From Acidobacteriota bacterium (lineage in GTDB: Bacteria; Acidobacteriota; Thermoanaerobaculia; Multivoradales; Multivoraceae): a stretch of DNA of 64,000 bases. The notes beneath the pieces were generated by a model. That model did not search any database. It saw only the letters and a program-made list of their open reading frames with translations, and was not told the origin of the DNA. The stretch covers positions 627,786 through 691,785 of the forward strand of contig JAPPCR010000006.1 of the NCBI GenBank assembly GCA_028875725.1, written 5' to 3'. The position numbers and the translations under genes are program-made. Shown here piece by piece: positions 1 through 64,000 of this stretch (positions are counted from its first letter, which is position 1; each line of letters starts with the position of its first letter).

Positions 1-908
1 TGGAAGTCCTCGTCGTTGGTCTGGCTGCCGTGCTGCTGGACGGTCAGCCAGATGTCGTCGAGCTGTCCCTTGCGGAACTGGAGCAGGGCGGCGTTGCGGT
101 CGCTGTGGGTAGTGATGGCCTGGCGGCGGATCGGCGGCTTGTCGTGGTGGTAGTCCTCCCAGCGTTCGACGACCACGCGGTCGGCGTGGATCCACTCGAC
201 GAAGCGGAACGGCCCGTTGCCGATGCCGAGTTCCCGCAGGTAGCGGTTGTAGTAGGGGCTGGTGCGCAGGGTCGGATCGGCCGCGCGCTCCTCGGGGTTG
301 TTCAGGATGTGGGCGGGGACGATGGGGAAGTAGAGGTTGTCGATGCGGAGCGCCGAGACCTGGCGGTGGACGACGTCGAAGGTGATGTCGTCGATGATGC
401 GGATCTCCTCGATCTCGGCCGCCTTGTACTTGTAGTCGACCGCCGGCACGTTGTCGTCGGCGATCGCCTCCAGGGAAAAGCGGACGTCTTCGGAGGTGAC
501 CGGCGCGCCGTCGTGCCAGCGCATGCCGGCGTGAAGCTTGATGCGGTGGACGAGGCCGCCCTCCAGCTCCTCGACCTCGTCCACCATCGCCGGGTTCCAC
601 TCCGCGGTCAGGTCCGGAGCGCGGTGAGCGATCGGATCGAACAGCAGGCGGTAGAGGAAGCCGTCGGTCCAGGCGCGGATGAACAGGGGATTGAGCGAGG
701 TCGGCTGGTCGAGCGAGTAGCGGTTGATCGTCGCCTCGGTGTCGGCCCGCTCCGGGTCGAACGGCGCGAACAGCGAATCCGGGTTGGTGATCGGATCGGC
801 GCCCGGGTCGTAGTCGAACATCGCGCTTCGGGCCGGTGCGGCGGGGTGGCCCAGGCAGCCCGTCACCAGCAGGGCGGCGAGGCCGGCCGTGGCGAGGCGA
901 ATGATCAT
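1..908 (-). CDS. Peptide ABC transporter substrate-binding lipoprotein (SBP_bac_5 family), C-terminus cut by window edge
   Basis: Extracytoplasmic solute-binding lipoprotein of the OppA/DppA (SBP_bac_5) type, expected to deliver oligopeptides or similar ligands to an inner-membrane ABC permease. The visible 302 codons begin with a lipoprotein signal ending in LLVTGC (Cys18 as acylation site). They then show the family hallmarks: a line-up stretch around YSLDQPTSLNPLF, and GMRWHDGAPVTSEDVRFS, which matches the family segment W-x-D-G-x-P-(V/L)-T-A-x-D-V. The start is ATG 908, which overlaps the stop of the upstream thiolase-like gene as ATGA, so the two are translationally coupled. A second in-frame ATG lies at 914. 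Permease and ATPase genes, if linked, lie left of the window. The family call is secure; the substrate is not. Confidence 0.88.
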   Translation of the reverse strand, partial: MIIRLATAGLAALLVTGCLGHPAAPARSAMFDYDPGADPITNPDSLFAPFDPERADTEATINRYSLDQPTSLNPLFIRAWTDGFLYRLLFDPIAHRAPDLTAEWNPAMVDEVEELEGGLVHRIKLHAGMRWHDGAPVTSEDVRFSLEAIADDNVPAVDYKYKAAEIEEIRIIDDITFDVVHRQVSALRIDNLYFPIVPAHILNNPEERAADPTLRTSPYYNRYLRELGIGNGPFRFVEWIHADRVVVERWEDYHHDKPPIRRQAITTHSDRNAALLQFRKGQLDDIWLTVQQHGSQTNDEDF

Positions 909-2437
909 CGGCATTCGGCGGCGCCGCCGCCGTCGAGTTGGACTGGTCGGCCGCAGAACTCCTGCGCGCACATGTCGCGCAGCGTGTCCCGATCTTCGAC
1001 GTTGGCCCAGCTCCTCCGGCCGTCCGGCAGGCGGCAGGCCAGGTGGGCGACGGTGGGTTCGAAGCTCGGAGCTTCGCGCTCGCCGTAGGTCGAACGGTAC
1101 GAGGTCGACTTCGCGCTGCCGCCGCCGAACATGACCGCGTAGGACTCGATCTCGGCGGGACCTGAGTAGTTGGCCACGGCCTCGCGCTTCGGCAGCGCGT
1201 GGACTTCCGCGGTCAGGTCCTCGTGGCGGTAGGGCGTGGCCGGCTCGTCCGTGGAGTAAACGCCGAAGGAGTGCTTGGTCAGCATGCCGCCGTTCGCGGT
1301 CACCAGGGCCCGGCCGCCGTCCGTCTCCCGCAGCAACTCCGCGGTCCGCGCGATCGAGTGCATCACGTAGCTGTTGAGCGGCCCGCCGCCGAACGTCAGG
1401 CCGCCGGTGACGGAGAGCGGACGCTCGAGGTCGAGGTCGAGTTCCCGGGCCGCGACCTGCACGGCGCTGGGGAAGCAACTGTAGAGATCGATGAAGTCGA
1501 GGTCCGCGACCTCGACCCCGCCGAGTTCCAGGGCCCGCTGTCCGGCCAGCTGGATCGCCGGCGAGGAATGGAGGTTGTCGCGCTCAGAGACGAAGTAGTG
1601 GTCGACGGCGTCCGTGCCGCTCAGGGGGAAGACCATCTTCGACTCCGGCACGCCGAGCGACCGCGCGAGATTGAGCGAACAGAGGACGACCGCCGCCGCC
1701 ATGTCGACCCGCATGTTCGCGTTCATCAGCTTCGTGTAGGGGTAGGTCACGGCGCGGTTGGCCGGCGACACCGTGCCGATGTCGCCGGCGGTCAGTGGCT
1801 TCCTGATCCAGGCGTTCGGGTTGCCCTGCGCCACCCGGTTGAAGCCTGCCCAGAGCTCGGCGATGCGGGCGCGGTGCTTCTCCACGGTTTCGCCGTTCCG
1901 GCGCCGCAGCGCGATCTCGAACAGGGAGTAGTACTGAACCGCCTGCTGGATGCCGCGGTCCATCTCCATCTCGTGCCGGGTCCAGCGGGTGTCGCCGTAG
2001 CTGGCGTCCGGGAGCTTCACCGGATCGTCGTCCTCGAGCCAGTCGAGTTCCAGTCCCGCTTTCGCGGCCCGGCCCATCGTCCTGCCGCATTCGGCCGAAC
2101 AGAGCACGATCGCTTCGCGTCGGCCGCTCTGGATGTCGAGTGCGCTCTCGTTGACCACCGCCTGCACCTGGTTGCCGCTGACCACCGACAGGCCGGTTTC
2201 GGCGCCGGGCATGTCCAGCGCTTCGGCAACCATGAGCGCGGGGTTTCGGTAGCCCCAGACGCCCTTCATCGCGCGCACCGAGTCGATCCGCTGTCGCAGG
2301 TCGCCCGCTCCCGCATCCTCGAGGGCGTTGTCCACGGCTTCGACCATCAACTTGATCGGTGGCCGGGCCTCGGCCGGATCGTCGACACGTTGGAGCACCT
2401 GGGAGAGGCCGATCAGTACGGGTGTGCGTTGGCTCAT
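905..2437 (-). CDS. Thiolase-like acetyl-CoA acetyltransferase (TLP1-type, extra C-terminal domain)
   Basis: 510-residue thiolase-fold protein (MSQRTPVLIG...), about 110 residues longer than ordinary degradative thiolases. That length matches thiolase-like proteins of type 1 with an added C-terminal domain. Visible family features are the N-terminal IGLSQV strand, a glycine-rich segment GGLTFGGGPLNSY, and the C-terminal NGGMLTKHSFGVYS motif, which supplies an active-site His region. It probably acts on acyl-CoA or acyl-thioester substrates; neither direction nor substrate can be read from sequence. ATG 2437 is chosen over an upstream in-frame start because the protein then begins with the conserved strand. 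Its last codon overlaps the start of the solute-binding lipoprotein (ATGA), so both sit in one minus-strand operon. Confidence 0.82.
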   Translation of the reverse strand: MSQRTPVLIGLSQVLQRVDDPAEARPPIKLMVEAVDNALEDAGAGDLRQRIDSVRAMKGVWGYRNPALMVAEALDMPGAETGLSVVSGNQVQAVVNESALDIQSGRREAIVLCSAECGRTMGRAAKAGLELDWLEDDDPVKLPDASYGDTRWTRHEMEMDRGIQQAVQYYSLFEIALRRRNGETVEKHRARIAELWAGFNRVAQGNPNAWIRKPLTAGDIGTVSPANRAVTYPYTKLMNANMRVDMAAAVVLCSLNLARSLGVPESKMVFPLSGTDAVDHYFVSERDNLHSSPAIQLAGQRALELGGVEVADLDFIDLYSCFPSAVQVAARELDLDLERPLSVTGGLTFGGGPLNSYVMHSIARTAELLRETDGGRALVTANGGMLTKHSFGVYSTDEPATPYRHEDLTAEVHALPKREAVANYSGPAEIESYAVMFGGGSAKSTSYRSTYGEREAPSFEPTVAHLACRLPDGRRSWANVEDRDTLRDMCAQEFCGRPVQLDGGGAAECR

Positions 2438-2570
2438 CGTGTGCTTGCCCTTGGGCTGGTCAGGCGCTGTCGAGTCGGGAACCGCGAGCGGCGAGTGTAG
2501 CTTGCCCGGCCTCACCGGAGGCCGCCGGGGGCTGCGCTAACGTAGCCGGGTCTCCTCACCGACCCGCCGC

Positions 2571-4358
2571 ATGCTCAACAAGCTCACGATCCGCAACTTC
2601 AAGCGCTTCGAGGAGGTCGAGATCGAGCTGGCCAGCGCGGTGGTGCTGATCGGCCCGAACAACTCGGGCAAGACCTCGGCGATGCAGGCGCTGGCGCTGT
2701 GGGACATCGGCCTGCGGCGGTGGCTGGAGCGGCGGTCGGGCGGCAGCGCGCCGGAGAAGCGGCCGGGGGTGACGGTCAACCGCCGCGACCTGGTGGCGAT
2801 ACCCGTTCCCAACGCCAACCTCCTGTGGCGGGATCTGCACACGCGCCACGTCCACACCGTCGACGGCCGGCAGCGGACCGACAACGTCTGCATCGACGTG
2901 GTCGTCGAGGGCACGAGTTCCGGGCCGCCGGCCGACGGCGACCCGGAGCAGGACGCTGCCGAGGCCGGAGGGGCTGGTGTAGCCGGGCGTGCCTGGAAGT
3001 GCGGGCTCGAGTTCGACTACGCGAACCAGGAGTCCTTCTACTGCCGGCCGTTGCGGCTCGAACGGGGCCCGTCGCCGCCGCGGATGCCGGTGCCGGAGGA
3101 GGCCATGGCAGTGAAGGTCGCCTACCTGCCGCCGATGTCGGGCATGGCGTCGGCGGAAACGCGCCTCGACCCGGGGTCGATCAACGTCCGGATCGGCGAG
3201 GGCCGCACGGCCGAAGTGCTGCGCAACCTCTGCTTCCGGATCCATGGCGAGAGCCCGGACGTCTGGGCCGACCTGAAGGAACGGATCGACCGGCTGTTCG
3301 GCGTCGAACTGGACGAGCCGCTCTACGTCGAGGAGCGCGGCGAGATCACGATGCGTTACCGGGAACGGGGCATCTGGCTCGACCTCTCCTCCAGCGGCCG
3401 GGGGCTCCAGCAGACTCTGCTCATCCTCGCCTACCTGTACTCGAACCCCGGCGCGATCCTGCTTCTCGACGAGCCGGACGCCCACCTGGAGATTCTCCGC
3501 CAGCGGGAGATCTACGCGCTCGTCCGTGAACTCGCGACCGAGAACGGCAGCCAGATCGTGGCCGCCAGCCACTCCGAGGTGCTGCTCGCGGAAGCGGCCG
3601 GGACGGACACGGTGATCGCCTTCGTGGGCAAGCCGCACCGGATCGACGACGGCGGCAGCCAGGTCGCCAAGGCGCTGTCGCGGATCGGCTTCAACCAGTA
3701 CCTCCAGGCGGAACTGGTCGGTTGGGTGCTCTATCTCGAGGGGTCGACGGACCTCTCGATCCTCAAGGCCTTCGCCCGGCGTCTTGGTCACGAAGCCGCC
3801 GCGACGGCGCTCGAGCGACCCTTCGTGCAGTACGTCGGCGACCGGCTCTCGAGCGCCGAACTCCACTTCCACGGTCTGCGCGAAGCCTGCCCGGGCCTTC
3901 GCGGCATCGCGCTGCTCGACAAGCTGCCGGAGAAGGTGGGCGCGGATGACGGGCTGGAGCGGCAGGCCTGGCGCAAGCGGGAGATCGAGAACTACCTGTG
4001 CTCGCGGACGGCCCTCGAGGGTTGGGCCGCCGACAGCGCCCGGCGAGAGGCGTCCGGCCCGCTGTTCGAGGAGGCCGAGGCCGAGCGCCGCGTCGAGGCG
4101 ATGCGGGCTTCGATCGCGGAGGTCGAGGGAGCCTCGGCGGAGAGCGGTGGGCCGTCGCCGTGGGACGACGGAGCGAAGGCCAGCGCGGACCTCATGGCGC
4201 CGCTGTTCGAGGTCTACGCCCGCCGGCTCGGTCAGGCGAACCTGATGTCGAAGGCGAACTTCCACCGGCTGGCCGAGTTCGTGCCGGAAGACGAGATCGA
4301 TCCGGAAGTCGTGGAGAAGCTGGACGCCATCGCGCGCGTCGCGGCGGCCGGCTCGTGA
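2571..4358 (+). CDS. OLD-like AAA ATPase with C-terminal TOPRIM region
   Basis: 595-residue SMC/RecF-like ATPase fused to a TOPRIM-type region, the architecture of OLD-family nucleases. Walker A GPNNSGKT is at residues 28-35, an ABC-type signature SSSGRGLQQ lies near 280, and Walker B LLLDEPDAHL is near 295. The TOPRIM region starts around residue 380 with LYLEGSTD, carrying the expected Glu, followed by GIALLDK near 447 and the conserved WRKREIENYL segment. The second acidic residue of the usual D-x-D motif is not seen (D-K-L instead), so nuclease activity is uncertain. No UvrD-like helicase partner is adjacent, so it resembles a stand-alone (class 1) OLD rather than a Gabija pair. The sulfatase gene starts inside its stop codon (GTGA). 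Function could be repair or phage defence; unproven. Confidence 0.8.
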   Translation: MLNKLTIRNFKRFEEVEIELASAVVLIGPNNSGKTSAMQALALWDIGLRRWLERRSGGSAPEKRPGVTVNRRDLVAIPVPNANLLWRDLHTRHVHTVDGRQRTDNVCIDVVVEGTSSGPPADGDPEQDAAEAGGAGVAGRAWKCGLEFDYANQESFYCRPLRLERGPSPPRMPVPEEAMAVKVAYLPPMSGMASAETRLDPGSINVRIGEGRTAEVLRNLCFRIHGESPDVWADLKERIDRLFGVELDEPLYVEERGEITMRYRERGIWLDLSSSGRGLQQTLLILAYLYSNPGAILLLDEPDAHLEILRQREIYALVRELATENGSQIVAASHSEVLLAEAAGTDTVIAFVGKPHRIDDGGSQVAKALSRIGFNQYLQAELVGWVLYLEGSTDLSILKAFARRLGHEAAATALERPFVQYVGDRLSSAELHFHGLREACPGLRGIALLDKLPEKVGADDGLERQAWRKREIENYLCSRTALEGWAADSARREASGPLFEEAEAERRVEAMRASIAEVEGASAESGGPSPWDDGAKASADLMAPLFEVYARRLGQANLMSKANFHRLAEFVPEDEIDPEVVEKLDAIARVAAAGS

Positions 4359-5854
4359 AGGTCTCTGCCATGTTGGCGCCCGTCGCGCTTCTGGCCCTGC
4401 TCGGCTGTGCGCCGCCAGCGGCCGACGAAACCGGCGCCGATGCCGAGCCCCAGGCGCCGCGGCCGAACATCCTGTTCCTCTTCGCCGACGACCAGCGCGC
4501 CGACACGATCGGCGCCTGGGGCAACGACCTGATCGACACCCCGAACCTGGATCGCCTGGTGGCCGAGGGCTGGAGCTTCCGGCGCAACTACGTCTTCGGC
4601 TCGAACAGCGGCGCCGTCTGCGTGCCGAGCCGGGCGATGGTGCTGACCGGACGAAGCTGGATGCGCTCGCCGAACAGGATGGAGGGCGTGCCGACCCTGC
4701 CCCGGTTGCTCGAGTCCGCGGGCTACCGCACGTTCATCACGGGCAAGTGGCACAACGGCGAAGAGGCGCTGCTGCGCGCCTTCGATCGCGGCACGGCGAT
4801 CTACCTGGGCGGCATGGCGGATCACACGCAGACCGAGGTCCAGGACATCGAGAACGGCGGCATGGTGCGCCGGCGGGTGGGGGAGGGGTTCTCCAGCGAG
4901 CTCTTCGCCGACGCCGTGATCGAGTTTCTTGACGAGCAGGCCGCGGCGGAGGCGAGCGGCGAACCGGGGCATCCGTTCTTTGCCTACGTGCCCTTCACGG
5001 CGCCTCACGATCCCCGCCAACCGCCGCCCGAGTACCGGGAGCGCTACTACCAGCGCAACCTGCCGCTGCCCGCCAACTACATGCCGCAGCACCCGTTCGA
5101 CAACGGCGCCCTGATCCTCCGCGACGAGAACCTGGCCGCCTGGCCACGCACGGAGGACGTGATCCGCGACCAGCTCGCCGAGTACTACGGCCTGATCACC
5201 CACCTCGACGACCAGGTGGGCCGCATCCTCGCCAGGCTCGACGAGAACGGCCAGGCCGGGAACACGATCGTCGTCTACGCCGCCGATCATGGGCTGTCGG
5301 TCGGCAGCCACGGGTTGCTGGGCAAGCAGAACCTGTACGAACACTCCATGCGCTGCCCGCTGATCATTCGCGGCCCGGGCATCCCCCACGGAACGACCGA
5401 CGCCTTCACCTACCTCTACGACCTCTTCCCGACCCTGCTCGCACGGGGCGCCGTCGCGGAACCGCCGGGAATCGACGGCCGCGACCTGACTCCCCTCTGG
5501 TCCGGCGGGGACCCGACCTGGCGAAAGAGCCTCTTCCTGCCTTACCGGGACGTGATGCGCGCGGTGCGCGACGACCGCTACAAGCTGATCGTGTACCCCA
5601 ACGTGAACCACCGCCAGTTATTCGATCTCTCCGAAGACCCCGACGAACTGACGAACCTCATCGCCGATCGCGACCACGTGGAAACCGCGGCCCTCCTCGA
5701 AGCCCTCCTCGAAGGCTGGCAAACCGCCATGGGCGACACCGTGCCGCTTTCCGTTCCCGACCCGGTGCCCCTACGCCGCGATCTCACCGGCACCGAACGC
5801 GAACCCGACCGCTGGCAGCCGGAGTGGATCGTGGAGAAGTACTTCGACGACTAG
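4355..5854 (+). CDS. Sulfatase, exported lipoprotein
   Basis: 499-residue formylglycine-dependent sulfatase. The signature C-x-P-S-R is present as CVPSR at about Cys89, the residue converted to formylglycine by a separate maturase; LTGR follows as usual. Metal-binding features are LFADDQRADT near the N-terminus and AADHG near residue 310. The N-terminus MKVSAMLAPVALLALLGC is a lipoprotein signal, so the enzyme is likely anchored outside the cytoplasm and desulfates environmental esters. GTG 4355 overlaps the previous stop (GTGA); an in-frame ATG at 4370 would still keep the signal. The gene converges on the enoyl-CoA hydratase gene with one base between stops. Its substrate (choline sulfate, polysaccharide or aryl ester) cannot be assigned. 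Confidence 0.9.
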   Translation: MKVSAMLAPVALLALLGCAPPAADETGADAEPQAPRPNILFLFADDQRADTIGAWGNDLIDTPNLDRLVAEGWSFRRNYVFGSNSGAVCVPSRAMVLTGRSWMRSPNRMEGVPTLPRLLESAGYRTFITGKWHNGEEALLRAFDRGTAIYLGGMADHTQTEVQDIENGGMVRRRVGEGFSSELFADAVIEFLDEQAAAEASGEPGHPFFAYVPFTAPHDPRQPPPEYRERYYQRNLPLPANYMPQHPFDNGALILRDENLAAWPRTEDVIRDQLAEYYGLITHLDDQVGRILARLDENGQAGNTIVVYAADHGLSVGSHGLLGKQNLYEHSMRCPLIIRGPGIPHGTTDAFTYLYDLFPTLLARGAVAEPPGIDGRDLTPLWSGGDPTWRKSLFLPYRDVMRAVRDDRYKLIVYPNVNHRQLFDLSEDPDELTNLIADRDHVETAALLEALLEGWQTAMGDTVPLSVPDPVPLRRDLTGTEREPDRWQPEWIVEKYFDD

Positions 5855-5855
5855 G

Positions 5856-6629
5856 TCAGCGGGCGTCTTCGGCCTGCGCGCGGCCGCGGGCGCGGATGCC
5901 GGCGAGTCGTTCGCCGACTTCTTCGGGCTTTGGCCCCCGGTACATGCGGTTGACCTCGACTTCGTAGTCCATCGCGTCGCCGAGGGTCAGGTCGAAGCCG
6001 CGGTCGATCATCCGCTTGTACTGGAACATCACGTCTCGCTGGCAGGTCAGCATGTCGGTCGCGAGCTCGCGGCAGGTGGGCAGGAGGTCCTCCCGCGGCA
6101 CGATCCGGTTGACCAGGCCCCACTCGCAGGCACGCTCGGCTGAAAGGTAGTTGCCGGTGAGCGAGAGTTCCTTGGCCCGGCCCGGGCCGATGGCTCGCGA
6201 CAGCCGCGCGGAGAGGCCCCAGCCGGAGAGCAGGCCGACGCGGGCGTGGGTGTCGGCGAAGCGGGCCTCCGGGGCCGCGATCAACAGGTCGCAGGAGAGG
6301 GCGATCTCGAAGCCGCCGGTCACCGCGATGCCGTTGATCGCGCCGATCACGGGCTGATGGAGCGAGCGGAGCAGCTTCGGCGGATCGGCGATGGCCCGGC
6401 GTTTCCGGTTCGGATCGCTCATCTCCTTCAGGTCCAGGCCGGCGCAGAAGGCGCGGCCGGCGCCGGTCAGGATGACCACGCCGACTTCCTCGTCGTGATG
6501 GAGGTCTTCGATCGCCTCGGCGAGGTCGTTGCGTAGCTCCTCGGAAAGGGCGTTCAGCACGCCTGGGCGGTTCAACGTGAGGGTGGCGATGCCGTCGGAC
6601 TTGGCGACGAGAAGAACCGGCTCGGTCAT
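5856..6629 (-). CDS. Enoyl-CoA hydratase/isomerase family protein
   Basis: 257-residue crotonase-fold protein, normal length for the family. It shows the CoA-binding and oxyanion-hole segments AFCAGLDLKEM (about residues 60-70) and NGIAVTGGFEIALSCDLLIA (about 99-118). The Glu of GGFE is in the region of the first catalytic Glu of true hydratases; the second is not clearly recognisable, so hydratase, isomerase and hydrolase functions all remain possible. ATG 6629 is preceded by AAGGAGA about 9 nt upstream. It is transcribed alone toward the sulfatase gene and diverges from the gamma-glutamyltransferase-like gene across 83 bp. Confidence 0.9.
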   Translation of the reverse strand: MTEPVLLVAKSDGIATLTLNRPGVLNALSEELRNDLAEAIEDLHHDEEVGVVILTGAGRAFCAGLDLKEMSDPNRKRRAIADPPKLLRSLHQPVIGAINGIAVTGGFEIALSCDLLIAAPEARFADTHARVGLLSGWGLSARLSRAIGPGRAKELSLTGNYLSAERACEWGLVNRIVPREDLLPTCRELATDMLTCQRDVMFQYKRMIDRGFDLTLGDAMDYEVEVNRMYRGPKPEEVGERLAGIRARGRAQAEDAR

Positions 6630-6712
6630 TACTCGAACTCTCCTTGTTCGTGGGACGGGTGGGGCATCTTACGCGGTAACCTGTTCCCCCTACTTGCGCG
6701 AGGGAGGCTGCG

Positions 6713-8497
6713 ATGGGAAGAGGACTCGTTGAGGGGCCGGACCTGACTCTGAATCGGCGGACCCTGCTCGCCGCCGCGGCCGGTGGCGCGGCGATGGCGA
6801 TGGGTTGCGGACCGGGATCGGAAACCGCGAGCTCCGCCCCGGTTGCCGTGAACGGCTGGACGCCGCCCGACGATGAGCGGCGGCAGGCTCTCGTGTCGAC
6901 GGCGCGCTTCGGACCCAAGCAGGCGGTCCGGAGCGCAAACGGCATCGCGATCTGCACACATCCGCTGGCGTCCGCCGCCGCGGCCGACATGCTCGCCCTG
7001 GGCGGCAACGCCTGCGACGGTGTGATGGCCGCCAGCATCGCCCAGGCCGTCGTCGAGCCGCACATGACGACCCTGTCGGGCTGCCTGTCGATGCTCTACT
7101 ACGAGGCCGCCTCCGGGGAGTACACCTACGTCAACGGGATGATGGCGGCGCCTCAGGCGGTGCCGGACGTGCGGAACATGGACGTGGCCGAGTTCGGGGC
7201 CTTGATGACGAAGACGGACGGCACCCTCTGCTTCGTGCCGGGCTTCTGGGGCGGCTTCGAGGCCGGGCTCGACCGCCACGGCCGGCTGCCGCGGCCCACC
7301 GTGATGGCGCCGGCGATCCACTACGCCCGCCACGGCTTCGAGATTCACCCCTTCCTCTGGGGCGAGATGTTCGTCGAGTCGGCGGTGCTGGGCCGGGAGC
7401 CCTTCAGCCGGGAGATCTACTTCAACGGCAGCACGCTGCGCGACATCGGCGACAAGCTGGTGCAGAGCGCCCTCGCTGACACGCTCGAGCGGCTCGCCGA
7501 AGAAGGCGGCGACCACTTCTACAGGGGCGAGTTCGGCCGCCGCTACGCCGAAACGGTACAGGCGAAGGGCGGCCTGATCACCGCCGACGACATGGCGGCC
7601 TACGAGGCGTTCTGGGACGAGCCGGTGATGGGCACGTACCGCGACTATGGTGTGGTCGGCTCGCCGGCGCCGGACTTCGGCGGCCAGGCCCTGGTCGAGA
7701 TCATGAACATGGTCGAGCTGCTCGACCTCCAGCGGACGGGCCCGGCCTTCGAGTCCGGCGAGACGACGCTCAGGATGATGCAGATCATCGGCCGGGTGTA
7801 CGCCGACGCGGTAGGCGGGCGTTTCGACGGCACCCTGCCCGGCGTGGAGCGGGCGATCTCGAAGGAGTACGCGGCTGAGCGGTTCGCCGCTCTCGAGGGC
7901 AAGCCGGCCAGCCCCAGCGACCGGTACGAGGCATTGGGCGTGGTGCCGCCTCCTCCGCCGGGCTCGAACCACGTCACGGTGGTCGACGCCGCGGGCAACG
8001 TCGCCACCGTGCTGCACTCGGTCATGTCGATGCCGTTCAGGACCGGCATCTACGTCGACGGCGTCTACGCCTGCGCCTCAGGCGTCCACCTCGGCTCCGG
8101 TCCGGTCGAGCCGGGAGGGCGGGCGCACGCGCGCATCTGCCCGAACATCTTCACCAGGGACGGCAAGCCGGTGCTCGCCTCCGGATCACCGAGCGTGTCG
8201 CTGACCGAGAACATTGTCCAGAACTCGGTCAACCTGCTGGACTTCGGCCTCGACCTCGAGAGTTCGGTCCACAAGCCGCGGTTCGGCGGTTCATCGATGG
8301 GCGTGCCCGGTGCGCTGATCGTCGAAGCCGACCTGCCGGGCGATCCGGTGCGGCTGCTCGAGGAAGCCGGCCAGACGGTCGAGGTCGTGAATCCCTGGAA
8401 CTGGCTGTGCGGTTCGTTCGAGGGCGTTCTGATCGAGGAGGATGGCGCCATCGCCTGCGGCGACCCGAGGCGGACGGCGCAGGCGGTCGCCGTTTGA
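6713..8497 (+). CDS. Gamma-glutamyltransferase family (Ntn-hydrolase) protein, Tat/lipoprotein signal
   Basis: 594-residue protein of the GGT Ntn-hydrolase family. The N-terminus has a twin-arginine stretch (NRRTLL), a hydrophobic run and a lipobox ending AMGC, suggesting Tat export and lipidation. The body shows GGT features: GGNACDG near residue 100, MTTLSGC near 120, and NHVTVVDAAGNVA at the autoprocessing site. In typical GGTs the nucleophile is the first Thr of TTH; here the aligned residue appears to be Ser418 (GSNH), so self-cleavage and transferase activity are uncertain. A GGGAGG lies 5 nt before ATG 6713. The stop overlaps a TTG start of modA (TTGA), so it heads a four-gene operon with molybdate uptake. 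It may act on glutathione or gamma-glutamyl compounds, or be a non-enzymatic relative. Confidence 0.82.
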   Translation: MGRGLVEGPDLTLNRRTLLAAAAGGAAMAMGCGPGSETASSAPVAVNGWTPPDDERRQALVSTARFGPKQAVRSANGIAICTHPLASAAAADMLALGGNACDGVMAASIAQAVVEPHMTTLSGCLSMLYYEAASGEYTYVNGMMAAPQAVPDVRNMDVAEFGALMTKTDGTLCFVPGFWGGFEAGLDRHGRLPRPTVMAPAIHYARHGFEIHPFLWGEMFVESAVLGREPFSREIYFNGSTLRDIGDKLVQSALADTLERLAEEGGDHFYRGEFGRRYAETVQAKGGLITADDMAAYEAFWDEPVMGTYRDYGVVGSPAPDFGGQALVEIMNMVELLDLQRTGPAFESGETTLRMMQIIGRVYADAVGGRFDGTLPGVERAISKEYAAERFAALEGKPASPSDRYEALGVVPPPPPGSNHVTVVDAAGNVATVLHSVMSMPFRTGIYVDGVYACASGVHLGSGPVEPGGRAHARICPNIFTRDGKPVLASGSPSVSLTENIVQNSVNLLDFGLDLESSVHKPRFGGSSMGVPGALIVEADLPGDPVRLLEEAGQTVEVVNPWNWLCGSFEGVLIEEDGAIACGDPRRTAQAVAV

Positions 8498-9288
8498 GGG
8501 CTCTCCCCAGGGTCATCCCGGCGCTGGTCCTGGCCGCCGGGAGCGCCTTCGCTGGAGAAACGACGGTGGCGGTGGCGGCCAACGTCGCGGAGGTCGTCGA
8601 GACGCTCGCAGCCGACTTCGAGCAGCAGACCGGTCATCGGGTGACGGTTACCGTCGGCTCGACCGGCAAGCTCTACGCGCAGATCCTCCACGGTGCGCCT
8701 TTCGACTTGTTCCTGGCGGCGGACCAGGAGCGCCCGCGGCTGCTGGTGGAACAGGGGCTGGCTGTCGAGGACTCCCAGCGGACCTATGCGATCGGCCGGT
8801 TGGTGTTGTGGAGTTCCGATGCGGCGGAGCCGGTCGACGAAGGCGTGTTGAAGGGCGGCTCGTTCCGAAGGCTCGCGATCGCGAACCCGGACCTGGCGCC
8901 CTACGGCGCAGCGGCCCGGGAGACGCTCCGTGAGCTCGGCCTGTGGGAGAGCCTGCGGCCGAAGATCGTCCTCGGCGAGAACGTGGGGCAAGCCTTCGCC
9001 ATGGCGGCTTCGGGAAACGCGAAACTGGGCTTCGTGTCGCTGGCCTCGGTGCTCAGTCCGCGCAACGGACATGAGGGAAGCTACTGGGAGGTTCCAGAGC
9101 ATCTCCACACGCCGATCCGTCAGGACTCGGTTCTGCTCGACCGCGCCAGGGACAACCCGGCCGCCCGCGACTTCCACGAGTTCCTCAACACGCCGGTGGC
9201 GCTGGAGACCCTCGAGTCGTTCGGCTTCGTGCATAACGACCTGCCGCGCGTCCGGATGGCACGGGCGCTCGGGATCGAACGGCGCTGA
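8494..9288 (+). CDS. modA: Molybdate ABC transporter substrate-binding protein ModA
   Basis: Periplasmic molybdate/tungstate-binding protein, 264 residues. From TTG 8494 it has a clear signal peptide (MRALPRVIPALVLAAGSAFA) followed by TTVAVAANV, the usual mature start of ModA. GSTGKLYAQILHGAPFDLFL and LAADQERPRLLVEQG match the ligand-binding lobe of the family. TTG is chosen because it overlaps the preceding stop (TTGA) and begins exactly at the signal peptide; the only longer starts place an Arg-rich, out-of-character N-terminus before it. It is followed 6 bp later by modB and then modC, a complete Mo importer. No molybdoenzyme is encoded in the window. Confidence 0.9.
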   Translation: MRALPRVIPALVLAAGSAFAGETTVAVAANVAEVVETLAADFEQQTGHRVTVTVGSTGKLYAQILHGAPFDLFLAADQERPRLLVEQGLAVEDSQRTYAIGRLVLWSSDAAEPVDEGVLKGGSFRRLAIANPDLAPYGAAARETLRELGLWESLRPKIVLGENVGQAFAMAASGNAKLGFVSLASVLSPRNGHEGSYWEVPEHLHTPIRQDSVLLDRARDNPAARDFHEFLNTPVALETLESFGFVHNDLPRVRMARALGIERR

Positions 9289-9294
9289 CCTGAG

Positions 9295-9972
9295 ATGTCC
9301 CTGCCCGAACTCGGCCCGCTGTGGCTCAGCCTCCAGCTCGCGGCGGCGGCGACCGCTGTGCTCCTGGTTCTCGGAACGCCGCTTGCCTGGTGGCTGTCCG
9401 GTACCCGATCGCCCCTGAAGCCGGTGATCGAGGCGGTGACGGCGTTGCCGCTCGTTCTGCCGCCCACGGTGCTGGGCTTCTACCTGCTGCTGCTGATGAG
9501 CCCGCGGTCCTGGCTTGGCGGTCTCTGGGTGGAAGTCACGGACACGACCCTCACCTTCTCGTTCACAGGCCTCTTGATCGCCTCCGTCGTCTACTCGCTG
9601 CCGTTCATGGTGCAGCCGCTCCAGGCCGCCTTCGAGTCGCTGGGGCGGGGGCCGTTGGAGGCGGCGGCTGCGCTCCGCGCGTCGCCGCTTGATGCCTTCC
9701 TGACGGTAGCCGCGCCGCTTTCGCTGCGCGGGTTCCTGACCGCGGCGGTCCTGACCTTCGCGCACACGATCGGCGAGTTCGGTGTCGTCCTGATGGTGGG
9801 CGGGAACATCCCGGGCAAGACACGGGTCATCTCGATCGCCATTTACGAGCACGTGGAGACGCTGCGTTACGGGGAGGCGCACACGCTCGCGGCCGGCCTG
9901 CTGCTGTTCGCGTTTGTCGTGCTCGTCTTCGTCTACGTCTTCAACCGGAGGCTGCCGGTTCATGTCGCCTGA
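9295..9972 (+). CDS. modB: Molybdate ABC transporter permease ModB
   Basis: 225-residue inner-membrane permease with about five to six hydrophobic segments. It carries the EAA loop typical of ABC importer permeases (EAAAALRASPLDAFLTVAAP, near residues 120-140) and the ModB-conserved segments LPLVLPPTVLGFYLL and FAHTIGEFGVVLMVGG. It pairs with ModA and ModC to import molybdate. ATG 9295 lies six bases after the modA stop, and the C-terminus overlaps the start of modC by 11 bp. Confidence 0.93.
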   Translation: MSLPELGPLWLSLQLAAAATAVLLVLGTPLAWWLSGTRSPLKPVIEAVTALPLVLPPTVLGFYLLLLMSPRSWLGGLWVEVTDTTLTFSFTGLLIASVVYSLPFMVQPLQAAFESLGRGPLEAAAALRASPLDAFLTVAAPLSLRGFLTAAVLTFAHTIGEFGVVLMVGGNIPGKTRVISIAIYEHVETLRYGEAHTLAAGLLLFAFVVLVFVYVFNRRLPVHVA

Positions 9973-11140
9973 ACCTCACGCAATGGGCATCACGGGGCCT
10001 GTCGGTAGCGGTTCCGCGGCTCCACCGGCGCTGGCAGCCCGGCTCGAAGTCGACGTTCAGGTCGCATTCGACGGCTTCGATCTCCAGGTCGAGCAGGCGA
10101 TCCCGGCGGCAGGCGTGACGGCACTCTTCGGTCCTTCGGGGAGTGGCAAGACGACCCTCCTGAGGTCGCTGCTCGGGTTCGAGACGCGAAGCTCGGGCCG
10201 AATCGCTCTGAACGGCGACGTCTGGCTCGACAGCGAAGCCGGGGTCGCGGTGCCGCCGCACCATCGACCCGTCGGCTGCACCTTCCAGGACGGTCGCCTG
10301 TTTCCGCACCTCGATGTCGAGGGAAACCTCCGCTACGCGGATCGGAGGAGCACGCCGGCGCCCGGCGTCGCGGCGCCGATCACCTGCGACGACGTCGTCG
10401 ACGCACTGGACCTCGGACCCCTGCTCGACCGGCGGCCCGGGACCCTGTCGGGCGGTGAGCGCCAGCGGGCCGCGCTGGGACGGGCGCTGCTCAGCCGGCC
10501 GCGACTGCTGCTCCTCGACGAGCCCCTGTCGGCGCTCGACCGCCGGCGCAAGGCCGAGATCATGCCGTACCTGCTGGCGCTGCATCCGCGTTTCGGCATC
10601 CCGACCCTCTACGTCAGCCACGCGGTCGACGAAGTGGCGCTGCTGGCGGATCGCGTCCTGGTGCTGGCCGAGGGTCGTGTACAGGCGTTCGGCGGTACGG
10701 TCGAGGTGCTGGAGCAGCTCGACCTGGCGCCGCTCACCGAGCGTTTCCAGGCCGCGGCAGTGCTGGAGGCGCGGGTCAGCGCACACGACGACGAGTACCG
10801 GTTGACCTGGCTCGACCTCGACGGCCAGCGGCTTAGCGTGCCGCGGATCGAGCACCTCGCGGTCGGTGAATCGGCGCGGTTGCTGGTGCGCTCCCGGGAC
10901 GTCTCGCTTGCCACGGAACACCCGTCGCCGACCAGCATCCGCAACGTGCTGTCCGGGGTCCTCGTGTCGCTGCAGCAGGACGAGTCGACCGCGTTCGCGG
11001 AAGCGACGGTCGATCTCGGCTCGCACCGGCTGCGGGCACGGATCACTCGGGCGTCGTCGGCCGAGCTCGGTCTCGCGGTCGGATCGCCGGTGTTCGCGCT
11101 GCTCAAGAGCGTTAGCCTGGACACCCGGGCCGGACGGTAG
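9962..11140 (+). CDS. modC: Molybdate ABC transporter ATP-binding protein ModC
   Basis: 392-residue ATPase that energises ModB. Walker A GPSGSGKTT, signature LSGGERQRAALGRAL and Walker B LLLLDEPLSALD are all intact, and the C-terminal about 120 residues form the Mop/TOBE-type regulatory part seen in ModC proteins. The start is either ATG 9962, inside the end of modB, or ATG 9983 just after it; the N-terminal about 20 residues before the first strand are not conserved, so the shorter form is possible. It is the last gene of the ggt-like/modABC operon; 135 bp without a recognisable gene follow before the M16 protease. Confidence 0.92.
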   Translation: MSPEPHAMGITGPVGSGSAAPPALAARLEVDVQVAFDGFDLQVEQAIPAAGVTALFGPSGSGKTTLLRSLLGFETRSSGRIALNGDVWLDSEAGVAVPPHHRPVGCTFQDGRLFPHLDVEGNLRYADRRSTPAPGVAAPITCDDVVDALDLGPLLDRRPGTLSGGERQRAALGRALLSRPRLLLLDEPLSALDRRRKAEIMPYLLALHPRFGIPTLYVSHAVDEVALLADRVLVLAEGRVQAFGGTVEVLEQLDLAPLTERFQAAAVLEARVSAHDDEYRLTWLDLDGQRLSVPRIEHLAVGESARLLVRSRDVSLATEHPSPTSIRNVLSGVLVSLQQDESTAFAEATVDLGSHRLRARITRASSAELGLAVGSPVFALLKSVSLDTRAGR

Positions 11141-11275
11141 AGGGAACCCGAGTGGCGCGTCTCGGGCGCATCGACGGAACAATCGGGGCACCCTTACGTT
11201 TCTACGGTAGGTAATCTCCCTCGCCTGAACGTTCAACGCGCGGAGCAAGCCGCTCCTGCCCCTGGAGACACATCG

Positions 11276-14041
11276 ATGAAGTGGACGCACAAACACGCTC
11301 CCAAGGTGCTCGCCGGCCTTTTCGTCTGGCTGCTCTCGGCACTGCCCGTACTGGCCCAGGACCTGCCGGACGGCGTCACGAAGGTCGCCTCGGTGGAGGG
11401 GATCACGGAGTACCAACTGGAGAACGGGCTCCGGTTCCTGCTCTTCCCCGACCAGAGCAAGCAGCAGGTGACCGTCAACATCACCTACCTCGTCGGTTCC
11501 CGCCACGAGGGCTACGGCGAGACCGGGATGGCGCACCTGCTGGAGCACCTGGTCTTCAAGGGCACGCCGAACCACCCGGACATTCCCGCCGAACTGACGG
11601 AGCACGGCGCGTTTCCGAACGGAACGACCTGGTTCGACCGGACGAACTACTTCGAGACCTTCCCGGCGACCGACGAGAACCTCGAGTGGGCGCTCGACCT
11701 GGAGGCCGACCGGATGGTCAACTCTTTCATCTCGGCCGAGGACCTCGAGTCCGAGATGACCGTGGTGCGGAACGAGTGGGAGAGCGGCGAGAACCAGCCG
11801 ATGGGCGTGCTGCGCAAGCGGGTCATGTCGGCCGCCTTCGACTGGCACAACTACGGCAACTCGACGATCGGCGCGCGGTCCGACGTGGAGAACGTGCCGA
11901 TCGAGCGCCTGCAGGCCTTCTACCGGAAGTACTACCAGCCGGACAATGCGATCCTGGTCGTGGCCGGGCGGTTCGAGGTCGAGCGGGCTCTTGAACTCGT
12001 AGCGGAGAAGTTTGGTCCCATTCCGCGCCCCGACCGCACCGGCGCGAACACGCTTTTCAAGACGTACACGGCGGAGCCGGCGCAGGATGGCGAGCGCACG
12101 GTGACCCTTCGGCGGGTCGGCGACACGCAGCTCGCGATGGTCGTTTACCACGTGCCGCCGGGCGCCCATGAGCAGTACGCCGCCGTGGAGGTGCTCACTC
12201 ACATCCTGGGCGTCGAGCCGGCGGGGCGCCTGTACAGGAACCTGGTCGAGCCGGGGCTTGCAGCCTCCGCCTTCGCCTCGAGCTTCCAACTGAACGAGCC
12301 GGGCGTACTGACGGCCGCGGTCGAGGTCCGGGAGCAGGACTCGCTGGAGGAGGCGGCCGAGGCGTTGTTCGCGACCCTCAGCGAGATCGCGGCCGAGCCG
12401 CCCACTGAAGAGGAGGTGGAGCGAGCCAAGACCGACTACCTGTCGCGGATCGAACTCTCGTTCAACAATCCGCAGGGGATCGCGCTTCAGCTCAGTGAGT
12501 GGGCCTCGATGGGCGACTGGAGGCTGTTCTTCCTCCACCGCGACCGGCTCGAGCAGGTGACGACGGAAGGCGTCCACGAAGTCGCGCAGACCTACCTGCG
12601 CGATTCGAACCGAACGGTCGGGTACTTCCATCCGACGGACACGACACCTGAACGGGCCGAGATCCCCAAGGCGCCCGACATCGCGGCGCTGGTCGCGGAC
12701 TACACCGGACGCGAGGCGGTGGCGGAGGGCGAGGCCTTCGACCCGACGCCGGCGAACATCGACCGGCGCACGCGGCTCGTGACCCTGTCCAAGGGCATCA
12801 AGGTCGCGTTGCTGCCCAAGCAGACCCGGGGCGAGTCGGTGACCCTGCAGATCGCCTTCCGCCACGGCACCGAAGAGGCGCTGATGGGACGCGCGACCGC
12901 TGGCGATCTGGCCGGTTCGATGCTCATGCGCGGTACGAAGAACCGTTCGCGCCAGGACATCAGCGACGAACTGGACCGCCTCAAGGCCCAGGGAGGCCTC
13001 AGCGGCGGTGCCCTGATCGTGAGCGGCTCCTTTACCACGGTGCGAGAAAACCTCACCCCGGTCCTGCGGCTCGCCGCCGAGATTCTGCGCGAGCCGGCGT
13101 TCGATGCGAAGGAGTTCGACCTGCTGCGCGAGGAGCGCTTGGCGGGAATCGAATCCCAGCGCTCCGAGCCGATGGCTCTGGTACCGACGGCGATGGGCAG
13201 GCACTTCAGTCCGTGGCCGGCCGATCATCCCCACTACTCGCCGACCTTCGACGAGCAGATCGAGCGCCTGGAGGCGGCGACAGTCGAGGAGGCGCGGGAG
13301 TTCTGGGCCTCTTTCTACGGCGCCGAGGGCGGCACGATCGCGGTGGTCGGCGACTTCGACCCGGACGAAGTCGCGGGCTTGCTCGAGGAGTTGTTCGGCG
13401 ACTGGCAGGCGCGCGAGCCGTACGAGCGCGTCGCCAATCCGCATCGCGCCGTCGAGACGGTGGCGGTCGACATCGAGACGCCGGACAAGACGAACGCGAT
13501 GATGATGGCCGTTTCGAGCTTCTCGATGCGGAACGACGATCCGGACTATCCCGCGCTGGTCATGGCGAACTACATGCTGGGCGGCGGATTCCTCAGTTCG
13601 CGCCTGGCAACCCGGATCCGCCAGGAGGAGGGTCTGTCCTACGGCGTCGGCTCTCAGGTCGGGGTGCCGCCGATCGACGACAGTGCGTTGTTCCTGACCT
13701 TCGCGATCTTTGCGCCGGAGAACGCCGACAAGGTGGTCGACGCCTTCCGCGACGAGATCAGGAAGGCGCTCGAAGACGGGTTCACCGAAGAGGAGTTCGA
13801 ACCGGCAAGGCGCGGCTATCTCGACAGCCAGCAGAACGGCCGGTCGCAGGACCGCTCGTTGGCGGGACTTCTGAGCAACAACCTCTTCACCGGCCGTACG
13901 ATGGAGTTCACCGCCGCCCAGGAGCGGGCGATCGAGGAGATGACGCTCGACGAAGTCAACGCGGCGCTGCGGAAGGTCATCTCGCTGGACGACATCTCGA
14001 TCTTCCGCGGCGGGGACTTTGCGAACAAGCTGAGTCAGTAG
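11276..14041 (+). CDS. M16 family zinc metallopeptidase, two-domain, exported
   Basis: 921-residue pitrilysin-type protease with a signal peptide (WLLSALPVLAQ) and the inverted zinc motif HLLEH at residues 87-91. The third ligand is Glu167 in NEWESGEN, the spacing expected for the family. The C-terminal half (from about 470) repeats the M16 fold without the zinc motif, as in PqqL-like and other long M16 proteins. It probably degrades peptides in the periplasm. GGAG sits 8 nt before ATG 11276. It is monocistronic and ends five bases from the convergent acetoacetate-CoA ligase gene. Confidence 0.93.
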   Translation: MKWTHKHAPKVLAGLFVWLLSALPVLAQDLPDGVTKVASVEGITEYQLENGLRFLLFPDQSKQQVTVNITYLVGSRHEGYGETGMAHLLEHLVFKGTPNHPDIPAELTEHGAFPNGTTWFDRTNYFETFPATDENLEWALDLEADRMVNSFISAEDLESEMTVVRNEWESGENQPMGVLRKRVMSAAFDWHNYGNSTIGARSDVENVPIERLQAFYRKYYQPDNAILVVAGRFEVERALELVAEKFGPIPRPDRTGANTLFKTYTAEPAQDGERTVTLRRVGDTQLAMVVYHVPPGAHEQYAAVEVLTHILGVEPAGRLYRNLVEPGLAASAFASSFQLNEPGVLTAAVEVREQDSLEEAAEALFATLSEIAAEPPTEEEVERAKTDYLSRIELSFNNPQGIALQLSEWASMGDWRLFFLHRDRLEQVTTEGVHEVAQTYLRDSNRTVGYFHPTDTTPERAEIPKAPDIAALVADYTGREAVAEGEAFDPTPANIDRRTRLVTLSKGIKVALLPKQTRGESVTLQIAFRHGTEEALMGRATAGDLAGSMLMRGTKNRSRQDISDELDRLKAQGGLSGGALIVSGSFTTVRENLTPVLRLAAEILREPAFDAKEFDLLREERLAGIESQRSEPMALVPTAMGRHFSPWPADHPHYSPTFDEQIERLEAATVEEAREFWASFYGAEGGTIAVVGDFDPDEVAGLLEELFGDWQAREPYERVANPHRAVETVAVDIETPDKTNAMMMAVSSFSMRNDDPDYPALVMANYMLGGGFLSSRLATRIRQEEGLSYGVGSQVGVPPIDDSALFLTFAIFAPENADKVVDAFRDEIRKALEDGFTEEEFEPARRGYLDSQQNGRSQDRSLAGLLSNNLFTGRTMEFTAAQERAIEEMTLDEVNAALRKVISLDDISIFRGGDFANKLSQ

Positions 14042-14045
14042 GCGA

Positions 14046-15998
14046 CTACAGCGTCGCCACGAGTGCGGCGATCGATTCCGGGTTCTTCAGTGTCCCGACG
14101 TTCACGGCACTCTCCACCGGCTCACCGGCGAGGATCCGCTTGATCGGCACTTCGAGCTTCTTGCCGGAGAGGGTCGTCGGTACTTCGGGGATCGCCCGGA
14201 TCTCGTCCGGTCCGTGACGGGGCGAGAGCCGGGTGCGCAGATGACGCCGGATGCGGCCGGCGAGCGCCGCGTCGAGGGCGATGCCCTCTGCCAGCACGAC
14301 GAACAGCCAGAGTTTGCCCTCGCGATCCAGGCTGCCCGTGTCGACGATCACGCAGTCCTCGACTTCGGGGAGCTCCCCCGCGGCGCGGTAGAACTCGGAT
14401 GTGCCCATCCGCACGCCGCCCCGGTTCAGCGTCGAGTCGGAGCGGCCGTAGATGACGGAGCTGCCGTCCTCGTCGAACTCGATCCAGTCGCCGTGGCGCC
14501 AGACGCCCGGCCAGTGGTCGAAGTAGCTCTCGCGGTACCGCTCGCCGGAGTCGTCGTTCCAGAAGAAGACGGGCATTGAAGGCAGCGGCTCGGTGATCAC
14601 GAGTTCGCCGACCTGGCCGGTGACCGCGTGGCCGTCCTCGTCGAACGCCTCTACCCTGGCGCCCAGGGAGCGGCACTGGATGCGGCCCCGCCGGACAGGT
14701 TGCAACGGATTCGGGCCGACGAAGCCGGTGCAGACGTCCGTGCCGCCCGACAGCGACCCGAGCCAGACGTCCGACTTGACCTGCTCGTAGACCCAGTCGA
14801 AGCCCTCCGCCGGCAACGGCGCACCGGTCGAACCGATCGCGCGCAGGGCTTCGAATCCGAACTGCCTGCCCGGTTCGAGACCGGCCGCACGGCAGGCCAT
14901 CAGGAAGGGCGCGCTGACGCCGAGGCAGGTCACCGCCTCTTCGTCAGCCAGGCGGTAGAGCGCCATCAGGTCTGGCCAGCCGGGCGAGCCATCGTAGAGC
15001 ACGACGGTCGTCCCCAACAGCAGGCCCGAGACGAGGTAGTTCCACATCATCCAGCCGGTCGTCGTGTACCAGAAGAAGCGGTCGCCAGCTCCGAGATCCG
15101 TGTGCAGCGCCAACTGCTTCAGGTGTTCGACGAGGATGCCGCCGTGGCCCTGGACGATCGCTTTCGGCAGCCCTGTCGTGCCCGACGAGTAGAGGATCCA
15201 GAGAGGGTGCTCGAAGGGGACCGGCTCGAAGGCGAGTTCGTCGCGGTGGGCGGTCAGCTGCTCCCAGGACAGGCGACGCGGGGCGCCGTTCGGGTCGGCG
15301 GATGGGTCGCTGGCCGGCTGCACAACGACCGCCGCGCCGAGCGTCGGTAGCGAACCGACGATCCGGTCCAGGTCGGAGCTGCGGTCGTACACGCGGCCGT
15401 TGTACGTGTAGCCATCGACACCGATCAGCACCTTCGGCTCGATCTGCCGGAAGCGGTCGAGCACGCTGTCGACCCCGAACTCAGGCGGACAACTCGACCA
15501 AATCGCGCCCAGACTGGCGGTGGCGAGGAAGGCGATCACCGCTTCGGCGTCGTTCGGGAGATAGGCGACCACCCGGTCGCCGCGCTCGACCCCGAGGCGG
15601 ACCAGACCGGCCCTGGCGGCGGCGACTTCGCGGCGCACGTCGTCACGGCTGAACTCGCGCCGCCCACGAGTCTCGCCACGGCAGATCAAAGCCGGCTGGC
15701 CGCCGCCGCCTGCGAGTGCATGTTCGGCGTAGTTCAGTCTGGCGCCGGGGAACCAGCTTGCACCGGGCATCGCACGGTTCGCGATCACACGTTCGGGCGG
15801 TGTAGGGAACCTGACGGCGAAGTAGCCGGCGATCGAGCCCCAGAACGCCTCCAGATCCGTGACGGACCAGCGCCAGAGTTCGTCGTAGCCGGCGAAGCGC
15901 AGGTTTCGCTTGTTCTCCAGCCAGCGCAGATAGCGCGCCAGGTTGCTGGCCTCGACCTGTTCTGCGCTGGGGCGCCAGAGCATGTCGTGGCCCGTCAC
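14046..15998 (-). CDS. aacS: Acetoacetate-CoA ligase
   Basis: 650-residue ANL-superfamily ligase that activates acetoacetate with ATP and CoA. Adenylation motif ILYSSGTTGLPKAIVQG (about residues 265-281), the segment YTTTGWMMWN typical of AacS, and the C-terminal catalytic segment LSGKKLEVPIKRIL are present. Length and N-terminus (LWRPSAEQV...NLARYLRWL) match acetoacetyl-CoA synthetases rather than acetyl-CoA synthetases. The GTG start at 15998 is preceded by GAGGA seven bases upstream. It stands alone, convergent with the M16 gene, and suggests use of ketone bodies or polyhydroxybutyrate-derived acetoacetate. Confidence 0.93.
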   Translation of the reverse strand: MTGHDMLWRPSAEQVEASNLARYLRWLENKRNLRFAGYDELWRWSVTDLEAFWGSIAGYFAVRFPTPPERVIANRAMPGASWFPGARLNYAEHALAGGGGQPALICRGETRGRREFSRDDVRREVAAARAGLVRLGVERGDRVVAYLPNDAEAVIAFLATASLGAIWSSCPPEFGVDSVLDRFRQIEPKVLIGVDGYTYNGRVYDRSSDLDRIVGSLPTLGAAVVVQPASDPSADPNGAPRRLSWEQLTAHRDELAFEPVPFEHPLWILYSSGTTGLPKAIVQGHGGILVEHLKQLALHTDLGAGDRFFWYTTTGWMMWNYLVSGLLLGTTVVLYDGSPGWPDLMALYRLADEEAVTCLGVSAPFLMACRAAGLEPGRQFGFEALRAIGSTGAPLPAEGFDWVYEQVKSDVWLGSLSGGTDVCTGFVGPNPLQPVRRGRIQCRSLGARVEAFDEDGHAVTGQVGELVITEPLPSMPVFFWNDDSGERYRESYFDHWPGVWRHGDWIEFDEDGSSVIYGRSDSTLNRGGVRMGTSEFYRAAGELPEVEDCVIVDTGSLDREGKLWLFVVLAEGIALDAALAGRIRRHLRTRLSPRHGPDEIRAIPEVPTTLSGKKLEVPIKRILAGEPVESAVNVGTLKNPESIAALVATL

Positions 15999-16070
15999 GT
16001 TGTTTTCCTCACAGTCTGAAGCGCGACGCTACGCTGTTGTGGCACCCACAGAACACAAGGAGGCTAGACG

Positions 16071-16451
16071 ATGAAGCATCTTCCGACGATTGCGCGCATT
16101 CTGCTGGGGCTGCTGTTCGTGTTCGGCGGCGTGACGGGCCTGTTCGAACTGGTGGAGCAGCCCGAGGTCGGGGAGGAGGCGGCGGCCTTCATGGGCGCGA
16201 TCATGGACACGGGCTACCTGTGGCCGGTAATCAAGGTGACCGAGATCGTCTGCGGCGTTCTGCTGATCCTCGGCATGTTCGTACCGCTGGCCCTGGTCGT
16301 GCTGGCGCCGGTCGCGCTCAACATTCTGCTGTTCCACGTCTTCCTGGAGCCTTCCGGTCTGGTCTTCGGTCTCGTCCTGCTGGTGTTGGGTCTCTACACC
16401 GCCCACCAGCACCGGGAGAGCTTCAGCGGCGTGCTGAAGCGTAGAGCCTGA
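16071..16451 (+). CDS. DoxX/DoxD-like small membrane protein
   Basis: 126-residue inner-membrane protein with four hydrophobic segments. The opening ARILLGLLFVFGGVTGLFEL and the central VIKVTEIVCGVLLILG pattern are typical of DoxX-like families. The biochemical role of this family is poorly defined. A strong ribosome site (AAGGAGG, 7 nt before ATG 16071) supports the start. It is monocistronic, diverging from acetoacetate-CoA ligase across 72 bp and converging on the first PQQ-propeller gene. Confidence 0.82.
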   Translation: MKHLPTIARILLGLLFVFGGVTGLFELVEQPEVGEEAAAFMGAIMDTGYLWPVIKVTEIVCGVLLILGMFVPLALVVLAPVALNILLFHVFLEPSGLVFGLVLLVLGLYTAHQHRESFSGVLKRRA

Positions 16452-16478
16452 ACGAAGTGATTCGGCGCCCGGTGGGCG

Positions 16479-17834
16479 CTATGAACCCGCGCCGACCGCG
16501 ACCAGGTGTCGGCGCGCCCGGAAGTAGATGACGCCGCCCGAGATGGCCGGCGTTGCCATCAGGGTTTCGCCCAGTTCGTTGACGGCGATCTCGTTGAGCT
16601 CAGGACCCGGCTCGATGACGTAGACGTCACCGACTTCGCTGTTGAAGTAGATGCGCCCGCCGGCGGCGACGGCCGAGGCGCTGAAGCCCGACGCGCCGCG
16701 TCCCAGACGCTTCTGGTTCAGGCGTTCGCCGGTCGTCCAGTCGACGACCGTGACGACCCCGTTGTCGTAGCAGAAGTAGGCGAGGTCGCCGACCACGATC
16801 GGCGTCTGCATGTAGTTCCCCAGCCGTTCGTGGAACCAGACCATCGCGTCGTGGTCGGGATCGAGCGTGCCCTCGGCATCCGGGTCGATCGCATAGATCG
16901 GCTTCAGCCGGCCATGAGCGTTGGTGATCAGGATCGGACCGTCGCCAGCCCGGACCGGCGTGGGCACGGGGATGTCGCCGCCGCCCTCGAGGCGCCAGAG
17001 TTCTTCGCCCGTGTCGAAGTCGTAGCCGCCGATGTGGTGGTAGCCGTTGAGAACTACCTGACGGCCACCGCCTTGGCGCGGAAAGACGGCCGGCGTGCTC
17101 CAGGTGGCGACCTCCTCGCGCGTCTTCCGCCAGACGTCCTCTCCGGTTGCCGCATCCAGAACGGCGACGAAGGACTGACTCAGGATGTCGACCTGGATGA
17201 CGACCCTGCCATCGTGAACGATCGGCGAGCTGGCGAAGCCCCACTCGTAGGTGGGGAAGTCGTAGGGACCCGAGTCGAGGACGCCGAACTGACGGTTCCA
17301 CAACGGGGTTCCGTCCAGGTCGTAGGCGTGGAGTCCCTCCGAGCCGAAGAAGGCCACGAGGACCTTGCCATCGGTCGCGGGCGTTGAGTTCGTGTGGGAC
17401 GCCTTCGTGTGCCGCTTGATCGCGGGCGTACCCTGGAAGGCCGTTCGTTCCCACAGGAGTTCGCCGGTCCGCTTGTCGAGGGCCAGCACCTGGAAGCGCT
17501 GGGGCGGTTCGCCCTCGACCGGCGTACCGTCACCGTAGAGCCCGACCTTGAGCGACGCCTCGGCGCCGTCGGGAACCGCCGACGTGAGAAAGAGGCGGTC
17601 CTCCCAGATGACCGGACTCGAGTGTCCGAGGCCGGGAACCGGGACCCTGAAGAGGATGTTCTCGCCGGTCTCCACGTTCCAGGTCGCGGGCGGCGAACCG
17701 GTGCCGGTGCCGTCCGCGCCGTTGCCGCGGAAGGAAGGCCAGTTTTCCGAGGCGGCCAAAGGCAGGGCCGTCGCCGCGACGAGGGCCGCCAACGTGGCCG
17801 TGCCGACTGCCAGTCTCCTGGAGGAAGTGGCCAT
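16479..17834 (-). CDS. Exported PQQ-binding-like beta-propeller protein (paralogue 1)
   Basis: 451-residue secreted protein with a signal peptide ending near LPLAAS, then repeated propeller blades (LDKRTGELLWERTAF, YDLDGTPLWNRQFG, LDAATGEDVWRKT, YDFDTGEELWRLEGGG). These are the A-x-D-x-x-T-G-x-x-x-W repeats of PQQ-like domains. No dehydrogenase catalytic domain is visible, so it may be a binding or scaffold protein rather than an enzyme. It lies 6 bp downstream of a closely similar gene (17841-19205), a tandem duplication, and the two are presumably co-transcribed. It ends convergent to the DoxX-like gene. Confidence 0.85.
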   Translation of the reverse strand: MATSSRRLAVGTATLAALVAATALPLAASENWPSFRGNGADGTGTGSPPATWNVETGENILFRVPVPGLGHSSPVIWEDRLFLTSAVPDGAEASLKVGLYGDGTPVEGEPPQRFQVLALDKRTGELLWERTAFQGTPAIKRHTKASHTNSTPATDGKVLVAFFGSEGLHAYDLDGTPLWNRQFGVLDSGPYDFPTYEWGFASSPIVHDGRVVIQVDILSQSFVAVLDAATGEDVWRKTREEVATWSTPAVFPRQGGGRQVVLNGYHHIGGYDFDTGEELWRLEGGGDIPVPTPVRAGDGPILITNAHGRLKPIYAIDPDAEGTLDPDHDAMVWFHERLGNYMQTPIVVGDLAYFCYDNGVVTVVDWTTGERLNQKRLGRGASGFSASAVAAGGRIYFNSEVGDVYVIEPGPELNEIAVNELGETLMATPAISGGVIYFRARRHLVAVGAGS

Positions 17835-17840
17835 CGTCGG

Positions 17841-19205
17841 CTACGAACCGCCACCGACAGCGATCAGGTGACGCCGCGCCCGGAAGTAGATGACGCCGTC
17901 CGAGATCGCCGGCGTTGCCATCAGGGTCTCGCCGATCTCGTTGACGGCCACTTCGTTGAGTTCTTCACCGGCCTCCAGGACGTAGACGTCGCCGTCCTCG
18001 CTGTTCATGTAGATGCGGCCGCCGGCCGCGACCGGCGAGGCAGTGAAACCGGAGGCGCCGCGGCCGAGACGCTGCTGCGCCACTCGCTCGCCGCTCTTCC
18101 AGTCGAACACGGTGACGACGCCGTTGTCGAAGCCGAAGTACGCGAAGTCCCCGACCACGATCGGCGTCTGCATGTAGTTCCCGAGCCGCTCGTGGAACCA
18201 GAGCATCGCCTCGTGCCCGGGATCGATCCCGCCGGCGGCGTCCGGATCGACCGCGTAGACCGGACGCATCGGGCCGTGGGCGCTGGTGATGAGGATCGGA
18301 CCGTCGGCGCCGGCGCGGATGGGCGTCGGCACCGGGATGTCGCCGCCGCCTTCGAGCCGCCAGAGTTCCTTCCCCGTGTCGAAGTCGTAGCCGCCGATGT
18401 GCTGGTAGCCGTTGACGACAATCTGGCGGCTGCCGTCGCTACGCGGGAACACGGCGGGCGTGCTCCATGTGGGAATCTCTTCGCGCCCGGTGCGCCAGAC
18501 GTCCTCGCCGGTGGCCGCGTCGAGCGCCGCGAGGAAGGAGTCGCCCTGTACGTCGACCTGGATGATCACGCGGCCGTCGTGGACCAGGGGTGAACTCGCG
18601 AACCCCCACTGCGCGGTCTTGACCACGAAGTAGCCCGAGTCGAGCACGCCGAACTGCCGGTTCCAGAGCGGCTTGCCGTCCAGGTCATAGGCGTGGAGCC
18701 CTTCGGAGCCGAAGAAGACCACCAGCACCTCGCCGTCGGTGGCCGGCGTCGAGTTCGTGTGGGATGCCTTCGTGTGACGCTTGATCGCCGGCGTGCCTTC
18801 GAAGGCCGTTTGCTGCCAGAGAAGCTCGCCGCTCCGCTTGTCGTAGGCGAGGACCACGTAGCGTTGGGGAGGCTCGCCCACGACGGGCGCGATGTCGCCG
18901 TAGAGGCCGACCTTGAGCGAGGCCTCTTCACCCTCGGGTACGGACGAGGTCAGAAACAGGCGGTCGCCCCAGATCACCGGGCTCGAGTGGCCGAGGCCCG
19001 GCACGGCGACGCGGAAGAGGACGTTCTCGCCGCTCTCGACGTTCCAGGTGGCCGGTGGCGTTCCGGTGCCGTTGCCGTCGGCGGCGTTGCCGCGGAAAGA
19101 CGGCCAGTTGTCGGAGGCTGCGGCGAGGGAGGGCGCTGTTGCGGTGACGAGTACGGCGGCAACGAGCAGGCGTCGAACCGGGGGAACGTTGGCTGGCGTC
19201 TTCAT
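17841..19205 (-). CDS. Exported PQQ-binding-like beta-propeller protein (paralogue 2)
   Basis: 454-residue paralogue of the neighbouring downstream gene. Both share long identical stretches such as RHTKASHTNSTPATDG, FGSEGLHAYDLDG and RLGNYMQTPIVVGD, while the signal peptides and several loops differ. The start ATG 19205 gives MKTPANVPPVRRLLVAAVL, a normal signal peptide; an ATG at 19229 would add eight residues. The same PQQ-like blade motifs are present and no catalytic domain is recognised. It diverges from the HDAC-family gene across 66 bp, so the promoter of the pair lies there. Confidence 0.85.
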   Translation of the reverse strand: MKTPANVPPVRRLLVAAVLVTATAPSLAAASDNWPSFRGNAADGNGTGTPPATWNVESGENVLFRVAVPGLGHSSPVIWGDRLFLTSSVPEGEEASLKVGLYGDIAPVVGEPPQRYVVLAYDKRSGELLWQQTAFEGTPAIKRHTKASHTNSTPATDGEVLVVFFGSEGLHAYDLDGKPLWNRQFGVLDSGYFVVKTAQWGFASSPLVHDGRVIIQVDVQGDSFLAALDAATGEDVWRTGREEIPTWSTPAVFPRSDGSRQIVVNGYQHIGGYDFDTGKELWRLEGGGDIPVPTPIRAGADGPILITSAHGPMRPVYAVDPDAAGGIDPGHEAMLWFHERLGNYMQTPIVVGDFAYFGFDNGVVTVFDWKSGERVAQQRLGRGASGFTASPVAAGGRIYMNSEDGDVYVLEAGEELNEVAVNEIGETLMATPAISDGVIYFRARRHLIAVGGGS

Positions 19206-19271
19206 CACTGGAGTATCTTGGATCATCACCTGAGGTTACGTCGAGACGGAACGGGAGGTTTGAGATAGCAC

Positions 19272-20285
19272 ATGAGTTCACCGATGAGCGTCTTCTGGGA
19301 CCCACGTTGTGAGGTGCACACTGTACCGAGGGGGTTTCCGGAGCGGCCGGAACGCCTGCAGCTTGCTCTGCCCTACCTGAGGGAGCGGGGCTGGGACCTG
19401 GTCGAAGCGGGCTCGGCAGGGTCGGTCGGCGGAATGGTCGGGCAGAGCCGCCGGCTGGCCGGTCTTGTCCACGATCCCGAGTACATCGAGCGGATGGAGG
19501 CGGCGGTCGCCGACGTCGCCGAGTTGGCGGCGAAGGGCGACTTCCCGCGTCGACCGACGCCGATGCTCGACACGAACGACAATCCGCTGTCGCCGGGGAC
19601 GGCGGACGCCGCCTGGGCCGCCGTCGATGCCGCGCTTGCGGCGGGCGACCACGTCATGCTGGGCGCGGGCCACCGGGCGATGAGCGTGACCCGGCCACCC
19701 GGACATCACTGCGAACGGGACCGGGCGATGGGCTTCTGCTATCTGAACCAGATCGCCATCCTTGCCCAGGGCCTGATCGACGTGCACGGCGTCGAGCGTG
19801 TGGCAATCCTGGACTTCGACGTCCACCATGGCAACGGGACCCAGCACCTCTTCGATCACCGGGCCGACGTGGCCTACCTGAGCGTCCACCAGTACCCCTT
19901 CTACCCCGGTACCGGGGCCGCCAGCGAGCGGGGGATTGGCGAAGGCGAGGGCACGACGGTGAACGCGCCGCTGCCGGCCGGCAGCGGCGACGACGTCTAC
20001 AGCGAGGTCATGGCCGATCTGCTGCTCCCGGCGGTGCGCTCGTTCGACCCGGACGTGCTGCTGGTGTCGGCCGGCTTCGACGCCTGGCGCAACGACCCGA
20101 TCGCCGGCATGGAGCTGACCGAGGAGAGCTTCCACCGCTTCGGCGTCGACCTGGCCGAGCTGGCCGAGGACGTCTGCGACGGTCGGCTCGTGTCCGTGCT
20201 CGAAGGCGGCTACGACCTGAACGCGCTGCCCAGGCTGATCGACGTTTACCTGCGGGGCACGGTGGGCGCTTCGCTGGACGCCTGA
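19272..20285 (+). CDS. Histone-deacetylase/AcuC-family deacetylase
   Basis: 337-residue zinc-dependent deacetylase fold. The active-site elements are intact: RPPGHHCE (His-His pair near 144-145), GFCYLNQIAI, the zinc-binding LDFDVHHGNGTQ, and SAGFDAWRNDP with the second zinc Asp; EGGYDL closes the pocket. In bacteria such proteins deacetylate acetyl-lysine, acetylpolyamines or related amides; the substrate is not predictable here. ATG 19272 follows GGAGG at 13 nt; an in-frame ATG at 19284 is also possible. It lies on its own between the PQQ genes and the HPF-like gene. Confidence 0.92.
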   Translation: MSSPMSVFWDPRCEVHTVPRGFPERPERLQLALPYLRERGWDLVEAGSAGSVGGMVGQSRRLAGLVHDPEYIERMEAAVADVAELAAKGDFPRRPTPMLDTNDNPLSPGTADAAWAAVDAALAAGDHVMLGAGHRAMSVTRPPGHHCERDRAMGFCYLNQIAILAQGLIDVHGVERVAILDFDVHHGNGTQHLFDHRADVAYLSVHQYPFYPGTGAASERGIGEGEGTTVNAPLPAGSGDDVYSEVMADLLLPAVRSFDPDVLLVSAGFDAWRNDPIAGMELTEESFHRFGVDLAELAEDVCDGRLVSVLEGGYDLNALPRLIDVYLRGTVGASLDA

Positions 20286-20346
20286 GGAATCTTCCGTCTC
20301 CCGGCGCGTTGTACGATGTGAGACAAGAACGGAGGGGCCCCAAGCG

Positions 20347-20751
20347 TTGAGAACCAAGCCGAGCTTCCCGATCAGGATACGCTCCCGGAACGTCCAGCTG
20401 AGCGATGACCTGAAGCAGTCGATCGAGTCCGAGGCGGCGGCGCTGAAGCGCTTCAACTCCCGGATCGTCGACTGCGAAGTGACGATCGCCGGTCCCGGCC
20501 GGAATCACCGGGGCGGCCTCGCGTTCGACGTCGTGGTCAAGGTCGCCCTGCCCGGACCGGACGTGGTGGTCCATCGCTCGGCCGCGGCCTCCATCCCGGT
20601 CGCGATCAACCAGTCGTTCGCCACCGCCCGCCGCCGCGTCAAGCGACAGGCCCACCTCCGCCGCCGCCGCGTGCCGTTCAACCGCACCTCCGGCGTCGGC
20701 CGCCGCGGCCGGCCGCGCCGCGGCAACGGCCGCCGGCTCGCGCGGGCGTAG
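20347..20751 (+). CDS. HPF/RaiA-like ribosome hibernation factor (short form)
   Basis: 134-residue protein whose first about 95 residues resemble the S30AE/HPF fold: IRIRSRNVQLSDDLKQSIE, a DCEVTIAGPG strand, then FDVVVKVALPG and a helix ending ATARRRVKRQ. It would bind the 30S decoding region in stationary phase. The tail is a very basic, Arg/Gly-rich stretch instead of the long-form dimerisation domain. The start is TTG 20347 with a good GGAGGGG ahead of it. The stop codon lies inside an 11-bp sequence that recurs at 20944-20954, beyond the adjacent inverted-repeat element. Confidence 0.75.
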   Translation: MRTKPSFPIRIRSRNVQLSDDLKQSIESEAAALKRFNSRIVDCEVTIAGPGRNHRGGLAFDVVVKVALPGPDVVVHRSAAASIPVAINQSFATARRRVKRQAHLRRRRVPFNRTSGVGRRGRPRRGNGRRLARA

Positions 20752-20755
20752 CCGG
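20745..20755. repeat. 11-bp direct repeat, left copy (GGCGTAGCCGG)
   Basis: This sequence recurs exactly at 20944-20954, on the other side of the inverted-repeat element. The two copies lie 6 and 5 bases outside the inverted termini. The left copy spans the stop codon of the HPF-like gene. It could be a target duplication or chance in GC-rich DNA. Confidence 0.55.
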
Positions 20756-20761
20756 GTACCC

Positions 20762-20938
20762 GTCGTCAGCGGCTCCGAGGGGGAGGGTCCCAGCGGACGC
20801 TTGCGCTCTCTGGTTGAAGGGGGTGCCGGCGCTCGCTTCGGTCGGCTGCGTTCCGCTACGGCGTCAGTGACGGGAGCGGCCTGGGGAGTCACTTGCCTCC
20901 AGCCCGCTGGGACCCTCCCCCTCGGAGCCGCTGACGAC
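20762..20938. repeat. 177-bp element with perfect 35-bp terminal inverted repeats
   Basis: Positions 20762-20796 are the exact reverse complement of 20904-20938 (35 of 35 bases), separated by 107 bp. The two ends are rich in GGGGGAGGG/CCCTCCCCC. The 107-bp interior has no recognisable gene. Transcribed, it would form a very stable long hairpin; no U-run follows, so it is not a normal intrinsic terminator. The flanks carry an 11-bp direct repeat. It fits a MITE-like mobile element or a structured regulatory RNA. It fills most of the 307-bp gap between the HPF-like gene and the first HNH gene; the remaining 120 bp (20939-21058) hold only the right direct repeat and possible upstream starts of the HNH gene. 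Confidence 0.8.
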
Positions 20939-21058
20939 TGGACGGCGTAGCCGGACGGCGCCAGCAGCGTACGGAGCCGCGTGTCAAAGGAACTTGCTAA
21001 GGTCCGACAGGATCGTCAGGAAGCTCCAGGAGGATGCCCCGAGCGCGGACGCTTGAAG

Positions 21059-21976
21059 ATGGGAATCAACCTCGTCGTGGCCGTCACGGACGGCCAGTGG
21101 TTTGAGCGGCTGCGCCGAAAGCCGGAACTGCCGGAGGTGAACTTCTGGGCTCCGAACCCCAGGGGCTTCCGGGCGCTTGAACGCGGCGAGCTGTTTCTGT
21201 TCAAGCTGCATGCGCCGCACGATGTGATCGTGGGAGGCGGCGTCTTCGCGTACGCGAACGTCCTCCCTTGCTCGCTTGCCTGGCAAGCGTTTGGCGAAGC
21301 AAACGGTGCGGAATCGGCCGAGGAGATGCGCCAGAGGATTGTCCGCTATCGCGGTCACGCCGGTGGTAACCGGCGCGACTTCGAGATCGGTTGCCGGATC
21401 CTGACCCAGCCCTTCTTCTTCGAAGAATCGGACTGGATGGCCGCTCCCAACTGGTCGCGGAACATCGTGTCGCTCAAGACGTACAGCACCGACAACGCGG
21501 ACGGGCTCCACCTGTGGGAATCAGTCCAGGACCGTTTGGGCCGCGTGAGCGTCCCGCACTTCGCGGAGGAGTCCGCCCGGTTTGGTGCGCCACAACTGAT
21601 TCGTCCGCGCCTCGGGCAGGGGACGTTCCGCGTTCTCGTGACGGACATCTATGAACGCCGCTGCGCGGTCACGAGGGAGCGGACGCTGCCGGCCCTTGAA
21701 GCCGCGCACATCCGCCCCTATAGGCACGGTGGAACGCATGAGGAACGGAACGGTCTGCTGCTCAGGCGGGACATCCACAGTCTGTTCGATGCTGGCTACG
21801 TGACCGTCACGCCGAACCTGGACTTCGAAGTCAGCGGCCGCATCAAGGAAGAGTTCGAGAACGGCCGGGACTACTACGCGTTGCACGGACGAAGAATCCA
21901 CGCTCCGGCCGCTGCCAGGCAGAGACCCGATCCTGTCGCGCTGACGTGGCACAACGAGAACTGCTTCGTGGGGTAG
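21059..21976 (+). CDS. HNH endonuclease, EVE/PUA-like N-terminus (putative modification-dependent nuclease)
   Basis: 305-residue protein of a widespread HNH family. The N-terminal about 160 residues (VAVTDGQWFERL, VNFWAPNPRGFRAL, LFLFKLHAPHDVIVGGG) look like a PUA/EVE-type ligand-reading fold, by recollection of the family. The C-terminal part is an HNH_2 nuclease: RRCAVTRERTLPALEAAHIRPY, then NGLLLRRDIHSLFDAGYVTV, with His-Asn-His-type residues in place. It ends in LTWHNENCFVG as the family does. ATG 21059 is chosen because conservation starts there; in-frame TTG 21053 and GTG 20981 exist. It is followed after 10 bp by a second, different HNH gene. A role in restricting modified foreign DNA is inferred from architecture only. 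Confidence 0.8.
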   Translation: MGINLVVAVTDGQWFERLRRKPELPEVNFWAPNPRGFRALERGELFLFKLHAPHDVIVGGGVFAYANVLPCSLAWQAFGEANGAESAEEMRQRIVRYRGHAGGNRRDFEIGCRILTQPFFFEESDWMAAPNWSRNIVSLKTYSTDNADGLHLWESVQDRLGRVSVPHFAEESARFGAPQLIRPRLGQGTFRVLVTDIYERRCAVTRERTLPALEAAHIRPYRHGGTHEERNGLLLRRDIHSLFDAGYVTVTPNLDFEVSGRIKEEFENGRDYYALHGRRIHAPAAARQRPDPVALTWHNENCFVG

Positions 21977-21986
21977 GCGTTTTCGC

Positions 21987-22910
21987 GTGAGGTCCGAAGT
22001 CGACACGGCGATGCGTCTGGCCGCGTTCGAGCGCGTGCGGCTGCTGACCGACTTGCAAGGCACCCTCACGGCCAAGGAGCTGAGTCCCGGCTTCAGGTTT
22101 GAGGGAGAGCGGATACCGCTGGTCAATCCGCAGCGTGGGATCTTCAAGCCGCGGCAAATGCTGCATCTGCTCTCGATCAAGACGGTCGTTCCGCGTCCAG
22201 GAGGGCGGGTCTGGTACGACGATCAGCTCACGGCCCACAGCCAGATCTTCGAGAACGAGGAGTCCGTGGACTACGCGTTCATGGGGACGAACCCGAACGC
22301 AGCGGACAATCAATGGCTCCGTGAGGCATTTCAGAACCACGTCCCGGTCATCTACTTCCTTGGAGTGGCTCCGGGTCGTTACCAGGCGCTGATGCCGACG
22401 TTCATTGCGGGCTGGAACAGTGGTGCGCTAACGGCGAAGTTGGTCTTCGGGCTTCCCGGTCAGCAGGAGGTTGCGACCCCTCAGGGTGCCGTAGAGCGCC
22501 GCTATGCGCTTCGCCTTGTGAAGCAGCGGCTCCACCAGACCTCGTTCCGCGAAGTGGTGATAGCGGCATACAGCGGGCGGTGCGCTGTATCCAAGCTGGC
22601 TGAACCGGATCTTCTCGACGCCGCGCACATCATCTCGGACAGGGATGAGTTACTTGGGCAGCCTGTGGTTCAGAACGGAATGCCGCTTTCGAAGCTCCAC
22701 CATGCCGCCTTCGACCGTCACCTGATCGGTATCGATCCGGACTACGGTTTGCACGTCGCGGAACGACTGCTGGTGCAGAAGGATGGTCCGATGTTGGAGG
22801 CGTTGAAGAGGTTGGATGGGAGCAGGATTCGCTTGCCTCGTCGGAGCGAGGACTTTCCCGACCGTGACCGGCTCGCTCAGCGTTTCGAGCTGTTCAAGGC
22901 TGCTGCCTGA
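21987..22910 (+). CDS. HNH endonuclease, second gene of pair (putative restriction nuclease)
   Basis: 307-residue protein with an N-terminal recognition-like domain (residues about 10-165; GFRFEGERIPLVNPQRGIFK, YAFMGTNPNAADNQWLREA, PVIYFLGVAPGRYQALMP) and a C-terminal HNH_2 nuclease (YSGRCAVSKLAEPDLLDAAH, NGMPLSKLHHAAFDRHLIGI). This arrangement is common in stand-alone HNH restriction-like proteins, including sets discussed as Type IV enzymes; the ligand is unknown. It starts at GTG 21987, or ATG 22011. It is not a copy of the upstream HNH protein: the N-terminal domains differ. Immediately after its stop begins a decayed LLM-oxidoreductase fragment, consistent with insertion. Confidence 0.8.
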   Translation: MRSEVDTAMRLAAFERVRLLTDLQGTLTAKELSPGFRFEGERIPLVNPQRGIFKPRQMLHLLSIKTVVPRPGGRVWYDDQLTAHSQIFENEESVDYAFMGTNPNAADNQWLREAFQNHVPVIYFLGVAPGRYQALMPTFIAGWNSGALTAKLVFGLPGQQEVATPQGAVERRYALRLVKQRLHQTSFREVVIAAYSGRCAVSKLAEPDLLDAAHIISDRDELLGQPVVQNGMPLSKLHHAAFDRHLIGIDPDYGLHVAERLLVQKDGPMLEALKRLDGSRIRLPRRSEDFPDRDRLAQRFELFKAAA

Positions 22911-22930
22911 AGCCACGGCGGACGCCGACC

Positions 22931-22992
22931 GCCTCTTCGCGCTTGCCGGTCATGAAGAGGTCCTGGATGCGCAGGGGCTCTTCCTCCCAGCG
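22931..22992 (-). pseudogene. Decayed fragment of an LLM-class flavin oxidoreductase gene
   Basis: About 60 bp on the minus strand encode RRWEEEPLRIQDLFMTGKRE. This matches MGWEEESFRIQELFMTGKRE in the intact LLM gene at 24246-25262 (its DNA near 24415-24475), with only a handful of base differences. Nothing recognisable of the gene's start or end remains on either side. The remnant abuts the end of the second HNH gene and the flank of the TPR gene, so a former second LLM copy was probably destroyed by insertion or recombination here. The remaining gap to 23090 shows no gene. Confidence 0.75.
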
Positions 22993-23090
22993 GCGAGCAC
23001 GGCTCCGGGCCGGAGACCGAGTCGCTGCCGTTGCTGGAGACGGCCCTGCCGGACGTCGGAGCTCAGTTCGCGAGTTGCCAGGTTCCCCAC

Positions 23091-24185
23091 TCAGTAATGG
23101 AGATTTGCGCCAAAATCGGGTATCCGGCCGGCTGCAGCCAGCACGCCCCACTTGTCCAATGTGTCCTTCGCCCGGTCTGAGTCCCAGAATCTTGAGCAGA
23201 GCTTGAAGTACTCCAGGACGACCTCTCGTTCACCGATCTCGAGAAGCTCTTTGGCGAGTGACATGTTCGGCCCGAAGGAATTGAGCTGGGGTGAACCCGT
23301 TGTGTTCCCGGCGGCAATCAACCGAGATCTCGCTTCTTCGATGTTGCCCGCTCGTAATGCAATTCGACCCAGAACGAGGTTGCCGTGGTGCACACGGTTG
23401 CCAGAGTTCCATCCTGCCTCAGTGTTCTGCAGCATGAGCTCGGCATAATGATGGGCCTGGTCAAGCTGATCCGCCGAGAACGCTGCCTTCGCCAAGTAGT
23501 CTAGAAGTGAATCCCGAAGCGAGTCGTCTGCAAGCCCGTACGCCCTTTGAAAGTGCTCCAGCGCCTTCTCAGAAGTCCCCGAATCGCCTCCCTCCGGTCC
23601 CAGCGCTCCCAAGCTACTAAGGTGGCCGAGTTTCATCGGCCATTCCGGATTGGTCGGATCGAGCGACTGAGCCCGCTCCAACATTTCGATCGAGGTCCTA
23701 CGGTCTCCAAACGTAAGGAAAGCGGCCGCGTGTCCCAACAGCCTGGCGTTCTCGGGTTCACGGTCGATCTGACTCATCCAGGCATTCTTGGCCTCCGAAT
23801 AGCCCTCTGAGTCAAGGATGTGGTTTGTCTGTGAAGAAGGCGTTCCCAGGATTTCCGACTCGGGTGAGTTGCGGATGAACCACAGCGCGTGTTCGCGTTT
23901 CGCTTCCTTCGCTGACTGATCCCGAAGCGAACGCGAGCCGCCGTAGAAAGCGAGAAGCTGCGTCCGCACAGCCAAATCAGTCGGATTCACGGCCAGTTTC
24001 GCTTCGAGCGATGCGACCTGTTCAGGCGTGAGGTTCCGGCTTGCCAGGATGGCTTCGTGGACACTCGTTTCGCTGGATGACCTCTCGGGACTTTCTTCCG
24101 GCAGGTGAGTGGACTGAGCGGCAAGGCTCACCGGATAGAGACCAATGACAAGATTGGCGACCATCAGAGGCGTTGAGGTCTTCAT
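23091..24185 (-). CDS. Exported TPR-repeat protein, low GC for the region
   Basis: 364-residue protein with a signal peptide (MKTSTPLMVANLVIGLYPVSLAAQ) and a helical body of TPR-like repeats, for example GHAAAFLTFGDRRTSIEML, ERAQSLDPTNPEWPMKLGHL and LALRAGNIEEARSRL-like segments. The opening LTPEQVASLEAKLAVNPTD and NSPESEILGTPSS resemble a family of TPR proteins I associate with Acidobacteria-like genomes; the function is unknown. ATG 24185 is preferred over ATG 24188 or 24200 because GGAGG then lies 7 nt upstream. Base composition is visibly more AT-rich than its neighbours, suggesting recent acquisition. Confidence 0.8.
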   Translation of the reverse strand: MKTSTPLMVANLVIGLYPVSLAAQSTHLPEESPERSSSETSVHEAILASRNLTPEQVASLEAKLAVNPTDLAVRTQLLAFYGGSRSLRDQSAKEAKREHALWFIRNSPESEILGTPSSQTNHILDSEGYSEAKNAWMSQIDREPENARLLGHAAAFLTFGDRRTSIEMLERAQSLDPTNPEWPMKLGHLSSLGALGPEGGDSGTSEKALEHFQRAYGLADDSLRDSLLDYLAKAAFSADQLDQAHHYAELMLQNTEAGWNSGNRVHHGNLVLGRIALRAGNIEEARSRLIAAGNTTGSPQLNSFGPNMSLAKELLEIGEREVVLEYFKLCSRFWDSDRAKDTLDKWGVLAAAGRIPDFGANLHY

Positions 24186-24245
24186 CATGATTCCTCCCAT
24201 CTCGTTAGAGTTCGTGGCATTCCCCGCGTCGTTGAATCTCGTCTC

Positions 24246-25262
24246 TTAGCCCAGCACGATCTCCGCGGCCTGCCGCAGTTCGTGCTTGCTCGCGGCGCCG
24301 ACCATCAGTGTCGTTACGTCGCAGTCTTCGAAGGCCTGGAGGCGGTCCCTGATTCGCTCGGGCGGGCCGACAAGGGAGATCTCGTCGGCGAAGTCGTCGG
24401 GGACGGCGGCGACGGCTTCCTCGCGCTTGCCGGTCATGAAGAGTTCCTGGATGCGGAAGGACTCTTCTTCCCAGCCCATGCGCGCCATCAGTTCGCGGTG
24501 GAAGTTGCGTTTCTTGGCGCCCATGCCGCCGACGTAGAGGGCGAGGGACTGCTTGATCGGCAGCAGGGCCTCGGTGAGGTCGTCATGGACGCGGAGGCGG
24601 GCGCCGTAGGGGACTTCGAAGCCGTCGCGCTTGCCGGCCAGGGACTCGGCATAGACCTCGGGTCGGTAAGGCGAGTAGTAGAGGGGCAGCCAGCCGCTGC
24701 AGAGTTCGGCGGCGAGAGCCACGTTCTTCGGACCCTCGGCGCCGAGGAAGACGGGTAAGTCGGAGCGGAGGGGGTGGACGATCGAGCGGAGCGGCTTGCC
24801 GAGTCCCCAGGAGCCTTCGCCGGTGTAGGGGAGCTGGTAGTGCTCGCTGTGCTGGGTCACGGGTTCCTCGCGCGCGAGAATCTTCTGGATGATCTCTATG
24901 TAGGCACGGGTGCGCGACAACGGTTTGCCGAAGGGCTGTCCGTACCAGCCCTCGACGACCTGGGGACCTGAGACACCGAGGCCGAGGATGACCCGGCCGT
25001 TGGAGAGGTGGTCGAGCGTCATCGCGTGCATCGCGGTGGCAGCCGGCGTGCGTGCGGAGATCTGCGCGATGCCGGTGCCGAGGCGGATCTTCGAGGTGTG
25101 GGCGCCGATCCAGGCCAGGGGCGTGAACACATCGGAGCCCCACGCCTCCGCGGTGAAGACGCAGTCGTAGCCGAGCGCCTCTGCTTCGATGGCGATGTCG
25201 AGGAAATCAGGACGGGGCCCCGCGCCCCAGTAGCCGAGTTGAAGTCCGAGTTTGAGTGCCAT
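24246..25262 (-). CDS. LLM-class F420-dependent oxidoreductase
   Basis: 338-residue TIM-barrel oxidoreductase of the luciferase-like monooxygenase class, of the F420-dependent type rather than FMN-dependent alkanal monooxygenases. Visible family segments are ALGYDCVFTAEAWGSDVFTPLAWIG (spans residues about 29-53), IRLGTGIAQISARTPAATAM, and LGLGVSGPQVVEGWYG, which contains the phosphate-binding Ser-Gly. The reaction is unknown. It is transcribed away from the aminotransferase gene with 56 bp between starts. A decayed second copy of part of this gene lies at 22931-22992. Confidence 0.88.
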   Translation of the reverse strand: MALKLGLQLGYWGAGPRPDFLDIAIEAEALGYDCVFTAEAWGSDVFTPLAWIGAHTSKIRLGTGIAQISARTPAATAMHAMTLDHLSNGRVILGLGVSGPQVVEGWYGQPFGKPLSRTRAYIEIIQKILAREEPVTQHSEHYQLPYTGEGSWGLGKPLRSIVHPLRSDLPVFLGAEGPKNVALAAELCSGWLPLYYSPYRPEVYAESLAGKRDGFEVPYGARLRVHDDLTEALLPIKQSLALYVGGMGAKKRNFHRELMARMGWEEESFRIQELFMTGKREEAVAAVPDDFADEISLVGPPERIRDRLQAFEDCDVTTLMVGAASKHELRQAAEIVLG

Positions 25263-25318
25263 GCGGCGGAAGCTAGCAGGTGTGGAACTGGCCGCGACCG
25301 GGTTGATAGCTTGCGTCC

Positions 25319-26512
25319 GTGTCGCTGAAGGAGCAGTTCGACAGCCTGCGGCTCGAGGATCTGGAGGCCCGCACCGGGTTCAAGTGGAGTCGCTACACCG
25401 GGAACGGCAGCGGCATCCTGCCGGCGTGGGTCGCGGATATGGACTTTCCCGTGGCCGAGCCGATCCTGGATGTCGTTCGCGGACTCGTCGAGCGCTCCGA
25501 TTTCGGCTACTGCGAGCCGCCGGAGATCGGCGATCTGCCGGAGATCTTCGGCCGTCGAATGCAGGAGCAGCTCGGCTGGACGGTGGAGCCGGAGCGGATC
25601 CGCTTTCTGGTCAACGCGCTCCAGGGCCTCGATCTCGCGGTCATGCTGGGCGCCGGTAAGGGTGAGGGGGTGGTGATTCAAACGCCGATCTACCCGCCCT
25701 TCCTCGAGGCGGTCTCCGGCACCGGCCGACGGCTGGTGGAGTCGCCGCTCCGGCGGGGGCCGGAACGGTTCGAGATGGACCTCGATCAGTTGCGGGCGAC
25801 GATCGACAGGGACACCCGCCTGTTCATGCTTTGCAACCCGCACAACCCCAGCGGCCGCTCGTGGACGCGGAGCGAACTGGAGGCCGTGGCCGAACTGGCG
25901 ATCGAACACGACCTGATCGTCCTGGCGGACGAGATCCACAACGAACTCGTGTTCCCCGGGCACGAGCACACGGTGTTCGAGACGCTCGGTCCCGAAGTCC
26001 AGGAGCGGACCGTCACGATTACGTCAGCGACGAAGTCGTTCAACCTCGCCGGGCTTGAGCTCGCTCTTCTCGTGTTCGGCAGCGAGAAGCTCAGGCAGCG
26101 CTTCGACGAACTGCCGCACTTCGTTCTCGCCCATCCCGGCATCCTCGGCGTCGAGGCGGCCCGGGCGGCCTGGAAGCACGGCGGTCCCTGGCTCGAGGAG
26201 ACAGTCGCCTATCTCGACGCGAACCGCGCCTTTCTGACGGACTTCCTCGACCGGCGCCTGCCGGGCATCGTGCATGGTCCGCAGGAGGCGACCTACCTCT
26301 ACTGGCTCGATTGCCGCGGGCTCGATCTGCCGATGGCGGCGTCCCGGTTCTTCCTGAAGCGGGCGAAGGTGGCGCTAAACGACGGTGCCGAGTTCGGCCC
26401 GCCGGGCTCGCCGCTCGGATTCGAGCGCTGTACGCGGCTCAACTTCGCCACCTCGCGGGCCCTCCTCGAGGAGATCGTGGAGCGGATGGCGGCCGCGGTG
26501 GAGAACGCCTGA
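25319..26512 (+). CDS. PatB/MalY-type PLP aminotransferase (putative C-S beta-lyase)
   Basis: 397-residue fold-type I PLP enzyme. The N-terminus (KWSRYTG....LPAWVADMDFPVAEPI) is the hallmark of the PatB/MalY cystathionine beta-lyase group. The PLP lysine is Lys239 in SATKSFNLAG, preceded by the NPHNPSGRSW and ADEIHNELVF motifs. It would cleave C-S bonds in cystathionine or related amino acids, though some members act as regulators or aminotransferases. The start is GTG 25319. It overlaps the next gene's apparent CTG start (CTGA), so they form an operon. Confidence 0.9.
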   Translation: MSLKEQFDSLRLEDLEARTGFKWSRYTGNGSGILPAWVADMDFPVAEPILDVVRGLVERSDFGYCEPPEIGDLPEIFGRRMQEQLGWTVEPERIRFLVNALQGLDLAVMLGAGKGEGVVIQTPIYPPFLEAVSGTGRRLVESPLRRGPERFEMDLDQLRATIDRDTRLFMLCNPHNPSGRSWTRSELEAVAELAIEHDLIVLADEIHNELVFPGHEHTVFETLGPEVQERTVTITSATKSFNLAGLELALLVFGSEKLRQRFDELPHFVLAHPGILGVEAARAAWKHGGPWLEETVAYLDANRAFLTDFLDRRLPGIVHGPQEATYLYWLDCRGLDLPMAASRFFLKRAKVALNDGAEFGPPGSPLGFERCTRLNFATSRALLEEIVERMAAAVENA

Positions 26513-27900
26513 GCGGGAGGCTTCTCGCCGCTGGTCTGCTCGCCGGGCTTCTGGCTCTGGGCGCGCCGGCGCCGGCTGCCGCGCAGTCCTCGGCGGAGGC
26601 GGGTGGGGCACTCCCGGACCTCGAGTGCCTGCGCCTGATGCGCCGGGCCCGAATCGCGGAGCTGACCTCGAGACCGGCTTCCGAGGTCGAGTGGCTCAGG
26701 CGAGCTCGAGCGGAGTGTAATGAGCCGACGGCCGCGCTGGTCGGCCTGCTTCGTGCCGACCGGCGGAGTCCGCTGCCCGAAGGAGAGGCGCAGGAGTACC
26801 GGCGGGAACTGGTCGCCGCCATCGACGACCCGGTCTCCGCGCCGCCGCCGGGCGTCCTGGAGTTCATCGCTCGCAGCGAGGAGGCGGACGAGACGGTGCT
26901 TCGGGCCGCTTTCGGCCTGGTCGAGCGCCGCCTTACGGACGGCGGTACGGACCGGGTGCGGTTGCTGCGCCTCAAGGCGCTGCTCGACCAGCGCCTGGGC
27001 CGGCCCGCGGCCGCGACGACGGCCCTCGTCGAGTTGCGAAGCCTCGAACCGGCAAGCGAGGAGATCTCCTGGGCGCTGTTGCGCCTGTTGATCCTCCAGC
27101 AGCGGTGGGACGCGGTCGCCGACCTGTTGGGCGAGATGGCGGAAGAGGGCGGCGCGTCCATTCGTTCGCTCTACGCGCGGGCCCTGGCCAGGGCCGGCCG
27201 CGTGGACGAGGCGAACAGACAGCTCGAACTGCTGGCGGAAGAGATCGATCCGAACGACGGTCTGGCGCTCAGCGACTACGCGGCCGACGTGCTGGCGGCA
27301 GCGTGGAATCTCCGGGATTCCGGCCGCTTCGCGGACGCGGGAGCGTTGTTCCGGCTAGCGGAGACGAGCGCCCCGGCACGGAGCTGGGCCAGGGTCGAGG
27401 CCCGGGCAGCGCTTGTCCACCTGTACGGCACGGCCGAGGAGCGGGCCGCCCACGAGCAGGTCGCGGCGAATCGCTGGCAGTACGTCACGGATCCCCAGTC
27501 GCTACTGAACGAAGGCGCCAACCAGTTGAGCGCCGGCAACTTCGACCAGGCCATCGAGCTGTTGAAGCGCGCCTCGGAGGAGTTGGGGCACTTCGAGGCA
27601 GTCTGGTACAACCTCGGCTTCGCGGCCTATCGGGCCGAGCGCTGGGAAGAAGCGTTTCAGGCTCTCGACCGGGCCGCCGAGCTGAACGATCAGCGTGCGG
27701 ACAACTTCTTCTTCAGCGGTCTGGCGTTGATCGAACTCGAGCGCTGGGACGAGGCGCTTCCGCGGCTCCTGCGGACGGTCGAACTCGATCCGGAGCGGCG
27801 GCTCGCCCACTACAACCTGTGGGTGTGCTACCGCGTGCTCGGCCGTGCGGCGGAGGCGGCTCGCCACCAGGCCGCGTACGACGCGCTGGGCGGGCGGTAG
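26509..27900 (+). CDS. Exported TPR-repeat protein with apparent CTG start
   Basis: 463-residue protein of tandem TPR-like helical repeats. From the CTG at 26509 it reads MSGRLLAAGLLAGLLALGAPAPAAAQ, a complete signal peptide. No ATG, GTG or TTG in this frame lies between the upstream start at 26311 and this point; that start would add 66 Arg/Gly-rich residues that are a shadow of the aminotransferase. GGAG stands 5 nt before the CTG, which overlaps the aminotransferase stop as CTGA. TPR-like pairs include NEGANQLSAGNFDQAIELLK and NLGFAAYRAERWEEAFQALD, and the later FFSGLALIELERWDEALPRL. It probably acts as a periplasmic protein-interaction scaffold; partners unknown. Confidence 0.75.
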   Translation: MSGRLLAAGLLAGLLALGAPAPAAAQSSAEAGGALPDLECLRLMRRARIAELTSRPASEVEWLRRARAECNEPTAALVGLLRADRRSPLPEGEAQEYRRELVAAIDDPVSAPPPGVLEFIARSEEADETVLRAAFGLVERRLTDGGTDRVRLLRLKALLDQRLGRPAAATTALVELRSLEPASEEISWALLRLLILQQRWDAVADLLGEMAEEGGASIRSLYARALARAGRVDEANRQLELLAEEIDPNDGLALSDYAADVLAAAWNLRDSGRFADAGALFRLAETSAPARSWARVEARAALVHLYGTAEERAAHEQVAANRWQYVTDPQSLLNEGANQLSAGNFDQAIELLKRASEELGHFEAVWYNLGFAAYRAERWEEAFQALDRAAELNDQRADNFFFSGLALIELERWDEALPRLLRTVELDPERRLAHYNLWVCYRVLGRAAEAARHQAAYDALGGR

Positions 27901-27905
27901 CGGAT

Positions 27906-29270
27906 TTACAGCCCTCGGACGTAGCGCTCGAACTCGGCCTGGATCTCCGCCGGCGTGGTTTGGAACACCGCTTCGAGGGCGTCCCGGCTGGGGTAGCCCT
28001 CGGCCAGGTAGAGCAGCATCCTGGCGAAGGACTGCGCGTCTTCCCAGTCTTCCCGGCCATGCTGCAGGAAGTGAGTCAGGAGCCATGAGAAGCCGTAGTA
28101 GTGCTGCGCTCGCTCGCCGTAGAACGTGTCGGCGGTGGCTTCCATCAGCTCGGCGATCCCCGGCGCCTCCCCTTTCCGCAGCGCGGCTTGGGCTTCTCCG
28201 AGGTTCCAGGTCGTCAGGCTCTGCAACCGCATGGGCCCCCCGCCGGCGTGCGAGATCACGTACCGTCCGCGATCGACCGCGCCCGGAATGAGCGTGCCCC
28301 GCTCGATCTTCGAGTTTCCGAAGTACTCGGCCATGCCCTCCTCGGCCCATCGCGGCAGGTCCGACCCGGGCCCCGTCAGGTAGGTGTCGCTGAAGGCGTG
28401 AAACGCCTCGTGGAGCATCGTGTGCAGCAGTTCGTCGAAGTACCGGACTTCCTGGTGAAAGGCCAGCAGGCCCGGCGAATGGTAGAAGCCGGCGCCGGGA
28501 AGCCGGCCGCCGAGTTCCTCCTGGAGTCGGTGGAGGCTGTTGCGGCTGCGGAACAGGTAGACGACGACCTTGAAGCGGGCCGGCAGCGGCTCGATGTGCG
28601 GATCGAACAGTTCGTGGAGGATTCCGAACACGGCCTCCATGTTCCCGGCCAGGATGTCGACCGTCGACTCGTCGTCCGCGTCGCTGATCAGGATGAAGCG
28701 TTCCGTTTCCCGGCGTCTTCTGTGCTCGCGGTCGATGTACTTCTCGGCGACTTCGATCGTCCGGTTCAGGATCCGGGCCCGTTCGGCGAGGGTCGCTTGT
28801 GGCATGGGACTCGGGAGGGCCCCGGCCGACACCAGGACGTCGAGTTGCGGATCGAAAGACCTGCGGGTCGGCGCGTTCCGCTCTTCCTCGGGGCTCTGGA
28901 ACTTCATCCTCCACGACAGGGTGGAGGCGACGGCGTTGCCCTCGTCGTCGCGGGCCGGGCCGTAGCGCCAGCCGCCGACACTGCGCTCGACCTGGAACCG
29001 GAGGAGGTCGTCGAAGTCGGACGAGGGCTCGATGGCGAGGACCTCAACCCGCGACACCGCCCCTGCGGCGTCGATCTCCACCCGGACTTCCACCTCGGGG
29101 TCGATCCCGCTCCCGGCCAGCTCGTGGGGCACCAGCAACTGGTAGCTGCGGATCGCTACCGGACCGGTGGCGATCCGCGTGGCCGCGTCCTGGGCAGCGG
29201 CTCCGCCGGCTGTCAGGAATCCAAGGGCGGCAATCGAGGCGAGCCTTCCGAAGCGTCGGAGACGGGCCAC
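27906..29270 (-). CDS. Exported DUF1570-like gluzincin metallopeptidase with TonB-C-like domain
   Basis: 454-residue secreted protein. It has a signal peptide (MARLRRFGRLASIAALGFLT... ending GGAAAQ). Residues about 30-115 resemble a TonB C-terminal domain (VRVEIDAAGAVSRVEVL, VGGWRYGPARDD). A metallopeptidase domain follows, with HEAFH at about residues 287-291 and the gluzincin Glu in LPRWAEEGMAEYF some 20 residues later. The start is GTG 29270, overlapping 58 bp of the upstream gene; it is the only start that gives a signal peptide, and a longer reading frame is just a shadow of that gene. Activity on proteins or peptides is inferred from the motif; the TonB-like part is a weaker call. Confidence 0.72.
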   Translation of the reverse strand: MARLRRFGRLASIAALGFLTAGGAAAQDAATRIATGPVAIRSYQLLVPHELAGSGIDPEVEVRVEIDAAGAVSRVEVLAIEPSSDFDDLLRFQVERSVGGWRYGPARDDEGNAVASTLSWRMKFQSPEEERNAPTRRSFDPQLDVLVSAGALPSPMPQATLAERARILNRTIEVAEKYIDREHRRRRETERFILISDADDESTVDILAGNMEAVFGILHELFDPHIEPLPARFKVVVYLFRSRNSLHRLQEELGGRLPGAGFYHSPGLLAFHQEVRYFDELLHTMLHEAFHAFSDTYLTGPGSDLPRWAEEGMAEYFGNSKIERGTLIPGAVDRGRYVISHAGGGPMRLQSLTTWNLGEAQAALRKGEAPGIAELMEATADTFYGERAQHYYGFSWLLTHFLQHGREDWEDAQSFARMLLYLAEGYPSRDALEAVFQTTPAEIQAEFERYVRGL

Positions 29271-30037
29271 TCCAGGATCTGGCGTGTGCCGGATGCGCCG
29301 CCGCCGTCCACGAGGGCCTGGGGCCCGCGTGTCGCCGCAGCGGGCAGGAAGGCGCGCAGCCAGGCAGTGGCCACGACCTCGGCGATGCCGAGAATCTCGC
29401 CCTGGTTGCCGCGGGAGTGCGCCGCCGCGGTCTCCACCAGGTCGATGAGATCGCGCTCGGCGTCTCCGGTGGGAAAGCCGAAGACGCCGCACAGACGGCC
29501 GGCCTTCTCGCCCTCCAGGGCGACGACGCGCGCGCCGACCAGGTCCCCCTCTTCCAGCGGTTCCATCGCGGGATGAGGCTCGACGCAGACGCGTTCGCGG
29601 CTGGTCACCTCGTCCAGAGGGATCAGGTCGCCCTCCAGCCGGCCGATCCGGTAGAGCTGCAAGGTGCTTCCGACCAGCGCTTCGAGCCACTGGCGCTCGG
29701 TGACCTCCAGCAGCAGGCCGCCCTGGCCGAGCAGCTTGTCGGCGAAGCTGAAGGAGCGGCAGTCGCCTTCCTCGGCATCGGGCTCGAAGCGCCCCTGGGC
29801 GAGGATGCAGCTCATCGCGTTGGCGAAGAAGGTGGACTGGTCGCGGCTGCTTCGAGCCTGGAGCTGCTCTTCCAGATCGATCCGTTCCTGGTCGTCGAGG
29901 CCGATCAGGAACTGGTCCTCGATCGCCCATTCGACTTCCTCGCCGTAGCGTTCCAGCAGCCAGCCGCTAGCGCGTTCCACCGCGCGGTCGAGCGCGGAGA
30001 CGCCTACGGAGAGGGGAGCAACTTGCTGCTGTTCCAT
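29213..30037 (-). CDS. Hypothetical protein
   Basis: 274-residue soluble protein that I do not recognise. It is mostly acidic and helical in look (EDQFLIGLDDQERIDLEEQL), with a central beta-like stretch (DLVGARVVALEGEKAGRLCG) and a Ser/Gly-rich tail. No signal peptide or membrane segment is seen. It begins at ATG 30037 after an 86-bp AT-rich gap that probably holds a promoter, and it overlaps the exported metallopeptidase by 58 bp, so the two are likely expressed together. No function is proposed. Confidence 0.6.
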   Translation of the reverse strand: MEQQQVAPLSVGVSALDRAVERASGWLLERYGEEVEWAIEDQFLIGLDDQERIDLEEQLQARSSRDQSTFFANAMSCILAQGRFEPDAEEGDCRSFSFADKLLGQGGLLLEVTERQWLEALVGSTLQLYRIGRLEGDLIPLDEVTSRERVCVEPHPAMEPLEEGDLVGARVVALEGEKAGRLCGVFGFPTGDAERDLIDLVETAAAHSRGNQGEILGIAEVVATAWLRAFLPAAATRGPQALVDGGGASGTRQILEWPVSDASEGSPRLPPLDS

Positions 30038-30123
30038 GCCGGGATGCTAACTGCGTTTCTTTGTAAATACCACAAAATGCGGAACTTAGCGAAATCGCCA
30101 CGTTTTCCCCGAGCCCTGCCGCC

Positions 30124-31203
30124 TCATGCGGAGTCGGCGTTTTTCGGGTCTCCGTGGGCACCCATCCTGCTGTACGCCGTCTGGACGCAGTGAATCTTCA
30201 GGGCATCCGGCGCGGTCGCCAGGAACCCCTGCCACTCGATTTCGGCGATCGCTTCCTCGGGACTCAGACCCTGCTCGTGGGCGGCGGACGCCTGGTTCCA
30301 GAAGTCGCTCAGGAACTGTCTGAGGGCATCGACCTGGGCCGGGTCGCTGAAAGTCGGGCCGTGGCCGGGAAGGATGAGGTCGAAGTCGAGCTCCTCGAAG
30401 CGGTCGAGGGTGTCGAGCCACTCGTCGACGTAGCCGTCGCCGATGTACGCGGCGCCGGCCAGAACGAGGTCGCCCGTGAAGACGACCCGCTCGTTCGGCA
30501 GCAGGACGACGACATCGCCGCCGGTGTGGCCGCGGCCGAGATGGAGCAGCTCGATCGGCCGGTCCCGGCCCTCGAAGGTGCGGTGGATCGTCATCCGGCT
30601 CGTCAGGGTGACGTTGGGCGGCGTCGGCTCCGTCTCGCCGACCGCCACGTAGTGGGCCTCCTGGATCCGGATCGCGTTGAGCGCCTGGTCCTTCTCCTCT
30701 CCGTCCTCCATCGCCTCCGCCGCCTCCTTCATCGCGGCGATCTGGTTCGGGATGTTCCCGGTGAAGATGGCTGCCGTCGGCTGGCTCATCACGTCCGTCA
30801 TCAGCATCGCGCGCGTGAACTCGTGGCCGACGATCGCCACGTCCTCGGGAAACGACTGGTTCCCGTGGGCATGGTCGAAGTGGTAGTGCGTGTTGACGAG
30901 GTGCGTGACCGGCTTGTCAGTGACTTCGGCGATCGAGGCGAGCAGGGCGCGGGCGGCTGCCGGCGTGACGTGCGAGTCGACGACCAGGGCGTCCTCGTCC
31001 GTCACGACGAGCATCGCGTTGCTCTGGACGAAGATCACGTCGTCTCGGCCGAGGATGAAGTAGACGCCGGGCGCGACCTCCTCGAAGCTGTGGGTGTCGG
31101 TGAGGATCGTGCCGTCGGGCGGCGCCTCGCTGCAGCCGGTGAGGCCGAAGACGACGGCGGTGACGGCGAGGCAGGTCGTTGCGAGTCGGTGGGTCGGGCG
31201 CAT
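30124..31203 (-). CDS. MBL-fold metallo-hydrolase, lipoprotein
   Basis: 359-residue zinc hydrolase of the metallo-beta-lactamase fold with lipoprotein signal FGLTGC. The metal motif HYHFDHAHG (H-x-H-x-D-H) near residue 105, the GHTGGD segment and VFTGDLVLAG with the bridging Asp, and ILPGHGPTF with the last His are all present. It could be a lactonase, hydrolase or related enzyme rather than a true beta-lactamase. ATG 31203 is chosen because GGAGAGGAG precedes it by 8 nt and the signal begins there. It is monocistronic. Confidence 0.85.
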   Translation of the reverse strand: MRPTHRLATTCLAVTAVVFGLTGCSEAPPDGTILTDTHSFEEVAPGVYFILGRDDVIFVQSNAMLVVTDEDALVVDSHVTPAAARALLASIAEVTDKPVTHLVNTHYHFDHAHGNQSFPEDVAIVGHEFTRAMLMTDVMSQPTAAIFTGNIPNQIAAMKEAAEAMEDGEEKDQALNAIRIQEAHYVAVGETEPTPPNVTLTSRMTIHRTFEGRDRPIELLHLGRGHTGGDVVVLLPNERVVFTGDLVLAGAAYIGDGYVDEWLDTLDRFEELDFDLILPGHGPTFSDPAQVDALRQFLSDFWNQASAAHEQGLSPEEAIAEIEWQGFLATAPDALKIHCVQTAYSRMGAHGDPKNADSA

Positions 31204-31275
31204 GGGAGTCGCTCCTCTCCGTTTCGGTTCACCCGTCGGTTCACAGGGAATCATAGATCCCCGGGTGGCGCGGGA

Positions 31276-32997
31276 TCACAGCTCCAGCCGGCGCATCTGC
31301 CGCACCGCGTAGTCGCAGGCGCGCGCGGTGAGCGCCATGTAGGTCAGGCTCGGGTTCTGGCAGGCGGACGACGCCATCGCGGCGCCGTCGGTGACGAACA
31401 GGTTCGGCACGTCCCAGGACTGGCACCAGCCGTTGAGAACGGACGTCGCGGGATCCCGGCCCATCCGGGCCGTGCCCATCTCGTGGATTGCGAAGCCGGG
31501 CAGCGAGTTCCGATTGAAGGTGCGGATGTTCTTCGCGCCGAGCGCTTCCAGCATCTCGGCGGCGCGGGTCTGGATACTCTCCCGCATCGCCTCCTCGTTC
31601 TCGCCGTAGCTCATCGTGATCCGGGCCGCCGGGATGCCCCAGCGGTCCTCGAGCCCAGGGTCGATGGTCACGCGGTTGTCGGGGTTCGGCAGGTTCTCGC
31701 CGAAGCCGCTGAAGCTGAGGCGCCAGGGGGCAAGCCCGCGCAGGCTCGCCTTGTAGTCGGCGCCGAATCCGGGCTGGCCGATGCCGCCCTGCCACAGGGT
31801 TCCGCGGCGGGCGCCGCACTGGTATCCGAAGCCGCGCAGGAAATCCTTCTCGCGGGTCGCTTCGGCGCGGTCGCCGTCGAGGTTGACGAAGCGCGGCAGG
31901 TAGCAGGAGTTGGGTCGCCTGCCGAAGGTCGTCTTGTCCTCCAGGCCGTCCAGGTTCCCGTTCGCGCCGACCTGGAAGATGTGGTCCATCAGATTGCGGC
32001 CGACCTGGCCGCTCGAGTTCGCGAGCCCTTCGGCGAAACGAGGCGTGGGTGAGTTCAGCAGGATACGCGCCGACTCGATCGTCGACGCGCACAGGAAGAC
32101 GATGCGGCCCCGTACCTCGATCGACTCCATCGTTTCGGCGTCGATCAGGTGAACGCCGCTCACGCGATCCGTCTGTTCGTCGTAGATCAGGTTGCGGACG
32201 ACGCTGTTGGGGCGCACGGTCAGCCGCCCGGTCTCCTCGGCCGCCGGCAGGGTCGCGTTCAGGCTGGAGAAGTAGGACCGACTGATGCAGCCGCGGCGGC
32301 AGATGCCGCAGTAGTGGCAGGCGCGGCGGCCGAGGTGGTGTTTGGTGAGTACCGCGACCCGGGCCGGTGTGAACCGGCGCGTGCCGCCGAAGGCGCGGTC
32401 GAGGCCCTCGCGGACCTGCTCCTCCATGCAGCTCTGGGCGATCGGCGGCAGGAACTTCCCGTCCGGTAGCTGCGGCATGTTCTCGGGCTGGCCGGCGATG
32501 CCGACGAAGGACTCAACATGGTCGTACCACGGCGCGAGATCGCGGTAGCGGATCGGCCAGTCCGTGCCGTAGCCGTCGCGGGCGTTCGCCTCGAAGTCGA
32601 GGTCGCTCCAGCGATAGCTCTGGCGTCCCCACAGCAGGGACCGTCCGCCGACGATACGGGCCCGGATCCATAGAAAGTCCTGGCCGCCATCGCCGATCGA
32701 GTACGGGTTGTCGATGTCGTCGACGAAGAACTTGCCCGACCACTCGTCGCAGGCGGCGGCGCGGCTCTGGACCGGTTGCCGCTCGGCCTGGTGCTTGCGG
32801 TCCCTCAGTCCCCGGTAGGGCATCTGCCAGGGCGGCGTGTGCTCGTTGTAGTCGCGCTCGGGAATGACCGGCGGTCCGGCCTCGAGCACCAGCGTTTCCA
32901 GGCCCTTCTCGGTCAGCTCCTTCGCCGCCCAGCCGCCGGTGATGCCGGAACCGATGACGATTGCGTCCCACGTCTTCCGTTCGATGATCTGGACCAT
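31276..32997 (-). CDS. GMC-family oxidoreductase (large subunit)
   Basis: 573-residue FAD-dependent GMC dehydrogenase. Features are the FAD-binding VIGSGITGGWAAKEL near the N-terminus, the cysteine cluster CHYCGICRRGC that marks the gluconate-dehydrogenase-like bacterial subgroup, and the C-terminal FVTDGAAMASSACQNP with GTARMG earlier. It pairs with the small Tat-exported subunit 14 bp upstream and would oxidise a sugar, polyol or steroid-like alcohol in the periplasm with electrons passed to a cytochrome that is not encoded here. ATG 32997 is chosen because the conserved FAD strand follows directly. Substrate unknown. Confidence 0.88.
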   Translation of the reverse strand: MVQIIERKTWDAIVIGSGITGGWAAKELTEKGLETLVLEAGPPVIPERDYNEHTPPWQMPYRGLRDRKHQAERQPVQSRAAACDEWSGKFFVDDIDNPYSIGDGGQDFLWIRARIVGGRSLLWGRQSYRWSDLDFEANARDGYGTDWPIRYRDLAPWYDHVESFVGIAGQPENMPQLPDGKFLPPIAQSCMEEQVREGLDRAFGGTRRFTPARVAVLTKHHLGRRACHYCGICRRGCISRSYFSSLNATLPAAEETGRLTVRPNSVVRNLIYDEQTDRVSGVHLIDAETMESIEVRGRIVFLCASTIESARILLNSPTPRFAEGLANSSGQVGRNLMDHIFQVGANGNLDGLEDKTTFGRRPNSCYLPRFVNLDGDRAEATREKDFLRGFGYQCGARRGTLWQGGIGQPGFGADYKASLRGLAPWRLSFSGFGENLPNPDNRVTIDPGLEDRWGIPAARITMSYGENEEAMRESIQTRAAEMLEALGAKNIRTFNRNSLPGFAIHEMGTARMGRDPATSVLNGWCQSWDVPNLFVTDGAAMASSACQNPSLTYMALTARACDYAVRQMRRLEL

Positions 32998-33011
32998 GGT
33001 TGCAGCAGGCC

Positions 33012-33641
33012 TCAGGCGTCCTCGATGTCGACGCAGGGATCCCAGCGCCCGGGAACGATCCGGTAGCCGAGTTCGGACTTCATGCCGGCCTCGGAGGTGT
33101 AATAGCCGAACAGGGTGAGCCATTTGACCAGGTCGAAGAAAGGCTGCTCGTGGAGCCGATTCACATTGCGTGAGAAGGCGCGTTCGCCGCGCTGGGCGCG
33201 GGCTTCGTCCTGGGCTTCGGTGAGGAGTTCGTCCTTCTCGGTATCGGAAAGATCGACGAACGGACCGCCCTTCTCCCGGGCCCGTGCATCGAAGGAGTCG
33301 AGTTGGGCCAGCAGGTGATCCCGCGCCGCGTCCGGCAGCCAGCCCGCGAGCAGACGGTCGACGAAACCGGGGATCTCCGCGTCGCCGGCGCCGGGGGTGT
33401 CCGTGGTCGGCAGGATGCGCTCGGCGATCGCGCTGAGGGTCCTGGCCTGGTGTTCCGTCAGGACAGTGAGCGGGGCGGGCTCACCGGCGGGCTTCTGCTG
33501 GTGCAGGTGGACATGGGCGAGATGCGGGTTCGCGAACAGTTCCTCTGGCAGCAGCGGCAGCGCGACGGCGCCGCCGATCACCCGAAGGGCCTGTCGGCGA
33601 GGGATCCGGTCTGCGGGCTTCTCGCCTGGTGGCAGCGTCAT
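33012..33641 (-). CDS. Gluconate 2-dehydrogenase subunit 3 family protein
   Basis: 209-residue accessory subunit of GMC-type dehydrogenases. The N-terminus RRQALRVIGGAVALPLL has a twin-arginine signal, which would carry the folded FAD subunit across the membrane. The body has TVLTEHQARTLSAIAERILP, TPGAGDAEIPGFVDRLL, and the C-terminal YTSEAGMKSELGYRIVPGRW, all standard for this family. It lies just upstream of the GMC subunit and is preceded 11 bp away by the acetyltransferase gene end, so the acyl-CoA ligase cluster may read into it. Confidence 0.9.
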   Translation of the reverse strand: MTLPPGEKPADRIPRRQALRVIGGAVALPLLPEELFANPHLAHVHLHQQKPAGEPAPLTVLTEHQARTLSAIAERILPTTDTPGAGDAEIPGFVDRLLAGWLPDAARDHLLAQLDSFDARAREKGGPFVDLSDTEKDELLTEAQDEARAQRGERAFSRNVNRLHEQPFFDLVKWLTLFGYYTSEAGMKSELGYRIVPGRWDPCVDIEDA

Positions 33642-33652
33642 GACGCGGCATG

Positions 33653-34168
33653 TTAGCCGTCGGCGACGGCGTTCTCAGGAACCGGCGCGGCATCAGCCGC
33701 TTTCAGCCGCTTCTCGAAGCAGAGGCTGTGCGGGTCGTAGGCGTACTCGTTGTAGCAGGGGATCTGGACGTAGCCGAACGAGTGGTACAGGCCGATCGCG
33801 GCCGGTTGGCGCTCGCCCGTCTCAAGGCGCAGCGACTTGTATCCGAAGGCGGCCGCCCGCGCCTCGAGGCCCTCCAGGATACGCCGGCCCAGCGCCTGGC
33901 CGCGGTACTTCGGGACCACGTACATCCGTTTGATCTCCGCCTGGTCGTCGCTCAGGCGACGGAGCGCACCGCAGGCGACGGCCTCGCCCTCGGAGGTGCG
34001 GCCGAGGAGCAGGCAGCAGCCGGGGGCGTCCAGCTTGTCCGGCTCGACGCTATAGATGCTGTCCGCGGGATAGAGCTCGCCGAGTTCGCGGTCGAGTGCT
34101 TCGTGCAGACGTGCGAAGGCCGGGTCGCCGGGATCGCCGGGTTCGATCCGGATGATGTCCGCGGTCAC
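33653..34168 (-). CDS. GNAT-family N-acetyltransferase
   Basis: 171-residue GNAT acetyltransferase. The acetyl-CoA loop is visible as VVPKYRGQALGRRILEGLE (V-x-P-x-x-R-x-x-x-x-G), after the AEIKRMYV strand. It is preceded by CGALRRLSD and followed by LETGERQPAAIGLYHSFGY. The acceptor is unknown. GTG 34168 overlaps the stop of the acyl-CoA ligase (GTGA). The longer open frame upstream is a shadow of that ligase. Confidence 0.85.
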   Translation of the reverse strand: MTADIIRIEPGDPGDPAFARLHEALDRELGELYPADSIYSVEPDKLDAPGCCLLLGRTSEGEAVACGALRRLSDDQAEIKRMYVVPKYRGQALGRRILEGLEARAAAFGYKSLRLETGERQPAAIGLYHSFGYVQIPCYNEYAYDPHSLCFEKRLKAADAAPVPENAVADG

Positions 34169-35907
34169 TGAAGTTCCGGGGCTTCCCTGAGCATCTGGTC
34201 GCGCAGCGTGCGCTTGTGGATCTTCTCGGTGGCGCCGCGCGGCAACTGCTCGTCCTGCAGCCAGACGTAGCGCGGCACCTTGAAGCGGGCGAGATGCTCG
34301 CCGACGTGGGTCCGCACATCGGAGGCGTCGAGGTCGGCGCCGTCCCTCGGCACCACGACCACTGCCAACTCCTCGCCCAAGCGGTCGTCCGGGACGCCGA
34401 AGGCGGCGGCCTCGTAGACCGCGGGATGCTGGTAGACGACGCGTTCGATCTCGGCGCAGTAGATGTTCTCGCCGCCGCGGAGCACCATGTCCTTCTTGCG
34501 GTTGCGAATGTAGAGGAAGCCGTCCTCGTCGATCTCGGCGATGTCGCCGGTGCGCAGCCAGCCGTCCTGGATCGTCTCCGCGGTTGCCTCGGGGCGGTTC
34601 CAGTAGCCGCGAATGTTCATCGACGACTTCATGATCAGCTCGCCCTGCTCGCCGGACGGCAGTTCGTTGCCGTCGTCGTCGATGATCTTCAGCTCGACGA
34701 TCGGGCACGGCTTGCCGCAACTGTCCGGCTTCTCGACCAGGCCCTCGTCCGTGTTGCCGGCGCCGCCGGCGTTCGTCTCCGTCATCCCCCAGCCGAAGGA
34801 CCAGTGCTTGTCCGGCATCAGGACCTGCAGGCGGTCGACCATGCCGCCGGGGATCGGCGCGCCGCCGCCCGACACGGCGATCAGACTCCGCAGGTCACGC
34901 TGCTTGAGCGCCGGCGACTGCAGCATCTCCCAGGTCATCGTCGGCACGCCGTTGAAGGAAGTGACGCGCTCGCGCTCGATCAGTTCCAGGCCGAGCTCCG
35001 GGTTCCACTTGTACATCATCACGATCTTGCGGCCGACCCCGAAGGAGGCCAGGAGGCCGGCGTGGCTGCCGCTGACGTGAAACAGGGGCAGGGGCATCAG
35101 GATCGAGGGCTGGAACTCCGGGTTCTCCTCCGGTTCCTCGAGCAGGCCCATCGCGATCCGCTGGGCGCCGTAGAAGCCCCAACTGCCGATGCCGCTGAGT
35201 ACGCCCCGATGGGTGGAGACGGCGCCCTTAGGGAACCCGGTGGTTCCCGAAGTGAAGAGGATCGTCACGTCGTCGTGGGGGCCCAGGTCGGCGTCGGGCA
35301 TCGGCTGGCCAGCGGCTTCACGCCAGACTTCCTCGAAGTCGTCGACGCCCTCGGGGAGCTCGTCTTCCCAGCGTACGCCGATGCTCTTGACGCCGAGGCC
35401 CTGGAGCTTGCTCGCCACCCGCTCGTACCGTTGCTGGTCGAAGAAGGCGAGCCTGGCCCCGGAGTCCTTGAAGCCGTACTCCAGCTCTTCGCCCGACCAC
35501 CAGCCGTTCAGCGAGACCGAGATCGCGCCGGACGACGTGATCGCCATGAAGGCGATCACCCACTCCGGGTAGTTCCGCATGCCGATCGCCACCCGGTCGC
35601 CCTTCTTGACGCCGTAGCGGTGGATCAACTGGTGGGCGATGGCAGCCGCCCGTTCGTAGGCCTCGTTGTAGGTCAGGCGCGTGTCCTGGAAGACCAGGAA
35701 GTCCTTGTCTCCGTGGTCCTCGCGCGCCTGGTCGTAGACCTGGCGGAGCGTCGGCGGCAGGTTCTTGAACACCTGGTAGTCGACCCCACGCACCGTTTCC
35801 GTCACCAGCTCCCAGTCCGCGCCCGGCGCGGTCAGGTGGGCGACCGACTCGTCGTAGGTCATCTGGCCGTGGATCGGCTCGGTCTTCATGTCACGCATGT
35901 CGTTCAT
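34165..35907 (-). CDS. Acyl-CoA ligase (AMP-binding, ANL superfamily)
   Basis: 580-residue AMP-forming acyl-CoA synthetase. The adenylation loop ILFTSGTTGFPKGAVSTHRG, the core GWGMTETN, the hinge TGDIAEIDEDG and the C-terminal catalytic LPRGATEKIHKRTLRDQ are intact. Order and length fit medium/long-chain fatty-acyl or related acid ligases; the acid is not predictable. ATG 35907 overlaps the stop of the hotdog-like gene (ATGA), and the acetyltransferase follows with GTGA, so the three form one coupled unit. Confidence 0.9.
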   Translation of the reverse strand: MNDMRDMKTEPIHGQMTYDESVAHLTAPGADWELVTETVRGVDYQVFKNLPPTLRQVYDQAREDHGDKDFLVFQDTRLTYNEAYERAAAIAHQLIHRYGVKKGDRVAIGMRNYPEWVIAFMAITSSGAISVSLNGWWSGEELEYGFKDSGARLAFFDQQRYERVASKLQGLGVKSIGVRWEDELPEGVDDFEEVWREAAGQPMPDADLGPHDDVTILFTSGTTGFPKGAVSTHRGVLSGIGSWGFYGAQRIAMGLLEEPEENPEFQPSILMPLPLFHVSGSHAGLLASFGVGRKIVMMYKWNPELGLELIERERVTSFNGVPTMTWEMLQSPALKQRDLRSLIAVSGGGAPIPGGMVDRLQVLMPDKHWSFGWGMTETNAGGAGNTDEGLVEKPDSCGKPCPIVELKIIDDDGNELPSGEQGELIMKSSMNIRGYWNRPEATAETIQDGWLRTGDIAEIDEDGFLYIRNRKKDMVLRGGENIYCAEIERVVYQHPAVYEAAAFGVPDDRLGEELAVVVVPRDGADLDASDVRTHVGEHLARFKVPRYVWLQDEQLPRGATEKIHKRTLRDQMLREAPELQ

Positions 35908-36866
35908 GCCATCGCCGCCCGTTCTTCCTCGTACGCCGCCCGTTCCTTCTCGTAGCCCTCGAAGGAGTGCTTGAGCGTCGCGTTGTTCAGGATCATCTCG
36001 GCCCGCGGCTCTTTCGACTCGGCGTCCAGGAAGGTCGTCCTGACCCAGTTCGATTCCGTGCGCCGGCTCTCGCTCAGGGCAACGATCTCGCGCTCCAGGA
36101 GGTAGTCCTGGCCGACGAAGAGAGGACCGTCGATCATCCGGATCTGCTGGCCGGCGAACAGGCCCAGGGCCGGTCCGCGGGTCGGGAAGCCGGCCTGACG
36201 GTTGGAGTAACCCGCGAGGACGCTGACCATCTCCAGTGGGATGATCGCGCGGCCCCAGGGCGATGAGGCGCCCTCGTCCGCCGTGTACCACGGCGAGGGC
36301 TCGGTGATCCTGTCGAGCTTTTGATTCAGAGAGAAGGGATAGAGCTTGCCCATGTTCTGGTCGAAGTCCATCCGGACCTCCTCGAGTCCCTTGCCCTTCA
36401 TTCCCACCTCGAGGTCACGCAGGACGACCAGGGGCCCGGGCGGCCGCAGACGGGACATCCGGGTGGCGAGCTCGGAGGACTCGATGTCGCCGCGGATCGA
36501 GGCGGTTCCGATCAACACCTCCGTGCCGTCTTCCTTCTCGGCACGGATGCGGACCTGGGTCTTCCCGTTGGCGGGCTGTTCGACGAGGGCCCGCACCTGC
36601 TCGCCCTCGACCACCATGTTCCGGTAGTGCGCGCTCAGGCAGCCGGTTTCGAACCACTCCTGCCCCCACAGGTCGTGAAGCAGGGGCACGAACTGGCTGA
36701 AGTGAGTCGGACCTTCGATCGGGCCGCCGGCCTGGAAGCCCATCTTCTCGGCCGTGGAGTCGTCGTGAATGGACAGGTGACCGCCGTACTCCTGCTCGGC
36801 GAGCATCTGTCTGGGGGTGCGCAGCGGTCCGCGGATGTAGGTCGGCGTGTCGAATGCCTCGGCCAT
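35904..36866 (-). CDS. MaoC/hotdog-like protein
   Basis: 320-residue protein with segments suggestive of a double hotdog fold: GGPIEGPTHFSQFVPLLHDL and SAHYRNMVVEGEQVRALVEQ in the first half resemble the MaoC dehydratase-type region. The second half holds VGQDYLLEREIVALSESRRT, another possible hotdog strand pair. The catalytic Asp-His of MaoC is not certain, so it may be a binding or thioesterase-like relative. ATG 36866 follows GAGGAG closely. Coupling to an acyl-CoA ligase (ATGA) supports a role on acyl-CoA or related thioesters. Confidence 0.6.
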   Translation of the reverse strand: MAEAFDTPTYIRGPLRTPRQMLAEQEYGGHLSIHDDSTAEKMGFQAGGPIEGPTHFSQFVPLLHDLWGQEWFETGCLSAHYRNMVVEGEQVRALVEQPANGKTQVRIRAEKEDGTEVLIGTASIRGDIESSELATRMSRLRPPGPLVVLRDLEVGMKGKGLEEVRMDFDQNMGKLYPFSLNQKLDRITEPSPWYTADEGASSPWGRAIIPLEMVSVLAGYSNRQAGFPTRGPALGLFAGQQIRMIDGPLFVGQDYLLEREIVALSESRRTESNWVRTTFLDAESKEPRAEMILNNATLKHSFEGYEKERAAYEEERAAMA

Positions 36867-36896
36867 TCGGTTCTCCTCGGTTGGGAAGAGCGGAGT

Positions 36897-37439
36897 TTAG
36901 CCCGCGATTCCCTGGGCGATCGCGGCGCGCACGGCGGCGCCGGCGCGCTTGCCGGAGACGGCGTCGACGGCGTGGAAGTCGACGGTGCGGCTGCGCGCGA
37001 GATACTCGACCCAGTAGGGGTAGCCGCACGGTTCGGAACGAAGCACCCTGCCGCGTTCACGAGGGCGCTTGCCGCGGGCGGCCATCAGCAGTACGCGACC
37101 GGCGAAACCGGCCGCCCGCTCTTCCGCTTCGGCCGGGTCGAGGGCCGGCGGCAGGGACTCGCGTCCCGGCGCAAGGTTGACTTCCTGCAGCCGAATGTGT
37201 GCCGCTTGTCCGCTCAGCCGACAGACGAGCACGGCGAGCTGTGCGTCCTGCGACTGGCGGCCTCCGGACGGCTCCCGCGTTTCGTAGACGACGAGCCAGT
37301 GGGGCAGGTAGAGCAGCTCCAGGGCCAGAGGCCGGCGGCTACGGAGTCGACGCCATCGTCCGCCCCCAAGCAGCCGGTGCGCCTCGTCCTCGGCGATCTT
37401 CGGTGTGATCGCAGGCGTGGGCTGCTGCGGCGCGGTCAG
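36897..37439 (-). CDS. Conserved-looking hypothetical protein, apparent CTG start
   Basis: 180-residue protein of unknown function. From the CTG at 37439 it reads MTAPQQPTPAITPKIAEDEA, then a basic stretch, then LELLYLPHWLVVYETRE, and near the end GYPYWVEYLARSRTVDFHAVDAVSGKR. These two aromatic segments look like a duplicated strand pattern. The CTG overlaps the stop of the small membrane gene (CTGA), like several other couplings here. A GTG at 37232 would give 111 residues but lose the first aromatic half, which is in frame and coherent. It is the last gene of the six-gene operon. Confidence 0.6.
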   Translation of the reverse strand: MTAPQQPTPAITPKIAEDEAHRLLGGGRWRRLRSRRPLALELLYLPHWLVVYETREPSGGRQSQDAQLAVLVCRLSGQAAHIRLQEVNLAPGRESLPPALDPAEAEERAAGFAGRVLLMAARGKRPRERGRVLRSEPCGYPYWVEYLARSRTVDFHAVDAVSGKRAGAAVRAAIAQGIAG

Positions 37440-37654
37440 GGTTTCCCCGTTTGGTTCGGGGTGCCGCGGCTACCGAAGATCATCAGGATCGCCGCGGCCA
37501 GTAAGAGGGCGGCCCCGGCGGCGGTGCTGAGCGCGAGATCGATCGTCTCGGCAGCGGAGAAGCCCCCGATGAAAACCGGTATCGAGAGCACCGCCAGAAA
37601 CACGCCGAGGATGCGTGCGGTGGAGCGGTCGCGGCTGGTGTGTTCAGAGGTCAT
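37436..37654 (-). CDS. Small membrane protein, two transmembrane segments
   Basis: 72-residue protein with two hydrophobic helices (ARILGVFLAVLSIPVFIGG and LSTAAGAALLLAAAILMIFG) and short polar ends. No family is recognised. It lies 18 bp after the preceding small membrane gene and overlaps the next gene's apparent CTG start. It is probably a membrane accessory of the symporter operon. Confidence 0.6.
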   Translation of the reverse strand: MTSEHTSRDRSTARILGVFLAVLSIPVFIGGFSAAETIDLALSTAAGAALLLAAAILMIFGSRGTPNQTGKP

Positions 37655-37672
37655 GGCGTGCAGTACGGCTGG

Positions 37673-37912
37673 TCAGGCCAACAGGAGGTAGATCACGAGG
37701 TAGGGCACGATGAACAGCGCCGCCCAGATTCGCAGGTCCCGCCACTTCGCGCGATCGGGTGCGCCGCGGAGCACCCAGTCGGAGCTGAGCCGCCACACGG
37801 CGACCGCCGGCAGGATGAGGAGCAGGGCCACGGCGACGCGAGCGCTCCAGAGGGGCAACGCACCCATCGCGGCGTTCATCGGCCCGAGGGCGAACTCGAG
37901 GATCGCTCTCAT
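37673..37912 (-). CDS. Small membrane protein next to SSS symporter
   Basis: 79-residue protein with two membrane helices (ARVAVALLLILPAVAVWRL and LRIWAALFIVPYLVIYLLLA). Small two-helix proteins of this kind are often found beside sodium/solute symporters; the function is undefined. ATG 37912 overlaps the stop of the symporter (ATGA). The longer upstream frame is a shadow of the symporter gene. Confidence 0.7.
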   Translation of the reverse strand: MRAILEFALGPMNAAMGALPLWSARVAVALLLILPAVAVWRLSSDWVLRGAPDRAKWRDLRIWAALFIVPYLVIYLLLA

Positions 37913-39492
37913 CGCGGATCGCCCTCGTCCTGGAGGCGTGCGACCCGGTTTCGCAGCGCCGCCTGGACAGCCTCGTCGTTTCTTACTTCGCCCCAGACGA
38001 GGCCGCGCAGGCGTTCCGGGGGCTCGGGCGGCGTCAGCCGGCTGACGATCCAGGTCACGGCGAGAGTGAACACGAAGGACCACCAGGCGACGAACAGGAA
38101 CGGTTCCTCGGACGGGAACAGCCCGTCCATGGCCGGGCTGTTCAGCAGCAGACAGAGTCCCACGCCCGAGACCAGACCGGCAGCGCCGCCGTAGCGGTTC
38201 GCACCGCGCCAGAGGATGCCGAGCAGGAGCACGGCCAGCGTCGGCCCCTGGATCAGGGAGAAGACGGTCTGGATCGCGTTGTAGATGTTGCTGAAGCGTT
38301 GCTCGATTTCGGGCGCAATGAAGGCGGCGACGAGCAGCAGCACGGCGGACAGGATGCGTCCGAAGCGGAGTTCCGCGGCCGTGCCGAGCTCGGCGCGGCC
38401 CAGGCGGCGGCGAAGTCGCCCGAGCAGGTCCCGGCTCCAGAGGGTCGCCGCCGAGTTCAGGTTGGAGTCGACGCTCGACATGAGCGCCGCCAGGAAGGCG
38501 GCGAACATCAGGCCCCGCAGGCCCGGCGGCAGCAACTGGGCGATCAGGCTGGGCACCGCTTCGTCGGCATTCTGGAGGTCAGGGACGATCAGGATCGCGG
38601 CCAGCCCCGGCAGGGCGACGAGCAGCGGAATGAACAGCTTGAGGAAGCCGGCGAGAAGCACGCCCGCCTTCGCGTCCCACTCGCTGCGCGCGCCGAGCGC
38701 CCTCTGAACGATCGTCTGGTTGCCGGTGTAGTAGGCGACCGAGAGCACGATCCCGAGCCCCAGAACGATGCCGGTCCAGGGGAAGGGAGTCGTCGTGTCG
38801 TGGGGCAGGTAGAGCGAGAAGTGGTCCGCGTACTGGGCGCCCTGGTTGAGCACGCCGTCCCGGAGCGCCGCCAGCCCGCCGACCTCGTAGAGAGCTCGCG
38901 CGACCAGGGCGGCGCCGCCCACGAACATGATGATGAGCTGCAGCACGTCGGTCATCACGACCGCTGCCAGGCCGCCGCTGATCGTGTAGATGCCGACGAT
39001 GGCCGTCGTGATCCAGATCGAAAGCTGTGGATCCCAGCCAAGCACCGTCCGCATGAGCAGCGCCGTGGCGTGGATCATGATCCCGAGGTTCAGCACCAGG
39101 ATGACTCCCCAGGCCAGAGCGAGGAAGCTGCGCACGCCGTCGCCGTAGCGCCGGCCCAGGAACTCGGGCACGGTGTAGACGCCGCTTCGCCAGTAGAAGG
39201 GGACGATCAGAAACGCAGCGATCAGGAGCGCCGGCATCGAGCCGAGCCAGTCGAAGTTCGCTTGGGCGAGCCCGTAGCGGTAGGTGCCGCCGGCGACGGC
39301 GATGAAGTCGGTGGCGCCGATGTCGCTGACGACGATCGACATGCCGATCGCCCAAAAGGGCAGGGCGCGGCCTGCCAGCAGGAAGTCGCCGCTGGTCTTG
39401 ACGTAGCGGCTGAAGGTCGTGCCGATGACCAGGATCCCCGCCAGGTAGACGAGGACGATCGCGGTGTCCAGGCCGGAGAGACCCCAGGTCAT
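37909..39492 (-). CDS. Sodium:solute symporter (SSS family), sugar-type
   Basis: 527-residue transporter with about 13 membrane helices. The SSS signature areas are visible: GRALPFWAIGMSIVVSDIGA in the first helices, ISGGLAAVVMTDVLQLI, and MFAAFLAALMSSVDSNLNSA. This is closest to SGLT/galactose-type family members. It is coupled by ATGA to the sugar isomerase/epimerase upstream and to a small membrane protein downstream, suggesting uptake of a sugar or sugar acid processed by the operon. Confidence 0.92.
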   Translation of the reverse strand: MTWGLSGLDTAIVLVYLAGILVIGTTFSRYVKTSGDFLLAGRALPFWAIGMSIVVSDIGATDFIAVAGGTYRYGLAQANFDWLGSMPALLIAAFLIVPFYWRSGVYTVPEFLGRRYGDGVRSFLALAWGVILVLNLGIMIHATALLMRTVLGWDPQLSIWITTAIVGIYTISGGLAAVVMTDVLQLIIMFVGGAALVARALYEVGGLAALRDGVLNQGAQYADHFSLYLPHDTTTPFPWTGIVLGLGIVLSVAYYTGNQTIVQRALGARSEWDAKAGVLLAGFLKLFIPLLVALPGLAAILIVPDLQNADEAVPSLIAQLLPPGLRGLMFAAFLAALMSSVDSNLNSAATLWSRDLLGRLRRRLGRAELGTAAELRFGRILSAVLLLVAAFIAPEIEQRFSNIYNAIQTVFSLIQGPTLAVLLLGILWRGANRYGGAAGLVSGVGLCLLLNSPAMDGLFPSEEPFLFVAWWSFVFTLAVTWIVSRLTPPEPPERLRGLVWGEVRNDEAVQAALRNRVARLQDEGDPR

Positions 39493-40367
39493 GGCGTGTC
39501 GCCTTCCGCCGTCGCCGCGCCGATTGCAGTCGCCGTTTGAAGGTGCCTGAGACTCACCTCGATGTCGCGCTCGGGCGCTCCGCCGGCTTCCGCGGTCTCG
39601 TCCTGCTCGACGACGAACAGGCTGACGCCGGCTTCGAGCGCGGCCTCTACGCAGCCGGCGATGTCCACGTCTCCTTCGCCCAGCGGCCGGAACCAGCGCT
39701 CGGAAGTAGCCTGCCCGGCCGCCCGTTCCTCGGCCGGTCCGGGGAGCAGACCGTCCTTCAGGTGGAGGAGTTGCACCCGGTCGCCGAGTTCCCTGATCAG
39801 AGCCACGGGATCCGAGCCGGCGAAGGCGGCCCAGTAGGTGTCCAGCTCCAGACCCCAGCCGTCCTGGGAGCGGCAGGAGACGAGCGCGTGCAGGCCGTCG
39901 CGGCCCAGGCGTTCCGGTTGGCCGTCGTCGAACGGGAGCAACTCGAACTCGTGGTTGTGGTACGCGAAACGGAAGCCGCCGGCCCGGAACCGGTAGCTCA
40001 GCAGGTCGAGGCGCCGGCCGAGGTCCATGTAGTGCGCGCGGCTGCCGTCTCCGCGCTGTTCGTCGTCGAGCCAGGGGCAGACGAGCACCTGGCAGTGGAG
40101 GGCGCGGTAGGTGTCCATGACACCGGCCGGATCCGCCTCCAGTTCGGAGAGCGGCACGTGGGCCGCGAGGAGGCCGAGGCCGCGTTCCGACAGTAGCCCT
40201 CGGAGGTCCTCGACCGTGCGCCCCCAGAGACCGCCGAACCACTCGATCTCGCGGTAGCCGGCCTCCGCCGCCTGATCGAGGGCGGCTTCGAGATTCTGCT
40301 CTGCCTGCCGCCGGAGGGTGTAGAGCTGGAGCGCCACTCGCGGAGCGCCGACCGCGCCCTCCGTCAA
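39489..40367 (-). CDS. Sugar phosphate isomerase/epimerase family (xylose isomerase-like TIM barrel)
   Basis: 292-residue AP-endonuclease-2 TIM barrel. Features are VALQLYTLRRQAEQNLEAAL, AEAGYREIEWFGG, a metal region FRFAYHNHEFELL and GWGLELDTYW with Glu/Asp ligands, then QLLHLKDG. It should isomerise or epimerise a sugar or keto sugar; specificity is unknown. The TTG start at 40367 overlaps the upstream stop (TTGA). Confidence 0.88.
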   Translation of the reverse strand: MTEGAVGAPRVALQLYTLRRQAEQNLEAALDQAAEAGYREIEWFGGLWGRTVEDLRGLLSERGLGLLAAHVPLSELEADPAGVMDTYRALHCQVLVCPWLDDEQRGDGSRAHYMDLGRRLDLLSYRFRAGGFRFAYHNHEFELLPFDDGQPERLGRDGLHALVSCRSQDGWGLELDTYWAAFAGSDPVALIRELGDRVQLLHLKDGLLPGPAEERAAGQATSERWFRPLGEGDVDIAGCVEAALEAGVSLFVVEQDETAEAGGAPERDIEVSLRHLQTATAIGAATAEGDTP

Positions 40368-42466
40368 CGGGACGGCTCCGCTGGCGCGTCGCCCGATGTT
40401 TCCTCGATCAGCTCGTGGTAGAGGCCGAGGTAGTAGGGCAAGAGGAAGCTGGCGCCGTCGGCCAGGTAGCGGCCCTGGCCGCCGTGGTCGAGTCGCCAGG
40501 GGTCGTGATTCCAGTGGTTGACGAAGCGCTCGTCGATCGGCAAAACGCGGCCGTCCAGCAGGCGACCGCGAACGCCACGGCGCTCCTCCTGGTCTCGCAG
40601 CAGCACGATGTCGAGCCGGTGGCTGTTCGAGAGGGCCCAGTCGAAGCGGTCGAGAGGATAGAGGACCAGGCTCTCGACGGCGTCGTCCAGAGGAAAGTCG
40701 TCGCGACGGTAGGTCTCGTCGTCGAAGGCGTCACGGTAGCCGTTGCCGTCGATGGCGGTGGCGTGGATGAAGTCGAACAGCGGATTCCGTTCCGGTTGCA
40801 GGACCTTCCAGTACTGGCGCAGCGAGTGGGCGACGACACCGCGCACCGCCTCGTCCCGCTCGTACGTCAGGAGGTGGTAGAAGTTCATGAACGCCATCTC
40901 GTCGTCCGACTGGTTGCCGGTGCCGGGGCCACTCTGGACCTTGGGATTGCGCAGGTTCGCCAGGTAGGCGTTGTCGTCCAGCAGGCTCCGCGCGGCTTCG
41001 GCGTAGCGCTGCCCGCGGCGGGCGTCGGCTTCGGACCCGGTGTCGCTCATGTGCTCGGCGATCCGCAGGTAGGTCAGGTAGGAGAGCGAGTTGAGACCCC
41101 GCTCCTCCCACCAGTCCTGGTCGTAGTTCAGTTGTTCGGGACCGAAGACGGCCCAGCGGGTGCGCTGCCCGTCGTGGTCGACGAGAGCGCCGCCGCCGTC
41201 GATCAGGTGGTCGACGATCGCGAGCACGGTCTCGCGGACCTCGGCACGCTCGGCGTCGCTGTCCGCGACCAGGTCGTAGTACAGGCCGTAGAAGAAGAAG
41301 TGGCCGTCCAGCTCGTCGGAGCTCGTGTCGCTCTTCCAGTACCACTTGCCGTCGGCGCTGGTGGGCCAGCGGGGATCGATGACCTTCCACAGCCCGTCGC
41401 GTTCCTCGCGGAACCGGCGGTCGCTCTCGACCCGGCCGGCGTTGGGGTTCGGGCCGTCAGCCGGCAGGATGGTGCGGGCGACGAAACCGGGCCTGGCCGG
41501 CGGCGTGCCGCCCTGGGTCACGAGTTGGAGGAAGCGCAGCGCCTCGAACGCCCGGCGTGCGTTCTCGCGCGCTTCCGGCTCGCCGGTGACGACCCAGCGA
41601 AAGCACTCGGCGGCCCCGTACATCGAGGTCCACAGGCCGTCGTTGTCGCTGTCGGACTGGCGGAACGCCGAGGTGTCGCCGGGGCGCTCGAGCGCGACGC
41701 CCAGCACGTAGCCGTAGGGCGTCCGCCGGTGGAAGCGGTCGATCGCCTGGTGAAAGAGCTCCGCCTTCCCGCGGAGGGTCGTCGGCCGCGAGTGAATCGT
41801 CCCGGGGCCCGCGGCGGTCTCGACTTGCACCGTGCCGTCCCGGTCGACCTCGACCGACAGCACATGGTCGTGGGCCAGCCAGCGCCGTCCCTGCCGGTAC
41901 TGCCAGCGGGGCGGGTCGTCCGGCGAGGCGCCCGGGATCAGATGAACGAGGCCGCGGGTCGTGCCCGCCCAGATCGACCCGTCCGGCGCGGCGGCGAGGC
42001 TGGTGAAGTCGTTCCAGGGCAAGCCGTCGTGCCGGTCGTAGAGCCGCCACTCACTTGTGACTTCGTCGAGAGCGCCCAGGCCCTGAGGCGAGGCGAACCA
42101 CAGCCTGCCGTCGTAGTCGAACTCCACTGCCCGCACGTCGACGGGCGCCCAACTCCGGTCACCGTCGCGCGGGAACAGGCGTCGCCAGACCGTCTCGGAG
42201 CCGTCCTTGAGGTAGAGCCCCGTGGACGAGGCGGCGGCAATCCGGATCGCGGCATCCGTGACGACCTCGCGGACGTCGCCGGGGGCGTCCTCGGTGGGGA
42301 CGGGAGCCCGCGTCGCAGGAGGCGAGGCGCCGTCGCCGTCGGCCGGCGGTTCGTACTCGGCGACCTGCTGCAGGAACGGCTCGACGCGGACCGGCAGTTC
42401 GGTCTGGGCCGCCAGGGCGAGTGGCAGGAGGAAAGGTCCGAGCGGCGTCAGGATGCGTTGGTTCAC
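40364..42466 (-). CDS. Large exported protein, propeller-like N-terminus and helical C-terminus
   Basis: 700-residue secreted protein. GTG 42466 starts a signal peptide (MNQRILTPLGPFLLPLALAAQ). Residues about 80-200 contain blades like those of two-component-regulator propellers (DYDGRLWFASPQGLGALDEV, APDGSIWAGTTRGLVHL). The rest is rich in Trp/Tyr helical segments (WTSMYGAAECFRWVVTG, FYGLYYDLVADSDAERAEV), suggesting an alpha-helical toroid, possibly a glycoside-active or binding domain. I do not recognise a catalytic motif. It heads the operon whose next genes are a sugar isomerase and SSS symporter, so a role in carbohydrate capture or cleavage is likely but unproven. It diverges from the acetyltransferase gene. 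Confidence 0.72.
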   Translation of the reverse strand: MNQRILTPLGPFLLPLALAAQTELPVRVEPFLQQVAEYEPPADGDGASPPATRAPVPTEDAPGDVREVVTDAAIRIAAASSTGLYLKDGSETVWRRLFPRDGDRSWAPVDVRAVEFDYDGRLWFASPQGLGALDEVTSEWRLYDRHDGLPWNDFTSLAAAPDGSIWAGTTRGLVHLIPGASPDDPPRWQYRQGRRWLAHDHVLSVEVDRDGTVQVETAAGPGTIHSRPTTLRGKAELFHQAIDRFHRRTPYGYVLGVALERPGDTSAFRQSDSDNDGLWTSMYGAAECFRWVVTGEPEARENARRAFEALRFLQLVTQGGTPPARPGFVARTILPADGPNPNAGRVESDRRFREERDGLWKVIDPRWPTSADGKWYWKSDTSSDELDGHFFFYGLYYDLVADSDAERAEVRETVLAIVDHLIDGGGALVDHDGQRTRWAVFGPEQLNYDQDWWEERGLNSLSYLTYLRIAEHMSDTGSEADARRGQRYAEAARSLLDDNAYLANLRNPKVQSGPGTGNQSDDEMAFMNFYHLLTYERDEAVRGVVAHSLRQYWKVLQPERNPLFDFIHATAIDGNGYRDAFDDETYRRDDFPLDDAVESLVLYPLDRFDWALSNSHRLDIVLLRDQEERRGVRGRLLDGRVLPIDERFVNHWNHDPWRLDHGGQGRYLADGASFLLPYYLGLYHELIEETSGDAPAEPSR

Positions 42467-42566
42467 CCGGGCAAGCCTACTTGCCGGGGTGTCACGCGCG
42501 CAGGACTTGGATGCCGTACAGCGGAAAGTGCGTTCGGGCTCCCTGTCGCATGGCAGAGTCGCCGGC

Positions 42567-43595
42567 ATGGCCGGCACCCGACTTCGCGTCCTCCGCGTCG
42601 ACGAGATCGAGGCTTTGCTCGGCCTGCTCGACGGCTGGCCGTTCCCCGACGACCAGAGTGGCCGGAGCTTCTTCCGCCGCTACATTGAGCTCGATCCGTC
42701 GTTCGAGCCGCGGAACGTCTGGGTGGCGCAACGGGGCGGCGAACTGGTCTCGTGTGTGCAGATCTTCCCGCGCCGGGTGCGGATCGGCGGCGAAGTGTTG
42801 CCCATGGGCGGCATCGGCAGTGTATTCACCCGGCCCGATGCCCGGCGCCAGGGAGTGGCGGGGGCGTTGCTCGAACGGGCGATCGCCGCGATGGGTGAGA
42901 GAGGGATGCTGCTCTCGTACCTCCTCGCCGAGCGGCTGCGGTGGTACGGACAGTACGGCTACCGGCCCTGGTCGCGGGGCTGGCGTACGCTGCATTGGCC
43001 GGACGGCGCCCGAGCCGAAGCCGCGAACGCCCGCCAGTACGATGCCGAGCGCGATCGAGGCGATGTCGAGAGGCTCTGGCGCGTCTACGCCGAAGGCGCC
43101 GGCGGGGCGCCGCTCGACGGCATCGTCGACCGCGGTTCCCCGGAGGACTGGCGGGGCAGCTACCAGCTTGCCGGTACGCCGGAGGAGAACATCTGGATGG
43201 CGGACGGTGGACCTCCCGCAGCGGCCTACCTGCGCGTTGCCGACTTCAGCGGCCTGCCGCGGGTGCTGGAGTGGGGCAGGGAGGGTGACGGGGCTCCTGC
43301 CTTGTGCGAACTGCTGGCCGCGGCCATGAGCGGGCGGAACGTCGAATCGATCCGGCTGCCCCTGATCCGCGACGAAGCGCTTGAACGCTTGCTGGCGGTT
43401 GCCGGCGCACGGATCGACACCCGGCCGGCATGGGACGAAGTGCCGCCCGACGCGAGGCCTCCCGCGACCTGGATGGCTCGGAGCCTGGACGACGAGGCCC
43501 TCGCCGTCCGGCTCGGAATGGCCAACGAAGGTGACGTCCTCGCTCGCTGCCTGCCGCCAGAGCGGTTCGCGTTCTGGGAGGCGGACCGGTTCTAG
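42567..43595 (+). CDS. GNAT-type N-acetyltransferase, Eis-like architecture
   Basis: 342-residue acetyltransferase. The first about 150 residues are a GNAT domain with acetyl-CoA loop GSVFTRPDARRQGVAGALLE and the YGQYGYRPWSRG segment. A second domain follows that resembles the second GNAT/SCP2-like half of Eis-type proteins. The acceptor is unknown. ATG 42567 begins at the conserved strand. It ends by overlapping the convergent DHFR-like gene by 4 bp. Confidence 0.8.
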   Translation: MAGTRLRVLRVDEIEALLGLLDGWPFPDDQSGRSFFRRYIELDPSFEPRNVWVAQRGGELVSCVQIFPRRVRIGGEVLPMGGIGSVFTRPDARRQGVAGALLERAIAAMGERGMLLSYLLAERLRWYGQYGYRPWSRGWRTLHWPDGARAEAANARQYDAERDRGDVERLWRVYAEGAGGAPLDGIVDRGSPEDWRGSYQLAGTPEENIWMADGGPPAAAYLRVADFSGLPRVLEWGREGDGAPALCELLAAAMSGRNVESIRLPLIRDEALERLLAVAGARIDTRPAWDEVPPDARPPATWMARSLDDEALAVRLGMANEGDVLARCLPPERFAFWEADRF

Positions 43596-44116
43596 GGCCG
43601 CTTCACGGAGTAGACCAGGCCGACCGTGCCGGTCTCCTTGTAGATGTCCTGTGCTTCGAGTTCGAGCTTGATCCGCGGCGCCGGTGCGGCGATCAGCGGA
43701 ACACCGCCGCCAAGGACCACCGGAATCACGGCCACTTCGACCGTGTCGACCAGGCCCGCCTCGGCAAGGCTGCCGAACAGCGATCCGCCGCCGAACAGCC
43801 AGATGTTCTTCTTACCGGTTTCCCCGCGAAGCGCCTGGACCACTTCTTTCCAGTCGTCGCCGACGATCGTGATGTTCTTGTAGTCGGCCTGCCGGAGCGT
43901 GCGCGAGAACACGAAGGTCCTCACGCCCGGCATGGAGCCCTGGTCCTGACCGCCGGTGCTCTCGAAGGTCTTGCGGCCGACGAGATAAGTGTCGAACTCT
44001 CCGTACAGTTCGGCGAAGTCGTAGTCGGGATCCATGACGATCCAGTCCGCTTCGCCGTTCGGTCCGGCGATGTAGCCGTCCAGGCTCATGGCGACGCAGT
44101 AGCGGACTCTTCTCAT
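43592..44116 (-). CDS. Dihydrofolate reductase / RibD C-terminal domain family protein
   Basis: 174-residue NADPH-binding reductase fold (YCVAMSLDGYIAGPNGEADW, YLVGRKTFESTGG, KKNIWLFGGGSLFGSLAEAG). This is the short RibD-C/YyaP-like type, not the folate enzyme DHFR itself; the substrate is unknown. It starts at ATG 44116 and diverges from the selenoprotein gene over about 116 bp. Confidence 0.88.
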   Translation of the reverse strand: MRRVRYCVAMSLDGYIAGPNGEADWIVMDPDYDFAELYGEFDTYLVGRKTFESTGGQDQGSMPGVRTFVFSRTLRQADYKNITIVGDDWKEVVQALRGETGKKNIWLFGGGSLFGSLAEAGLVDTVEVAVIPVVLGGGVPLIAAPAPRIKLELEAQDIYKETGTVGLVYSVKRP

Positions 44117-44232
44117 GGCTGTTCAACCTCCCGGGCGCCGATGTTGACGGTGATACGGGTCGAGCATTACCGACGAGAACAGTGGCAAGGCTACTCCGTC
44201 GCCTTGACCTGCATCGGGCTACACTCCCTGCC

Positions 44233-44769
44233 GTGCAGGTGCTCGATCCGTCCTGGGAGGGTACGCCCCCGCCGCTCACGCCGGCGCCGCGGCTCGCCGC
44301 TTTCCGAGGCATCGATGTGGCCCTGCTCTCGAACGGCAAGGCCGGTGTGGCTCCGCTGTTCGACCACCTGGAGTCCCTGCTGCGGGAACGCTGGGGCGTG
44401 GCTTCGGTCGAGCGGGCGACGAAGGGGAACTACAGCGCTCCGGCGGAACCGGATCTGGTCCGCCGTTTGGCCCGGCGGCGACTGGTCATTACCGGCGTCG
44501 GCGACTGAGGGAGTTGCTCGTCGTGCAGTCTGCACGACGCCGTCACGTTCGAGCGCGAAGGTGTGCCCGCGGTCGGCGTGATGACGTCCGCGTTCGTCGA
44601 CGGCGCGGAACTGATGGCCAACGCCTGCGGCGCGCCGGACTATCCGTTCGCCGTGATCGAGCATCCGATCAGCAGCGCGACCGACGCGGAGCTCCTGGAA
44701 CGGGCCGGAGAGATCGTGCGGCAGGCGGAGGAACTGGTTCTTGCCGACGCGCCACGGGACTCGTCGTGA
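44233..44769 (+). CDS. UGSC-family selenoprotein with in-frame UGA (selenocysteine)
   Basis: 178-residue protein interrupted at codon 92 by TGA (44506-44508). Reading through gives ITGVGD-U-GSCSSCSLHDAV, the U-G-S-C motif for which the UGSC (seleno)protein family is named; Cys homologues carry CGSC. The frame continues unbroken for 87 codons (VPAVGVMTSAFVDGAELMAN, then DYPFAVIEHPISSATDAEL), and the stop at 44769 overlaps the next gene's GTG. A perfect SECIS-type hairpin lies 10 nt after the UGA. The start is placed at GTG 44233 (MQVLDPSWEG), where family similarity begins; GTG 44182 is also open. The molecular function is unknown; Sec plus Cys95 and Cys98 suggests redox chemistry. Untreated annotation would split it into two short genes. 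Confidence 0.88.
44519..44539 (+). promoter_or_regulatory. Bacterial SECIS hairpin (candidate)
   Basis: A perfect 9-bp stem (CGTCGTGCA / TGCACGACG) with a 3-nt loop GTC begins 10 nt after the UGA codon; its loop lies 19 nt from the UGA. The tip TGCA-GTC-TGCA closely resembles the apical part of the E. coli fdhF SECIS (TGCA-GGTC-TGCA), and the spacing is similar. It would recruit SelB with selenocysteinyl-tRNA during translation. Confidence 0.82.
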
Positions 44770-45899
44770 CGAGTTCGTGGCTACGGGCCGGCACCATGAC
44801 CGCGGTGTTCGTGCTGTTGGCGGCACCGGCGGCGGGACAAGACGGCGTGGTGCTGGCCGAGTTCATCTTCAACGACGCGCCGCATCCCGAGTGCCATGCC
44901 TCGACGATCGCCGAGACGGCTTCCGGCGCTCTGGTCGCTGCCTGGTTCAGCGGGACCGCCGAGCGGAACGCGGACGTCGGCATCTGGTTCAGCCGGCAGG
45001 GCGTCGACGGCTGGACGGCCCCGGTCGAAGTGGCAAACGGCGTTCAGCCGGACGGCGGCCGCTACCCGACCTGGAACCCGGTTCTCTACCAGCCGCCTCG
45101 GGACGGCGCGGCCCTGCTCCTCTTCTTCAAGGTGGGGCCGAGCCCGCCGGAGTGGTGGGGGATGGTCATGGAGTCCGGCGACGACGGCCGCACCTGGAGC
45201 GAGCCCCGGCGGCTTCCGGACGGCATCCTGGGGCCGATCAAGAACAAGCCGATCACGCTGCCCGACGGCAGTCTGCTCGCCGGCTCGAGCATCGAGGACG
45301 CGCCCGAGCCCCCGGCCTGGCGAGCGCACTTCGAGCGTTCGTCCGATCTCGGGCGAACCTGGACGCGCAGCGAGCGGCTGGCCGGCAAGACGACGGACGG
45401 CGAGGACTTCTGGATCATCCAGCCGACCATCTTCACGCTCGGCGGCGGCGAACTCCTGGCGATGTTCCGGTCCAAGCAGAGCCGCATCGCCGCTTCCCGT
45501 TCCGTTGACGAAGGCCGCACCTGGGGGCCGATCCACGCCACCGGCCTGCTCAACCCCGACGCCGGCGTCGACGGCCTGACTCTCGCCGACGGCCGCCACC
45601 TCCTCGTGTACAACCACAAGGTGCGCATCGACGGCGCCTGGGCCGGCTCCCGGTCGCGCCTGAACGTCGCGCTCTCGGACGACGGCGACACCTGGGACGC
45701 CGCGCTGATGCTGGAGGACCAGGACGGCGAGTACTCCTACCCGGCGGTGATCCAGGCCGGTGACGGGCTGGTCCACGTGACGTACACGCACCGGCGGACC
45801 CGCATCCGGCACGTGGTCCTCGATCCCGCGGCGCTGCCGCGGTACCCGATGCCAGGCGTCGAGTGGCCGCACGAGGCGCCGGTTCTGCCTCCGGAGTGA
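44766..45899 (+). CDS. Exported sialidase-like (BNR/Asp-box) protein
   Basis: 377-residue secreted protein with signal peptide (MTSSWLRAGTMTAVFVLLAA...AAGQ). Four Asp boxes (S-x-D-x-G-x-T-W type) are visible: SGDDGRTWSE, SSDLGRTWTR, SVDEGRTWGP and SDDGDTWD. These mark six-bladed sialidase propellers of the BNR_2 type. The catalytic residues of true sialidases are not all certain, so glycosidase specificity is open. GTG 44766 overlaps the selenoprotein stop (GTGA), and the SSS symporter follows with another GTGA, so the three genes are coupled. Confidence 0.82.
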   Translation: MTSSWLRAGTMTAVFVLLAAPAAGQDGVVLAEFIFNDAPHPECHASTIAETASGALVAAWFSGTAERNADVGIWFSRQGVDGWTAPVEVANGVQPDGGRYPTWNPVLYQPPRDGAALLLFFKVGPSPPEWWGMVMESGDDGRTWSEPRRLPDGILGPIKNKPITLPDGSLLAGSSIEDAPEPPAWRAHFERSSDLGRTWTRSERLAGKTTDGEDFWIIQPTIFTLGGGELLAMFRSKQSRIAASRSVDEGRTWGPIHATGLLNPDAGVDGLTLADGRHLLVYNHKVRIDGAWAGSRSRLNVALSDDGDTWDAALMLEDQDGEYSYPAVIQAGDGLVHVTYTHRRTRIRHVVLDPAALPRYPMPGVEWPHEAPVLPPE

Positions 45900-47374
45900 C
45901 CGCCGGCGTCGATCTCGTCGTCTTCGCCGCCTACCTGGTCGGCGTCGTCGCGCTGGGCCTCTCGCTCGCCAAACGGAGCGGAACGGCGCGAGGGTTCATG
46001 GTCGCGGGCGGAGCGTTGCCCGGCTGGGTCGTCGGCATGTCGATGTTCGGCACGTTCCTGTCGAGCAACACGTTCATCGGGGTGCCCGGGCAGGCGTACG
46101 GCGGCAACTGGAACGCCTTTGTCTTCTCGCTTTCCCTGCCGGTGGCGGCGTTCCTCGCGGCGCGCTGGTGGATCCCGTTCTATCGCCGCGGCGACGCGGT
46201 GTCGGCCTACCACCACCTGGAGGCGCGTTTCGGCCGCTGGGCGCGGACCTACGCCGTTGCCTGCTACCTGCTGACGCAGTTCGCGCGGGTCGGCTCGATC
46301 CTGTTTGGCGTGGCCCTGGCGATGAACGCCCTGACCGGCTGGCCGGTGGCCTGGATCATCCTCTGCACCGGCATCGTCGTCACGGTCTACACCCTCGTCG
46401 GCGGAATCGAGGCGGTCATCTGGACCGACGTGATCCAGAGTGTCGTGCTGACGGTCGGCGCCCTGGTGGTCGTCGGGCTCCTGGTCGGGGACGCGCAGGG
46501 TGGGTTCGGTGGACTGCTCGAGACGGCTCAGGCGGCGGAGAAGTTCTCTCTCGGCAGCTTCTCCTTCGAGTTCACGACCTCGACGTTCTGGGTCGTCCTG
46601 GTCTACGGCCTGTTCATCAACTTCACCAACTTCGGCATCGACCAGAGCTACGTCCAGCGCTACCACGCCGCGAACAGCGACCGGGCCGCGTCTCGCTCCG
46701 TGTGGCTGGCGGCCGGCCTTTACCTGCCGGTTTCGGCCGTCTTCTTCTTCATCGGCACCGGGCTGTTCGTCGTTCTTCAGGGACAGCCCGAGGCGGCCGG
46801 GCTCGCCGCCGATCAGGCCTTCCCGCACTACATCTCGACCCGGCTGCCGTCCGGCGCGGCGGGGCTGCTCATCGCGGCCCTGTTCGCGGCCGCGATGAGC
46901 AGCATCGACACGTCGTTCAACAGTTCGGCCACGGTGTTCCTGTCCGACATCTACCGGACCTGGATCCGGCCCGAGCGGGGGCCGGACGGCGGCGAGACGG
47001 AGGATCTGCGCGTGCTGCGGCGAGCTACGGTCGTCATCGGCGTTATCGGCACGGGCGCGGCGCTACTGATGATCGGCGCGGGGAGTCTTCTGGATGTGTG
47101 GTGGACGGTTTCCGGCATCTTCGCCGGCGGCCTGCTCGGACTGTTCGCGCTCGACCGGCTGGCACCCCAAGCGGGCCGCGGCGCCGCCCAGGCCGGAGTG
47201 GCCGTGGGCGTGCTGGTCATCGTGTGGATGACGGTGTCGCCGCAACTCGAGGGCGGCCTCGCGATGCTGCGCATTCCGCTGCACAGCTACATGATCACCG
47301 TCATCGGCACGCTCACCATCTTCGGCGTCGGTTTGCTGCTGGCGGGGCGGCGGCGGGCCGCGGCGCTGCGATAG
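45896..47374 (+). CDS. Sodium:solute symporter (SSS family)
   Basis: 492-residue membrane transporter with about 12-13 helices. SSS segments are clear (GALPGWVVGMSMFGTFLSSN, TLVGGIEAVIWTDVIQSVVL, LFAAAMSSIDTSFNSSATVF). The start GTG 45896 overlaps the sialidase stop (GTGA). Coupling to a sialidase-like enzyme suggests uptake of a released sugar such as sialic acid, but this is inference; no sialic-acid catabolic genes are in the window. Confidence 0.9.
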   Translation: MTAGVDLVVFAAYLVGVVALGLSLAKRSGTARGFMVAGGALPGWVVGMSMFGTFLSSNTFIGVPGQAYGGNWNAFVFSLSLPVAAFLAARWWIPFYRRGDAVSAYHHLEARFGRWARTYAVACYLLTQFARVGSILFGVALAMNALTGWPVAWIILCTGIVVTVYTLVGGIEAVIWTDVIQSVVLTVGALVVVGLLVGDAQGGFGGLLETAQAAEKFSLGSFSFEFTTSTFWVVLVYGLFINFTNFGIDQSYVQRYHAANSDRAASRSVWLAAGLYLPVSAVFFFIGTGLFVVLQGQPEAAGLAADQAFPHYISTRLPSGAAGLLIAALFAAAMSSIDTSFNSSATVFLSDIYRTWIRPERGPDGGETEDLRVLRRATVVIGVIGTGAALLMIGAGSLLDVWWTVSGIFAGGLLGLFALDRLAPQAGRGAAQAGVAVGVLVIVWMTVSPQLEGGLAMLRIPLHSYMITVIGTLTIFGVGLLLAGRRRAAALR

Positions 47375-47400
47375 TGTGACCTCGTTCGCCCGGTCACCCG

Positions 47401-47949
47401 ATGCTCGCTTCAGATTCTCCGCCGACCCCGCGCTCCGACCGTCCGCGCCGTCTGGCCATCCTCCTGACCGCCTCGCTGCTACTCCTGCCGCTCGGCGGCT
47501 GCGACAAGCGGGGCGATCTCCTGGGCGTCGAACTCGTCGTCTTCACTCTTGGCGAATGGGCCGGCACCGGGCCGCAGGATGAGGAGTTCCGATTCATCCT
47601 GGAACGCGACGATGACGACGTGCGGCTCGCCGCTTTCCTCGTTCATCTGCCGGGACTCGCGGACGCGGCCGTGGGCGAGCCCGAGGCTTGCGCCACGCTG
47701 ATCAATGCCTTCACGAGGTTCGGGAACTCCAACGCGAACATACGAATCCGCGACGCCGGCTTCCGGTTCCGCACGCCGAACGATGTCCGGGTAGACCAGG
47801 ACGGCCTGATCGAGGCGGTGATCACCGGCACCTTCGATTCCTCGGAGAGCGCGGTGGTGGACGCCGAGATAGAGATCGACGCCACCCGCTTCCTGGCTTG
47901 CCGCATCGAGACGATGGTCAGTTGGCAGGTCGAACCGGTCGGTTCCTGA
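47401..47949 (+). CDS. Hypothetical lipoprotein
   Basis: 182-residue protein with a lipoprotein signal (LLLLPLGGC) and an acidic body in which residues about 45-180 look like a beta-rich single domain (FRFILERDDDDVRLAAFLVH, DAEIEIDATRFLACRIETM). No family is recognised. ATG 47401 is 26 bp after the symporter stop. The role is unknown; the location suggests an envelope function. Confidence 0.65.
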   Translation: MLASDSPPTPRSDRPRRLAILLTASLLLLPLGGCDKRGDLLGVELVVFTLGEWAGTGPQDEEFRFILERDDDDVRLAAFLVHLPGLADAAVGEPEACATLINAFTRFGNSNANIRIRDAGFRFRTPNDVRVDQDGLIEAVITGTFDSSESAVVDAEIEIDATRFLACRIETMVSWQVEPVGS

Positions 47950-47985
47950 GCCGCGGACGGGAAGAGCGCGAGGCGGAGGCGGAGG

Positions 47986-49557
47986 ATGTATCCCGGCAGG
48001 TACGCGCGCGAGACCCCGGACAAGCCGGCGGTCATCATGGCCGGGACCGGCGAGACGGTCACCTACCTGGAGCTCGACCGGCGGTCGAACAGGCTGGCGC
48101 AACTCTGGTACGTCCAGGGCCTGCGGCCGGAAGACCACGTGGCGATCTTCATGGAGAACCACTCCCGGTACTTCGAGGTCTACTGGGCGGCGATCCGGTC
48201 GGGCCTTTACCTGACGACGGTGAACCGCTACCTGACGGCCGAGGAGGCGGCGTACATCGTCAAGGACTGCGGCGCGAAGAACATCGTTGCGTCGGCGAAG
48301 CTGGCCGAAGCGTGCGCAGGACTGACGGACCTGATCCCGACCTGCCCCGGCCGGCTCATCGTCGACGACGACGGCCTGGGCATCCCTCCCGGCTGGGACG
48401 ACTACGGCGAGGCGACGGCCGCGTTCCCGGGCGAGCCGCTTGCCGACCAGCCGCGCGGTAGCACGATGCTCTACAGCTCCGGCACGACGGGCAGGCCGAA
48501 GGGCATTCTGCGGCCGCTGACGGGGCTGTCGGTGGAGGAGATGCCGGACCAGCGCTTCGAGGTGCTGACGAGCATCTACGGCATCGACGCCGATTCGATC
48601 TACCTGTCGCCGGCGCCGCTTTATCACGCGGCGCCGATCGGCTTCACCGCCGGTACGCAGACGCTCGGCGGCACGGTGGTCGTGATGGAGCGCTTCGATC
48701 CGGAACTCTCGCTCAAGGCGATCGAGGACTACGGAATCACCGTCAGCCAGTGGGTGCCGACGATGTTCAACCGCATGCTCAAGCTCCCCGAGGAGGCGCG
48801 CAACCGCTACGACCTCTCGAGCCATGCGCGGGCGATCCACGCCGCAGCTCCCTGCCCGGTCGACGTCAAGCGCCGGATGATCGAGTGGTGGGGTCCGATC
48901 ATCCTGGAGTACTACGCCGGCTCCGAGGGCAACGGCATGTGCGCGGTCGAAACGGACGAGTGGCTGAGGAAACCGGGCACGGTCGGCAAGTGCCTGACGG
49001 CGACGGTCCACATCTGCGACGACGACGGCGAGGAGCTGCCGGCGGGGGAGCCGGGCACGATCTTCTTCGAGCCGCCCGAGGACGCGGACCTCTTCGAGTA
49101 CCACGGTGACCGGGAGAAGACGCTCGGCTCGCGGCACCCGCGCCACGCCCGCTGGAGCACCCTCGGCGATGTCGGCTACCTGGATGAGGACGGCTACGTC
49201 TTCCTCACCGACCGGAAGGCGTTCATGATCATCTCGGGCGGCGTCAACATCTATCCCCAGGAGATCGAGGACGCTCTCATCCTCCATCCGAAGGTGGCCG
49301 ACGTGGCGGTGATCGGCGTTCCGAACGAGGACCTGGGCGAAGAGGTCAAGGCGGTCGTGCAGTTGATGCCCGGTTTCGAGGAGAGTCCGCATCTAGCGGA
49401 GGAGCTTCTGGCCTATGCGCGGGAGCGCGTCGCGCACTACAAGGCGCCGAAGTCGATCGACTTCGAGGAGCAACTCCCGCGGCTTCCCACCGGGAAGCTC
49501 TACAAGCGCCTGCTGCGCGACCGCTACTGGACCGGCCGCACGTCGCGGATCGTCTAG
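47986..49557 (+). CDS. Acyl-CoA synthetase (AMP-binding)
   Basis: 523-residue ANL ligase. The adenylation loop MLYSSGTTGRPKGILRP, core YYAGSEGNG, TLGDVGYLDEDG hinge, SGGVNIYPQEIE and the C-terminal catalytic LPTGKLYKRLLRDRY are intact. The N-terminus (MYPGRYARETPDKPAVIMAG) resembles short/medium-chain or bile-acid/steroid-type acyl-CoA synthetases. The acid is unknown. A GGAGG 6 nt before ATG 47986 fits a strong ribosome site. Confidence 0.9.
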   Translation: MYPGRYARETPDKPAVIMAGTGETVTYLELDRRSNRLAQLWYVQGLRPEDHVAIFMENHSRYFEVYWAAIRSGLYLTTVNRYLTAEEAAYIVKDCGAKNIVASAKLAEACAGLTDLIPTCPGRLIVDDDGLGIPPGWDDYGEATAAFPGEPLADQPRGSTMLYSSGTTGRPKGILRPLTGLSVEEMPDQRFEVLTSIYGIDADSIYLSPAPLYHAAPIGFTAGTQTLGGTVVVMERFDPELSLKAIEDYGITVSQWVPTMFNRMLKLPEEARNRYDLSSHARAIHAAAPCPVDVKRRMIEWWGPIILEYYAGSEGNGMCAVETDEWLRKPGTVGKCLTATVHICDDDGEELPAGEPGTIFFEPPEDADLFEYHGDREKTLGSRHPRHARWSTLGDVGYLDEDGYVFLTDRKAFMIISGGVNIYPQEIEDALILHPKVADVAVIGVPNEDLGEEVKAVVQLMPGFEESPHLAEELLAYARERVAHYKAPKSIDFEEQLPRLPTGKLYKRLLRDRYWTGRTSRIV

Positions 49558-49577
49558 CTGCGGGACGGCGACTGGCT

Positions 49578-50285
49578 TTGCTGACCAGCATCGCGGACGA
49601 ACTGGCGCGGGAGGTCGACCGGCTCGAGTTCGGGCCGCCGGTCGTCCACGTCTACAACCCGCTCGTCTACGCCCGTGCGGCCCACCACGCCTACCTGAAT
49701 CTGGCCGGCGACCAGCCTGGCAGGGTGGTCCTCCTGGGCATGAACCCGGGTCCCTGGGGCATGACCCAGACCGGTGTGCCGTTCGGCGAGGTGGCCTACG
49801 CGCGGGACTGGCTTGGCATCGACGCTCCCGTGGAGCCGCCGGCTATTCAACATCCGAAGCGGCCGATCCTCGGCTTCGACTGCCGCCGGAGCGAGGTCAG
49901 CGGCCGGCGGGTCTGGGGCTGGGCGAAGCGGCGCTTCGGCAGCCCCGGGGCCTTCTTCGAGCGCTTCCTGGTCTGGAACTACTGCCCGCTGGCGTTCCTC
50001 CTGGAGAGTGGCGCGAACCTGACCCCGGACCGCTTGGCCGCGCCCGAGAAGACGCCTCTCTTCGAGGCCTGTGACCGCGCCTTGCTGCGGGCGGCCCAGG
50101 TGCTGGAGCCGCAGCTCGTGGTCGGTGTCGGCGCCTTCGCCGAGGGGAGGGCACAGCGGGCGCTGGCCGCCGCCGACGTGCCGATCGGCAGGATGCTGCA
50201 CCCGAGTCCGGCCAGCCCCGCCGCCAACCGCGGCTGGGAGGCGCAGGCGGAACGGGATCTGCGCGCCCTGAGCGTTGACCTTTAG
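49578..50285 (+). CDS. SMUG1-type single-strand-selective uracil-DNA glycosylase
   Basis: 235-residue uracil-DNA glycosylase family member. The SMUG1 catalytic motif is GMNPGPWGMTQTGVPFGEV and the second motif is HPSPASPAANRGW, both as in bacterial SMUG proteins. It would remove uracil or oxidised pyrimidines from DNA in base-excision repair. The start TTG 49578 is the most upstream in frame. Its stop overlaps the convergent serine hydrolase gene. Confidence 0.9.
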   Translation: MLTSIADELAREVDRLEFGPPVVHVYNPLVYARAAHHAYLNLAGDQPGRVVLLGMNPGPWGMTQTGVPFGEVAYARDWLGIDAPVEPPAIQHPKRPILGFDCRRSEVSGRRVWGWAKRRFGSPGAFFERFLVWNYCPLAFLLESGANLTPDRLAAPEKTPLFEACDRALLRAAQVLEPQLVVGVGAFAEGRAQRALAAADVPIGRMLHPSPASPAANRGWEAQAERDLRALSVDL

Positions 50286-51571
50286 CGCGGCGCAACCGTC
50301 CTGTCGTCGATGGCCTCCCCGACCGCGTCGTGGATCGCCGGTCGGAGCCTGCGGATGGCGATGTTCTCGCGGGTCGGGTGGACCCGGTTGGTCAGCAGGA
50401 CGACGATCAGCTCGAGTTCCGGGTCGATCCAGAGCGAGGTCCCCGTGAAGCCGGTGTGCCCGAAGGAGCGCGCGGAGAAGTACCTGCCGGCGGAACTCGG
50501 TTGGGAGGGTGTGTCCCAGCCCAGTGCGCGGCTGCTGGCGGGGACCAGGTCGGCCCGTTGGGTGAAGAGGGCGACCGTTTCGGCGCGGGCGATGCGCCGT
50601 TCGCCGTAGACGCCGCCGTTCAGCATCGCCTGCGCAAACGTCGCGACGTCGCGTACGGTGCCGAACAGTCCGGCATGGGGCGCCACGCCCCCCAAAGCAT
50701 GCGTGTTCTCGTCGTGGACTTCACCGTGGGGGAGCCGCCCGCGCCAGTCGTCGGGCTCGGTTGGAGCGATCCGCTCGCGGAGAGCGGGATCGGGGAGGTA
50801 GCCGGTGTCCCGGAGCCCCAAAGGGCCGAGGACCTCCTCCCGGACCAGGGTGTCGAGAGGCCGGCCGGACCCGCGTTCGAGGATCTCGCCCAGGAGCAGG
50901 ACGCCGAGGTCGGAGTAGATGGCCCGCTCGCGCGGTCCGGCCTCGAGCTCGGTGGCGGCGATGTGCTCGAGGTACCGGCGGCGGGCCTCGTCCCGGCCGA
51001 AACCTTCCCCCAGCTCCCGGAACAGCTCGGTGCAGCAGGGCAGGCCGCTCGAGTGGGCGAGCAGGTCCCTCAGGGTCGCGTCTCCGACCGGCCGCCCTTT
51101 GAGTTCCGGAAGGTAGGACGCGGCGGCGGTGTCGAGGTCGAGCGCGCCGGACTCGACCCGACGCATCATCAGGGTCGTCGTCGCGATGACCTTGGTCAGG
51201 GAAGCCAGGTCGTAGATGGTCGACGGAGTGACGGCGGGAGCGTCGTCCTCCCAGGTCAGCCGGCCGGCAGCCCGTTCGAGCGCGATGGCGCCGCGGCGCG
51301 CGACCAGCAGGACGCCGCCCGGAGTGACACCCTCGGCCACGGCCTTCTCCAGCAGGGCGGCGGCCTGCTGGAGTCGCTCCGGGTCGAAGCCGGCCGATTC
51401 GGGCACCGCGTCATGGAGCGTGGCGGCGGTCGCAGCCGGCCCTGCCGATCCAGGTGAAGACACGTTTGACGCGGGTCTTGTCGATTGGCAGGCGAAGGAG
51501 GCGGCGAAGAGCGGTACAGCCGCCAGGAGCCAAACCGCCGGCGCCTTGGTGAGTCCTCGCTCGGCATCCAT
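50282..51571 (-). CDS. Serine hydrolase, beta-lactamase/esterase family (class C type), exported
   Basis: 429-residue penicillin-binding-type serine hydrolase. The S-x-x-K motif is SLTK (in LASLTKVIATT), the Y-x-N motif appears as YSD in AIYSDLGVLL, and HTGFTG near the C-terminus replaces KTG. The N-terminus has a lipoprotein-like signal (LFAASFAC). Such proteins include esterases, DD-peptidases and beta-lactamases; which one is unclear. ATG 51571 opens the signal. It is convergent with SMUG and diverges from the SMP-30 gene over 92 bp. Confidence 0.85.
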   Translation of the reverse strand: MDAERGLTKAPAVWLLAAVPLFAASFACQSTRPASNVSSPGSAGPAATAATLHDAVPESAGFDPERLQQAAALLEKAVAEGVTPGGVLLVARRGAIALERAAGRLTWEDDAPAVTPSTIYDLASLTKVIATTTLMMRRVESGALDLDTAAASYLPELKGRPVGDATLRDLLAHSSGLPCCTELFRELGEGFGRDEARRRYLEHIAATELEAGPRERAIYSDLGVLLLGEILERGSGRPLDTLVREEVLGPLGLRDTGYLPDPALRERIAPTEPDDWRGRLPHGEVHDENTHALGGVAPHAGLFGTVRDVATFAQAMLNGGVYGERRIARAETVALFTQRADLVPASSRALGWDTPSQPSSAGRYFSARSFGHTGFTGTSLWIDPELELIVVLLTNRVHPTRENIAIRRLRPAIHDAVGEAIDDRTVAPR

Positions 51572-51663
51572 GGCGGGCGAAGAAGGCAACGCCGCGAGAA
51601 TACCTGTTGCTATCCTCACGCCTTCGCGGAAGAAGTGAGCAGACTTCAGTAGGAGACTCGACG

Positions 51664-52713
51664 ATGAGGAGTTCCCGGGCCGGATGGGCGATCCTGGGCG
51701 CGGTGCTGGTCGCAGGTTGCGGCTATGGCGGCGACAGCGAGGAAGCCGAGACGATGATGGAGGAGGCAACGGAGGAGATGGAGAGCGACGGCACGGTGTT
51801 GCGGAACGACCCGGCAATGGACGACCTGGTGCCCGTGGATGCCGTGGTCGAGAAGGTGGCGGACGGCTTCACGTTCACAGAGGGTCCGGTGTGGGTGCCG
51901 GGTGAGCCCGACCGGCTCTACTTCAGCGACATCCCGGCCAACACGGTCTATCGCTGGTCGGAGAGTGAGGGGACGGTGGTCTTCCTGCAGCCCGTGTTGC
52001 CCGAGGACGCCGTCACCGGCGGCACCGGCGGATCTAACGGGCTGGCCCTGCACCCGGACGGCCGCCTCGTTCTCTGCGAGCATGGCAACCGAGTGGTGTC
52101 GGCGATGGAGCTCGGCGGCGAGCGGACGACGCTGGCCGGGAGCTACGACGGCAAGCGGCTGAACAGCCCGAACGACATCGTGTTCCACTCGAGCGGCGCC
52201 GCCTTCTTCACCGATCCGCCCTACGGTCTGCCGAACCAGTCGGAGAACAAGGAGCAGGACCACAACGGCATCTACCGCCTGGACCCGGACGGCACGGTGA
52301 CCCTGCTCGAGACCGGCCAGACCCGCCCCAACGGTCTCGGCCTGTCGCCGGACGAGAGGACGCTCTACGTGGCGAACTCCGACGCGCCGCCGAACCGCTA
52401 CTGGAAGAAGTACGCGGTGAACGACGACCTCACCCTGGACGAGGGCGAGATGTTCTTCGACGCCAGCGACATGGAGGCGCCCGGCGCGCCGGACGGACTG
52501 GCCGTCGACGTGGACGGCAACGTGTTCGCGACCGGCCCGGGCGGCGTGATGGTGTTCGCGCCGGACGGCCGCCACCTGGGGACGGTCGCGCCGGCCGAGC
52601 TGCCCGCGAACACCGCTTTCGGCGGCGACGGCAGCACGCTGTACATGACGGCGCGCACGGGGCTCTACCGCGTCACCACGAGTACCCGGGGTCTCGTATA
52701 CCGGGGCGAGTGA
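51664..52713 (+). CDS. SMP-30/gluconolactonase-like lipoprotein
   Basis: 349-residue beta-propeller of the SMP-30/gluconolaconase family. Lipoprotein signal ILGAVLVAGC, then an acidic linker, then FTEGPVWVPGEPDRLYFSDI, GGSNGLALHPDGRLVLCEHG, LNSPNDIVFHSSGAAFFTDP and RPNGLGLSPDERTLYVANSD, the metal-binding propeller motifs (Glu, Asn, Asp). It would open a sugar-type lactone in the periplasm. TAGGAG stands 9 nt before ATG 51664. A symporter follows 17 bp later. Confidence 0.88.
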   Translation: MRSSRAGWAILGAVLVAGCGYGGDSEEAETMMEEATEEMESDGTVLRNDPAMDDLVPVDAVVEKVADGFTFTEGPVWVPGEPDRLYFSDIPANTVYRWSESEGTVVFLQPVLPEDAVTGGTGGSNGLALHPDGRLVLCEHGNRVVSAMELGGERTTLAGSYDGKRLNSPNDIVFHSSGAAFFTDPPYGLPNQSENKEQDHNGIYRLDPDGTVTLLETGQTRPNGLGLSPDERTLYVANSDAPPNRYWKKYAVNDDLTLDEGEMFFDASDMEAPGAPDGLAVDVDGNVFATGPGGVMVFAPDGRHLGTVAPAELPANTAFGGDGSTLYMTARTGLYRVTTSTRGLVYRGE

Positions 52714-52730
52714 TTCACTCGTAGGCCTGC

Positions 52731-54434
52731 ATGGGCCTCGGCGGCAGCTTCGGCCTTGCCGACTGGCTGATTCTTCTGGCGCTGTTCGCCGCCATCACGG
52801 TGATGGCGCGCTCGCTGTCGCGGCGCCAGAAGACCGAGCGCGACTACTTCGGCGGGGCCCGGAACCTGCCCTGGTACGCGGTTGCGGCCTCCCTGGTCGC
52901 GACCGAGATCAGCGCGGTCACCTACATCAGCCTCCCCTCCATCGTCCACCGGCCGGGGGGCGACCTGACGTACCTGCAGATCGGGTTGTTCGGCTATCTC
53001 GCCGCGCGGCTGCTGGTGGCGTGGCTTCTCGTTCCCGCCTACTACCGCTACGACGTGATGAGTCCGTACGACCTGATCGAGCGGCGGCTGGGCGCCGCGG
53101 GCGCCTCGGTGCGACGGACGGCGACCGGCATGTTCTGGCTCGGCGGCGTCCTGGCGCAGTCCGCCCGGGTCTACCTGTCCGCCGTCGTCCTGGGCGTCCT
53201 GCTCCACCGGGAACTGGGATGGCTGGAACGGACGACGGGCGTGCCGCCTCACGTGGCGGCCGTGGCGGCGGTCGTCGTCGTCGCCGTGGTCTGGACCTGG
53301 CTCGGCGGCATCGCCGCCGTGGTCTGGACCGACGTCGTCCTCTTCGTGCTGTTCGTGGCTGGCGTCGCGGTCAGCCTGGGCGTCGTGGCGTGGGAACTCG
53401 AGGCGGGCTTGGCGCCGGCGCTTGGCGCGGCATGGAGCGCGGGGAAGTTCACGCTATTCGACCTGTCGGCGTCCCTCACCGCGCCGTACACGCTCTGGGC
53501 GGCGCTGATCGGCGCCACGATCGGCGGCGTTGCCGCCTTCGGCACGGACCAGTTGATGGCGCAACGCCTCTTCTGCTGCCGCAGCGCGCGGGACGCTCAA
53601 CTGGCGGTAACCGCCAGCGGTGTCTCGGTGCTCGTCTCCCTCTCCTTCGCCTTCGTCGGGATCGGCTTGTGGGCCTACTACGAGCAGGCGCCGCTTACGG
53701 GCGTCGCAGCCGAGATCGTGGCCGAGCAGCCGGACCGGGTCTTCGCCGTCTTCGCGGTCGAGGCCGTGGCCGTTGGCCTGAAGGCGCTCGTCGTCGCCGG
53801 CGCGCTGGCGGCGGCGGTTTCCAGCCTGGACTCGATCCTCGCGGCGCTCGCGCAGACGACGTCCGCTCTCCTGCGTTCCCGCGCACGCCCGGGCAACGGC
53901 GTGCGCCTGCCGCGGCTGCTCGTGCTCGGCTGGGGTTTCGTGCTCGGACTGACCTCGCTCGCGATGGACACGGTGGCGGCACGCTACGACGCGCTGCTCG
54001 ACCTGGCGCTGGCGATGGCCGGATACACCGGAGGCGCGCTGCTTGCGGCGGTGGCGCTGGCGCTCGCTCCACTTGGCCGGGACGGGCGGGGCTTCCTCTG
54101 GTCCGGCCCGCTCTCGGCGCTCGCCGTGTTCGCCGCGGTCTGGCATCAGCCGGCGGCGGGTTGGGTCTGCCTGCTCGGCGTCATCGTGCTGCTCTGGACC
54201 TGGTGGCGCCGGGATGGGCGGGGGCGTCGCGGGGCGAGCCTTCTGCTCTTGGTCGGCGCGACGCTGGTGATGGCTCTGTGGCGCTGGGCGGAGGGGCCCG
54301 GCGGCGAGGTTCTTGCCTGGCCGTGGTACGTGCCGCTTGGCGCGGCGCTGGCCTGGCTGTGGGGGCTGGGGCTGAGTGGGCCGGCGGGGACGCCGCCGCA
54401 CCCAGTGGGGGGGACGCATGCAGGGTCTTGCTAG
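52731..54434 (+). CDS. Sodium:solute symporter (SSS family), long form
   Basis: 567-residue membrane protein, longer than the other two symporters in this window because about four extra hydrophobic helices follow the SSS core. The core motifs are GGARNLPWYAVAASLVATEI, WTWLGGIAAVVWTDVVLF and LAAAVSSLDSILAAL. The substrate is unknown; co-transcription with the SMP-30 lactonase suggests a sugar acid or lactone. Confidence 0.88.
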   Translation: MGLGGSFGLADWLILLALFAAITVMARSLSRRQKTERDYFGGARNLPWYAVAASLVATEISAVTYISLPSIVHRPGGDLTYLQIGLFGYLAARLLVAWLLVPAYYRYDVMSPYDLIERRLGAAGASVRRTATGMFWLGGVLAQSARVYLSAVVLGVLLHRELGWLERTTGVPPHVAAVAAVVVVAVVWTWLGGIAAVVWTDVVLFVLFVAGVAVSLGVVAWELEAGLAPALGAAWSAGKFTLFDLSASLTAPYTLWAALIGATIGGVAAFGTDQLMAQRLFCCRSARDAQLAVTASGVSVLVSLSFAFVGIGLWAYYEQAPLTGVAAEIVAEQPDRVFAVFAVEAVAVGLKALVVAGALAAAVSSLDSILAALAQTTSALLRSRARPGNGVRLPRLLVLGWGFVLGLTSLAMDTVAARYDALLDLALAMAGYTGGALLAAVALALAPLGRDGRGFLWSGPLSALAVFAAVWHQPAAGWVCLLGVIVLLWTWWRRDGRGRRGASLLLLVGATLVMALWRWAEGPGGEVLAWPWYVPLGAALAWLWGLGLSGPAGTPPHPVGGTHAGSC

Positions 54435-54443
54435 CGTGACGCC

Positions 54444-56123
54444 ATGAGCGATAAGGAGGGCGCTACCCGGAGGCAGGTGATGGCGGCGGCGGGCGCTCTC
54501 GGCGCTGCGGCCGTGGCGGGCTCGGCCTGCGCTCCTCCGGGCCGCGACCGGGACGCGGAGCCGGGAGCCGCGCCGACGCAGGAGGTGGGCAGCTTCGAAC
54601 TCGAAGAGGCCACCATCGCCGAACTCAGTCGTCAGATGGCGGACGGCGAGCGGACGAGCCGGGAGATCACGGAGCTTTACCTCGGCCGCATCGAGGCCCT
54701 CGACGTTCAGGGGCCGACGCTGCGCTCCGTCATCGAGACGAATCCGGACGTCCTCGAGATCGCGGAAGAACTCGATCGCGAGCGCGCCGCCGGAAACGTG
54801 CGCGGCCCGCTGCACGGCGTTCCGATCCTGCTCAAGGACAACGTCGCCACCGCCGACCGGAACACGACGACTGCCGGCTCCCTGGCGCTCGAGGGCTCGA
54901 TCCCCGGGCAGGACGCCTTCGTTGCGGCGCGGCTCCGGCGCGCCGGAGCGGTGCTGCTCGGCAAGGCCAACCTGAGCGAGTGGGCCAACTTCCGCTCCAG
55001 CCGGTCCAGTTCAGGCTGGAGCGCGCGAGGCGGGCAGTGCCGCAACCCGTACGTCCTTTCCCGCAACCCCTGCGGCTCCAGCTCCGGTTCGGGCGCCGCC
55101 GCGTCGGCGAACCTCTGCGCCGCGGCGGTGGGCACGGAGACCGACGGCTCCATCATCTGTCCGTCGTCCGCGAACGGCCTGGTCGGAATCAAGCCGACCG
55201 TCGGCCTGGTCAGCCGGAGCGGCATCATCCCGATCTCCGCGATCCAGGACACCGCTGGGCCGATGGCCCGCACGGTCGCCGACGCCGCGGCATTGCTCGG
55301 CGGCATGACGGGAGAGGACCCACAGGATCAGGCGACCGCCGGATCGCCGGTTCCCACCGACCTGACACGACACCTAAGCGAGCTTCGCTCGGCAGACCTC
55401 GGTGAGCCGCGTGCTGCCGACCTGGGCAGCCTGCGGATCGGCATCGGCCGCCAGTTCTTCGATCGCGACGGCCGGGTCGACGCGGTGATGGAGGAGGCGG
55501 TCGAGACGCTCCGGAGCCTGGGCGCCGAGATCGTCGACCCGGTCGAGATCGCCCATCGCCAGGAGGTGGGACGGCACGAGTACGAAGCGATGCTCTACGA
55601 GTTCAAGGCCGGTCTGAACGAGTACCTTGCGGGACTGGGGAACGACGCTCCGGTGAAGACGCTGGCCGACGTGATCGCCTTCAACGAGGCCAACGCGCAG
55701 CGCGAGATGCCGTACTTCGGCCAGGAGATCCTGATCGAGGCGGAAGCCAGGGGGCCGCTGACCGAAGCCGCCTACCGCACGGCTCGCGACACGGCGAATC
55801 GGCTTTCACGCGAAGAGGGTCTGGACGCGACGCTCGCCGGGCATCGACTCGACGCCATTCTGGGGCCGAGCGGCGGCCCGGCCTGGGTGACCGACCTGGT
55901 CCATGGCGACACGTTCTCGGTGGGCAGCTCCGGCGCGGCGGCTGTCGCCGGCTACCCGAACGTCACCGTCCCGGCCGGCCATGTCCACGGTCTGCCGGTG
56001 GGCGTCTCGTTCTTCGGCGCGGCCTGGAGCGAGCCGACGCTGATTCGCATCGCCTGGGCGTTCGAGCAGGCCGCCCCGCATCGCCGGCCGCCGCGGTTCC
56101 GCGTCGGCGTCGACGACGCCTGA
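54444..56123 (+). CDS. Amidase (amidase-signature family), Tat/lipoprotein signal
   Basis: 559-residue amidase-signature enzyme. The Ser-cisSer-Lys elements are PILLKDN (catalytic Lys) and NPCGSSSGSGAAASA (both Ser), with GTETDGSIICPS following. The N-terminus ATRRQVMAAAGALGAAAVAG plus a Cys looks like a twin-arginine lipoprotein signal. It hydrolyses an amide of unknown identity outside the cytoplasm. It lies 9 bp after the symporter and converges on the epoxide hydrolase gene. Confidence 0.9.
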   Translation: MSDKEGATRRQVMAAAGALGAAAVAGSACAPPGRDRDAEPGAAPTQEVGSFELEEATIAELSRQMADGERTSREITELYLGRIEALDVQGPTLRSVIETNPDVLEIAEELDRERAAGNVRGPLHGVPILLKDNVATADRNTTTAGSLALEGSIPGQDAFVAARLRRAGAVLLGKANLSEWANFRSSRSSSGWSARGGQCRNPYVLSRNPCGSSSGSGAAASANLCAAAVGTETDGSIICPSSANGLVGIKPTVGLVSRSGIIPISAIQDTAGPMARTVADAAALLGGMTGEDPQDQATAGSPVPTDLTRHLSELRSADLGEPRAADLGSLRIGIGRQFFDRDGRVDAVMEEAVETLRSLGAEIVDPVEIAHRQEVGRHEYEAMLYEFKAGLNEYLAGLGNDAPVKTLADVIAFNEANAQREMPYFGQEILIEAEARGPLTEAAYRTARDTANRLSREEGLDATLAGHRLDAILGPSGGPAWVTDLVHGDTFSVGSSGAAAVAGYPNVTVPAGHVHGLPVGVSFFGAAWSEPTLIRIAWAFEQAAPHRRPPRFRVGVDDA

Positions 56124-56138
56124 TCGCTCTCCCGCAGC

Positions 56139-57278
56139 CTACGCCCGCATCGCACGGAAGCACTTCCGCAGCTCGTCGACGAAGACGTCCGGCAGCTCGA
56201 AGGCGGCGAAGTGGCCTCCCTTTTCGAGCCGATTCCAGTAGACGAGCTGGCGGTACCGCCGCTCCGCCCAGCGCCGGGACGAGCGGAAGATCTCCTTGGG
56301 GAAGATGCTGCAGCCGACCGGGATCTCGACCGGATCGCCGCCGCCCTTGCCGAAGCTCTCCCAGTAGAGCCGTCCGGAGGAGGCGCCGCACGCCGGCAAC
56401 CAGTACATCATCACGTTGTCGAGTAACTGATCGCGCGTCAGCACGTTCTCCGGGTGGCCGTCACAGTCCATCCAGGACCAGAACTTCTCGATGATCCAGG
56501 CTGCCTGCCCGGCCGGAGAATCGACCAGGCCGTAGCCCAGGGTTTGCGGCCGGGTCGACTGCTGCTTGGAGTAGCCGGAGTCCCAGTCCTGGTAGTACTG
56601 GAGCCCGGCGAGCGCGTCCTTCTCGATGTCCGTCAGGTCGTCCATCGTGCTCCGGTCCACGCCCGACGTCGGCATGTTCAGGTGGATGCCGTGGCAGTGC
56701 TCGTGATCCTGGATCGCGATTGCCGTGCTCACCGCCGCACCCCAGTCGCCGCCCTGGGCGAAGTACCACTCGTAGCCGAGCCGCGACATGAGTTCCGCCC
56801 AGGCGTCGGCGATCTTCTCTACGCTCCAGCCTGCCTGGGTCGGTTTGTCCGAGAATCCGAACCCCGGCAGGGCGGGAACGACCAGGTGGAAGGCGTCCTC
56901 CTCGGAGCCGCCGTGAGCGGTCGGATCGAGCAGCGGCTCGAGCACTTCGAGGAACTCGACGATCGAGCCCGGCCAGCCGTGGGTCATGACCAGTGGCGCG
57001 GCGCCCCGGTGCTTCGAGCGCAGGTGGAGGAAGTGGACGCCCAGCCCGTCGATCTCGGTCCTGAACTGGTCGAGGTCGTTCAGGCGCTTCTCCAGGCGGC
57101 GCCAGTCGTAGGAGGAGGCCCAGTACTCGCAGACCTCCTTCGTGTAGGCGAGCGGGATGCCCTGGGTCCAGTCGTCGACCGTCTCGCCCTCGGGCCAGCG
57201 GGTGGCGGCGAGCCGGCGGCGAAGGTCGGTCAGTTCCTCTTCGTCGATCTCGATGCGGTAGGGCGTGATGTCGGTCAT
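56139..57278 (-). CDS. Epoxide hydrolase family protein (EHN N-terminus)
   Basis: 379-residue alpha/beta hydrolase with the epoxide-hydrolase N-terminal meander (YRIEIDEEELTDLRRRLAAT and WRRLEKRLNDLDQFRTEIDG). The oxyanion segment is THGWPGSIVEF and the nucleophile region GGDWGAAVSTAI carries Asp. It should open an epoxide to a diol; the substrate is unknown. ATG 57278. It is convergent with the amidase and 44 bp from the outer-membrane barrel gene upstream. Confidence 0.9.
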   Translation of the reverse strand: MTDITPYRIEIDEEELTDLRRRLAATRWPEGETVDDWTQGIPLAYTKEVCEYWASSYDWRRLEKRLNDLDQFRTEIDGLGVHFLHLRSKHRGAAPLVMTHGWPGSIVEFLEVLEPLLDPTAHGGSEEDAFHLVVPALPGFGFSDKPTQAGWSVEKIADAWAELMSRLGYEWYFAQGGDWGAAVSTAIAIQDHEHCHGIHLNMPTSGVDRSTMDDLTDIEKDALAGLQYYQDWDSGYSKQQSTRPQTLGYGLVDSPAGQAAWIIEKFWSWMDCDGHPENVLTRDQLLDNVMMYWLPACGASSGRLYWESFGKGGGDPVEIPVGCSIFPKEIFRSSRRWAERRYRQLVYWNRLEKGGHFAAFELPDVFVDELRKCFRAMRA

Positions 57279-57322
57279 GCGGCGGACGCTAGCACTAGCG
57301 CCGCGACGCTCCTAGCGCCGTT

Positions 57323-57931
57323 CTAGAAGCCGATGCGGGCGCCGACCGAGACGGTCTCGATGTCGCCGCCGATGGACTCGAATCGCCCGACGAGACTGAG
57401 ACGGCCAAGGAGCTGGAACTCGGCGCCGACGCCGTACACGAGGTCTTCCTCGTCCAGATCCTCGAGCGCGACGTCGAAATCGTCCAGCGCGTCCTCCAGG
57501 TCGGCGCCCCACGACACGATGCCGACCTTCGCGAAGATGGAGATGCGGCCGGTGATCGCGTACCGGGGGACGATGGCGACCGACAGGACATTGATCTGGC
57601 CACGGATCGGAATGTCGGGGCAGGCCACGCCCTCGGCGCAAGGTCGGATCGCGCCGTCGACTTCCGACAGGTCGTGAAAGCCGGCCTCCACGGCGAAGTA
57701 GTCGCTGAACCTGAAGCCGATTTCGTAGACCCGGGAGTTGCCGTCGCCGTCGAGGACCTGGTCGAACGCGTCGTCTGCTTTCACCTCGACGTCCGACCGG
57801 CCGAGGTGAAAGCCGACGTAGAACTCGCGTTCGGCGGTTGCCGGCGACGCGGTCAGTAGCAGGACGAGCGCGAGAGCGCCGGGCGCCGCCGCAGGCAGGA
57901 AACGTGGCATCGAAGAGCGGCTCTCCATCAT
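57323..57931 (-). CDS. Outer-membrane beta-barrel protein
   Basis: 202-residue porin-like protein with signal peptide (ALALVLLLTASPATA) and a series of amphipathic beta strands (EFYVGFHLGRSDVEV, YEIGFRFSDYFAVEAGFHDL, SIFAKVGIVSWG, VYGVGAEFQLLGRLSLVGRF), ending in VGARIGF, a typical C-terminal barrel residue. It resembles OMP_b-brl/OmpX-type small barrels. ATG 57931 has GGAGG 5 nt upstream. The role is unknown (structural or adhesion-like). Confidence 0.82.
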   Translation of the reverse strand: MMESRSSMPRFLPAAAPGALALVLLLTASPATAEREFYVGFHLGRSDVEVKADDAFDQVLDGDGNSRVYEIGFRFSDYFAVEAGFHDLSEVDGAIRPCAEGVACPDIPIRGQINVLSVAIVPRYAITGRISIFAKVGIVSWGADLEDALDDFDVALEDLDEEDLVYGVGAEFQLLGRLSLVGRFESIGGDIETVSVGARIGF

Positions 57932-58051
57932 CGTGGCCTCCCGGGAAGACGGCACCGGAGTCAACTCGAAGATCATACAGGAATGGCTATAGGCCTGTTG
58001 ATCGGGATCGGGCGCTCTTCCGCTGGAGGGATGAAGTAGCGTCGGCGGCCG

Positions 58052-58753
58052 ATGAGCGATCCGGTGTGCCTGATCTCCGGCGTCGGTCCCGGCACCGGGG
58101 CGGCGCTCGCCCGGCGGTTCGCCTCCGGTGGCTATCGGGTGGCGATGATGGCCCGCAACGAAGACCGGCTGTGCACTCTGGCGTCCGAGATCGAGGGTTC
58201 GCGCGCTTACGTCTGCGACGTCTCGAACTCCGAAGCCGTGAGCGCGACCGTAGCCCGGGTGCGCGGCGAGCTCGGGGCGCCGACGGTCCTCGTACACAAC
58301 GCCGTGGGCGGCGCCTTCGGCGACTTCCTGGAAGTCGAGCCCGAGCAGTTGCGCGCGAACTTCGAAGTCAACGTGATGGGGCTCCTGTACCTGGCCCGCG
58401 CGCTGGCGCCGGCGATGATCGAGGCGGGCCGCGGAGCGATCATGGTCACCGGGAACACGTCCGCTCGCCGCGGCATGCCGCGCTTCGCCGGCTTCGCGCC
58501 GACCAAGGCGGGACAGCGCATCCTTGCGGAGTCGATGGCGCGGAGCCTGGGGCCCCAGGGCGTTCACGTCGCGTACTTCGTGATCGACGCGGTGATCGAT
58601 CTGGAGTGGACGCGGCGTCGGATGCCCGATCGGCCGGACGACTTCTTCATCAGGCCGGAAGCGATCGCGGAGAACGTCTGGTACGTGGCCCACCAGGATC
58701 CGTCGGCGTGGAGTTTCGAGGTCGAGCTCAGGCCCTACGGAGAGCGCTGGTAG
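58052..58753 (+). CDS. Short-chain dehydrogenase/reductase (SDR), Phe in place of catalytic Tyr
   Basis: 233-residue Rossmann-fold SDR with cofactor loop SGVGPGTGAALARRF and NAG-like segment HNAVGGAF. The position of the catalytic Tyr in Y-x-x-x-K is Phe148 (GFAPTKAG), with Lys152 kept. Some SDR relatives carry Phe there, so it may be a low-activity, binding-type or differently catalysing member. It is monocistronic, with a 120-bp gap from the barrel gene that shows nothing else. Confidence 0.85.
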   Translation: MSDPVCLISGVGPGTGAALARRFASGGYRVAMMARNEDRLCTLASEIEGSRAYVCDVSNSEAVSATVARVRGELGAPTVLVHNAVGGAFGDFLEVEPEQLRANFEVNVMGLLYLARALAPAMIEAGRGAIMVTGNTSARRGMPRFAGFAPTKAGQRILAESMARSLGPQGVHVAYFVIDAVIDLEWTRRRMPDRPDDFFIRPEAIAENVWYVAHQDPSAWSFEVELRPYGERW

Positions 58754-58813
58754 CGGGCGGTCCGGTCGGATCGCCGTGGTAACTTGGATCGGCACACCCC
58801 CGGCGGAGTACAG

Positions 58814-59749
58814 ATGACACGTCCCCTCCTTGCTCTTCTGAGCGCACTCCTGGTCGTCCTCGGCGCCGCGGCCTGCGGCGGCGAGAGCACGGCGCCGGCG
58901 CCGGACGAGGTTCCGGAAGCTGATGCCGCGGTCTCCGCGGAGGGCGAGGACGACGGTTGGGGACTCCGGAACGACCCCGTGGCGCAGCGGGTCGAGCCGT
59001 TCCAGATCTTTGACAACCTCTACTACGTAGGCATCGACTGGGTGTCGTCCTATCTCCTGGTGACGACGGACGGCCTGATCCTGATCGGCTCGTTGTACGG
59101 CGACTTCATCGACAACCCGATCGACGGCATCCGCGCCGTCGGATTCGAGCCTTCCGATCTGAAGTACGTCCTGGTGACTCACGGCCACTTCGACCATGTT
59201 GGCGGGGCGGCGAGGTTTCAGGAGGCCTACGGCGCACGGGTCGGCATGACCGAGGCCGACTGGGAGCTGGCTGAACAGCCGCCCGGCGACCCGCGCTACG
59301 AGATCGACGTTCCGGTGCGCGACATGGTGATCGCGGATGGCGACACGTTGCAGTTGGGCGACACGGAGATCCGCTTCTACGTCACCCCCGGCCATACCGA
59401 AGGCGTCCTCTCGATGGAGTTCCCGGTGCGGGACGGAGGAGAGGAGCACCGCGCGTTCGTCTTCGGCGGCGTAGGTCTCAACTTCGAGGGAGTCCATCGG
59501 ACGAACCTCTACCTGGACAGCGTGGCCCGGATCCGGAGACTCGCCGAGGAGGGCAATCCGATCGAGGTCAACATCACGAACCACGCCGAGATGGGGCGGA
59601 TCTTCGAGCGCGCGGAGCAGTTGGCGTCACGGGAGGCCTCGGATCCCCACCCCTTCGTTGATCCGCAGGGCTTTCTCGACTGGCTGGCGGAGTTGCAGCG
59701 CAACGCCGAGCACAAGCTGGTCGTCGAACGCGAGTTGGCCGGCGAGTAG
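58814..59749 (+). CDS. MBL-fold metallo-hydrolase lipoprotein (subclass B3-like)
   Basis: 311-residue zinc hydrolase. Lipobox LGAAAC at Cys21; metal motif HGHFDHVGG near residue 125, TPGHTEGVL, and a final NITNHAEMG in which His may ligate. This is like B3 metallo-beta-lactamases and related hydrolases; whether it cleaves beta-lactams is not shown. ATG 58814 starts the signal. The next gene begins directly after its stop. Confidence 0.85.
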   Translation: MTRPLLALLSALLVVLGAAACGGESTAPAPDEVPEADAAVSAEGEDDGWGLRNDPVAQRVEPFQIFDNLYYVGIDWVSSYLLVTTDGLILIGSLYGDFIDNPIDGIRAVGFEPSDLKYVLVTHGHFDHVGGAARFQEAYGARVGMTEADWELAEQPPGDPRYEIDVPVRDMVIADGDTLQLGDTEIRFYVTPGHTEGVLSMEFPVRDGGEEHRAFVFGGVGLNFEGVHRTNLYLDSVARIRRLAEEGNPIEVNITNHAEMGRIFERAEQLASREASDPHPFVDPQGFLDWLAELQRNAEHKLVVERELAGE

Positions 59750-60379
59750 GTGAAGAGCTTCGAGTTGATGCCGCGTTTCCAGAACGCGGTGGCGGGGTTC
59801 GATCTGTTCCACCGGGAGGACCCGGCGACGGCGACGGTGGACGGCGAAGAGGTGCCCAGGGAGCTGGCCTACTCGCGCCGGATGGCGGCCTGGGTCGAGC
59901 GGCTCGATCCGGAGGCCGGCGAGCTTCTGCTGCTCGCGGCCCACTGCCAGCACCTGCGCCGCTTCAGCCTGCCGCGGACGGACTATCCCGAAGGACGCAA
60001 GGGCTACCTCGCCTGGCGGCGCGCGGCCGCGCTGGAACACGCCCGTCTGGCGGGCGCCGTGCTACGCGATGCCGGCTACCGGCGGGAGAAGATCGAGCGG
60101 GTCCAGAACCTGGTGCTCAAGCGGGCGGGGCGGAGCGCGCCGGAGGCAGCGCAGACCCTGGAGGACGCGGCCTGCCTGGTGTTCCTGGAGCACGATCTGG
60201 AGGCGCTGGCCGGCCGTTTGGGACCGGACAAGACGGCGGAAGTGCTCGCCAGGACCTGGCCCAAGATGTCGGTCGCCGGCCGCGACGCCGCGGCGGCCCT
60301 GGAACTGAAGCCGGAACTGCGGGCGCTCGTCGAGCGCGCACTGCATGCGCCGGCGTCCCCGCCGGCATCCGGAGCGTAG
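59750..60379 (+). CDS. DUF4202 family protein
   Basis: 209-residue protein of the DUF4202 family (LLLLAAHCQHLRRFSLPRTD, GYLAWRRAAALEHARLAGAV, CLVFLEHDLEALAGRLGPDK). Its biochemical role is not established; in my knowledge it is frequently found near nitrite/sulfite reductase genes, as here. GTG 59750 follows the MBL gene without a gap, and it is convergent with the nitrite/sulfite reductase operon. Confidence 0.85.
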   Translation: MKSFELMPRFQNAVAGFDLFHREDPATATVDGEEVPRELAYSRRMAAWVERLDPEAGELLLLAAHCQHLRRFSLPRTDYPEGRKGYLAWRRAAALEHARLAGAVLRDAGYRREKIERVQNLVLKRAGRSAPEAAQTLEDAACLVFLEHDLEALAGRLGPDKTAEVLARTWPKMSVAGRDAAAALELKPELRALVERALHAPASPPASGA

Positions 60380-60405
60380 CGCCGGCCTCTTGACCTCTGC
60401 CGTTC

Positions 60406-60992
60406 CTAGGCAGTCCTGAGGGTCAGCCGCTCTCGGGGCTCCCCGATCCGCTTCACCTCGACCGGTGCATCGCCATCGCGGATGCCGGCTTCGGCCAGCG
60501 CCCGCCGGAAGGCGCCGGAGAGCGTCACGGCCGTCTCCTCGTCGGAAGGAACCAGCCGGTCGTTGACCCGCAACTCGAGCCTGTGGCGGTCGAAGGCGAC
60601 CCGGCCGTCGAGCTGAGGCTCGGCCTCGATCAGGTCGCAGGCGCGGAAGGCGCAGTCGAGCAACGACCGAAGCCGGTGGTCGAGGCTGCCGATACTCTCG
60701 AGCTCCGCTCCGGATTCGTGGCGTCGGCTGTAGAGCAGGCCCGGCTCGCCCCGGCTCAGATCGTACGCGTAGATCGCGTCGTGGCCCACGAGCAGCACGC
60801 CCGGTCCCTCGTGGACGTGGCTGTAGTCGGCGACGTCGATCAGGAGTTCGGGCAGAACCCGCTCCGTGATCCAGCGGTGAAAGACCGGGATGAACTCCTC
60901 CGGCTCCGCCGGCGACGTGCCCCTGGCGAGAACCTTCAGGTCCAGCTTGACCAGATGGTCCAGGGTGTGGCCCTGCGCGCCTTCCATGTCCA

Positions 60993-60996
<4 letters not shown>
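60406..60996 (-). CDS. Conserved hypothetical protein of nitrite/sulfite reductase operon
   Basis: 196-residue protein without a known function. The central part EFIPVFHRWITERVLPELLID and VADYSHVHEGPGVLLVGHDA is a pattern I have seen beside siroheme reductases. There is no signal or membrane segment. The start is TTG 60996 (overlapping the reductase stop as TTGA) or the following ATG 60993. Co-translation with the reductase suggests an accessory role. Confidence 0.75.
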
Positions 60997-63290
<2,294 letters not shown>

Positions 63291-63367
63291 GGAATCGGTT
63301 CTCGCTTGCTCTTTCAGGAGTCGGCCGTCAGCTCCAGGGCGCCCTGTGGGCGAGGCCGGCGTTATTC

Positions 63368-63425
63368 GTGACCATAATGGTCACATTGGTCATCATTCTA
63401 CGTGCATCCGCGCGGTTCGTTGCAA
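63368..63425 (-). promoter_or_regulatory. Promoter and palindromic operator of nitrite/sulfite reductase operon
   Basis: On the minus strand a possible -35 (TTGCAA, 63420-63425) and -10 (TAGAAT, 63395-63400) are 19 bp apart. Just downstream, 63368-63384 is a perfect 17-bp palindrome (GTGACCATAATGGTCAC on the plus strand), with another GGTCA half-site near 63389. An operator at the start site fits repression by a dimeric regulator; which one is unknown. Confidence 0.55.
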
Positions 63426-63467
63426 CCGCGCTGGACGGGTGGAGGCGACGCCGGTGCGCCCGGCGGG

Positions 63468-64000
63468 CTACATCAGGTCGGAGAAGTGGACCGGCTTCGG
63501 GAAGTCGGCCGAAGCGGCGCGGATCCTCTCGCCGATCGCGGCCACGTCCCACGGTCCCTGGTCGTTCGGTCGGCTGGCGATCTCGAGCGACTGCCAGGCC
63601 AGCAGCGACACCTTGTTGCCGCCGACGGCGAAGATGCGGCCGGTGATGTCGGCGGCGTCGTCGCTGCAGAGCCAGACGACGGCCGGCGACACTTTCTCGG
63701 GCGCCAGCGGTTCGGCCGTCGTCTCCGGCATGATGTCTTCCGTCAGACGCGACCAGGCGGCGGGAGCGAGGAGGTTCACCGTCACGCCGTACTTCGCGCC
63801 TTCCAGCGCGAGGCAGCGCATGAAGCCGGCCATCCCGGCCTTCGCGGCGCCGTAGTTCGTCTGGCCGAAGTTGCCGAGCAGGCCGGAGGTCGAACTCGTC
63901 ATGATGATCCGGCCGCCGGACTCCTGCTCGATCATCCGGTCGTAGGCGGCCTTGGTCACGAGGTAGGTGCCGCGCAGGTGCACGTCGAGGACGATGTCCC
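63468..64000 (-). CDS. SDR-family dehydrogenase (N-terminus beyond window)
   Basis: Short-chain dehydrogenase that runs off the right edge. The visible C-terminal about 177 residues show VHLRGTYLVTKAAYDRMIEQ, the Ser of SSTSGLLGNFGQ, catalytic Tyr and Lys in NYGAAKAGMAGF, and SPAVVWLCSDDAADITGRIF. Such proteins include 3-hydroxyacyl-CoA dehydrogenases of the peroxisomal multifunctional type. The N-terminal cofactor motif is outside the window. It is separated from the reductase by 177 bp holding the reductase promoter. Confidence 0.88.
   Translation of the reverse strand, partial: DIVLDVHLRGTYLVTKAAYDRMIEQESGGRIIMTSSTSGLLGNFGQTNYGAAKAGMAGFMRCLALEGAKYGVTVNLLAPAAWSRLTEDIMPETTAEPLAPEKVSPAVVWLCSDDAADITGRIFAVGGNKVSLLAWQSLEIASRPNDQGPWDVAAIGERIRAASADFPKPVHFSDLM

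Follow-up and report, generated by a model that had tools for sequence, protein, structure and literature searches.

A UGSC-family selenoprotein gene of an Acidobacteriota bacterium and a candidate partner protein encoded elsewhere in the genome

The UGSC family is known from selenoproteome surveys, as the UGSC-containing protein, and is represented by the Pfam family PF24696 and the NCBIfam family NF041046 (UGSC_fam), but it remains uncharacterised. Two groups of described selenoproteins resemble it. In glycine reductase and D-proline reductase, the Sec residue attacks a carbon, and the cycle is then closed by a dithiol (PMC10298544). The subunits GrdB (glycine/sarcosine/betaine reductase) and PrdB (D-proline reductase) have, like UGSC, a UxxC motif following a strand in an alpha/beta domain, then a helix and a G-[IV]-[PA]-[TA] strand, and they work with partner subunits, including the pyruvoyl-type proproteins GrdE and PrdA, and with dithiols; we propose partner and dithiol use for UGSC as well. 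The thioredoxin-like selenoproteins (Trx, Prx-like and DsbA-like) also have the UxxC redox motif in common with UGSC. PMC2398784, in its passages on UGSC, assigns a 'likely Trx-like fold' to the family, and both this paper and, in the corresponding passages, PMC13188914 group it with the Trx-like thiol oxidoreductases.

The window analysed here (the whole stretch of 64,000 nucleotides) contains a UGSC-family gene at 44233-44769 on the forward strand, with a GTG start codon, a product of 178 aa and a TGA stop codon at 44767-44769. Loci of sister genomes resemble named acidobacterial loci in nucleotide sequence, which makes Acidobacteriota the probable phylum. The frames 44233-44508 and 44509-44769 of this strand form a single frame, and its sole interruption is the TGA at 44506-44508. 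Translation of this codon as U gives ...VITGVGD-U-GSCSSCSLHD..., and the resulting motif, U92-G-S-C95-S-S-C98, contains the U/C-G-S-C signature of the family (U92-G-S-C95). A sequence-only reading had joined the two frames, derived the U-G-S-C-S-S-C motif from Sec translation and placed the protein in the UGSC family, and all of this was borne out. The match of the read-through product to PF24696 extends across the UGA in both directions (residues 3-168, E 3.2e-48; 164.6 bits for a cut-off of 25; positions 2-169 of the 172 of the profile). The cut-off of NF041046 was narrowly missed (123.2 bits vs 125; profile positions 4-144 of 147), and the protein is therefore filed under PF24696 only on the profile test. 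The window gene is a genuine new and well-supported member of a known selenoprotein family: it has the same UxxC, the same Sec position and about the same length as other members, from which it differs in lacking an adjacent gene for the partner protein X described below and in being coupled to a sialidase-like gene. The same reading had found the pair of cysteines at positions 95 and 98 notable. This stands for Cys95, the UxxC partner of Sec92, which is invariant, but not for position 98, which is variable, with Trp or Ala in several subfamilies.

The insertion of Sec at UGA 44506 is inferred from comparative sequence data. The TGA is found at the same codon in 9/9 same-genus orthologues, all of which have also retained a GTG or ATG start codon. 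In the nine window-orthologue pairs, dN downstream of the UGA ranges from 0.045 to 0.068 and dS from 0.20 to 0.46 (dN/dS about 0.11 to 0.31), and purifying selection thus acts on this part of the gene. Beyond the genus, 80 named loci were collected from GTDB genomes with a search pattern that did not specify the residue at the Sec position, and their recognisable GSC motifs have TGA at the Sec codon in 83 of 83 cases; because the ranking of these loci followed their similarity to the window protein, the set is poor in distant and Cys-containing homologues. Homologues ending at the UGA, put forward in the sequence-only reading as grounds for refutation, were not seen, all of them reading on. 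That reading had also expected selenocysteine machinery in the genome, and the assembly (4.54 Mb, 98% complete) encodes SelA (350 bits), SelB (319 bits), SelD (253 bits) and a tRNA-Sec with the anticodon TCA, which reads as tRNA-Sec(UCA) (74 bits vs a gathering score of 47), the set taken to define a bacterial selenoprotein machinery.

A putative SECIS hairpin, CGUCGUGCA-GUC-UGCACGACG, is located at 44519-44539 on the forward strand. It has 9 bp and a 3-nt loop starting with G then U, the distance from the UGA to the loop is 19 nt, and its predicted energy is -13.3 kcal/mol; it satisfies all the constraints of the bacterial SECIS (bSECIS) model given in PMC13188914. Simple folding of the 61 nt after the UGA revealed no excess over shuffles (z -0.47), and this plain fold score is uninformative, so covariation was needed to judge the hairpin. 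When 52 distinct relatives were aligned without gaps, pairing was seen in 87.8% of cells, with a covariation score of 0.162, vs 0.092 +/- 0.008 in 500 shuffles, none of which reached the observed value. Both pairing and covariation drop if the partner strand is shifted by one to three columns. Furthermore, in a subfamily with Trp in place of Cys98 (UGC to UGG), the Val codon after the loop also changes, from GUG to GUC, and the pair is restored.

Read-through beyond chance is therefore indicated by the profile match, by the TGA and the selection in the orthologues, by the motifs of the other loci and by the covarying hairpin. An alternative view takes the UGA for a genuine stop, or for an error of sequencing or assembly, with a relic or a separate gene downstream. 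In its favour, UGA nominally ends translation and the plain fold is unremarkable, but the view was ruled out by the uniform TGA, the covariation and the selection downstream; the Sec machinery is also complete, and the sole true pseudogene found (in the congener G176) looks different, being an internal deletion. We consider this view scarcely credible. Decoding of the UGA as Sec, giving a 178-residue product with a UxxC pair, for which a Se-S bond is predicted, is strongly supported.

A role in binding metals or metalloids, with Sec92 and Cys95/98 as ligands, for detoxification or trafficking and with no catalytic reduction, seems improbable for this product. Sec has been proposed as a metal ligand for other uncharacterised selenoproteins (PMC13188914), but Cys98 is not conserved in UGSC, and the subset of neighbours that was annotated contained no recognisable genes for metal resistance.

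An AlphaFold2 model of UGSC built from 57 sequences (mean pLDDT 92.9) consists of five beta-alpha units, with strands and helices strictly alternating, and Sec92 is positioned after the third strand (84-90) and before helix 93-108. The modelled arrangement is Rossmann/flavodoxin-like, and the predicted fold contradicts both the Trx-like fold suggested in PMC2398784 and the grouping adopted in PMC13188914. A thioredoxin fold was rejected, because its central beta-beta hairpin order is not seen in the model. The matches listed in fold searches with UGSC were generic and included TIR, receiver, PurE, FMN reductase and other Rossmann-like chains; thioredoxin was absent among the PDB matches listed, an absence that excludes nothing by itself. 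The top VIA match was 8s7v_H, from the MCR activation complex (Z 11.5, 134 residues, rmsd 3.5), but unrelated TIR and receiver domains came next, at Z 10, and this match was therefore not taken as evidence of kinship. Neither UGSC nor the core of X had sequence relatives in the PDB, and no viral relatives were confirmed.

A distant kinship between UGSC and GrdB/PrdB is hinted at by a weak profile-profile match to PF07355 (GrdB/PrdB), with a probability of 9% and a P value of 0.0035, in which the two UxxC motifs are aligned within a stretch of 33 columns. The proposed analogy between them rests on this match together with the shared motif and its position; the window protein itself did not match PF07355 at E values up to 1. 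The window genome carries PF07355 selenoproteins separate from UGSC. Two such genes have an in-frame TGA, one at G000:C23:567414-567767 (L156; motif CPVUPNC) and the other at G000:C6:944385-944633 (L179; motif VPVUPVC). As the genome also has two UGSC genes, both with an in-frame TGA, at least four selenoproteins are predicted for it.

Among the named loci, UGSC has a near-constant partner, which we call X. Of 82 homologous UGSC genes, 78 have X alongside or in their own frame: X is encoded directly upstream, on the same strand, in 73 cases, with a median gap of 44 nt between the X stop codon and the UGSC domain, and in five cases X comes after UGSC, in its frame or close to it. Two of the UGSC genes without X are at contig edges, and no X was detected for two others, one of which (L141) is near a contig end. 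No credible Pfam family was found for the X core in a search with 59 X proteins, and X has no NCBIfam name. An N-terminal extension bearing a CxxC motif is present in 39 of the 73 X proteins; it matches thioredoxins (E 4e-5; also in the structure model), and one subtype of X thus has a thioredoxin domain (Trx-X). Only this thioredoxin part matched PDB sequences, and the matches listed in a fold search with X were taken up by thioredoxin chains and a poor match to fumarate hydratase (rmsd 14.6), so that the X core was barely probed. Several polar residues of X are invariant (e.g., Asp156, Arg267, Asn269, Arg274, Lys301, Glu308 and His383, in the numbering of the model). Paired distance matrices for X and UGSC were strongly correlated (r 0.92; maximum with shuffling 0.10), partly through shared species history.

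In a genus of a sister lineage (g52), UGSC and X are encoded in one frame of about 600 codons, and each of nine genomes has at least 10 to 11 of these UGSC-X genes; TGA is present in the majority, and a small number lack Sec. Some of those at loci L045-L052, L055 and L058 begin with a signal-peptide-like stretch, and a few have Ser in place of Sec and no UxxC. A fusion of UGSC to an unknown domain ('Unknown_1') was reported in the GOS survey of 2008 (PMC2398784), and this domain, as presented in its passages on the fusion, may be X; within the open-access literature, the same passages make no mention of X and UGSC as adjacent separate genes. At seven loci (L103, L078, L104, L149, L132, L127 and L106), selB lies within a few kilobases of UGSC and X, and L127 also has a selD-like match nearby, as if the Sec machinery travelled with its user in several lineages.

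These observations bear on whether UGSC is a stand-alone thiol/selenol redox protein, such as a peroxidase or a reductase of disulfides or oxidised proteins, with X as a mere frequent neighbour. This would agree with the grouping in the two papers cited above (in PMC2398784 and PMC13188914, in their passages on UGSC), with the typical redox character of UxxC and with the window copy, which has no adjacent X. We nevertheless consider it unlikely, given the predicted order of beta-alpha units, which is not that of thioredoxin, the near-constant linkage of X, the existence of one-frame UGSC-X genes and the presence in the window genome of an orphan X gene that has been lost together with UGSC in congeners. 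Unlike the thioredoxin-like selenoproteins, in this system the thioredoxin domain is found on X rather than on UGSC.

In the window, the UGSC gene is followed on the same strand by a sialidase-like BNR_2 gene at 44766-45899 (PF13088, E 2.3e-80) and by a sodium:solute symporter gene at 45863-47374 (PF00474, E 5.3e-44), which overlaps the BNR_2 gene. The overlap of the downstream stop with the GTG of the next gene, from which the sequence-only reading had expected the full-length product, was confirmed: the GTG begins at 44766, and this GTGA stop-start overlap is found in 9/9 same-genus orthologues. The order UGSC, BNR_2, symporter is also conserved in all nine orthologous loci. A RibD_C/dihydrofolate-reductase-like gene at 43592-44116 on the reverse strand is divergent from UGSC, and its position is kept in six of the nine. 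No X gene lies beside this UGSC copy. The second UGSC gene of the genome (C15:256081) is divergent from a Trx-X gene; a metallo-beta-lactamase-fold gene and CoxG are found near it (L053 10585-16163), together with genes that, from their sequences, we take to encode molybdenum-hydroxylase subunits.

The other X gene of the window genome is the orphan, at G000:C9:165567-166568, which has neither a thioredoxin domain nor a neighbouring UGSC. In 21 congeners, window-type UGSC and orphan X were both found in 18 (including G299 and G302, in which they were seen as fragments at contig ends), neither was intact in two (G303 and G176) and X occurred alone in one (G305). The G176 genome is a single contig; an internal deletion has reduced its UGSC to a remnant that lacks the Sec region, orphan X is absent and the sialidase-like gene retains an open frame. 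The one-sided exact probability of this co-occurrence, calculated by hand and ignoring kinship, is 3/210 = 0.014. In the trees, the window UGSC and the orphan X are both on long branches, and neither the trees nor the mean identities tie them clearly to any single X-linked subtype, so these were not counted as evidence of pairing. Counting against pairing are the lack of an adjacent X at the window copy and the presence of orphan X without UGSC in G305. We infer that the two are separated partners, and the partner of the window UGSC is probably this unlinked orphan X.

The window copy might instead have been recruited to the sialidase-like/symporter unit, acting there rather than with X. The conserved order and GTGA overlap argue for this, as does the lack in G303 and G305 of both UGSC and a close sialidase orthologue. 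We nonetheless find it doubtful, because in G176 the sialidase-like gene is intact despite the deletion in UGSC and the missing orphan X, indicating that this gene does not need UGSC; moreover, coupling to the unit and an X partner elsewhere are not mutually exclusive.

We return to UGSC and X as the proposed parts of one enzyme. UGA 44506 would be decoded by SelB and tRNA-Sec(UCA), aided by the SECIS hairpin next to it. The product, an alpha/beta protein of 178 residues in which Sec92 and Cys95 form the UxxC pair, would be the selenolate-bearing subunit of a two-component enzyme, to which X would supply the substrate site; this role of X is a guess, as its core has no identified relative. In the Trx-X subtype, the thioredoxin domain would re-reduce the Sec92-Cys95 bond. 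The UxxC motif, the near-total retention of Sec, the larger partner with its invariant polar residues and the thioredoxin domain on one subtype of X suggest a thiol-driven reductive selenoenzyme. By analogy with GrdB/PrdB, it would most likely cleave a small organic substrate in a two-electron reduction driven by thiols. We estimate a probability of roughly 0.55 for this model as a whole (Sec decoding, a two-component thiol-fed UGSC-X reductase and the orphan X as partner), and the same for the wider proposal that UGSC and X constitute an undescribed class of two-component selenoenzymes, widespread in mostly uncultured bacteria, with thioredoxin built into one subtype, strongly expanded in one lineage and represented in the window by half of a split pair.

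The near-constant partner opens the function of this family to direct test. Beyond the first reading of the sequence, which had yielded one more family member, there are now a partner missing at this locus, a second UGSC gene and a predicted non-thioredoxin fold. With X matching no family model, the predicted fold differing from the one suggested earlier and the unlinked pair traceable across a genus, there are leads on the protein to use in co-purification, on the reductant and on the genomes for comparison. Gene neighbourhoods vary from lineage to lineage (CoA-transferase III, alpha/beta hydrolase, CoxG and symporters), so no single substrate is indicated. At seven loci, a CoA-transferase family III gene directly follows UGSC (L083 10408-11712, L074, L078, L095, L098, L115 and L126; confirmed by Pfam in L083), a possible hint of a carboxylic acid or CoA-linked substrate.
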